Shown piece by piece: positions 1 through 31,438 of a DNA stretch of 31,438 bases. The position numbers were made by a program, and so were the translations under genes. The DNA is from a virus: positions 1 through 31,438 of the IMG/VR virus record IMGVR_UViG_3300047508_000093; one strand, given 5' to 3'. Within the stretch, counting starts at the first letter, position 1. Each line of letters starts with the position of its first letter. The notes beneath the pieces were generated by a model. It worked only from the letters and a program-made list of their open reading frames with translations. It was not told the DNA's origin and made no database searches.

Positions 1-1994
1 CTCATCCAGATCGTGACGTAGTGGTCGGCAACGCCAATGAACTGCACCGTCGTCGCCAGCCCGATGCCATGATCCCCGCGAATGCGCTGGTAGAGGCCCG
101 CTACATTGTGCGAGTTGGGGCCGAACATCGCATTGGCAGTGTTGGTGAAAATGAACGAGTCGCTGGGGTTGTTGATCGCGGCGGCTTGACTCCACGCAGC
201 AATCGCCGTGGTGGGTATTTGAAGATTCGAGTCTTGGTCGATTAGCTTCGTACCCGAATACATGCTGCCGAAGAAGGAAACGCCGTTGAATTCCGCGCTG
301 CCATCCTTCCTGATGATCCAGCCGGTAGTCCTCGACGTGTACACATCGGACTGAATGCGGTCCGCGATGTTGACGATGTTCATCCGCACCTTGCCGCCCG
401 AGACGAGGAACGGCGGCGTAGTGCCCGTAGCCGAGTTGTAAATGGCAAAGTGATCGACCAAGATGACCATGTCGCTGGTCGGTATGCTTCCGTTGGTCAC
501 GTTCGCCGTGAGCTTCATGCCTGCGACGGCTTGCACGCCCCCAATTTGCGCCTGCACCTGCAACGACCACGAAGCATTCGCAGTCGCGGTGTCAGCGTTG
601 ACGTAGGTGATGAAATCCTGCTGAGACGCTGCTTGGTAAATGTTGCCGTTGGAATCCTTCAGCGCCGAGTACACCTGATCGAACTTGCGCGCGGTACCCG
701 CGTTGGGATTGGCAACGACGTTCGTGCTGCCGGTGACGAGTGCTTGGGTGCCGCCGAGTTGCGCCCAGAACAAGTTGAGTTGTGAGGCCAGCGCCGTGTC
801 GCTCGACGTACGCGCAGTTGTTTCTGCGGTGATGCCTGCTGACGAACTGGAAATGCGTGCATCACTGGCGTCCACCCACGCAGTGCCGGTGGCGTTCCAG
901 ATCATCAGCTTGTTCTGGTTGGTCGTGTCGATCCACAGGTCACCCGGCTTCAACGTGTAGGTCGCGTTGCTCGTAGGCGCAGTAGGCTGTGCGAACACTC
1001 TCGCCTTGAGGCCGGAATAGGCGATGACTCCCGAAAGCTGCCGCGCGCTGGCGGACGTGGAGTCGGCGGCGACGTTGTTGATCTCGTTAATCATCGCCAA
1101 GTTGCCGTTAACCTGCGCAGACATACCAGCGACCGTGCGGGCGATGGCCGAACCCGAAGTGGTGGTGACGGTGTTGATCTGAGCGATGTCGGCAGTTGCC
1201 TTCGGCAAGCCGGTGTTCGGATCGTTGGTCTGCGCGTTGAGTCCGTAAAGCTGCCGCGCATTGGCCGACTGCGAGGTGGCAGTCACCGTGTTGATCTGGA
1301 TGATCGCAGCGGTGTTCGCTATGTTGCCCGTGTTCGGATCGTTTACTGTCGCGACGAGGGCGGCAGTCTGCCGGGCATTGGCCGAACCTGAACTAACCGA
1401 TACGTTGTTGATCTGAATGATCGCGGCGGAGGCGGCGGGCAAGCCGGTTACCGGGTCGTTCACCTGCTCCTTCAACGCCACCAAACTCTGCGCGCTTGCC
1501 GACGTAGAGGTGTGGTCAATCGTGTTGATCTGAGTGATGTCGTTCTGAAGACCCGCAATCGTCTCGTTGATGCCGGTGAGCGCGTTGCGCATCTCGGTTG
1601 TCAGCGCGAAATAGTTCGCAAACAACTCGTTGCTGGTCCTGTAGACCTTGGTGAAGTCGACCAGCGTGATACCGGATGCGAGGAAGTCGAGCAGGTTCTG
1701 GAGTCCGGGCGGAATCGGGACCGTACCGCCACCGCCGCCGCTGCTGCCCGGTCCCGGTTCGAGCGTTGACGAGCCGGGTTGCCCAACACCAGCAATGGCG
1801 CGGATGTTGGGATTCTTCGCGAGGAAGTCCCACTCCTCCTTCGTGATGAACCGCTGCTTGTCGTCGGAGCCGCTGTTGCCGTTGCGCAACTGCCAGACGT
1901 TAGCGAGCGAGTCGCAGAAGGCCCGCACCTGCGGGTCTTTGATCCCGTCGGTCGGTGCGAGGGTGTTGACTCCCTTGTAGTAGCCGTCAGGCAT
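1..1994 (-). CDS. J-like tail fibre / host-specificity protein (partial, C-terminus beyond window)
   Basis: Open for 664 codons from ATG at 1994 and runs off the left edge without a stop. The start has a good ribosome site (AAGGAA, 6 nt away) and overlaps the upstream stop as ATGA. Residues 1-70 form a compact N-terminal region, followed by a Ser/Gly/Pro linker (about 74-97). Residues 153-304 hold about four 39-residue repeats carrying QINTV and SANARQ-like motifs. Further on are LWIDTTNQNKLMIWN and, near residues 520-590, the sequence style of gpJ C-terminal regions (DUF1983-like): VDHFAIYN, FLVSGGKVRMNI, then IQSDVYTS..GWIIRKDGSAEF. In phages such proteins sit at the tail tip and contact the host receptor. 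It lacks the large N-terminal gpJ domains, so it is better seen as a fibre with a J-type C-terminus than as a full gpJ. Role in adsorption is inferred. Confidence 0.8.
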   Translation of the reverse strand, partial: MPDGYYKGVNTLAPTDGIKDPQVRAFCDSLANVWQLRNGNSGSDDKQRFITKEEWDFLAKNPNIRAIAGVGQPGSSTLEPGPGSSGGGGGTVPIPPGLQNLLDFLASGITLVDFTKVYRTSNELFANYFALTTEMRNALTGINETIAGLQNDITQINTIDHTSTSASAQSLVALKEQVNDPVTGLPAASAAIIQINNVSVSSGSANARQTAALVATVNDPNTGNIANTAAIIQINTVTATSQSANARQLYGLNAQTNDPNTGLPKATADIAQINTVTTTSGSAIARTVAGMSAQVNGNLAMINEINNVAADSTSASARQLSGVIAYSGLKARVFAQPTAPTSNATYTLKPGDLWIDTTNQNKLMIWNATGTAWVDASDARISSSSAGITAETTARTSSDTALASQLNLFWAQLGGTQALVTGSTNVVANPNAGTARKFDQVYSALKDSNGNIYQAASQQDFITYVNADTATANASWSLQVQAQIGGVQAVAGMKLTANVTNGSIPTSDMVILVDHFAIYNSATGTTPPFLVSGGKVRMNIVNIADRIQSDVYTSRTTGWIIRKDGSAEFNGVSFFGSMYSGTKLIDQDSNLQIPTTAIAAWSQAAAINNPSDSFIFTNTANAMFGPNSHNVAGLYQRIRGDHGIGLATTVQFIGVADHYVTIWM
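1083..1538 (-). repeat. 39-residue tandem repeats inside the J-like fibre gene
   Basis: Three clean 39-residue units (residues 153-191, 192-230, 231-269) and a degenerate 35-residue unit encode a recurring pattern: QIN-(T/N)-V, a Ser/Thr stretch, S-A-x-A-R-Q, then a V-N-D-P-x-T-G turn. At DNA level the phrase for 'ATC-CAG-ATC-AAC' recurs every 117 bases. The heptad-like spacing suggests a trimeric coiled-coil shaft with regular kinks. Confidence 0.8.
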
Positions 1995-3943
1995 CAGACT
2001 TCCTTCAGTTCATCCGGCGATTGCGCAAACGCAATGTCCTCCAGTATGGCTCCCCCCGAAATCTGAATCGAAATCTGCCACTTCAACGCACCACGGTTCG
2101 GCGGCAAGCGAAAATAAGTTGTACGGTTCGTCGGGTTGAGCACCTGCGTGTGAATGAGCACGTCGTCTGCGTACAGCACCACGGTGATCCCGCCCCCTCC
2201 CGACATGCGCGCGAATCCAATGCCGAGCTTGGTGTACTTGGGCGTGATGAACAGCTTGCTGTCCCACTGCGCGTTCAGCGCCTGACCTTCGCGGAACCGG
2301 TATATCCTGCCGCCCGCAGCGTAGTACAGCGTGTCGAGCACGGGCAGGCGCATCAGCACGGTGCATTGAAAATCCCACTCCGTCATCGCACCACCGGCCT
2401 CGTCCAATTCCAGCACGAAGCCAGTTTGCACGTCGTAGCACGCAGCGACGACGCAGCCATCGTGGTAGGCCAACTGCATCGTCGGCAACGCATCGCCAAA
2501 CATGTCGCGCCATACCTTGCGTGTGAACATGCGCTGGTTCACCGCGAGCGAGGCTTGGCTTCCCTCGACCACCACGATGCCGTCGTTCGACAGGAAGGCG
2601 ACCCCGCCCTCGACGGCGCACATACTCCGCTGCGAGATGCCACCCACCGGAATCGGCACCGTCATGGAAGTCACGGAGTGCGGATGGGGGCCGGTCACGA
2701 CGTAGGTTGCCTCACGCGTGGTCACCACGATCACCTGCGCTCCCACACAGATACCCGTGATCGCCTTGGGGAACGTCATCGTGTACTGCCATGTGTGCGG
2801 CCTGTACGGCTCACTCATGAACAGCATGTTGTTCGCGAACGCGGCAAACCAGCCGTTGGGCGCGAGCACGAGGCCGAACATCCCGACCGGTGGCACCACC
2901 CACGTCAGCGACTGCAACGCCGTGCCTACGGTGGACTGCACGATGCGTGCGGAATCTGTGAAGACAGTGCCGGTAATGGCACCGACCGCGTTAGCCTTGA
3001 TGTACTGCGACCCGCCGTAGGTGCGGTAGACGTTGCTTTCTTGACGCAGGCGATAGCCACTCGCTGCGTTGTTGGGGTGTGTCATCGTCACCTGCACGTC
3101 CTGCAAATACGTGGGAGAGATGAGCGACACCGGAGACGGACCCGACTCCTCGTTCCACACGTTCACTTCCGTGAAAACGTACGCGCGCGTCTCGACGACA
3201 CCCCACGCGAAGTTGACGAAGTAGTCGCCAGCCACACCACCCGCTTCAAGCGTCATGGTGATGCCACCGGGCAACGCGGACGAGGTTGCAGGATATGTCG
3301 AGTTGCTGGCCGTGTTCATCGAGAACAACTGCTTGGTGCTCTCGCTCGCGACGGCCTGCACGACGAGAACTGCGGTAGCGGGAGCGTCGGCAGGTTTCGC
3401 GGGAGCGGTGATGGCGTAGCGCCGCCACACAGCGATAGCGTTCGCCGCTATGTCCGTGACGCCGTAATCCACGCCGCCGTCGGAGTACCACGCCTTGAAC
3501 GCAATGGTCGCTGCCGGATAGTCCGCGAGCGAACTGCGGTCGATCAGCAGGAGCGCAGGCGCGACGGTAGGATTGGGAACACCTGCGGCCCACTTCTGCC
3601 CCGCCGGAGGAGGACCGCCCGTCACGGCTATGGACTCAGGTGTCGGCGACACCATGAGCACACCGCCCTCGATGTAGTAGATGCGGTTGTAAATCTCGTT
3701 TATGACGGGCGAGCGGTACGCGACGACCTCGGTAGGCCATGTGTACCAGTAGATTCCCTCGGTCGTGTACATGCCGCGTATCGTGCCGCCGAGGTTGACG
3801 ACTTCCAGCCCGCCTTGCAACGCCTGAAGCTCGCTGCGGCTGAAGTCGCAGTTGCCCGCGAACGATGCGGCGTTGTCGGGCAGCAGGTGATCCGGCTGGC
3901 GCGGGATCATCCCGACGAAATCTTTGAGGGACATGGCAGTCAT
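1994..3943 (-). CDS. Virion structural protein, possible beta-propeller tail nozzle / stabilisation protein
   Basis: 649 residues. The ATG at 3943 has GAGGTG 6 nt upstream, inside the end of the preceding gene; a second ATG 12 nt further (MSLKDF) is less well placed. The N-terminus (MSLKDFVGMIPRQPDHLLP followed by NAASFAGNCDF) resembles the opening of podoviral nozzle and DNA-stabilisation proteins, which begin with an 'R-P-x-x-L-P...A-x-x-A-x-N' phrase. The body is beta-rich with many W, Y and G residues and recurrent strands of the type VxxLSNDGIVVVEG and LYYAAGGRIYRF, typical of propeller blades. No catalytic motif is seen. Lying between fibre genes and sharing an ATGA overlap with the J-like gene, it is probably part of the tail. 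Family assignment is an inference; 'tail protein of unknown function' is the safe name. Confidence 0.6.
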   Translation of the reverse strand: MTAMSLKDFVGMIPRQPDHLLPDNAASFAGNCDFSRSELQALQGGLEVVNLGGTIRGMYTTEGIYWYTWPTEVVAYRSPVINEIYNRIYYIEGGVLMVSPTPESIAVTGGPPPAGQKWAAGVPNPTVAPALLLIDRSSLADYPAATIAFKAWYSDGGVDYGVTDIAANAIAVWRRYAITAPAKPADAPATAVLVVQAVASESTKQLFSMNTASNSTYPATSSALPGGITMTLEAGGVAGDYFVNFAWGVVETRAYVFTEVNVWNEESGPSPVSLISPTYLQDVQVTMTHPNNAASGYRLRQESNVYRTYGGSQYIKANAVGAITGTVFTDSARIVQSTVGTALQSLTWVVPPVGMFGLVLAPNGWFAAFANNMLFMSEPYRPHTWQYTMTFPKAITGICVGAQVIVVTTREATYVVTGPHPHSVTSMTVPIPVGGISQRSMCAVEGGVAFLSNDGIVVVEGSQASLAVNQRMFTRKVWRDMFGDALPTMQLAYHDGCVVAACYDVQTGFVLELDEAGGAMTEWDFQCTVLMRLPVLDTLYYAAGGRIYRFREGQALNAQWDSKLFITPKYTKLGIGFARMSGGGGITVVLYADDVLIHTQVLNPTNRTTYFRLPPNRGALKWQISIQISGGAILEDIAFAQSPDELKEV

Positions 3944-3946
3944 GGA

Positions 3947-5197
3947 TTACACCTCGCAGATTCCCGGTTGGCGTTGGCCTTTCAGGGCCACTAAGTCGGC
4001 GTAGACGTAGAGCAGATTGTGCTCCTTGTGCCAGTCACTGGGGTGCTCCTGCCAGATGCGCGTGCCCTGAAAGCGTGCAACGATTCCGGGCACGTACTGG
4101 CGCTGCTGCGCTCGCGTGTAGTACCAGAACGAGTTGGGATTCCAGAAGCTGCAATGGGTCGGGTCTTGGAACGCGCCTCGTCCGTCCGTTGATGGAGTGG
4201 CTGACAGGAGCCATCCACCCGGTACCAAGACCCGGTAGATTTCATTCATCACGCCGACGACACAGTACGGCGGCTCGTGCTTGCACGACGAATCACGGCA
4301 GTGCGGAATGTGTTCGAGGAAATCGTAGGCGCGGATCACCCCAATGGACGATTCGCTGAACGGCCACTTCTTGCGCAAGTCGTAGCCGTTCTTCAGGTCC
4401 ACTGCGATGAACCCCTCGGGGCAACCCGTCGCGCCGCCGAGATCGAGCTTGCCCAGACCCGCGCGCTGGCACCACTCATGTACCAGCGCGTGAGTGTAGC
4501 GGTTGGAAAGCTCGTGCTGCTTGGCCTGAATCTCGGCGTTGCGCTTGAGCCACGTATTGCTGCCGTCATCCTTGATCCGGTAGAGGTACAGGCACTCCTC
4601 GATGTGACGGAACGTGGCACCCGCGAGGTACGTGCGCGCAACCAGATCGAAGTCGTCGCACACGCCGAGATTCGGATCATGCCCACCAACCTTGTGGTAC
4701 ATGTCCTTCTTCCACACACGCACATGGTCGGGCGCGAAGAAAATCTGACGCAGCGAACTGGCGTTGGCGTCAAAGCTGCGATTCACCTTGAACTGCTCCT
4801 GCTGGTAGTGCTCCCAGCCGAATTCCTTGCCGTACAACTGATATTCGCCGTTGCCGCGAAACTGTGCAGCATCGGAGTAGATGAAGTCGACGTCCACCGC
4901 CGCGATCTTCTCCAGCGCGGTGGGCAGCAGCATGTCGTCGTGATCGAGTTCAACCAGATACTCCCCCTCGCACTGGTCACACGCGTACCGCTTCAACGCG
5001 CCGACACCCGACGTGGACATCCACGCAGGCGCGGTCAGCACACGCACACGCTCGTCATCGAACTCGGACAGCAGCTTCGCGCCGTTGTTGAGCACGATCA
5101 CCCACTCCCAGTCGCGGTAGGTCTGCGCGAGCAGCGAGTCGTACGTCTCCTTCAGGAACTTCGTATCGTGCGTTGGTGTAAACACTGAGAACTTCAA
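3947..5197 (-). CDS. Fusion: GT-A family 2 glycosyltransferase + SAM-dependent methyltransferase-like domain
   Basis: 416 residues. The only sensible start is TTG at 5197, with AAGGGGA 8 nt before it; it overlaps the previous stop as TTGA. Residues 1-240 read as a family-2 glycosyltransferase: MKFSVFTPTHDTKFLKETYD start, the nucleotide-sugar/metal motif VELDHDDML (DHDD at 85-88), GGHDPNLGVCDDFDL (171-185) holding the likely acceptor-side acid, and YRIKDDGSNT (206-215). Residues 248-400 resemble a class I methyltransferase: LDLGGATG (251-258) as motif I, DFLEHIPH (292-299), and MNEIYRVLVPGGWLLSATP (317-335), followed by FQDPTHCSFWNPNSFWYY. Motif I lacks the usual second-position Cys/Gly pair, so activity of this half is uncertain. 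It lies inside the fibre operon, next to glycine-rich and collagen-like proteins, which suggests that virion proteins are the acceptors; a cell-surface sugar is the alternative. Confidence 0.85.
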   Translation of the reverse strand: MKFSVFTPTHDTKFLKETYDSLLAQTYRDWEWVIVLNNGAKLLSEFDDERVRVLTAPAWMSTSGVGALKRYACDQCEGEYLVELDHDDMLLPTALEKIAAVDVDFIYSDAAQFRGNGEYQLYGKEFGWEHYQQEQFKVNRSFDANASSLRQIFFAPDHVRVWKKDMYHKVGGHDPNLGVCDDFDLVARTYLAGATFRHIEECLYLYRIKDDGSNTWLKRNAEIQAKQHELSNRYTHALVHEWCQRAGLGKLDLGGATGCPEGFIAVDLKNGYDLRKKWPFSESSIGVIRAYDFLEHIPHCRDSSCKHEPPYCVVGVMNEIYRVLVPGGWLLSATPSTDGRGAFQDPTHCSFWNPNSFWYYTRAQQRQYVPGIVARFQGTRIWQEHPSDWHKEHNLLYVYADLVALKGQRQPGICEV

Positions 5198-5907
5198 CCG
5201 ACTTTCCCCTTAATGTGAGTCGAATCGTTGCCGTCAATCCAAGTGATCGCGCTGTTCGGTTGCCCGTTCAGATCAATAGCAAACGCCTGCCCTTGCTCTC
5301 CTACTACAAATGCACCCCAGCCTTTGCCGGTCCCACCAGTAGTAGCATCGCTGCCACCGCTGGCACCGCCAGCACCCTTAGTGTTGAAGTTGCCCCCATG
5401 CCCAGCATCGCCGTCTCCAGAAGCAAACTGAGCACTCCCGCCTGCTCCACCGCTACTATTCGGCGATCCCTGCCCACCGCCACCGCCACCGCCGCCCGCA
5501 CCAAGTCCTGTCGATCCTTTCCCTCCCTTAGCCCCAGCGCCGCCGCCGAAAATAAAACCATCGGCGACACTGATGATGATCGGTATGGCAGCAGATATAG
5601 CTGTACCTCCCCTTGCCCCAACAGAACCTGCCTGCCCGCCTGCATTACCTCCCTTGCCGCCGTTACCTCCCTTGCCGACGATGTAGCTGTTACCAGAAAA
5701 AAGAAGCTGTATGGTGGAACCAGCAGCAAACCTGTTCGATATCATCATCCCCGGCGTACCGGAGACAATTGCACCGTTGATGATCGAGCAAACAACGTTG
5801 ACAACATCATCCGGCGATCCAGCTTCAGTATGCAAGTTGACATCACTACGATTGCTGGAAATCGTAATGTAGATCGTGTTGCCGAACATCCCGCCGTGCG
5901 CGGGCAT
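5194..5907 (-). CDS. Glycine-rich adhesin-like tail protein
   Basis: 237 residues, ATG at 5907 overlapping the previous stop as TAATG, with AAGGGA a little upstream. Residues 1-72 are a beta-rich N-terminal domain. From 73 the protein becomes glycine-rich: GNSYIVGKGGNGGKGGNAGG (72-91), then a short hydrophobic strand TAISAAIPIIISVADGFIFG (102-121), then GGGAGAKGGKG and a run of eight or more glycines (about 138-145), more Gly/Ser/Ala to 197, and an ordinary C-terminus. Alternation of 'I-x-N-x-G-x-I-x-G' strands with polyglycine is the style of gp38-type receptor-recognising tips, which pack polyglycine II helices. Function as a receptor-binding tip is inferred from this and from the neighbours. 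A later ATG (residue 7) is possible. Confidence 0.65.
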   Translation of the reverse strand: MPAHGGMFGNTIYITISSNRSDVNLHTEAGSPDDVVNVVCSIINGAIVSGTPGMMISNRFAAGSTIQLLFSGNSYIVGKGGNGGKGGNAGGQAGSVGARGGTAISAAIPIIISVADGFIFGGGAGAKGGKGSTGLGAGGGGGGGGQGSPNSSGGAGGSAQFASGDGDAGHGGNFNTKGAGGASGGSDATTGGTGKGWGAFVVGEQGQAFAIDLNGQPNSAITWIDGNDSTHIKGKVG

Positions 5908-6998
5908 TACCCCATTCCCTTCGCGAAGCCCACGACATCAACCGTCGCACCATCGTGGCAACGCAACGTGATCTCGTCACGACCCGCAGCCGAAAGAGAA
6001 TAAGTACCAGCACCTCCCGGCCACTTCACGCCGGGGAAGAGCGTGGCAACCGAAGTCGCCACGCCGCCGTTGGTGAGCGACACCACCAAGTAGCCGACTG
6101 CACCGTTCGGCAAATTCTGATGTGTGAAGGTTGCGCCTGCGGCGGTGATCGTCGCTGTTACCAAACCGTTCAACCAAGGAAGCGCCGTGCCCGCCGCCGA
6201 GACGTTACCGAGCACAGTCTTGGCCTCGCGCTCGTACTGTGTAATCAATCCGACGAGGCCGTAGAGAGCACGGCCATTCGCATTCAGATTGCCAGCACCA
6301 TCAATAACAAACGCGTTCGCTTCATGCAGCAGCCGGTACGACGCCGCGCCCATCGACCAGCCGCCGACCTTCCACTGATTGTCGGTGTCGATGCCGAAGT
6401 AGGCTGCATAGTTGATCTTGTGGAACCCCATGAACGCAGCGTCAGCCGCGCTGGCGCTGCGCGCTTCCATCTTGTGCTGCCCGCCAGTGCCTGCTGCGAT
6501 GGCCCCTTGCGAGCCGATGGAAAGCATCGCGTTGTAATTGACGAGATTGCCCGCGCCGTCGATGACGTTCTGGGCAGTCCGCTGCAAGTAGCCCGACAGA
6601 TCAGGTGTCGTTCCCGCCGGTCCTTGCGGCCCTGCTCCACCTTGCGCACCTGCACCGCCCGCTGCGCCTTGCGGGCCTGCACCACCCGCTGGACCCTGCG
6701 CACCCGCTGCACCTTGCACACCTGCCGAACCCTGCGCGCCTGTTCCCGGTGGCCCCTGCACTCCCACTCCACCCTGCGGGCCTTGCGCACCGCTCGCACC
6801 CTGCGCGCCCTGCGTACCCACCGGGCCTTGCGATCCTGTCGCACCTTGCGGCCCGCCCGGAGTTCCCTGCGGTCCTTGCGGTCCTTGCGAGCCGACAACG
6901 GTGCCGCCCAGCCACGCACCGGCTGCGGCACTCCACGTCCACATCGCGCCGCCCGCGACGAACTGCTGACCATCGGTGGGTGAGTTGGGGAAGTCCAT
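5907..6998 (-). CDS. Collagen-like tail fibre protein 1
   Basis: 363 residues; ATG at 6998 directly abuts the upstream TAG, with GAGG 5 nt before it. The N-terminus [11 protein letters not shown]...W.W is a common phage fibre opening. Residues 36-129 are uninterrupted Gly-X-Y triplets dominated by GPQ, GAQ and GPA, without the lysine-rich triplets of animal collagen. The C-terminal part carries [19 protein letters not shown] followed by W.VGGWSMG and then [20 protein letters not shown], with GRDEITL; both are recurrent modules of phage side-tail-fibre tips. The collagen segment should form a trimeric rod presenting the C-terminal domain. Expected on the virion surface (family knowledge plus inference). 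Confidence 0.85.
6612..6893 (-). repeat. Collagen-type Gly-X-Y repeat tract in fibre 1
   Basis: About 94 codons with glycine at every third position (residues 36-129). At DNA level it shows as a CCTTGCG/CACC/CGC-rich pattern with 9-base periodicity on the plus strand. Confidence 0.9.
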
Positions 6999-8309
6999 CT
7001 ATGCCTCGCAGAAGAGAAGAGGTCCACCCACGTCAATTCCTCGCCAATGGAATACAGACATGTACATCGAATCGACATCGAGGTGACTGTTAACGGTCAC
7101 GTTAGATTGCATCTGCGAACCGATGAGGTTGAAACCCCACAGGGCATTGTTCACATCGGCAGGCGTTGGCGCAGGGGTGCGACCCCAAATGTCGCCGGGG
7201 CCACCGCCCTGAAACCACGAACTGTCAGGCGGATTCTGATTCGATGTCGGCGCAGGTATGTTCTGAACGTGAGACTGCGTTGTATTCCCGTCATAGAGTC
7301 CGGTCGCAAGATCGACAAAATTCCACGTCAAATCCCAAGCACCCGAAGATGTGCTGCCCGTACCTGTCCATGCACGCAGTCTTGACTCGGTTGAAAACCC
7401 AAGGACTGTCGCAGCAGCCGGAACAGCGAAGGCGAACGTGGCACGCAGGCAATTCGAGTCACGACGAGCCGTCGTGAGCAGAGTGGCACGAGCATCATCA
7501 TCAGCAGTGACATTGCCGGGGTTCGTCCACGAAATTGCACTGGGCAATCCCGAAGCCGTCTGCACGCCCGTAGCCGCGATCTGCGTGACCGCTGTTACTG
7601 TCGGCGGCACGAGCATCACGCCCATCGCAGCGGTGCTCACCGAGATGCTGTTACTCCACGCGTTCCCATTCGGCAGCGTAATGTTCGGCGTACCAACCGG
7701 CGTCGTCGGCGAATCTCCAATGTAGACACTTACTGCTTGACCGGTACTGCCCACCGAATAGTTAGTGACGCGCGCCGTGTACGCGCCGGTCTGGCTCGTC
7801 GCGGGCGGAGTACACGTCATACCTTGGTATTCGCACAGCGCGAACAGAACCACCATACCTGCATTCGCACTCAGCGGATTGAACATCGGGTTGGTGACCA
7901 TCTGCCCGACACCGCCACCCGAAGATGTGGCATTTGCTGGAACATTGCACCACTGAGGGTATGCCGCATCGCAACTACGGTACGCGACGACAGCAGCGAC
8001 ACAAGGTTGCGAGAGCCGCGCAACGATGTCCCAAAAAGCGGACGCTTCGCTGCCGGTCCACTTGTGAAAATAGATGCGACCTATGCTCCCTGTACCCCCA
8101 CCCGCATCCGTAGAGAAGAATGCATTGACCGGAGCGCCCCATGCTGCATTAACACCCGGTGCTTGTGCAGCAGTAACATTGGCGCAGTAGTTCGCGGTAA
8201 GCAGCACCAGCCAATCGCCAACCGCGAGTCCCGTGATCGGCGTGAGCGTTATGGTGGCGTTGGAACCCGAGACTCTGGTCGTACCGACGAAAAATGGTTG
8301 CGCGAGCAT
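6999..8309 (-). CDS. Beta-rich virion surface protein of unknown function
   Basis: 436 residues, ATG at 8309 overlapping the previous stop as ATGA; no clear ribosome site, so translation is probably coupled. The sequence is rich in Thr, Ser, Ala, Gly, Trp and Asn and poor in Lys and Glu, typical of extracellular or virion beta-sandwich proteins. There is no signal peptide or membrane segment. Phrases such as ITLTPITGLAVGDWLVLLTA, WTGSEASAFWDIVAR and the C-terminal MYMSVFHWRG look like repeated beta modules (roughly 1-215 and 215-436). Several Cys residues (near 105-120 and 160-170) stand out in an otherwise Cys-poor set of neighbours. It lies between two collagen-like fibre genes, so it may be a fibre tip, decoration or attached adhesin. 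I do not recognise the family. Confidence 0.7.
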   Translation of the reverse strand: MLAQPFFVGTTRVSGSNATITLTPITGLAVGDWLVLLTANYCANVTAAQAPGVNAAWGAPVNAFFSTDAGGGTGSIGRIYFHKWTGSEASAFWDIVARLSQPCVAAVVAYRSCDAAYPQWCNVPANATSSGGGVGQMVTNPMFNPLSANAGMVVLFALCEYQGMTCTPPATSQTGAYTARVTNYSVGSTGQAVSVYIGDSPTTPVGTPNITLPNGNAWSNSISVSTAAMGVMLVPPTVTAVTQIAATGVQTASGLPSAISWTNPGNVTADDDARATLLTTARRDSNCLRATFAFAVPAAATVLGFSTESRLRAWTGTGSTSSGAWDLTWNFVDLATGLYDGNTTQSHVQNIPAPTSNQNPPDSSWFQGGGPGDIWGRTPAPTPADVNNALWGFNLIGSQMQSNVTVNSHLDVDSMYMSVFHWRGIDVGGPLLFCEA

Positions 8310-11110
8310 CAGTACACCGCTGCATTAGCGAACCACGCACCGCCAGCATTCCCACCCCACTCCAAGAACGCGACGATAGCTTCCTTGCGCGGACCCGCAG
8401 CGAAGTTCGGAACGATACCCAGCGGCCACACGACAGAAGCAGGGAAAGTGATCGTGCCCCCTTGCGTGTTGTAGAAGTAGAGCTTCAGCATCGGCCCATA
8501 GATGTCGAAGTTGCTGAATGACAAAGTGAGATTGCCCACGACCTGAATCGCCTGCACCATCCCGCTCTGCCAGTTGATGGTGAGTGCGCCGCTCTGCGCC
8601 CCCAAGCCAAGTGCCGACGACTGAATCTGCCCCGGCACGAGCACTTGCGCAGTGAGCGCCTTGGTCGTCTTGTTGAACGTGAACGACCCGTCGCCCGCAG
8701 GCGCACCCGCATCGTTGTAGATGACCTGTGTGTTGGCACCACCAACCGGACCCACCGCACCCTGTGGACCCTGCGCGCCAGCAGCACCCTGCGCGCCGCC
8801 CGCACCTGCTGCACCTTGGTTACCTTGTGGTCCTGTCCCGCCTGCTGCGCCCTGCGGTCCTTGCGAACCTGCGCCACCCGCTGCACCTTGCGGTCCAGTT
8901 CCACCCGCCGCACCTGCTGCACCCTGCGGACCCTGCGGGCCTGCAACAGTCGATGCTGCACCTTGCGGCCCAGCCGGTCCCTGCGCTCCCTGCGCGCCCG
9001 TGCCACCGACGAACTCGACCCACTGCTTCGACGTACCGTCGTCGAAGAGAATGAACGTGCGACCGTTGTCGGTATCCCACCACGCCGCACCGACCGGCGT
9101 CGTCGATGTCGACGGTGCCGTTGCTGCGATGATGAACAGCGACGGACCCTGTGCGCCTTGCGGTCCCTGCGGTCCTAGCCCCTGCGTACCCTGCGGTCCC
9201 TGCGGACCCGCTGCGCCCTGCGCGCCTGCACCAACGGCACCCTGCACACCTTGCGTACCCTGTGGTCCCTGCACGCCTGCACCACCCTGCGCGCCCGGTA
9301 CACCCTGAAAGCCGGTACCCGTCTGTCCCTGCGGTCCCTGCGGGCCAGCACCACCCTGCGCGCCAGCACCACCCTGCGGACCGGTATTACCTTGCGGACC
9401 CGCTGTCCCGACTCCCGTTGTACCTTGCGGTCCCTGCGGGCCTGCTACACCCTGCGCACCGGGATTACCCGCTGGTCCTTGTGGTCCAGTTTCGCCAAGA
9501 GGGCCGGGTTCGCCGTCCGGGCCTTGGAAGCCCATATCGCCATCAGCACCCTGCACGCCTTGCGGACCGGGAATCGTCGAAGCAGCACCTTGCGCACCTT
9601 GGAAACCCTGCGGACCCTGCACACCTTGGTAGCCCTGCGCACCGGCACCGCCCTGCGAACCCTGCACACCCTGCGGGCCTTGTATACCCGCACCGACAGC
9701 GCCCTGCACACCTTGCGGACCCTGCGGGCCTTGCGCGGCTGCACCACCTGCTATGCCTTGCGTGCCCTGAAATCCCTGTGGTCCTTGCGGCCCCGTTGCT
9801 CCGACTGCCCCGCCCGACTTAATCAGTACAGCAACTTTGGCGTTGTTCTGCATCGTGCCGGTGCCGCCGAAGTTCACGAACTCGACTGGCACCGTCAAGA
9901 AGTCGGCCATCTCGTTACCGGGACCGGTCTTCCTCCACGTCTGGTAGTTGTAGGAAAAGTCCGCGTCCTGAACGATGAACTCGTCTTCGATCTCGGTGAT
10001 GCGGAAGTAGGCGAGCGCGTCGAAGCCGTCCTCGGTCAGCCGGTCGAAGACGAGGTTCGTCGCTGCCTGCTGGTTGGCGTTGTCCCAACGCATCTTCCCC
10101 GAGCCGGGATCGGCAAGGCTGACCCCCTGCGTGTCAGCCCGATAGAAGAAGACGTTGGACGACGAACCCGTCAATCCTTGGAAGCCCTGCGGCCCGGTGT
10201 CGCCTTGGAATCCCTGCGCACCCGTAACGGATGCACCTTGCGGCCCAGCATCGCCCTGCGGACCAACGTAACCCTGCGGCCCGCCAGCGCCCTGCGGGCC
10301 TTGCGCGCCTTGCGTGCCGACATCGCCCTGCGGTCCCTGCGGGCCTGTCAAACCCTGCGGACCCGCTACGGTTGAGTCCGCACCTTGTGGTCCCGGCGAA
10401 CCCTGCACACCATGCGCGCCCTCCGGTCCCTGCGCGCCCTGCACCCCCGGCGCACCTGCACCCTGCACACCTTGCGGACCCTGCGCACCCAGCAGCCCTG
10501 CTGTGCCCTGCGGTCCTTGCGGACCTTGCGCACCGATGAACTCGACCCACTGCTTCGAGTTGCCATCGTCAAAGAGGATGAACGTACGCCCGTTATCCGT
10601 ATCCCACCAAGCTGCACCAACCGGTGTGGTTACGGTCGACGGCGCGTTCGCGGCGACGATGAAGAGCGATGGACCTTGCGGACCCTGAGCACCCTGCGGG
10701 CCGGTGCCACCGGAACCTTGTGCGCCTTGCGGGCCGGGCGCGCCTTGCGCACCGGTACCCGGCGGTCCCTGCACACCGGACACGCCCTGCGGCCCAGCTA
10801 CGGTTGACGCGACACCTTGCGCGCCCTGCGGACCTTGCGGGCCGACAAGACCCTGCGGGCCTTGCGCGCCGACCGAACCCTGCGTGCCCTGCGCGCCGAC
10901 GTTGCCCTGCGCGCCGACATCGCCCTGCGGCCCCGTTGTACCGATGCCTACCGGGCCTTGCGCGCCCTGTGGGCCGGTAACGCTGACACCCTGCGACCCC
11001 TGTGGGCCTTGCGCGCCCCGCGCGCCCTGCGGCCCGCGTACCGCCTCGACAATGACGACTGTCGGTGGCGGTATCTCAGGAATTGCTACCGAGAGGGTGT
11101 CATCGGGCAT
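8309..11110 (-). CDS. Collagen-like fibre protein 2 (large, with duplicated internal module)
   Basis: 933 residues from ATG at 11110, one base after the upstream stop. An in-frame TTG at 11155 would add 15 residues but has no ribosome site and overlaps the upstream gene by 44 nt, so ATG is preferred, although its own ribosome site is weak. Order: short N-terminal anchor (1-25, [18 protein letters not shown]), collagen tract I (26-147), module A1 (148-194, [18 protein letters not shown]), tract II (195-315), a folded middle domain (316-435, containing [19 protein letters not shown]), tract III (436-656), module A2 (657-704), tract IV (705-791), and a C-terminal beta domain (792-933, ending WFANAAVY). 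The 'WWDTDNGR...FDDG.SKQWVEF' module is recurrent in phage tail proteins. A long surface fibre is expected. Confidence 0.85.
8999..9142 (-). repeat. Module A2, copy of the WWDTDNGR domain
   Basis: Encodes about 48 residues nearly identical to the module encoded at 10529-10669. The shared core is [18 protein letters not shown] then SKQWVEF; differences are conservative (FIV to FII, ANAPST to ATAPST, GN to GT). Confidence 0.85.
10529..10669 (-). repeat. Module A1, copy of the WWDTDNGR domain
   Basis: Encodes about 47 residues matching the module at 8999-9142, about 1.5 kb away in the same reading frame. Evidence of duplication inside one fibre gene. Confidence 0.85.
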
Positions 11111-11111
11111 T

Positions 11112-11426
11112 TCAAGCTGTCGTGCCTTCTCCGAGAAGGTCGAAGGCACGTCCAACGACGAGCGGCGCGAACTGCTCGCCGACCTTCTGCTTGATGAGCG
11201 CCACGTCCTCTGCCTTCAGGTCATGCACGCCCCCGCCGCCAATCTTGAGCGCGAGCGAATAATATTTGTACTTCACCTGCGCATCCTTCTCTTCGGTCGC
11301 GCGCAGCAGCGCCTCGCTCGCGACCCACGCGAGTGTGGCTGGCTGACTCACACCATTCGCATCGGCTGGCTGCATCAGCGGCGAGTCGTTGAGGTTCAAA
11401 AGAATTGCGGAAAAGTCGATCTTCAC
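11112..11426 (-). CDS. Small virion-module protein of unknown function (104 aa)
   Basis: Starts with GTG at 11426, overlapping the upstream stop as GTGA. The longer open frame reaching 11765 has no ribosome site and would cover all of the upstream gene. The sequence [17 protein letters not shown], then [25 protein letters not shown] and a C-terminal [21 protein letters not shown] is the style of small tail-assembly-associated phage proteins: one copy of an alpha/beta fold with a 'D-V-A-L-I-K' helix. It is tightly placed between another small protein and the large collagen fibre, which suggests a fibre chaperone or tail-assembly helper (inference only). Confidence 0.7.
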
Positions 11427-11662
11427 TTTTTCTTGCCCTCCGGTTTCGGTTCGGTGCTGATGCCCACTGGGGGCAGTTCGTTGGCAACTTGCACCGCCTT
11501 CGTCTGTTCCCACCCGCGTGTAGTGTTCTGGATGTAAAGCGCGACATCCTTTTCGATGTCCTCCACCGTTGCCGGTCCCTCCAGTCCGAGCTTCGCGCCG
11601 AACGCGTTGGCCACGCGCTCGATGTCGGACGGCAGTTCGATAATCATCTTCAGGTCCATCAT
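11423..11662 (-). CDS. Small hypothetical protein (79 aa)
   Basis: Follows the 568-aa fibre gene by 6 nt. AAGGAG overlaps the upstream TAA, and two ATG codons follow in tandem (11662 and 11659); the second is better spaced (5 nt from the GGAG core). The sequence is acidic-amphipathic: [20 protein letters not shown], then [19 protein letters not shown] and a Lys-rich tail ending PEGKKK. No membrane segment or catalytic motif. It forms a translationally coupled pair with the next gene (GTGA). Unrecognised; probably virion assembly. Confidence 0.7.
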
Positions 11663-11668
11663 TTCTCC

Positions 11669-13375
11669 TTATGGTGCAACGTTGACCACGCCGCCGTTGT
11701 TCCACAGCGTGCCGGACGGCAAGCCTGTTACTGCGGTGGGCAGAACCGTCGTGATCCTGCGGCACTTCAAATCGGCGGGCGTACCCACGGTACCGTTATT
11801 GATTTCCAGTACACCGGCAGCGGTGCGATTGATCGCGACATCCACGCTGTTCAGATGGACAGCCGGACCCCACCAAAGCTGAAATGGCCCGAGTCCCATG
11901 CCTGCGTGACCGCTCGACCCGATCACCGCATAGTACGTTCCCGGTTGATCTTTCCGCCCGAAATAGGTGCCGCCCGATGTTCCACTCAACACGCCCGAGT
12001 AAACGGAGCCATCATCCAGAATCAAATTGCGCAGCCATAGATCGCGGAACTGCCCCGGCGTACCGTTGTTGATTTCGATGACGCCTGCGGCGTTGCGAGT
12101 GAATCCGGTGTCGAGCGGATTGTCGGAATTATTGCCTGCGGCGTTACTCGCCCACGCGAATCCGCAATCCGCGCCGAGCCTGAAACCCATGCCGAACTGA
12201 GCACGCCTTACTCCATCGAACACCACATCGAACGAAGATTGCGTCGTGTTAATGCGCAGCGCCACCCGCTTGTCTGAAGCATTGTTCACTTCGAGAATGC
12301 CTGCGGCGTTGCGTTGAAGCGCAATATCCTTCGTTTGCCCCGGCGTCCACTGGGCGTTCGACCACGCCATGCTCGAATTCGATGCCAGTGCAATATCGAC
12401 CACGCCACCCGTAACAGAAAGTCCTAGAGCGGTGATCGGGGCATAATTCGAGACTAGCGCATTCACTACGCGGACGCCGCCCCCGGTGTCTTGCAAGCGC
12501 GCACCCGTCGTTGGCGATCCGAGAAAAAGATCGCGCACGATCAGATCGCGATACTGTCCCGCGCCACCGTTGTTGATTTCGAGCACGCCTGCGGTGTTAC
12601 GCCCGAGTCCAATATCGAAAATTGTCGACACAACATCCTGCGCATTGCCCCATTGCAGCACCACGTCCGACGCAAGTTGCAATCCCCACGCGCCGAACAT
12701 CGCCATGCGTTTCGAGTTGGCGCGAATGATGACCGCGTTCGGTGCGCTGAGTATCGCCTCGTTGCCGGGAGTCGCGTTGGCGAACACGATAGCGTTGACC
12801 GACTGACTGCCACCTTGCACAGTGATCGACTTCGCAATCACCGGATCAGGAAACGTCACGACGTTCGTCAGTGGATTGACCGTGAACACATCGCGCCCTA
12901 GGATGATGTTCATCATCCCGATGTAACCGTTTGTGAACGCGCCGTTATCGGCGTAGTTGCCGCCCGCGTAGAGCGCTGCCACGCCGTAGTACTCGGTCGG
13001 TGCGTTGGGGTTCTGAACACCGATTTGCAGCGCGCCGCCACCATCCTTAGTGGTCGGATCGACGACCGAATTGGAATACAGCGTGCCGGTGCAGTCGAAG
13101 TCGCCGTCGAGGAACAGCGTCGCCCAATTCGGCGAGTCGACCGGGTAGGTGTCCTCGACGAAGCGCAGCTTGTTGCTGCCGACGATGTCACCAGCCGCGT
13201 TGGCGAAGATGACCTGTCCCGGCAACGCGACAATGTCGGTGCCACCGCCACCGGGAGTGGCGATCAGGACGGTGGGTGGTGCCGCAGGCGGCGTGATGAC
13301 GACCGCGCCGCCGGGCTGGAAAACGAGAACAACCTCGTTACTCGCGACCTCCTGCACCACTACGAGATCGGTCAT
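11669..13375 (-). CDS. Tail fibre / virion surface protein with beta-repeat modules
   Basis: 568 residues; ATG at 13375 overlaps the upstream stop as ATGA. The N-terminus (MTDLVVVQEVASNEVVLVFQ) and a Pro-rich linker (28-45) lead into a beta-helix-like body. The phrase R-N-x-A-G-V-L-E-I-N-N-G followed by a hydrophobic strand and R-D-L appears four times: about 253-281, 349-375, 422-450 and 512-540. Each copy is preceded by a D-(I/T/V)-(G/A) strand. The C-terminus, AVTGLPSGTLWNNGGVVNVA, is a common phage fibre end motif. Such proteins form trimeric shafts and tips. The position next to the neck genes suggests a fibre or appendage protein. Confidence 0.8.
   Translation of the reverse strand: MTDLVVVQEVASNEVVLVFQPGGAVVITPPAAPPTVLIATPGGGGTDIVALPGQVIFANAAGDIVGSNKLRFVEDTYPVDSPNWATLFLDGDFDCTGTLYSNSVVDPTTKDGGGALQIGVQNPNAPTEYYGVAALYAGGNYADNGAFTNGYIGMMNIILGRDVFTVNPLTNVVTFPDPVIAKSITVQGGSQSVNAIVFANATPGNEAILSAPNAVIIRANSKRMAMFGAWGLQLASDVVLQWGNAQDVVSTIFDIGLGRNTAGVLEINNGGAGQYRDLIVRDLFLGSPTTGARLQDTGGGVRVVNALVSNYAPITALGLSVTGGVVDIALASNSSMAWSNAQWTPGQTKDIALQRNAAGILEVNNASDKRVALRINTTQSSFDVVFDGVRRAQFGMGFRLGADCGFAWASNAAGNNSDNPLDTGFTRNAAGVIEINNGTPGQFRDLWLRNLILDDGSVYSGVLSGTSGGTYFGRKDQPGTYYAVIGSSGHAGMGLGPFQLWWGPAVHLNSVDVAINRTAAGVLEINNGTVGTPADLKCRRITTVLPTAVTGLPSGTLWNNGGVVNVAP
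11756..12619 (-). repeat. Four RNxAGVLEINNG beta-repeat modules
   Basis: Four related segments encode RN(T/A)AG(V/I)(L/I)E(I/V)NNG; the fourth has RTAAGVLEINNG. Spacing is 60-96 residues, so they are modules embedded in variable sequence and not simple tandem repeats. Confidence 0.8.
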
Positions 13376-13791
13376 GGCTGGGCATCGACCGTGACTGCGA
13401 TATCGACGGTGACCTGCCCTTCGAGTAGGCGATCTTCAGTTCCGTCGGGGTTGTAACACTTCAAGTCCCAGAAGCCGTCCTTGGTGACGGCGTCGGTCTT
13501 CTCGTCCGGCACGACGCATACGACGTTGCCATCCGCATCGGCACTGATGCCGCCATCCAAGTCCTCGCTGGTAATGGTGAAGATTTCTTCGCCGGTAGGC
13601 TTCTTCGATTTGCGCATCTGCAACCGAAACTTGCAGCCGGTGAAGTCGCGCCCAACGTCAATCTGCTGATTCCCGTCGGCGTCGAGAATCGCATCACCGT
13701 TAGCGTCGACCAGCAAAGTCCCGAACTGGAACTTCGGAAAGCGAAACGTCGCTCCCTGCTCCAGCGTGATGTTGTAAACAGCAGCGGCCAT
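13372..13791 (-). CDS. Small phage virion-module protein (139 aa)
   Basis: ATG at 13791 overlaps the upstream stop as TAATG; the longer open frame to 13920 has no ribosome site and runs through the upstream gene. It opens MAAAVYNITLEQGATFRFPK, followed by DFTGCKFRLQMRKSK. This 'N-I-T-x-E-Q-G-A-T-F ... D-x-T-G-x-x-x-R-x-Q-x-R' pattern is a recurrent small phage protein found beside fibre genes. The remainder is beta-rich and includes FWDLKCYNPDGTEDRLLEG, as in a single beta-sandwich domain. It shares ATGA with the following fibre gene. Possible fibre-attachment or baseplate component; function unknown. Confidence 0.75.
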   Translation of the reverse strand: MAAAVYNITLEQGATFRFPKFQFGTLLVDANGDAILDADGNQQIDVGRDFTGCKFRLQMRKSKKPTGEEIFTITSEDLDGGISADADGNVVCVVPDEKTDAVTKDGFWDLKCYNPDGTEDRLLEGQVTVDIAVTVDAQP

Positions 13792-14435
13792 TACCAGTAC
13801 CTGCGAAGGTGGACTGAGATTGGCGCTCGCGTCTGCCCCTGATTCACATGCGCGCGAGCGTTCGCACAATCGGACAAGAACTGCTTGCGATACATCAATG
13901 CTGCCTTCAGGTCGGTCCACTGCTGATTCTGTATCGCCATCAGCTTCGACGCCGCGCCCCGCGCGATCTCCTCCGCGTAGTCCTCGAACACGTAGTCGAT
14001 GACGCTGGTGGATTTGCGCGTCGGCGCAAACGCGAGAAGCCCAGTCAACGCGTCGGTGACCCCCTTATCGGGTTTCGGCACCAGCGTGACCTCGTTGGGA
14101 TTGAGCATCGTGAATACGGTGGGTGTACCAGAAGCCCGCATCCAGTCACGCGAATAACGCGCCGCAATCTCGGACACCGACTTCTTCATCAAGCGACGCT
14201 CGTCGTAGTACAGGTCCACGACGTGAGCGAGATTCGTACCGGTCGGCACGTCGAGTTCGTACACCGGCTCGCCTTGAATCGAGTCGATGGGGTCTATCGG
14301 CTCCTGCCAGATCAGCGACTCCTTGCAGAACTCGATGCAGGCGTCGCGGACAGCCTGCTCCGCTACTGGGTCCGCTACGTGCGGGACAAGCGGAATCAGG
14401 TAGGGGAAGAAGGTCGAGTACGCGACATTCGCCAT
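13791..14435 (-). CDS. Neck / head-tail adaptor-like protein
   Basis: 214 residues. ATG at 14435 overlaps the previous stop as TAATG. The N-terminus FFPYLIPLVPHVADPVAEQAVRD continuing with ACIEFCKESLIWQEPIDPI is a characteristic opening of a podoviral family placed beside tail-tube/gateway proteins ('...LP-x-V-P-x-x-x-D-P-x-A-x-x-A-I-R-D-A-x-I-E-F-C'). A helical C-terminus (DYVFEDYAEEIARGAASKLM, then YRKQFLSDCANARAHVNQG) agrees with gp11-like helical adaptors. Its location next to a DUF6682-type protein, downstream of the capsid gene, supports a connector role. The exact subunit (gateway versus tail completion) cannot be decided by eye. Confidence 0.7.
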   Translation of the reverse strand: MANVAYSTFFPYLIPLVPHVADPVAEQAVRDACIEFCKESLIWQEPIDPIDSIQGEPVYELDVPTGTNLAHVVDLYYDERRLMKKSVSEIAARYSRDWMRASGTPTVFTMLNPNEVTLVPKPDKGVTDALTGLLAFAPTRKSTSVIDYVFEDYAEEIARGAASKLMAIQNQQWTDLKAALMYRKQFLSDCANARAHVNQGQTRAPISVHLRRYW

Positions 14436-15109
14436 TACTTCTGCGTAGCAGGAATGTTCGGGTTGAACCCGCCAAGCGCCTGCATTGGCGATGTCACTGT
14501 TTCCGCCGTGACCTTGGCACCGAGGAGCGTCATGAACTGACCGTAGTACGCCGTCGCTTGCGCGGCGTTCGCCGCGTACTCCGCGTCCTTGCTGTACGCG
14601 CGGTACAGGATGTAGTTGATGAGCGCCGTCGCATACACGTCGTCGATCAGGATGGGTACAGTCTCAGTTATGTCCGCAGGCGAGGCAGCGTAAACGAGGT
14701 CCACGTTGACAGCAGCGGGAGTGGTCGTAGCCGGTGGGTAAACGTAGAACGTCCTCGGATCAAGCGGGCTGTACATGTAGTGCTTGATGACGGCAGCAAC
14801 AGCCATCGTGTGCCATCCCGGCGACTGTGCGTCGAGAATCTCGCGTGAGACGACGCGCACGGCTGGGCCGTTCACGTTGCGCGGAATGTCAATCAGCGAG
14901 ACGGCATCGACTGGCAGCGTCTGCTTGGAGCCAAGCACCAACGCAACCGGAACGTGCTTGATGTAGGCGTTCGGCTTGTGGAGAACGATCTCGCGTTCGC
15001 CGTCGTTCAGCCAGCCCAGAAGCTCGGGGCGCGGCCACCGTACGTTGGTTGCGTCCTGAAGGATGATCGAGGCACGGTCGATCAAAGTCGAAGCGATAAT
15101 CGTCGACAT
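14435..15109 (-). CDS. DUF6682-type phage neck / tail-tubular A-like protein
   Basis: 224 residues; ATG at 15109 with GGAGAG 3-5 nt upstream. Recognised by its order of motifs: LIDRASIILQDATNVRWPRP then ELLGWLNDGEREIVLHKPNA, GSKQTLPVDAVSLIDIPRNV, SREILDAQSPGWHTM, TFYVYPP, and LINYILYRAYSKDAEYAANA. This family is common in podoviruses at the position of the adaptor or tail-tubular protein A. The all-helical ends with a central beta region agree with it. It is the first gene after the capsid gene and its hairpin, so it starts the tail part of the operon. Confidence 0.8.
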   Translation of the reverse strand: MSTIIASTLIDRASIILQDATNVRWPRPELLGWLNDGEREIVLHKPNAYIKHVPVALVLGSKQTLPVDAVSLIDIPRNVNGPAVRVVSREILDAQSPGWHTMAVAAVIKHYMYSPLDPRTFYVYPPATTTPAAVNVDLVYAASPADITETVPILIDDVYATALINYILYRAYSKDAEYAANAAQATAYYGQFMTLLGAKVTAETVTSPMQALGGFNPNIPATQK

Positions 15110-15130
15110 GCGCTCTCCGAAAGTGCGGTA

Positions 15131-15156
15131 CCTCTCCCCCAGTAGCGGGGGAGAGG
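15131..15156 (-). terminator. GC-rich hairpin between capsid and neck genes
   Basis: CCTCTCCCCC (15131-15140) and GGGGGAGAGG (15147-15156) are perfectly complementary over 10 bp with a 6-base loop. GGTA/TACC flanks (15127-15130 and 15160-15163) could lengthen the stem. It lies 14 nt after the capsid stop in the leftward transcript. No U-run follows, so it may be a leaky terminator, an mRNA 3' stabiliser or an RNase III site that raises capsid output over tail genes. Confidence 0.7.
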
Positions 15157-15169
15157 ACGTACCGGAATC

Positions 15170-16156
15170 CTAGCCCGCTGCTTGGACTAGGACAACACCT
15201 TCGGGCTTCACGACCTTGCGCCCGTAGACCACGAGGCCGCGAACAAGCTGCCCGAAATCGCTCGGATTCGGGATGCTCTCGACCTTGTTGATCTGGGACG
15301 CGAAGGTCCACGCCGACTTGTGGCCCGCGTACATCGCGTGCCGCTTCAACGCGCTCGCCATCGCGCCGCCGAAGTAGTCCTGTCCCGCCGCGCCTTTCGG
15401 CAGCAGGTTCGACACGTACACGTCGAAGCGGTCAATGCGTCCGATCTTACCGTTGCGCACGATGGACGTTGCGTCGCCCATGAACTGCGCCTGCGCGAGG
15501 TTGGACGACATGAGCATGTTGCGCTCGACCGGCGTGAGGATCAGGAAGCGATCCGACTCGGGCACGTTCTGCTCGTCGAGTGCCGACGCCATCGCGGTGA
15601 TGGTTTGCAGGATGTTGCCCGCAGCCCCACCGGTCAGCGCCAGCGGCGCGAGGTCCGTGCCGAAGTTGTACGACGCCGAGAGCTTTCCGGCGGTCGCGCC
15701 GACGTTCGCCGCATCGCAGCCAGTGACGACCGCTTGCAGGCATTCCGCGTCGACCTTGATCTTCATCTGGTTCGCCGCGTCGGTCGTGAACATGTCCATC
15801 AGGTTCGGCTGGGCTTGGTACTCCAGCACGTCGCTGACGTTCACGCCGAAGTAGTACCCCTTGTCCACCTGAAGCTCGATGGTGCTCGGGGCTGGGACTT
15901 CGTACGTCAGCGTGGTACCAACGCTGTACGCGTTGATGGTGATCGACGGAATGTTGTTGATGATGACCTTGTCGCCCATCGACTTGATGTCACCTTCCCA
16001 GTTGGTGTTCGACACGTCGCCAAACGTCGTAGCTGCGTAGAACTTGACGTTGAGCTTGCTCGACCAGACCGACGGAATGAAGGTGCCCGAGTACGCGGGC
16101 GAGGTATTGAACGGCGCAAGGACGGGGGTTACTGCTGCTGGGGTGACGGTTGCCAT
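15170..16156 (-). CDS. Major capsid protein
   Basis: 328 residues; ATG at 16156 with AGGAGA 7 nt upstream, one of the strongest ribosome sites in the operon. Opening: ATVTPAAVTPVLAPFNTSPA then YSGTFIPSVWSSKLNVKFYA, followed by GDKVIINNIPSITINAYSVG and VDKGYYFGVNVSDVLEYQAQ. This is the layout of HK97-fold capsid proteins of the P22/podovirus type: N-arm, spine helix with 'A-x-x-x-K', and a C-terminal beta region ending KPEGVVLVQA. Context agrees: scaffold-like and small coat-adjacent genes upstream, hairpin and neck genes downstream. No protease is visible nearby, so maturation cleavage is doubtful. Confidence 0.88.
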   Translation of the reverse strand: MATVTPAAVTPVLAPFNTSPAYSGTFIPSVWSSKLNVKFYAATTFGDVSNTNWEGDIKSMGDKVIINNIPSITINAYSVGTTLTYEVPAPSTIELQVDKGYYFGVNVSDVLEYQAQPNLMDMFTTDAANQMKIKVDAECLQAVVTGCDAANVGATAGKLSASYNFGTDLAPLALTGGAAGNILQTITAMASALDEQNVPESDRFLILTPVERNMLMSSNLAQAQFMGDATSIVRNGKIGRIDRFDVYVSNLLPKGAAGQDYFGGAMASALKRHAMYAGHKSAWTFASQINKVESIPNPSDFGQLVRGLVVYGRKVVKPEGVVLVQAAG

Positions 16157-16197
16157 GCTTCTTTCTCCTGATCTGGGTTGGCGTCAGCGCGAGCGGG

Positions 16198-16740
16198 TTA
16201 GGCTTCGGCTGTGGCGGGATGGCGCTTGTTCTTCGCCTTGTGGCGAGCCTCGGCGTCTTCCTCGGCCCTTATCGCCTCGTCCCTTTCCTTGGCTTCCTCC
16301 TCGGCCTTGGCCTTCGCTGCGGCTTCGGCGTCGGCCTTTTCCTTCACCCGCTTGGCAGCGGCTTCCGCTTCCATTTCGGGAGTGCGTACGAGCGGGGGTG
16401 CCGAAGCTGCCGCGCTGAGGTTGACGACCCAGTCGTTGTCCGTCACCGGAACGAACGTGGCCGTGACCAGCAGCGGCACCTCGAAAGGTGCGTCGATGTT
16501 TCCACCTTGGATCGAACCGTTTTCCGGCGGAAAGACCATCGCGGAAGCATCACCCACGACGACCACGGAGAGGGGAGCGCCACCGGCATTGCCGGGAGGA
16601 AGCTGCACCGCCTGTTCGGCTCCCACCGCGCTGACAACCACGAGAGAATTTCCGAGTACGGGAGCGCCGTACTGCGTCGAACCCTTTGCTGTTACGCCTG
16701 TATCACCGCCACGCGATTGAGGAAAACTGGTCCCACCCAT
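16198..16740 (-). CDS. Coat-adjacent virion protein, possible head fibre/decoration
   Basis: 180 residues; ATG at 16740 with AAGGAG about 9 nt upstream. Residues 1-112 are beta-rich: LPPGNAGGAPLSVVVVGDAS, then VFPPENGSIQGGNID. This '..LP..G....VVN.....VYPP.G..IN' pattern is seen in small phage head or decoration proteins. Residues 115-175 are almost pure Ala/Glu/Lys/Arg (EAEAAAKRVKEKADAEAAAK and similar) and should form a long charged helix or coiled coil. The gene lies between scaffold-like and capsid genes. It may decorate the head or act in assembly; I cannot choose. Confidence 0.65.
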   Translation of the reverse strand: MGGTSFPQSRGGDTGVTAKGSTQYGAPVLGNSLVVVSAVGAEQAVQLPPGNAGGAPLSVVVVGDASAMVFPPENGSIQGGNIDAPFEVPLLVTATFVPVTDNDWVVNLSAAASAPPLVRTPEMEAEAAAKRVKEKADAEAAAKAKAEEEAKERDEAIRAEEDAEARHKAKNKRHPATAEA

Positions 16741-16771
16741 AGCCGTCTACTCCTTGTTGGAGCCGCCCCTG

Positions 16772-17740
16772 TCAGGGCTTTAGACGGCCCTCCAGCAGTG
16801 CGGCGTTAAGTTCGTTTTCGATCACTGTCGCTTCGTCGTGTCGACCGGCCTTCATCAACCGAACGATCTGCATCGACTCGGCCTCGTACTCCTTGGCCGT
16901 GTACGTCCGCTTTTCGCTCGGCACGCTTGCCGGTCCACCAGACTTCGCGGGTGTTACCTGACGAGAAAGCTCGGACCTACGGCCTGCTGCGGCGGGTGCG
17001 GGCTGCGGTGCTCGGGGTTGCGTCGCTGTGAACGCCGTGAACACTTCGATGGCGCGTGCTGCGTCGAGCTTCTCCGCTGCATCCACGAGAACGTCGTTCC
17101 AGAGAAAGTTCGCTCCGGGCACTTTCGAGCCAAGCCACTTCTGGCAAGCCTCACTCGCCTGCACCGCTTCCCAGTTGGGGAACGCCGCTGCGAGATTCCC
17201 GAAGAACGAGTCCCTGCTGGTTGCCTGCTGCGTCTCGCGAACCTGTCCTACCTGCTGCGTCAGTTGGGCCGTCAGTGTGTTGATCCGCTCGATGTACGCT
17301 TCCTCGCGATCACCGAATTCTTCTCGGGCCACGCGCCGCGCCATGTCGACCAAATCCGCACCGAAGGCTTCCGCATCCTTCTCGGTGACCAGTTTCGCTT
17401 TGGGTTCGGGCGGCGTTGCAGGGTGCTGCTTCTGCAACGCGTCGATGCGCTCGGTGGCTTGGCGTAGTGCGTCACGAAGCTGCTGCGTCTCGTGAGCGAA
17501 CATACCTTGCAGGGTGCGGTACTTCTGCTCCCATCCATCGTCGCGCCTCGGTTCGACCGGGGGCGTCGCTGGTGCCGGGGCAGTGCTGGCTGGCGGTTCG
17601 ACTACCTGAAGCGTGGGCTGCGGCGCTGGCTCTTCGCCTTCGGGCTGTTGAGGTTGTGCAGCCGCTGCTGCTTCCTCTATCGCCTTGTCGTACGCTGCAA
17701 CATCTTCTGCTTGCTTCTGAACTGCCTTGGGCAATGCCAT
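16772..17740 (-). CDS. Capsid scaffolding-like protein
   Basis: 322 residues. The N-terminus has an acidic/Ala-rich helix (EDVAAYDKAIEEAAAAAQ) and a Pro/Ala/Gln/Glu-rich linker (29-66). Then comes a long helical part: WEQKYRTLQGMFAHETQQLR (70-89) continuing as DALRQATERIDALQKQ. Further on, AFPNWEAVQASEACQKWLGS and a Lys/Arg-containing C-terminus of about 60 residues, as in P22-like scaffolds whose basic C-terminal helices bind coat. 'W-x-x-K-Y-x-x-L-Q-G-M' is frequent in phage scaffold proteins. Position directly before the coat genes supports this. ATG at 17740 is preceded by GGAAGGCGAG. No protease domain is seen. Confidence 0.75.
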   Translation of the reverse strand: MALPKAVQKQAEDVAAYDKAIEEAAAAAQPQQPEGEEPAPQPTLQVVEPPASTAPAPATPPVEPRRDDGWEQKYRTLQGMFAHETQQLRDALRQATERIDALQKQHPATPPEPKAKLVTEKDAEAFGADLVDMARRVAREEFGDREEAYIERINTLTAQLTQQVGQVRETQQATSRDSFFGNLAAAFPNWEAVQASEACQKWLGSKVPGANFLWNDVLVDAAEKLDAARAIEVFTAFTATQPRAPQPAPAAAGRRSELSRQVTPAKSGGPASVPSEKRTYTAKEYEAESMQIVRLMKAGRHDEATVIENELNAALLEGRLKP

Positions 17741-17807
17741 CGTCGTTCTCGCCTTCCCGCCAAGGGGCTTGGGCTGTTGTGGGAGTAAGGCCCGCGTGCG
17801 CTTCGGC

Positions 17808-18014
17808 CTACTCTACTTCTGGGTCCAGCAACTTCATCAATTCGTCGAGCAGTATGGCTCGGCCTTGAAGGCGTTGCACATTTTCTGCCGACGCTGACAA
17901 CAGAGACTTCATCGCGGCCTGATGTTCTGCTGCGAGAATGCTTTGCAGAACCCGCCCTTCCGAAGACCTTACAACGCGTTTCAGCGCTTCCAGTTGCTTT
18001 GCATCAACTCGCAC
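17808..18014 (-). CDS. Small helical protein (68 aa), coupled start
   Basis: GTG start at 18014 shares its first G with the stop of the previous gene (TAGTG); no clear ribosome site, so translation is probably by re-initiation. The sequence VDAKQLEALKRVVRSSEGRV, then LQSILAAEHQAAMKSLLSAS and AILLDELMKLLDPEVE is predicted almost entirely helical. It resembles small phage proteins that sit next to portal or scaffold genes. Unknown function; possible assembly chaperone or internal head protein. Confidence 0.7.
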   Translation of the reverse strand: MRVDAKQLEALKRVVRSSEGRVLQSILAAEHQAAMKSLLSASAENVQRLQGRAILLDELMKLLDPEVE

Positions 18015-18190
18015 TACTTCGTCTTGCCGCCCCTGCTATACCGCCGCGCTCTTGGAAACGGAGCCGGTGGAGGTGATCCTCGTCCCAGCGGCGTTGCCAC
18101 AGGTGGTCTGGTGAGCGAGGGCGTTGTCGGTGCCTTGAACTTCGGAGCCGGTGTTGCCAGTTTCGCCATTGCTGATGCTCTTTTCGCCAT
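18014..18190 (-). CDS. Small basic proline-rich protein (58 aa)
   Basis: ATG at 18190, two bases after the previous TAG. Translation gives MAKRASAMAKLATPAPKFKA, then PTTPSLTRPP, VATPLGRGSPPPAP and an Arg/Gly/Lys end (RARRYSRGGKTK). About a quarter is Pro and there are almost no acidic residues. The 3' end (GGCGGCAAGACG) repeats the last codons of the neighbouring 51-aa gene, which suggests the two tails share an origin. Likely disordered; candidate nucleic-acid-binding or internal head protein (inference). Confidence 0.65.
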   Translation of the reverse strand: MAKRASAMAKLATPAPKFKAPTTPSLTRPPVATPLGRGSPPPAPFPRARRYSRGGKTK

Positions 18191-18192
18191 GG

Positions 18193-18348
18193 CTACGTCT
18201 TGCCGCCCTTGGCGAAGGGCTTGCCCTTCTTGGCGAACGGATTCGCTTTGGGCACGCCTTGCATCCGGTCCATGCGCTCTTCCGCAGCCGATCCTTCGCG
18301 CGGCGCTGCCTTCTTGGACTTCTTCGCGAATGGGTTGGCCTTAGCCAC
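18193..18348 (-). CDS. Small lysine-rich protein with doubled KANPFAKK motif (51 aa)
   Basis: GTG start at 18348 overlaps the previous stop by 8 bases (GTGGCTAA). The protein reads VAKANPFAKKSKKAAPREGS, AAEERMDRMQGVP, then KANPFAKKGKPFAKGGKT: the octamer KANPFAKK occurs at both ends around a short acidic helix. Strongly basic and probably disordered at both ends. The longer open frame to 18522 has no ribosome site. Perhaps a DNA- or RNA-binding packaged protein; no family recognised beyond similar 'NPFAKK' mini-proteins in phages. Confidence 0.7.
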   Translation of the reverse strand: MAKANPFAKKSKKAAPREGSAAEERMDRMQGVPKANPFAKKGKPFAKGGKT

Positions 18349-18583
18349 GGCTGGTCGTCGGCCCGATTTCGGTGCCGTGTCCTGTGCCGATAGCCAGACC
18401 ACCCTTGCTCGTTGCGCCGCTCTTGTAGCCCTTGCCGCTGAAAGTGGTCGGCGCTTGCGTGGGGCCAATCTCCTTGCCGTGCCCCGTGTGGATGGGCAGC
18501 GTGCCGCAGGGAGTCGCCGCAAGCCGCGTCTTGATGGACGGCTTGCCAGCAGGTGAGGGGTTACCCGGAAATCCTTGTCCCAT
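18341..18583 (-). CDS. Small Gly/Thr-rich protein with GTGHGxEIGPT repeat (80 aa)
   Basis: ATG at 18583 with GAGGAGA 5 nt upstream decides the start; the frame is open upstream to 18652 but without a ribosome site. It contains two copies of a short motif: IHTGHGKEIGPTQ (31-43) and IGTGHGTEIGPTT (65-77), with N-terminal GQGFPGNPSPAGKPS. Very few hydrophobic residues, so probably extended. First gene behind the likely promoter at 18620-18649, leading the mini-gene cluster before scaffold and capsid. Function unknown. Confidence 0.7.
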   Translation of the reverse strand: MGQGFPGNPSPAGKPSIKTRLAATPCGTLPIHTGHGKEIGPTQAPTTFSGKGYKSGATSKGGLAIGTGHGTEIGPTTSRG

Positions 18584-18619
18584 CAAGTTCTCCTCGTGTG
18601 TAGGAGTAAAACTTACCGC

Positions 18620-18649
18620 GTTGTACTGCGAACCACTACAGCTTGTCAA
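18620..18649 (-). promoter_or_regulatory. Sigma70-type promoter candidate for the capsid sub-operon
   Basis: Read leftwards: perfect -35 TTGACA (18644-18649), 18-base spacer, -10 TACAAC (18620-18625). It lies in the 78-base gap between portal and the 80-aa gene, about 37 bases before that start codon. The -35 sits inside a small hairpin (GCTTG TTGA CAAGC). It would let capsid and scaffold be transcribed apart from terminase and portal. Confidence 0.55.
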
Positions 18650-18661
18650 CAAGCCCCACAG

Positions 18662-20875
18662 TCATGCAGCCTTTTGTGGCGCGAAGTTGTCAGCGATAGG
18701 GGCACCGTTCTGCAACATCTGTCCGTTCTGCACGGGCGCGGGTGGTGAGCCGCCTTGCGGTGGCGCTGCGCCGGGCATCGGCGCGCCGGGCGGTGACTGT
18801 TGCTGCGCCGCCATCAACTGCGCGAGCTTCACCTTGAACTGCGGCGGCACGATAGCGTCGGGGTCCATGTCGAGGCTCTTCGCGGCCTCGCGCAGGATCG
18901 CCGAGATGCCGTCGACACCGACGACCTGCGTGAACACCGGATTCGCGCCGATGACGTTGAGGAATTCGTTGCGCCGCACCTGCGCCGACTCCTTGGCGAC
19001 CACGCCGACTGCACCCTTGGCCACGACCTGCACGTCGCCCTTGAGCGCGGGGTCGTCGCCGTACTTCATGTTGTAGAAATACAGCCTTTCCAGCAGAGGA
19101 GTCATGACGCTGTTGTCGATGTTGCTCACCACCTGCTTCATCGACTTGTTCGCGTTCGTCATGAGCATCGACATGCCCGACGCGGTGCGCCCTGCGCCCC
19201 CCGTGGGCGAGTCGCCGGTCATGTAGCGGGGAATCGACGAGTATTCGTCGGCCAGAATCGCGAATTTCTCGAAAACGGCCATCAATTCGGCCACATTGAG
19301 CTTCGGCTGGAAGAAAATGATGGGTTCTGCGGTACTTCCCATCGGATCGGACGTGAATTGCCAGATTTTCCACGGGTACATCTGCTCGATGTCCTCGCCG
19401 GGCGGCAAACGGTCGGAATTCATGCCCACTTGAGGGCCGGAAGCGATCCCGGCGTTGTTCACGAGCGCTCTTCCGACCGAATTACACACGTCCTGACAGT
19501 CCCTTACGAGGTCGCAGACCGAATTTCCCCAAAATAGGCCCGGAATGTCCTCGTAACTCGCCTTGTAGTACGGTTTTTGGCCCAGCGGATGGTAGTTCAG
19601 GAGCGCTTTTATGACGTATGGGCCGATGACCCACACCTCCACCGGGTAGCTCTTGGCCGGATCGGGCACCTCGTCCTCGCCCATACCCCAGTCGATGAGC
19701 ATCTGGCCCGAAACCACGCCCCAGAATTGCAGCGCGTCGATGTTGCGGTCCGGGTTTTGCATCACACCTGTGGTGGACTTGCCCTCGGCGAAGGCTTTCT
19801 CGCTATCGACGAATATCCACTCCTGCAATCCACCCCTGCCGTAGTCCTCCAGCACCTTGCGTATGGCCCCGTCGTCGTAGCTTTCCACCCCGATGAGGGC
19901 TTCGAGGTCTTGCTGGCGCATCTTGTGGCGCTCGATGAAGTAGCCGTCGTCGATTGCGCTCGATGACGGACTCGGGTAGCACATCATCGGGTCCACACGT
20001 TCCCATTCGAGGACCAACTCCTCCTTCACGTCCGGCTCGTACTGACCCTCACCCGTCTGCTTCCACTGCAACTTGTTCTTGTTGCGCACCACCGGCCCCT
20101 TGAGGATCGCGGCGGGGAACGTCGTGAGGTCGTCCAAGAATTCGTCGAAGGCGTCGATGAAGCCACCCTCGACAAGCTGGTCCTCCATCTTGTGCTCCAT
20201 CTGCTCGACCTGCTTCTTCGCTCCATCGTACAAAGAGTTGTAGAACTCTTCGCGCAGTCCAGTGAGAAATTTTCTGAGTTCAGTCGGCGGCACCTGCTCA
20301 CCGCTCGCCATGATGTAGCCCTGCACCTCGGTCACCGCGCGCTGGCGCAACTCGTCGAGCACTTCCTGCGGCAGCGCGGGAATCGGCGAGGGCTTGAGCG
20401 TCCACGGCTTATCCGATCCTGACCCCAAAAGGACATCTCTCAACCACGCCGATGCACCACGGCACTTGTTGCTCGTGAGCATCATGTAAATCTCGGAGCC
20501 GCCCTGCTGGCGGATCATGGTGAGCTTGTCGGGGTCGTACTCGCCGCGCCGCTGGCGCAGGCTCTTGAACATGCGCTGCTCGACGGTTTGTTCTCTTGCC
20601 AAACGCGCGGTCGACCAGTGCTGGCGCACGAGGCTCGCGAGGCCCGTGATGATGGGCTGGTGCTGCTGGACTTCGCTCGCTTTCTTCTGCTCTTCGAGCA
20701 CCGACTTGAGCGATTGCATCGGGAGGATGCCGCCGACACTCGTCACACCCGTGGGCGCGGCGAGCATGGAAGGAGCGGTAGGAGCGGTGATCTGTCCCCT
20801 CGGCATGGGGACGGCAGGGACGCCGAAGCCGCCGGGCATAGGTGCTTGCGGCGGTGGTTGCAGTCCAAGTGCCAT
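18662..20875 (-). CDS. Portal protein
   Basis: 737 residues; ATG at 20875 with GGGAG 7 nt upstream. The N-terminus (1-60) is Pro/Gly/Ala-rich and likely disordered. The core from about 75 has EYDPDKLTMIRQQGGSEIYM (portal clip region), WLRDVLLG, a long helical stretch (REEFYNSLYDGAKKQVEQME), the wing/stem segments SVCDLVRDCQDVCNSVGRAL (about 480-500), and MTGDSPTGGAGRTASGMSML, the 'G-x-G-x-T-A-S-G' loop common in podoviral portals of P22 type. A Pro/Gln-rich tail (about 685-720) follows. The length matches P22-like portals (about 700-740). It lies directly after the terminase and forms the dodecameric head vertex through which DNA passes. Confidence 0.9.
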   Translation of the reverse strand: MALGLQPPPQAPMPGGFGVPAVPMPRGQITAPTAPSMLAAPTGVTSVGGILPMQSLKSVLEEQKKASEVQQHQPIITGLASLVRQHWSTARLAREQTVEQRMFKSLRQRRGEYDPDKLTMIRQQGGSEIYMMLTSNKCRGASAWLRDVLLGSGSDKPWTLKPSPIPALPQEVLDELRQRAVTEVQGYIMASGEQVPPTELRKFLTGLREEFYNSLYDGAKKQVEQMEHKMEDQLVEGGFIDAFDEFLDDLTTFPAAILKGPVVRNKNKLQWKQTGEGQYEPDVKEELVLEWERVDPMMCYPSPSSSAIDDGYFIERHKMRQQDLEALIGVESYDDGAIRKVLEDYGRGGLQEWIFVDSEKAFAEGKSTTGVMQNPDRNIDALQFWGVVSGQMLIDWGMGEDEVPDPAKSYPVEVWVIGPYVIKALLNYHPLGQKPYYKASYEDIPGLFWGNSVCDLVRDCQDVCNSVGRALVNNAGIASGPQVGMNSDRLPPGEDIEQMYPWKIWQFTSDPMGSTAEPIIFFQPKLNVAELMAVFEKFAILADEYSSIPRYMTGDSPTGGAGRTASGMSMLMTNANKSMKQVVSNIDNSVMTPLLERLYFYNMKYGDDPALKGDVQVVAKGAVGVVAKESAQVRRNEFLNVIGANPVFTQVVGVDGISAILREAAKSLDMDPDAIVPPQFKVKLAQLMAAQQQSPPGAPMPGAAPPQGGSPPAPVQNGQMLQNGAPIADNFAPQKAA

Positions 20876-20910
20876 GTATCTCTCCCGTTTGTGCGCGCGA
20901 TGTTAGCACT

Positions 20911-22410
20911 TCAGTACACGTACGCGACTTTCTTCACGTTGCGCCGCGCCGCCACGAACATCCCGCCCCCGATGCCGCCGGGGTCGGCGTGCATGCACAG
21001 GTACTGGAACGCGTCCGAGACATGCGACGAGGCGTTCTTCTCGGGCTTCTCGTCGACCTCGCCCTTTGTACTTATTTTGTACCTATACCCACCCCTTAAA
21101 GCGTGGATCAGCGGCTTGCAGCGAGCGTCGATGAGGAGCGCCGCGCCGCCGTCGATCTGGCGCGAGAGCCAGTTGTCCACGGAGTTCAACCGCCCCGGTA
21201 TCGCGTTCGTTTTTCCCGGCACGATGCGAAAGCCCTCGGCCTTGTACACGTCGAACACACTGCGCTCGTCGGTCTGCGCTCTTTGAATTCCTGCCGGGTC
21301 GCCGATGACGAGCACCGGGATGCCGCCGAACTCGTTGGCAAGCATCGGCTTCAGGCGCTCGCGGATGAACCTCAAGCTACCCATCCCCTCGGAGGTGAGC
21401 GAGCGGTGCGCCAGCAGCCGTCCGCGTGGGTCCATCTGGCCGATTACCGCAGCCGGTGTGAGTCCGAAGTCCACCCCGATCAAGAGTGGGTACTTCGCGT
21501 CGGACGCGAGCAGGATGTTCTCGCCCCCGCGCAGCGCGATCAACGGCTGCTTGGCGACGTGGAAGTCGGACCGGAACGAGCGATGCACCGGTTGCCCCGC
21601 CAAGCTCTTGCCGAACTCGGCCTTGATGTAGACCGCGATCCATTCCTCGCTCTTGCCCACCGCCAAGTTCGCGTAGTACTCGGAGGGCAGGAACTCCAGC
21701 CAGTCGGCGGATGCGTCCAGCCCCGACGGCTGGAAGAAAACCTCTGCGTTCTCGGGCGGGTTGACGAGCAACTGCTCCCAGAACGTGTCCATGTCCGGCG
21801 GGTTGCTCATGCCCCACAGATGCTTGTTCTGCGCGCCCTCGTCGGTGACGCAGCCCGCGATGACGTGGCCTTCCTTGTCGCGCCCCCACTCGGGGCGGTG
21901 CTTCACCATCATCTTGTCGGGGTAGCGTCCCAGCCGACCCTGCATCGCGTCGTAGATGTCCTTATGGATTTCGCGGAACTCGTCGAAGATCGCGAAGCTC
22001 GCTTGCAGCGAGAGGAGCCGCCGCACGTCGTTCGCGTCGTCCAAGCCACGGAAGAGCACCTCGCACTCGACATCGTCGAACTTCAGGATAAACCGCGTAC
22101 CAGTTTTGAGGTAAATCCCCGCGATGCCGTCGGGGAACCACTTGAGGAAGTCGGGGATGCTGGTGTCGCGCAACTGCTCGTTCGTGTTGCGGACCCACAC
22201 CGCGCGCGAGCGGCGCACGCCGTCGCGACACGCCGCCATGCGCTTGGCGTGGTAGCAGATTTTCATTAGACCAGCGGTAGTCTTGGTGCTTCCTACCGGC
22301 CCAACGATCAAGCTGATGAACGCCTCGCTTTGCAGAAACCCCTGAACCGATGGCGGCGGCTGGTAAACCAGCGCGTGGTCGGCAGCGGCTTCTGCAAGCG
22401 CGGCGGGCAT
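20911..22410 (-). CDS. terL: Terminase large subunit (ATPase/nuclease)
   Basis: 499 residues. Walker A GPVGSTKTT at 37-45, Walker B FAIFDE at 139-144 (catalytic E144), and the coupling motif MSNPP at 201-205. The nuclease half has metal-ligand candidates D314 (LIGVDFGLTPA), D371 (LVIGDPAG) and D466 (HVSDAFQY). All core residues are present and the length is normal. It packages DNA into the prohead together with the portal encoded next. The start is odd: AGGAG touches the ATG with zero spacing, 6 nt after the upstream stop; no better start exists before the Walker A motif, so translation may depend on coupling. A possible small subunit lies at 24062-24655, separated by a run of tiny genes. Confidence 0.93.
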   Translation of the reverse strand: MPAALAEAAADHALVYQPPPSVQGFLQSEAFISLIVGPVGSTKTTAGLMKICYHAKRMAACRDGVRRSRAVWVRNTNEQLRDTSIPDFLKWFPDGIAGIYLKTGTRFILKFDDVECEVLFRGLDDANDVRRLLSLQASFAIFDEFREIHKDIYDAMQGRLGRYPDKMMVKHRPEWGRDKEGHVIAGCVTDEGAQNKHLWGMSNPPDMDTFWEQLLVNPPENAEVFFQPSGLDASADWLEFLPSEYYANLAVGKSEEWIAVYIKAEFGKSLAGQPVHRSFRSDFHVAKQPLIALRGGENILLASDAKYPLLIGVDFGLTPAAVIGQMDPRGRLLAHRSLTSEGMGSLRFIRERLKPMLANEFGGIPVLVIGDPAGIQRAQTDERSVFDVYKAEGFRIVPGKTNAIPGRLNSVDNWLSRQIDGGAALLIDARCKPLIHALRGGYRYKISTKGEVDEKPEKNASSHVSDAFQYLCMHADPGGIGGGMFVAARRNVKKVAYVY

Positions 22411-22416
22411 CTCCTG

Positions 22417-22971
22417 CTACTTCGGCGAGGCGGCGGCGCTCACGTACACCAGCACCGGCTTCTTGCCAGACTGCACAAGAATGGCTGGCTTGGTGTTCGG
22501 CGGATCACCGGCCTTTGGTGTTGCTTGCGGCAGCGCGATCAGCAGCGCGACACCCGCTGGCAGTTCCGGCAGGACGATGGGGTTCTCGATGCCGATGGAG
22601 GGGTCCGGCGGAATGTAGATCGGTGGCCGCGCCGTACCGGGAGGTGGCGTTGGCAGTTCGTTGTCGATCCCCGGTGTGGGTGGCAGCATCGGTGGCCAGA
22701 CTCCCGGCGGCAGCGTGATTGGGTTGCTGGGGCGAACCGGCGGGACCGGCAGCGCGTTGCCCGGATGACCGGGAGAACCGGGAAGACCATGGCCGGGGCG
22801 AGCGGGTGCCCACGGAAGGTCGTGACCGGGTCGGTCGGGGAACGGGTGGCCTTGGCCGTAGCCGGGGTCGGTCGGCGGCGCGCCGACGCCGAAGCCGGGG
22901 TCGGTTGCCGAGATTGGGGTGAACTCGACGAGTTGCTGCACGCCGCTGGCGTACTTGAGAACTCCAAACAT
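22417..22971 (-). CDS. Proline-rich protein with 11-residue repeats
   Basis: 184 residues from ATG at 22971, chosen because AAGGAA lies 6 nt upstream; the frame is open further but lacks a site. N-terminus MFGVLKYASGVQQLVEFTPI, then Pro/Gly-rich sequence from 24 to 140. Residues 47-90 are four 11-residue units starting RPGHDLP, RPGHGLP, HPGNALP and RPSNPIT. A hydrophobic stretch follows (PAGVALLIALP), and the C-terminus (KPAILVQSGKKPVLVYVSAA) looks like a small beta domain. Such proteins occur beside phage terminase or head genes. Unclear whether structural. No signal peptide. Confidence 0.7.
   Translation of the reverse strand: MFGVLKYASGVQQLVEFTPISATDPGFGVGAPPTDPGYGQGHPFPDRPGHDLPWAPARPGHGLPGSPGHPGNALPVPPVRPSNPITLPPGVWPPMLPPTPGIDNELPTPPPGTARPPIYIPPDPSIGIENPIVLPELPAGVALLIALPQATPKAGDPPNTKPAILVQSGKKPVLVYVSAAASPK
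22702..22833 (-). repeat. Four 11-residue Pro/Gly/His repeats
   Basis: Encodes four consecutive 11-residue units beginning RPGHDLP, RPGHGLP, HPGNALP and RPSNPIT; the third and fourth are degenerate. The period is 33 bases. Confidence 0.7.
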
Positions 22972-22972
22972 G

Positions 22973-23125
22973 TCATTTCCTTTGGGTTTTGCGAATGTGT
23001 GAACCGGCATCCGCGCGGTTGAACTCCTTGGCAACCTTCACAGGTATGCCCAGCTTCTTGGCGAACGCAGGTGAGTGAGCCGCTGCCGCCATGGTGCGTT
23101 TCTGCTTCGGCGTCGTGCTGGGCAT
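22973..23125 (-). CDS. Small basic phage protein (50 aa)
   Basis: ATG at 23125 with AAGGAG about 10 nt upstream; the stop is one base before the next ATG. It reads MPSTTPKQKRTMAAAAHSPA, then FAKKLGIPVKVAKEFNRADA and ends KTQRK. This 'MPS..KQ..MAAAAHSP.FAKK.GIP..VAKEF..AD' pattern is widespread among tiny phage proteins near the terminase. Charged and helical, without Cys. Function unknown; nucleic-acid or terminase association is possible. Confidence 0.75.
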   Translation of the reverse strand: MPSTTPKQKRTMAAAAHSPAFAKKLGIPVKVAKEFNRADAGSHIRKTQRK

Positions 23126-23132
23126 GGCGATT

Positions 23133-23312
23133 TTACTCCTTCGGTTGTGACGGGTGTGTGTCCGCGCGGGGCTTGCGCGGTGCATCCACGCCCACGCCGT
23201 CGTTGTGGATCAGGAGGTTCGGCTGCTGCGTGTCGCGCTTGGGCTTGCACCAGCAGTGGTCCGAGAATGTGTCGTGCTTGCGCCAACCGAGCGGCGAGTT
23301 TTTCTGTTTCAT
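23133..23312 (-). CDS. Small HDTFSDHCWCKP-motif protein (59 aa)
   Basis: ATG at 23312 is chosen because GGAGG lies 5 nt upstream; it overlaps the stop of the DUF3309 gene as TGATG (a GTG codon lies directly before). It contains RKHDTFSDHCWCKP and NLLIHND, a combination that recurs in short phage hypotheticals. Two Cys two residues apart plus nearby His residues could bind a metal. Basic, Pro-rich C-terminus. Function unknown. Confidence 0.7.
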   Translation of the reverse strand: MKQKNSPLGWRKHDTFSDHCWCKPKRDTQQPNLLIHNDGVGVDAPRKPRADTHPSQPKE

Positions 23313-23470
23313 CACAACCTCCCCATGAGAAGGAGCACGATGAGCACGACGATGATGAGTCCTGCGATCCCGCTGGGGCCGTAGCCCCAGCCGCTGCTGT
23401 AGGGCCAGCGCGGCAGCGCGCCGACGAGGATCAGGATCAGGACGATGAGAAGAAGGGTTCCGAGGCTCAT
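23312..23470 (-). CDS. DUF3309 family small membrane protein (52 aa)
   Basis: ATG at 23470, TGA at 23312-23314. The protein reads MSLGTLLLIVLILILVGALP, RWPYSSGWGYGPSG, then IAGLIIVVLIVLLLMGRL. Two transmembrane helices flank a W-P-Y-S-x-x-W-G-Y-G-P-S-G loop, the signature of DUF3309, a short family common in proteobacteria and some of their phages. It follows another tiny membrane protein by 10 bases. Ribosome site weak. Function not known; envelope effects or lysis-related roles are guesses. Confidence 0.85.
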   Translation of the reverse strand: MSLGTLLLIVLILILVGALPRWPYSSGWGYGPSGIAGLIIVVLIVLLLMGRL

Positions 23471-23480
23471 TTTGTGTGGC

Positions 23481-23651
23481 TCATTTGATCGGTGCGCCGA
23501 AGCTCTGCCAGCCGAGGATGAGCAGCAGGATGAAGAGCAGGATGTTGGGCACGATCACCGGCCACGCGAGAGAGGGCGCGCGGAACGTCCCGTAGCCGTA
23601 GCCCAGCGCCCAGAAGAGCATCAAAATCCAGAACAGCAGTCCGAGCGTCAT
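23481..23651 (-). CDS. Small two-helix membrane protein (56 aa)
   Basis: ATG at 23651, GGAG 7 nt upstream. Begins MTLGLLFWILMLFWALGYGY (helix 1), then GTFRAPSLAWPVIVPN, then ILLFILLLILGWQSFG (helix 2), and ends APIK. The layout is close to DUF3309 but without its WPYS loop. Such pairs of mini membrane proteins are typical of phages. A holin role is conceivable from size and topology, but no lysin is visible in the window to support it. Confidence 0.75.
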   Translation of the reverse strand: MTLGLLFWILMLFWALGYGYGTFRAPSLAWPVIVPNILLFILLLILGWQSFGAPIK

Positions 23652-23662
23652 GGTGTGTCTCC

Positions 23663-23869
23663 TCAGAAAGCGAGGATGCGTTCGCGCAACACCGCCGCGT
23701 AGCTTGCCATTGCAGTCTCCTGCCGCGTCAGTCGCTCCCGCTCGATCCTCGTGAGTGCCGTGAACTGCGCGGTGTGCATGAACACGCGCAGGCGTTCCAG
23801 CTTTTGCTCCAACTCCGCGCTCTCGATGCGTACGCGGTTGCGGTAGGGGTGGAGGTTCGCGTCGTCCAT
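23663..23869 (-). CDS. crAss001_48-related-type small phage protein (68 aa)
   Basis: ATG at 23869, no strong ribosome site. The order YRNRVRIESAELEQKLERLR, VFMHTAQFTAL, RIERERLTRQETAMASYAAV and LRERI is that of a small, very common phage family known as crAss001_48-related proteins: 'H-x-x-R-V-x-x-E-x-x-E-L-x-x-K-L-x-x-L-x-x-F' followed by 'R-L-x-x-Q-x-x-x-M'. Predicted entirely helical. Its function is not known in any phage to my knowledge. Confidence 0.75.
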   Translation of the reverse strand: MDDANLHPYRNRVRIESAELEQKLERLRVFMHTAQFTALTRIERERLTRQETAMASYAAVLRERILAF

Positions 23870-23871
23870 GG

Positions 23872-24060
23872 TCAGTGGTAGCCGAAGAAGTAGGCGACGA
23901 GGCTCGTTGCGATCAGCGCGACGAAGCCTTTCAGCACGATGGAGATGAGACGGACCTTCGCTTCGAGCAGCGAGATGCGCGTGAGCATCGGCAACTGGTC
24001 CGGCTTCGGCGTGTCGACCATGGAGTGTGCATGACGTGTGGATTCTTGGTTGCCACGCAC
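23872..24060 (-). CDS. Small single-pass membrane protein, C-terminal anchor (62 aa)
   Basis: Two starts are possible: GTG at 24060 with GGAG 4 nt upstream and 1 base after the previous stop (used here), or ATG at 24021 without a ribosome site (49 aa). Shared part: MLTRISLLEAKVRLISIVLK forms an amphipathic helix, and GFVALIATSLVAYFFGYH is a C-terminal transmembrane helix. The arrangement is like haemolysin XhlA-type or antiholin-like phage proteins. Assignment to lysis is not proven. Confidence 0.65.
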   Translation of the reverse strand: MRGNQESTRHAHSMVDTPKPDQLPMLTRISLLEAKVRLISIVLKGFVALIATSLVAYFFGYH

Positions 24061-24061
24061 T

Positions 24062-24655
24062 CTACTCCGCTTTTTCCACCGGCAGGTCGATCACCACGAA
24101 CGGGTTCTCCTTGCCCATGATCTCCACGGGCGGGGGTTCGGCGGGGGTGGGTGTCACGTCGATTGCAGTTGCGAGTTTGCCGCTGGGTTTCGGCTCGCCG
24201 CCGAAGACGATTTGTATGCTGAATGCGGGCGCGTTCGGGTTGCGCGGGTCGATTTGGGTGGTGGTTTTGGGTTTGAGGTCAGCGAACTCGGTGAAAGTGC
24301 GGAATGCGTCGTGGACCTGCCCGAAGGTTGCGTCGGTACGCATCGCGCGCAGGAAGATCACGTTGGAGAGTTCTTTCGCCTTGAGGCGGCTGTCGAGCAC
24401 GAAGTCGAAGCCGGATTTTTCAATCTCCGCGCGTGTGCGCGCCACCTCTTGGACGAAAGGTATCCATGATTGGAGGGCGGTAAATTGCTCCTCGGTGTAG
24501 CCGTAGCGAAGGGCGATCTCAAGCGGGTCGTCCAGCCCGCTCGCGATCTGCAACACCATCTCCGGGGGCACCCGGAGCGCTTTTTCAGCCAGATTGCTGC
24601 TGGCCGGGTTCAGGACCGGGTACGGGAGGTCGATTATCGGGGCTGATGCGTCCAT
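24062..24655 (-). CDS. Possible terminase small subunit (tentative)
   Basis: 197 residues from ATG at 24655, inside the last 71 bases of the regulator gene; an alternative ATG at 24559 would give no overlap but cut the conserved-looking N-terminus. Helical region: LAEKALRVPPEMVLQIASGL, then DDPLEIALRYGYTEEQFTAL, a pattern like small-terminase helix-turn-helix segments. AEIEKSGFDFVLDSRLKAKE and FGQVHDAFRTFTEFADLKPK follow. The end (155-197) is Pro-rich. The 'I-A-x-R-Y-G-x-T' phrase and helical middle match proteins annotated as small terminase or hypothetical in podoviruses. It is separated from the large subunit by tiny genes, which is unusual but seen. Alternative: uncharacterised early virion-module protein. 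Confidence 0.5.
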   Translation of the reverse strand: MDASAPIIDLPYPVLNPASSNLAEKALRVPPEMVLQIASGLDDPLEIALRYGYTEEQFTALQSWIPFVQEVARTRAEIEKSGFDFVLDSRLKAKELSNVIFLRAMRTDATFGQVHDAFRTFTEFADLKPKTTTQIDPRNPNAPAFSIQIVFGGEPKPSGKLATAIDVTPTPAEPPPVEIMGKENPFVVIDLPVEKAE

Positions 24656-24779
24656 AAGTCTGCTTGATCGCGTGTCGGATGAGTTCGGAGACGCTAGTGT
24701 CGTCTCGTTTTGCCAGCGTCTGCAAGCTGGCAAGCGTCTTTGTTCCGATGAGGAAGTTGTAGCGTGTGCGTGTAGCCAT
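24585..24779 (-). CDS. Ribbon-helix-helix (CopG/Arc-like) regulator
   Basis: 64 residues; ATG at 24779 with AAGGTGG about 9 nt upstream. MATRTRYNFLIGTKTLASLQ provides the N-terminal beta strand and start of helix A, followed by TLAKRDDTSVSELIRHAIKQ (helix A end, turn DDTSVSEL, helix B). This is the ribbon-helix-helix plan: a DNA-contacting strand with Arg/Tyr and a 'S-V-S-E-L-I-R-x-A-I' helix. The C-terminal 20 residues are Pro/Gln-rich and probably disordered. First gene of the leftward operon, with a palindrome directly upstream, so autorepression and control of the whole late operon are likely (inference). Confidence 0.8.
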   Translation of the reverse strand: MATRTRYNFLIGTKTLASLQTLAKRDDTSVSELIRHAIKQTYGRISPDNRPPVPGPEPGQQQSG

Positions 24780-24804
24780 CGTGTGGTTCCACCTTTTCGT
24801 GAGT

Positions 24805-24829
24805 AAAAAGTATGTATATCGTACTTTTT
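24805..24829. promoter_or_regulatory. Palindromic operator candidate upstream of the RHH gene
   Basis: AAAAAGTA (24805-24812) and TACTTTTT (24822-24829) are an 8-bp inverted repeat around a 9-base TA-rich centre. On the leftward strand a TATACA -10-like box (24813-24818) falls inside it, and another (24836-24841) just upstream. No convincing -35 is seen. The site lies 26 bases from the regulator start, the usual place for an RHH operator. Confidence 0.6.
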
Positions 24830-25424
24830 GGGTTTTGTATAGAGCGGAACGGGTGAAAAAGGGCTGGCGCTGACCCCCTCTTGGCCCATCCCGGTCCCCC
24901 GTACGCCTCGCCACTTGTGCAAGGTGCGCCAGACCATCGCGGCCTTGCTCAGGCGGAAGATCGCTTCGGTGACGCACGGTTAAGTGTGTGCGCGCCGTTG
25001 CCGTGGCCTTCGCGTCTGGCCGGAGTCGCATGTGTTCCAACCGGCGCGATCCAACGTGTCCACGGTTCATCGTGGCGCGGAGTGGATAGCACTCCCGTCC
25101 AAAACGGTGTCCGCTGCATGCGAATCTAGTCGTCATCGCATGGCAAACGACCTGCGTGTGACCTGCCAGTAATGGCACCACGTCGATGCAACGCGTCAGA
25201 GAGAAGCGTTGCCGAGTCGCTCCGCGATAGGGGGCAACCTGATTTTCCTGTTTCAAGCGGGCCGCGCAAAGCCGAGGGATCGTATCCCACGGCCCATAAC
25301 GTGGCCCGTATCACTCAGCATCCTGCGGCGTCGAGGCGGACTTCAAGCGCACAACATGTAGCGGGGTTGTTCGTAGTAGTCGTCGCAGGGCGCTGACTGA
25401 TACGACACAGGGAGGATTCAAGTC
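24830..25424. other. Divergent intergenic control region (no gene seen)
   Basis: Separates the leftward late operon from the rightward operon. No ORF with a ribosome site is present. It holds several small hairpins: GAGTG/CACTC (25080-25084 and 25090-25094), TGCCA/TGGCA (25164-25168 and 25173-25177), GCAACGC/GCGTTGC (25188-25194 and 25206-25212) and GGGAT/ATCCC near 25275-25287. No clear rightward -10/-35 pair is visible; an RNA leader, a phage-specific promoter or a replication start are possible contents. Confidence 0.6.
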
Positions 25425-25661
25425 ATGAGCAAGCGCATCAGATACACCAAGTCGAACACGTTTAGCGGCGTCGCCCGGAACACTCGCGGGACGCCGATGC
25501 AGTGCAAGCAATTCAACACCGAGGCGACTGCGCCCGCAAAGGCGCACAAGCCGAAGCTGTGGGGCTACCACAAGCCCAAGAATGCCAAGCCGTCGCTGTG
25601 CATCGTGAGCAACGCGCAAGGCATAACAATCCGCATCGTCAAGTCGGTGCGGGTCCGGTAG
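25425..25661 (+). CDS. Small basic hypothetical protein, first rightward gene (78 aa)
   Basis: ATG at 25425 with an excellent GGGAGGA site 8 nt upstream. The sequence is Lys/Arg-rich (pI clearly high): MSKRIRYTKSNTFSGVARNT, GTPMQCKQFN, then KAHKPKLWGYHKPKNAKPSL and IRIVKSVRVR. Only two Cys. It looks like a nucleic-acid-interacting early protein, but no family is recognised. It is followed after 33 bases by the 213-aa gene, also with a strong ribosome site, so both are probably highly expressed. Confidence 0.75.
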   Translation: MSKRIRYTKSNTFSGVARNTRGTPMQCKQFNTEATAPAKAHKPKLWGYHKPKNAKPSLCIVSNAQGITIRIVKSVRVR

Positions 25662-25694
25662 TACAACGAACCCTTGAACGGGAGAATCAGCAAG

Positions 25695-26336
25695 ATGAAC
25701 ACCATCAAGTCGTTTGACGAGAAGTCCTTGGCCGTCGCCCTCAAGGCGATCACCAAGTCGGCGGTCGTGACCCGCGACAAGATTCAGGAAGTCGCGGTCT
25801 GGGCCGTGAACGTCAGCATCACCGACGGCAACATCGCGGTGGCCAATGCGTTGCTCGACGCCATCGGCGGCACCAAGTCGCTCCGCAAGGACAGCTTGGT
25901 CGCCTACTTCGAGAAGCTGGGCAACTTCGCATGGGTTAAGGCGGACAAGAAGCTCGCCTTCTTCCTGAACGCGAAGCATGGGATCACCGACCGCGTGATG
26001 ACGGAAGAGTACGCCGCCATCATCGTCGGCACCAAGTGGGACGAGGCGAAGCGTGAAGCCGAGATCGTGTCGGAGTACGACATGGAGAAGCAGACGCGCA
26101 TCTTCATCGCCCGCATGGAGAAGGTGATGCTCGACCCTGCCAACAAGGTCGCCAATGCCGACGTGCTCCACGCCGTGCGCAACGCGTTCAACAAGATCAA
26201 CGCGGAGAAGGTGCTCAAGACGATGACGGTCGACAAAGACGTGATCGAACAGGGCGAGAAGGTCGACGCGGCGATGGCCGCGCGGGATGCCGCCGCGCTG
26301 CCGAAGATCGAGCCGTCGATGGCGGCGGTCGGGTAG
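25695..26336 (+). CDS. Hypothetical early protein followed by strong hairpins (213 aa)
   Basis: ATG at 25695, GGGAGA 9 nt upstream; an in-frame TTG seven codons earlier has no site. Mostly helical and rich in Lys/Ala/Val: FDEKSLAVALKAITKSAVVT, IAVANALLDAIGG, LVAYFEKLGNFAWVKADKKL and MEKVMLDPANKVANADVLHA. No Cys, no membrane segment, and a charged C-terminal helix. Codon use is highly biased (AAG for Lys, GTC, ATC), as in abundantly made proteins. Strong hairpins follow the stop. I do not recognise it; similar lengths occur among abundant podoviral early or DNA-binding proteins (speculative). Confidence 0.75.
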   Translation: MNTIKSFDEKSLAVALKAITKSAVVTRDKIQEVAVWAVNVSITDGNIAVANALLDAIGGTKSLRKDSLVAYFEKLGNFAWVKADKKLAFFLNAKHGITDRVMTEEYAAIIVGTKWDEAKREAEIVSEYDMEKQTRIFIARMEKVMLDPANKVANADVLHAVRNAFNKINAEKVLKTMTVDKDVIEQGEKVDAAMAARDAAALPKIEPSMAAVG

Positions 26337-26356
26337 TAAGTAGGGGAATCAGGAGC

Positions 26357-26378
26357 GCGGGCACCGCAAGGTGCCCGC
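26357..26378 (+). terminator. Hairpin with GCAA loop after the 213-aa gene
   Basis: GCGGGCACC (26357-26365) and GGTGCCCGC (26370-26378) form a perfect 9-bp stem with a GCAA (GNRA) loop, 21 bases after the stop. It is followed by TTCCCC and not by a U-run, so it is an atypical or conditional terminator. GGGGAA (26343-26348) can pair with that TTCCCC and extend the stem. Confidence 0.7.
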
Positions 26379-26420
26379 TTCCCCATACGCTTATGTGTAG
26401 CTTGTGAGCGTATGGGGAAG
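26378..26420 (+). promoter_or_regulatory. 14-bp perfect inverted repeat, competitor of the preceding hairpin
   Basis: CTTCCCCATACGCT (26378-26391) and AGCGTATGGGGAAG (26407-26420) are fully complementary around a 15-base loop. The 5' arm contains the TTCCCC that the upstream GGGGAA (26343-26348) could also use, so the two folds exclude each other. The layout is like an attenuator or anti-terminator. Confidence 0.7.
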
Positions 26421-26423
26421 TAA

Positions 26424-26439
26424 GCCTGCTGCGTCAGGC
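26424..26439 (+). other. Small hairpin GCCTG/CAGGC
   Basis: GCCTG (26424-26428) and CAGGC (26435-26439) with a 6-base loop, directly after the 14-bp repeat. Part of the structured stretch 26343-26582. Confidence 0.5.
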
Positions 26440-26562
26440 CGTGTGTATAGGTATCTGGTACGCACGTTAAACCGGAAAGCTAGGGGCCGCTGCGCCGTAC
26501 AACCGGGCGGGGTACGCAAGCTCCACAAGACGAGTCAATGATGTAGTAGAAGTATGGTAGCG

Positions 26563-26582
26563 GCGAGGGCTTCGGCCCTCGC
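26563..26582 (+). terminator. GC-rich hairpin with UUCG tetraloop
   Basis: GCGAGGGC (26563-26570), loop TTCG, GCCCTCGC (26575-26582): 8 perfect pairs and an extra-stable UUCG loop. No U-run on either strand. It sits at the border between the GC-rich and AT-rich halves of the non-coding region; possible terminator or 3' end of a small RNA. Confidence 0.6.
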
Positions 26583-26642
26583 AACTATCACGCGCACCAG
26601 TTATCAGCTTGTTTCCATAGGAAAATCGGGCTTCAGGCCAAA

Positions 26643-26694
26643 GTTATTATGAGTGTCTTACGTTTCTGCATAATAACAATCAATAATACGTAAG
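26643..26694. repeat. Two interleaved inverted repeats (pseudoknot topology)
   Basis: GTTATTATG (26643-26651) pairs with CATAATAAC (26669-26677), 9 bp. CTTACGT (26657-26663), which lies in the loop of the first, pairs with ACGTAAG (26688-26694), 7 bp. Order A-B-A'-B' is the H-type pseudoknot arrangement if transcribed; in DNA it could be a set of protein-binding sites. Confidence 0.65.
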
Positions 26695-26947
26695 CACCAT
26701 TGCTCTGTTCTGTCCATGCACTTACTACCTTATTTCGTAGTATTGTATAATTTGTAAGAGATTTAGATGGTACGTGTGCGCGACCCCCTTTCCGAAACCC
26801 GGATTGGGTAGACGCGGTTTTCTAAAAAAGGTGTTCATCCAAAATTTGACCCAATAATACTGACGCATCACCATTCCGTAATCTTTTGCGTGGCTTACTC
26901 GCGCAGAATTCACGACATCGCATTTTCAAAGGGTTTCGTAATAACCG

Positions 26948-26956
26948 TGCTACAAT
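26948..26956 (+). promoter_or_regulatory. Extended -10 promoter candidate for the right-hand gene run
   Basis: TGcTACAAT: a TG one base before the hexamer TACAAT (26951-26956) makes an extended -10, which can work without a good -35; indeed none is seen. The start of transcription would fall near 26963, leaving about 26 bases before the zinc-ribbon gene. Confidence 0.55.
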
Positions 26957-26988
26957 GGGTTCCTCCCAAACCCACCCAAGGAATCCAC

Positions 26989-27648
26989 ATGGAAATGAAG
27001 AAATGCACCGCATGTGCTCGCCGTCATCGTAGCGAGGACACGCTCTGCCCAATGTGCCGCAAGTATCAAAGGCGTATACTATACAGCGAAGCTAACGAGA
27101 CAAAACGCAACCCAGCTACGCTGTCAATCCAACATGGTAACCGGCCACAGTATGGTCAGTACGCACCACCATTCAAGGCCAACACACCCGAGTACATGAA
27201 CTGGTATCGCGACGTGCAGGCGCAGGCTCGCCATCACATGGAGATTCCGTGGCCGCAGTTCTACGCACGGGCTAAGGAAGAGGCGCACAACAACCCAGTA
27301 TCCACGCACCGCAAGTACCGCAGGCACCGCTCGCTGTTCGGTGGCGCTGGCACCAAGGAGTACAACGCGTGGTACTACAGCGTGCGCAAGGCGCACGCAG
27401 CACTGCCGGTCAACGAGCAGAACTGGCCCGAGTTCTACGGCAAGGCGAGGACCAAGGCAATGATTGAGCATGGACTCTTGGCCCCGCACGGATTCACGAG
27501 GCACCGAGTTCCAGACAAACGCTACAACGTCGTACCATTTAACCCCATCACTACATCCTTTGATGGACCACTGCGCTTCGACTTCTCGATCCCGTCGCAC
27601 TTCAACCACCACCTCATCAACGACAACGAAAGGAACCAAACCACATGA
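26989..27648 (+). CDS. Zinc-ribbon protein with a duplicated WP-FY module (219 aa)
   Basis: ATG at 26989, AAGGAA 5 nt upstream; the open frame begins at 26890 but the first 33 codons cross the promoter. C6-x2-C9 and C20-x2-C23 (CTAC, CPMC) make a classic N-terminal zinc ribbon, followed by a basic stretch. Residues 66-99 and 121-158 are two copies of a module: (T)(P/K)EYxxWY..V..A, a gap, then W-P-x-F-Y-x-x-A. Between them is the Arg-rich HRKYRRHRS. Looks like a DNA-binding regulator, but no known family is recognised. It overlaps the next gene as ATGA. Confidence 0.75.
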   Translation: MEMKKCTACARRHRSEDTLCPMCRKYQRRILYSEANETKRNPATLSIQHGNRPQYGQYAPPFKANTPEYMNWYRDVQAQARHHMEIPWPQFYARAKEEAHNNPVSTHRKYRRHRSLFGGAGTKEYNAWYYSVRKAHAALPVNEQNWPEFYGKARTKAMIEHGLLAPHGFTRHRVPDKRYNVVPFNPITTSFDGPLRFDFSIPSHFNHHLINDNERNQTT

Positions 27649-27788
27649 GCGCGTGGCTGATCGTGGCGGTAGGGCTGGCCTACGCCTGCGTGGCAGTCGA
27701 GCAGGCGTGGAAGGGGAATTGGGCAATGAGTCTCGTCTTCGGCGGCTACGCGGTATCGAACATCGGTCTGCTGAAAGTCACAAGCTAG
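27645..27788 (+). CDS. Small two-helix membrane protein (47 aa)
   Basis: ATG at 27645 overlaps the previous stop (ATGA). MSAWLIVAVGLAYACVAVEQ (helix 1), AWKGNWA, then MSLVFGGYAVSNIGLLKVTS (helix 2). 'EQAxxGNWxMxLVxxGYAxxNIGL' is a familiar pattern of tiny phage inner-membrane proteins. Function unknown. Confidence 0.8.
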   Translation: MSAWLIVAVGLAYACVAVEQAWKGNWAMSLVFGGYAVSNIGLLKVTS

Positions 27789-27805
27789 GAAAGGGCACAC
27801 CCGAG

Positions 27806-28324
27806 ATGACCATCAAATCCGAAACAATGCGCAGGATGGACGCCATGGCCAAGGCGGGGTTGACGCCCGACCTTCTCATCACCACCGATACGCTCACCTC
27901 AAGGAACGGCAGGCCCGTGCTGCTCAGGAACCCGCGCTGGGTGGAGTTGTACAACTCCAATCTCATCGTGGCTGCGGCGTACGACGCGGACGTGCAGCCC
28001 GAGGACGCACACGAGGACAGCATCCCCGGCTTCGGCTTCGCACCCGTGCCAACTATCACGCCGCCGGGGAGGCCCGTGCCGCCCACCACCATAACCCCCG
28101 TGCAGGGCAACCGCATCCTGACACCGAAACCGCAACCCGACCCGCCCGAGGAGCGCAAGCCCATGGCAACCAGCACGCTGATAACAACTGCACGCAATAT
28201 CGCGCAGCACTACACCGCTCCGCCTGCGGGGGAACCCAAGCCCGAGGACGCTTACATCGCGTGGCTGCTGAACGCGCTCGCTGATGCACTGGAAGGAAAG
28301 GGAAAGGATGCAGACATCAAGTAA
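27806..28324 (+). CDS. Hypothetical protein with Pro-rich linker (172 aa)
   Basis: ATG at 27806 with AGGAAAGG some 12 nt upstream; the earlier open frame from 27464 has no site and runs through two genes. Residues 1-65 form an alpha/beta part (MTIKSETMRRMDAMAKAGLT, NPRWVELYNSNLIVAAAYDA). Residues 70-120 are Pro/Thr-rich (TITPPGRPVPPTTITP). Residues 120-172 form a helical C-terminal domain: MATSTLITTARNIAQHYTAP and AYIAWLLNALADALEGKG. An in-frame ATG at 28163 has its own GAGGAG site, so a short C-terminal product (53 aa) may also be made. Unrecognised. Confidence 0.7.
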   Translation: MTIKSETMRRMDAMAKAGLTPDLLITTDTLTSRNGRPVLLRNPRWVELYNSNLIVAAAYDADVQPEDAHEDSIPGFGFAPVPTITPPGRPVPPTTITPVQGNRILTPKPQPDPPEERKPMATSTLITTARNIAQHYTAPPAGEPKPEDAYIAWLLNALADALEGKGKDADIK

Positions 28325-28496
28325 AAGGAACGAGCATCCCGCATGCAGTTGCAGGGCTTGTGTTCGTGGTCGCCACACGCCCGGCGGGCACTTCACCACA
28401 ACGCAGGTCAACAAGAAGATAAGGCGAATGGCCAAGCAGGCCATCAAGAGGGGCGACGACAACGTCGCCATCGTGAGCACACCCTACACGGACTGA
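28308..28496 (+). CDS. Small Cys-cluster hypothetical protein (62 aa)
   Basis: ATG at 28308 inside the end of the previous gene, after a GGAAAGG-rich site. Contains HPACSCRACVRGRHTPGG (C13, C15, C18 with His nearby), then FTTTQVNKKIRRMAKQAIKR and STPYTD. The short CxCxxC cluster could bind metal; basic and partly helical. The STPYTD end is shared by other small phage proteins that I recall as unannotated. Stops 4 bases before the next ATG. Confidence 0.65.
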   Translation: MQTSSKRNEHPACSCRACVRGRHTPGGHFTTTQVNKKIRRMAKQAIKRGDDNVAIVSTPYTD

Positions 28497-28500
28497 CCCC

Positions 28501-29688
28501 ATGAGCACACGCAAGCGCGAGGCCAAGATCAAGGCACAGGCGGACGCAGCGTACGAGGAAGCACTGAGGAAATCCCCCGCCATGGCCATAGGCATGGCAC
28601 TCATGCAGGGGATGACGCCACCCAAGAAGGCGAAGCGCCAACCCCTTCTCATTGACGAGGCGCTCAACAACCCGCACAAGGGCGCACCCAAAGACGTGCA
28701 GAAGAGGATCAAGGTCGTGCAGGCGCGGCTCAGGAACGCCAAGGTCTTCAAGTTCGACGAGGACGCCGCGCTCTATGCTGCACAGATGATGAGGAATTAT
28801 CCCGAGGCCATCGCGCACGACATCGAGTACGCGATACCGCCGTTCAAGCAGATGTACATCGAGTTCCCATTCATGAAGTTCTACGACATGCTCACTCCAC
28901 CCGAGATGCGCGGCCTCGACCCGCTGCCCATCGAAGACCAAGACTTGGACGTGGGCTACTTCTACGACGGCCCGACCGTGTACGTCATGTCGCGCACGAT
29001 GCCGCACGGCAACAGCAACAGCCACGGCATGCTGCTGCCGCTACGCTTCCGCCTCAACAGGACATTCACGTTCCAAGAAGAGCAGCAACTCACCAAGCAC
29101 CTGCAAGGCTCACGGCTGTCCATCGACGCCTTCTTCTGGGGCAGTTGCTACAAGAGACTGATCGAACGCAACGACTACGCATCCATGCGGGCGCTGCGCG
29201 ATCACCACAGTTGCGAGGTCTGGTATGGCATCGGGGATGTACTGGCGGACGAAAGACTGCTGGCCCACCTGCTGCACACCAACGCGGGAGACATGCGAAC
29301 TATCATCGCCATGCTGCTGTTCCTCAACCGAACGAAGGATGTGCAGGTAGTCGATGAACTCCCACCTGCTCCGGGGTGGATACGCGCCAAGCCGTCCACG
29401 TTGGTGCGGCATAACCTCATACACATCAAACTCGATCCCGGTCCGTTGTTGAAGAGGGCTTTTAAATCCAGAGCTACGGGCGGATGGCGACGCGAGCACG
29501 ACGTGCGTGGCCACTTCTGCCACGACCGTGTATGGCATAACGCGCACCACGAGCACGACGCGCGGGAAACCCGCGTCAATCACTGGCAGTGCGTGAAGTG
29601 CGGGGGTGCCAAGTGGTGGCGCAAGGAACACCATCGCGGGCGGGCCGATCTGGGCCAAGTCCGAACCGTTTATGAGGTGGCAAAATGA
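28501..29688 (+). CDS. Large hypothetical protein with C-terminal zinc-knuckle and WRKEHHRG motif (395 aa)
   Basis: ATG at 28501, without a ribosome site, 4 bases after the upstream stop; coupled translation is likely. The N-terminus is basic (MSTRKREAKIKAQADAAYEE). A middle domain of 80-310 holds YFYDGPTVYVMSR and LLPLRFRLNRTFTFQEEQQL. C-terminal features: RREHDVRGHFCH, HHEHDARET, HWQCVKCGGAKWWRKEHHRG (C364, C367) and LGQVRTVYEV. The combined 'H-x-V-R-G-H...C-x-x-C-G...W-W-x-x-x-H-x-R-G...L-G-x-V-x-x-x-Y-x-V' pattern recurs in phage hypotheticals and points to a metal-binding fold. Function not known. Confidence 0.7.
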   Translation: MSTRKREAKIKAQADAAYEEALRKSPAMAIGMALMQGMTPPKKAKRQPLLIDEALNNPHKGAPKDVQKRIKVVQARLRNAKVFKFDEDAALYAAQMMRNYPEAIAHDIEYAIPPFKQMYIEFPFMKFYDMLTPPEMRGLDPLPIEDQDLDVGYFYDGPTVYVMSRTMPHGNSNSHGMLLPLRFRLNRTFTFQEEQQLTKHLQGSRLSIDAFFWGSCYKRLIERNDYASMRALRDHHSCEVWYGIGDVLADERLLAHLLHTNAGDMRTIIAMLLFLNRTKDVQVVDELPPAPGWIRAKPSTLVRHNLIHIKLDPGPLLKRAFKSRATGGWRREHDVRGHFCHDRVWHNAHHEHDARETRVNHWQCVKCGGAKWWRKEHHRGRADLGQVRTVYEVAK

Positions 29689-29876
29689 GATGGACAAAGG
29701 CAGAACGGCGCAGGAAAGGGCTGCGCTCGCTCGCACAGAACCTGCACCACGACAACCGCTACTACAAGCGTGCGGTGTTCAACCACGCAACGGATACGAA
29801 GCAGCAGCAAGTGCGCCTTGGCTCGCGCCTGTTCGAGATCATCATCGACCGGCGCATATACCGCACGAGTTTTTGA
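29685..29876 (+). CDS. Small basic hypothetical protein (63 aa)
   Basis: ATG at 29685 overlaps the previous stop (ATGA) and has GAGGTGG 4 nt upstream. MRWTKAERRRKGLRSLAQNL, HHDNRYYKRAVFNHATD and LFEIIIDRRIYRTSF: strongly basic, helical, with aromatic residues. Probably nucleic-acid associated; unrecognised. Confidence 0.7.
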   Translation: MRWTKAERRRKGLRSLAQNLHHDNRYYKRAVFNHATDTKQQQVRLGSRLFEIIIDRRIYRTSF

Positions 29877-30212
29877 AATCTGCCGGTCAGCGCACAAGCC
29901 CGTGCGTGGTGATCGTCCATACGCGGCAAGGAAGGGGGAACGGCACATGAAGTGAGCGGGGGCGCACTGAACGCCAAAGCGCCCACCAGTAATCCCTTTG
30001 TTCAGCCACTACGTGGATACCACGGACACGCTCTGGGCCGTTGGTGTCGCGTGATGCGGGAGGGAGTCTCCGCGAGCGAGCCTGCCGTGCAGAGGGCAGG
30101 AACCGGTGTTACAGCAAAAGCGATGGGCCTGACGGATGCGGCGAACAACCCCGCCTTGCCGTGTCGGCCCTGTCCTCAACGAATGGCCCAATGGGGTAAC
30201 CAAGGAGAGGTG
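29877..30212 (+). other. Non-coding gap with two hairpins
   Basis: 336 bases without a supportable gene. An open reading frame continues back to GTG 29952 in the frame of the next gene, but without a ribosome site. GGGCGC/GCGCCC (29960-29965 and 29979-29984) and CCTGCC/GGCAGG (30081-30086 and 30095-30100) form hairpins. It may hold a promoter or small RNA; no good -10/-35 pair is seen. Confidence 0.55.
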
Positions 30213-30485
30213 ATGAGCCTGCGCTGGAAGAGGATGAACCACTGGAAGACGATCCGTGTTTTGGTAGCGGACGCTGGTACGGTGCTCGCCTACATCCAGC
30301 GTGGGCGCAGGCCATACGAGTACACCATCGTGTTCCCAAAGGACGCACATGCGTGGGGATTGCGTAGCGTCAAAGCCCGCGCCGAGTTCGCCAACCCGAT
30401 CCCCGATTTCACGTTGCAGGATTCCAACCTTGCCACGGCGAAGGCCGTCGGCATGCTGATCGTCAAGACACAAGGAGAACACTAA
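30213..30485 (+). CDS. Hypothetical protein (90 aa)
   Basis: ATG at 30213 with AAGGAGAGG just upstream. MSLRWKRMNHWKTIRVLVAD, AGTVLAYIQRG, then YEYTIVFPKDAHAWG and NLATAKAVGMLIVKTQG: a small alpha/beta domain, moderately basic, no Cys. Overlaps the next start as TAATG. Function unknown. Confidence 0.7.
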   Translation: MSLRWKRMNHWKTIRVLVADAGTVLAYIQRGRRPYEYTIVFPKDAHAWGLRSVKARAEFANPIPDFTLQDSNLATAKAVGMLIVKTQGEH

Positions 30486-30661
30486 TGCCACGGAAGAAGA
30501 TCAAGGTAACGCTGCAAGCCAACCCGAGGGACGACAGCTTCATCGTCAAGCAAGTCGTCAACTCAGTGCGCTGGATACCGGGACAGAACCTCACCGAGCA
30601 GGAAGCGAAGGACTTGGCGGCATCCCCCATCGAAGTGGTCATCACGGCTGCGAGGGCGTGA
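30485..30661 (+). CDS. Small hypothetical protein (58 aa)
   Basis: ATG at 30485 (TAATG), AAGGAG 8 nt upstream. Reads MPRKKIKVTLQANPRDDSFI, VKQVVNSVRWIPGQN, then LTEQEAKDLAASPIEVVITA. Strand-helix-strand layout with a central W-I-P-G-Q phrase, as in small phage hypotheticals. Stop overlaps the next start as TGATG. Confidence 0.75.
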   Translation: MPRKKIKVTLQANPRDDSFIVKQVVNSVRWIPGQNLTEQEAKDLAASPIEVVITAARA

Positions 30662-30894
30662 TGCGGCAAGCAAAGCACAACTACGTGCGCAGGAAAGCAG
30701 GCGTGATCCGCTTCTACTGCGGCACGCCCTGCCCTAGCTTCGACCCCAACTGCTTCCAGTGCCAGATATGGGCGCAGTCGCCCGCCGCACGCTGGGCCGA
30801 GGTGCTGGCAGGCATGGACGAGATGGACGCCTACCGCAAACACAGGGAGACGAAACGTGGAGACGATCAAGAAGCTGACCGAGTACCTGCGTAA
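30661..30894 (+). CDS. Small Cys-rich hypothetical protein (77 aa)
   Basis: ATG at 30661, coupled by TGATG. MRQAKHNYVRRKAGVIRFYC, then GTPCPSFDPNCFQCQIWAQS with four Cys spaced x3, x6 and x2, which could bind zinc. The rest is a helix (RWAEVLAGMDEMDAYRKHRE). The last 38 bases overlap the next gene. Unrecognised. Confidence 0.65.
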   Translation: MRQAKHNYVRRKAGVIRFYCGTPCPSFDPNCFQCQIWAQSPAARWAEVLAGMDEMDAYRKHRETKRGDDQEADRVPA

Positions 30895-31042
30895 CCGGCG
30901 CGGCCTCACCCGCACGGTCAGCGTGGTGACCGAGTACTACGATCCGACGCTGGGCATGCAGCAGACAGGCGAGCAGATCGAGGTCATCGACTTCGCCGCC
31001 TTGCTCAACGCCATTGACGAGTTTGCCGAGGAGTTCAAGTGA
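30857..31042 (+). CDS. Small hypothetical protein, GTG start (61 aa)
   Basis: GTG at 30857 with GGGAG 7 nt upstream, inside the previous gene. METIKKLTEYLRNRRGLTRT, VSVVTEYYDPTLGMQQTGEQ, then IEVIDFAALLNAIDEFAEEF. Basic start and acidic helical end. Function unknown. Stop overlaps the next start as TGATG. Confidence 0.65.
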   Translation: METIKKLTEYLRNRRGLTRTVSVVTEYYDPTLGMQQTGEQIEVIDFAALLNAIDEFAEEFK

Positions 31043-31197
31043 TGCACCTCAGAGAGCAGTGCAAGCTGGTGACAATGCTGGCCGCATCCATCGGCAAGAA
31101 GAACTTCAGGGTAACCGCCACGTATGTGCAGCGGTTCTCGCCGGAAGTGCAGGTGATGTTCTATCGCGAAGTGCTCAAGAAAGTGGAGGGAAAGTAA
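31042..31197 (+). CDS. Small hypothetical protein (51 aa)
   Basis: ATG at 31042 (TGATG). MHLREQCKLVTMLAASIGKK, then NFRVTATYVQRFSPEVQVMF and YREVLKKVEGK. Helical, basic, compact. No motif recognised. Same orientation and coupling as its neighbours. Confidence 0.6.
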   Translation: MHLREQCKLVTMLAASIGKKNFRVTATYVQRFSPEVQVMFYREVLKKVEGK

Positions 31198-31198
31198 T

Positions 31199-31393
31199 AT
31201 GGCCGACAACCGCAGGCTGTTCAAGACGGACAACGACGCGATGAGCACCCTGCTTACGGCATTCGGCTATCCCGCGTCGAAGCCAACTATCACGCGGCCC
31301 AAAAGGGAGAAGCACCATGGAGAAGCAGCAACCGCACTGGAAGGACAAGAACTGGGAGTACCAACCATCGACCTCCCACAACGACAGCAGTGA
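31199..31393 (+). CDS. Small hypothetical protein (64 aa), overlapped by the next gene
   Basis: ATG at 31199, GGAGG about 9 nt upstream. MADNRRLFKTDNDAMSTLLT, AFGYPASKPTITRPKREK, and a less convincing C-terminus (LEGQELGVPTIDLPQRQQ). Its last 77 bases are also read in another frame by the gene at 31317. The N-terminal part looks genuine; the stop position should be treated with caution. Confidence 0.55.
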   Translation: MADNRRLFKTDNDAMSTLLTAFGYPASKPTITRPKREKHHGEAATALEGQELGVPTIDLPQRQQ

Positions 31394-31438
31394 GTTTCGC
31401 AAGCGCATGGAATTGCGCAGGAAGGCCGTGCAGCAACA
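31317..31438 (+). CDS. Small hypothetical protein, truncated by the window edge
   Basis: ATG at 31317 with GGGAGA 6 nt upstream; open to the edge (40 codons and two bases). MEKQQPHWKDKNWEYQPSTS, then HNDSSEFRKRMELRRKAVQQ: Trp- and Lys-rich and strongly basic at the end. Embedded in the 3' part of the previous gene in a different frame; the ribosome site supports it. Confidence 0.55.
   Translation, partial: MEKQQPHWKDKNWEYQPSTSHNDSSEFRKRMELRRKAVQQ

What the first reader, a model, noticed from the sequence alone, without database searches (positions are those of the whole stretch)
3947..5197. Glycosyltransferase-methyltransferase fusion embedded in a fibre cassette: possible virion glycosylation system
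A GT2 domain (DHDD at 85-88) is joined to a methyltransferase-like domain in one gene, translated by a TTGA overlap from a glycine-rich adhesin gene and followed by a 649-aa tail gene. Two collagen-like fibres lie just upstream. Neighbouring position plus coupling suggests that its acceptor is a virion protein, with the sugar then methylated, which would alter adsorption or immune recognition. Such an assignment is inference: the same enzymes could modify host lipopolysaccharide.
Basis: partly seen in the sequence, partly recalled or inferred. Interest (0 to 1): 0.75.

Follow-up and report, generated by a model that had tools for sequence, protein, structure and literature searches.

The report
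Sugar-plus-methyl enzyme for collagen-like fibres
The gene is one enzyme that looks able both to attach a sugar and to methylate; across many phages and bacteria it sits beside a collagen-like protein gene, so it most likely decorates collagen-like fibres, a link I found no report of in the papers I could search.

Summary
Window 3947-5197 (minus strand) is an intact, selected 416-aa gene: an N-terminal GT-A/GT2 domain (DHDD at 85-88) and a C-terminal class I SAM methyltransferase, both modelled with high confidence. It overlaps the glycine-rich gene by TTGA. In 112 non-redundant relatives (about 35-90% identical), a Gly-X-Y tract lies within 3 kb in 25 of 58 viral and 40 of 54 cellular loci, spread over the tree. 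In three actinobacterial genomes every long collagen tract belongs to the gene 0.4-0.9 kb away. The associated collagens are Gly-X-Gln type (61% and 50% Gln at Y, against 17% in control viral collagens). The collagen-plus-enzyme cassette recurs at 83%/72% DNA identity in a phage whose backbone differs. C. difficile SgtA beside bclA3 is a tested precedent. Not shown: any activity, the sugar, the residue, or that the fibre is modified. Over half of the viral relatives are not beside a collagen gene, and most Gly-X-Gln collagens lack the enzyme. Verdict: real; a new variant of known collagen and virion glycosylation systems; the mechanism is inferred.

The parts
3947..5197 (-). 416-aa glycosyltransferase-methyltransferase fusion (TTG start)
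   Evidence: dN/dS 0.09-0.15
4463..5197 (-). GT-A / GT2 half (residues 1 to about 245) including the helical linker 220-246
   Evidence: PF00535 E=1.3e-9; Foldseek PDB hits K4CP 2z86, WrtF 9omm, SpsA 1h7q
4934..4945 (-). DHDD metal/nucleotide-sugar motif, residues 85-88
   Evidence: D85, D87, D88 invariant in 73 of 73 sequences
3950..4462 (-). class I SAM-dependent methyltransferase half (residues 246-416), family signature PSTDGRGAFQDPTHxSFWNxNSFWYY
   Evidence: model pLDDT 94.8, VIA Z 12.7 to 1vl5 and 3dli; conservation
5194..5907 (-). glycine-rich fibre/adhesin-like protein, 237 aa, TTGA overlap with the fusion; not itself a Gly-X-Y collagen
   Evidence: weak PHROG tail-fibre matches
5907..6998 (-). 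collagen-like fibre 2, 363 aa; proposed acceptor (Gly-X-Gln type: 15 of 31 triplets have Gln at Y)
   Evidence: PF01391 E=8.7e-8; triplet counts
6999..8309 (-). 436-aa fibre-cassette protein of unknown family
   Evidence: no Pfam or PHROG match
8309..11155 (-). collagen-like fibre 1, 948 aa; proposed acceptor (95 of 173 triplets have Gln at Y)
   Evidence: PF01391 E=5e-46; triplet counts
1994..3943 (-). 649-aa virion protein downstream
   Evidence: PHROG 511 E=2.6e-85
3..1994 (-). tail-tip protein, 664 aa, runs to the window end
   Evidence: PF09327 Phage_Tail_Tip E=3.4e-18

Best explanation
The fusion is a soluble cytoplasmic enzyme that modifies collagen-like proteins. Proposed steps: the GT2 half takes a host nucleotide-sugar and links the sugar to residues of the Gly-X-Y tract of the newly made collagen-like fibre; the methyltransferase half then caps that sugar with a methyl group from SAM; the decorated fibre is built into the virion (phage) or placed on the cell surface (bacterium). 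SHOWN by computation: the two folds, conserved catalytic-type residues, purifying selection, linkage to collagen-like genes in viruses and in bacterial chromosomes, the specific Gly-X-Gln type of those collagens, and occurrence of the pair together on different phage backbones. INFERRED: that linkage means the collagen is the substrate; that Thr/Ser (by analogy with SgtA) are the residues; that the methyl goes on the sugar rather than on the protein; the order of steps; any effect on adsorption, stability or proteolysis.
For: Collagen tract (at least 8 Gly-X-Y) within 2 kb in 22/58 viral and 39/54 cellular representatives; random placement of the gene in the same loci gave means of 13.0 and 16.7 and never reached the observed value in 2000 trials. 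Gene-level control 19/43 v 24/378 and 9/17 v 6/127. Whole genomes: in three actinobacterial genomes (6.5, 5.4 and 6.3 Mb) all tracts of 18 or more triplets (13, 27 and 163 pattern matches) are accounted for by the gene 0.43-0.87 kb from the fusion; in a fourth all 277 reverse-strand matches are, 0.5 kb away, besides two forward matches in another Gly-rich stretch. Gln at Y: 61% and 50% v 17% in control viral collagens (p=6e-13, 2e-14); with X=Pro, 78% and 74% v 22%. Cassette: L018 shares the fusion (89% aa) and both collagens, but no capsid or tail match was found and only a 41-51% terminase. GT-only relatives lie within 3 kb of a Gly-X-Gln collagen in 9/16 loci while MTase-only relatives do in 0/4. 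Precedent: C. difficile SgtA, gene immediately upstream of bclA3, adds GlcNAc to Thr in its collagen repeats (PMC7157674). No other sugar gene was recognised in the window; no membrane segment (max KD19 1.17).
Against: More than half of the viral relatives have no collagen tract near by, and 16 of 24 examined (mostly partial) records have no (GXQ)3 match anywhere. Only 1 of 80 Gly-X-Gln viral collagen loci carries the fusion, plus one with the GT-only form, so the enzyme is not required for this collagen type. Thr/Ser, the expected O-glycosylation residues, are not enriched (Thr at Y 13-21% v 32% in controls). GT-only counts come from close relatives of a protein found through a Gly-X-Gln scan, so they are biased. 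There is no independent GT2 family as a baseline. No biochemical evidence exists.
Confidence: 0.66

Rival explanations
1. It modifies host surface glycan (LPS, teichoic acid or capsule), for example to block superinfection, and only happens to lie in the fibre module.
For: GT2 hits include surface-glycan enzymes (TarS, RmlT, WrtF; TuaG and WcaA models far below cut-off). Phage GTs are often so interpreted (pelagimyophages, PMC7029224). Many viral relatives are not near collagen genes.
Against: In the bacterial chromosomes tested it is linked to a collagen gene next to housekeeping genes such as ruvB, yebC, rpoD and dnaE; no other sugar-pathway gene or membrane segment was recognised in the window; it sits in the late structural strand; LPS enzymes would not explain the Gly-X-Gln bias.
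Confidence: 0.15
2. Hitch-hiking: fibre regions are exchange hot spots, so the enzyme and collagen genes meet without a functional link.
For: The fibre genes around the fusion are the most variable part of the close relatives, and more than half of viral copies lie elsewhere.
Against: Same pairing in bacterial chromosomes with a single long-collagen gene; a compositionally specific partner; L018 keeps collagen and enzyme together on another backbone; the tree needs 13 virus/genome changes, at least 11 of them forced by starred branches, while collagen-linked members occur throughout.
Confidence: 0.12
3. The methyltransferase half methylates the protein itself (for example the glutamine side chains of Gly-X-Gln triplets), alongside glycosylation by the other half.
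For: Strong Gln bias at Y; methylation of a Gln side chain in a GGQ motif is known for PrmC/HemK (own knowledge).
Against: The invariant motif is PSTDGRGAFQDPTH..., without the NPPY motif of PrmC-type glutamine methyltransferases (motif from own knowledge); MTase-only relatives lie away from collagens; Gly-X-Gln collagens are common without the fusion.
Confidence: 0.05

Closest known systems
C. difficile SgtA-BclA3 (PMC7157674)
   Same: GT-A-type enzyme encoded immediately next to a collagen-like gene; shown in vitro to glycosylate the collagen repeats (beta-O-GlcNAc on Thr).
   Different: SgtA carries C-terminal TPRs and no methyltransferase; its collagen is GPT-rich; a spore-coat protein, not a virion fibre. 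Actinobacterial relatives of our fusion have a separate TPR gene between collagen and enzyme.
Chlorovirus PBCV-1 A064R (PMC9614988)
   Same: GT and SAM-methyltransferase domains in one viral protein, shown to build and 2-O-methylate a virion glycan.
   Different: Two GT domains of other families, N-glycan on a capsid protein, eukaryotic algal virus; homology to our protein was not tested.
Mycobacteriophage virion glycosylation (Freeman 2023, as cited in PMC11600133)
   Same: Phage-encoded glycosyltransferases plus an O-methyltransferase; glycans on virion proteins.
   Different: Separate genes; acceptors are capsid and tail-tube proteins; tblastn of our protein at E 1e-5 found no mycobacteriophage record; only a GT-fold match to the Che8 enzyme.
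Mimivirus L230 collagen lysyl hydroxylase-glucosyltransferase (PMC9614988)
   Same: A bifunctional viral enzyme that glycosylates a viral collagen-like protein.
   Different: Second activity is hydroxylation, not methylation; the acceptor is hydroxylysine, while Lys is about 1-2% at Y here.
Synechococcus phage S-CRM01 SCRM01_090c
   Same: Full-length homologue, 39% identity over 99%; annotated only as glycosyl transferase (one record) or methyltransferase (the other). The phage also has two annotated collagen-repeat genes, with Gly-X-Gln repeats.
   Different: The enzyme gene lies about 51 kb from the nearer collagen gene.

Membership tests
Glycosyltransferase family 2 (GT-A fold) | Significant match to the Pfam GT2 model and GT-A fold | tested here: met
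   PF00535 38.7 bits against a cut-off of 23.3; Foldseek E 2e-13 to K4CP and other GT-A enzymes
Glycosyltransferase family 2 (GT-A fold) | DXD-type motif conserved | tested here: met
   D85, D87, D88 in 73 of 73 sequences
Glycosyltransferase family 2 (GT-A fold) | Sugar transfer from a nucleotide-sugar | not testable with these tools
   needs an enzyme assay
Class I SAM-dependent methyltransferase | Rossmann-like class I MTase fold | tested here: met
   half predicted alone, pLDDT 94.8; VIA Z 12.7, 136 residues at 2.6 A to 1vl5
Pfam methyltransferase families PF13489 / PF08241 | Curated Pfam score reached | tested here: not met
   PF13489 18.1 bits against a cut-off of 27; PF08241 15.7 against 21.2: a class I member by fold, not filed in these Pfam families
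Class I SAM-dependent methyltransferase | SAM binding and methyl transfer | not testable with these tools
   needs binding or activity data
SgtA-type collagen glycosyltransferase system | GT gene next to a collagen-like gene, in many genomes | tested here: met
   collagen tract within 3 kb in 25/58 viral and 40/54 cellular representatives
SgtA-type collagen glycosyltransferase system | Thr-rich GPT repeats as acceptor | tested here: not met
   Gly-X-Gln repeats; Thr at Y 13-21%, so it is not filed as an SgtA member, though it may work like it
SgtA-type collagen glycosyltransferase system | Glycan present on the collagen repeats | not testable with these tools
   needs mass spectrometry
Mycobacteriophage virion glycosylation enzymes | Sequence relationship to those enzymes | tested here: inconclusive
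   no mycobacteriophage record among 16 hits at E<=1e-5; GT-fold similarity to Che8 only
PBCV-1 A064R-type GT-MTase | GT and MTase in one viral protein acting on a virion glycan | not tested
   domain pairing alike; function from PMC9614988; the two sequences were not compared

The most novel reading that the evidence does not exclude
A widespread bifunctional enzyme family (GT2 plus class I methyltransferase) is dedicated to decorating Gly-X-Gln collagen-like proteins with a methylated sugar. It is shared by phage fibres and by surface collagens encoded in genomes assigned to Proteobacteria, Actinobacteria, Planctomycetes, Bacteroidetes and others, moves together with its substrate as a cassette, and in Actinobacteria works with a TPR protein.
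Probability: 0.5. Interest if true: 0.75.

Novelty: new variant of a known kind. Interest (0 to 1): 0.62.

Why it matters
Bacterial and phage collagens are thought to lack hydroxyproline (own knowledge), and how they are modified is known in few cases. A single enzyme family that marks one class of collagen-like fibre would give a genomic marker for modified collagens, a testable enzyme for making glycosylated, methylated recombinant collagen, and a direct experiment on whether phage fibres are glycosylated. It also warns against reading phage glycosyltransferases as LPS modifiers by default.

Tried and rejected
Chance ORF or pseudogene: rejected (dN/dS 0.09-0.15, invariant residues). Prophage origin of the cellular relatives: rejected for the three proteobacterial loci tested, which lie beside ruvB, yebC, rpoD and dnaE; not tested for the others. 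Gene-level collagen search missed some high-GC loci where the collagen was called on the wrong strand, so it was redone on DNA. Reverse test (do Gly-X-Gln collagens predict the fusion?) was weak: 1/80 with the fusion, 1/80 with the GT-only form, 0/120 of control collagens. The Freeman 2023 paper is not held. My paper searches found no description of this fusion beside collagens; that is not proof of absence.

Full report
What is there. Bases 3947-5197 (minus strand) encode an intact 416-residue protein with a TTG start inside a run of structural genes on one strand. The stop of the glycine-rich gene (5194-5907) and the start of the fusion share TTGA. Close relatives begin at the same codon with ATG or TTG. 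dN/dS is 0.09, 0.11 and 0.15 against L017, L018 and L004. The N-terminal half matches GT2 (PF00535, 1.3e-9); the C-terminal half only weakly matches Pfam methyltransferases. AlphaFold2 on a 73-sequence alignment gave pLDDT 95.5. The whole model matches GT-A enzymes in the PDB; the C-terminal half alone (pLDDT 94.8) matches class I methyltransferases at Z 12.7. D85, D87, D88 and D182 are invariant; the MTase half carries a family signature, PSTDGRGAFQDPTHxSFWNxNSFWYY.

How widespread. At 90% identity the fetched near-full-length proteins fall into 112 clusters (58 viral, 54 cellular). The only close match among annotated phage records is S-CRM01, 39% over 99%.

The main result. Nearly all close relatives have a collagen-like gene a few genes away, including bacterial contigs. 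At the DNA level, tracts of at least 8 Gly-X-Y triplets lie within 2 kb in 22/58 viral and 39/54 cellular representatives (25 and 40 within 3 kb); random placement in the same loci gives 13.0 and 16.7 on average at 2 kb and never the observed number in 2000 trials. Gene-level controls: 19/43 against 24/378 for viruses (p=4e-10) and 9/17 against 6/127 for genomes (p=2e-6). Many cellular contigs end one or two genes upstream of the fusion, perhaps because repeats break assemblies, so the cellular figure may be an underestimate. In Micromonospora endophytica, Saccharomonospora sp. and Saccharopolyspora flava the numbers of 18-triplet pattern matches in the whole genome (13, 27, 163) equal those expected from the one collagen gene 0.43-0.87 kb from the fusion; in Promicromonospora sukumoe the 277 reverse-strand matches (12-triplet pattern) do likewise, with two further matches in another Gly-rich stretch. 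Three proteobacterial loci tested are chromosomal.

Which collagens. The neighbouring tracts are of one kind, Gly-X-Gln: Gln at Y is 61% (viral) and 50% (cellular), against 17% in 102 control viral collagen loci; restricted to X=Pro, 78% and 74% against 22% (p=4e-10, 6e-12). The controls were drawn with a Gly-Pro pattern, which is why the restricted comparison matters. In the window, 95 of 173 and 15 of 31 triplets have Gln at Y. Why Gln is favoured is unexplained; Thr is rarer than in controls. S-CRM01 and several other viruses whose fusion is not beside a collagen gene carry Gly-X-Gln repeats elsewhere (8 of 24 records).

Cassette and domain logic. L018, from a phage with a 41-51% terminase and no detected match to the window's capsid or tail proteins, shares the fusion (83% DNA) and a collagen gene (72% DNA), with no flanking similarity. 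In L017, a near-identical backbone, the fusion stays at 96% while the glycine-rich adhesin drops to 39%. GT-only relatives lie within 3 kb of Gly-X-Gln collagens in 9/16 loci (closely related and found through a Gly-X-Gln scan, so biased); MTase-only relatives, 63% identical to the MTase half, follow a 639-641 aa gene and have no collagen. This suggests the GT half is what goes with the collagen. The tree needs 13 virus/genome changes (at least 11 forced by starred branches), with collagen-linked members throughout.

Interpretation. The simplest reading is that the enzyme glycosylates the collagen-like fibre and methylates the added sugar. The step from neighbour to substrate is inference, with a tested precedent in SgtA-BclA3 and a precedent for a GT-MTase protein on a virion glycan in A064R. 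Against it stand the unlinked viral copies, the weak reverse test, and the lack of Thr/Ser enrichment. LPS modification and hitch-hiking remain possible at lower weight. Novelty: a new variant combining known elements; I did not find it described in the papers searchable here.

Noticed in passing
L112:1003-1623, L129:7999-8589 and similar: In about 18 loci, mainly actinobacterial, a TPR protein (PF00515/PF13181), often with a lipoprotein-like N-terminus, sits directly upstream of the fusion, in many of them between it and the collagen gene; SgtA has TPRs fused to its GT.
   Followed up: partly
L033:9378-9992, L032:9284-9988, L097:3171-4154: A DUF6445 (PF20043) gene lies directly beside the fusion in four phage loci and in Thiothrix; function unknown, possibly a further modification enzyme.
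   Followed up: partly
L012-L015: MTase-only relatives 63% identical to the MTase half follow a conserved 639-641 aa gene that looks like a ribonucleotide reductase by eye (not tested) and have no collagen.
   Followed up: no
L167-L174: Large cyanobacterial proteins (up to 1188 aa) carry a relative of the MTase half.
   Followed up: no
L031 and L064, minus-strand ORF just upstream of the fusion: Low-complexity Asp/His/Met-rich ORF on the strand opposite the fusion in two viral contigs; may be an antisense artefact of a repeat gene.
   Followed up: no
L149, L108, L123: L149 (Prauserella) has the fusion split into two ORFs; L108 and L123 hold two copies of the fusion in one locus.
   Followed up: no
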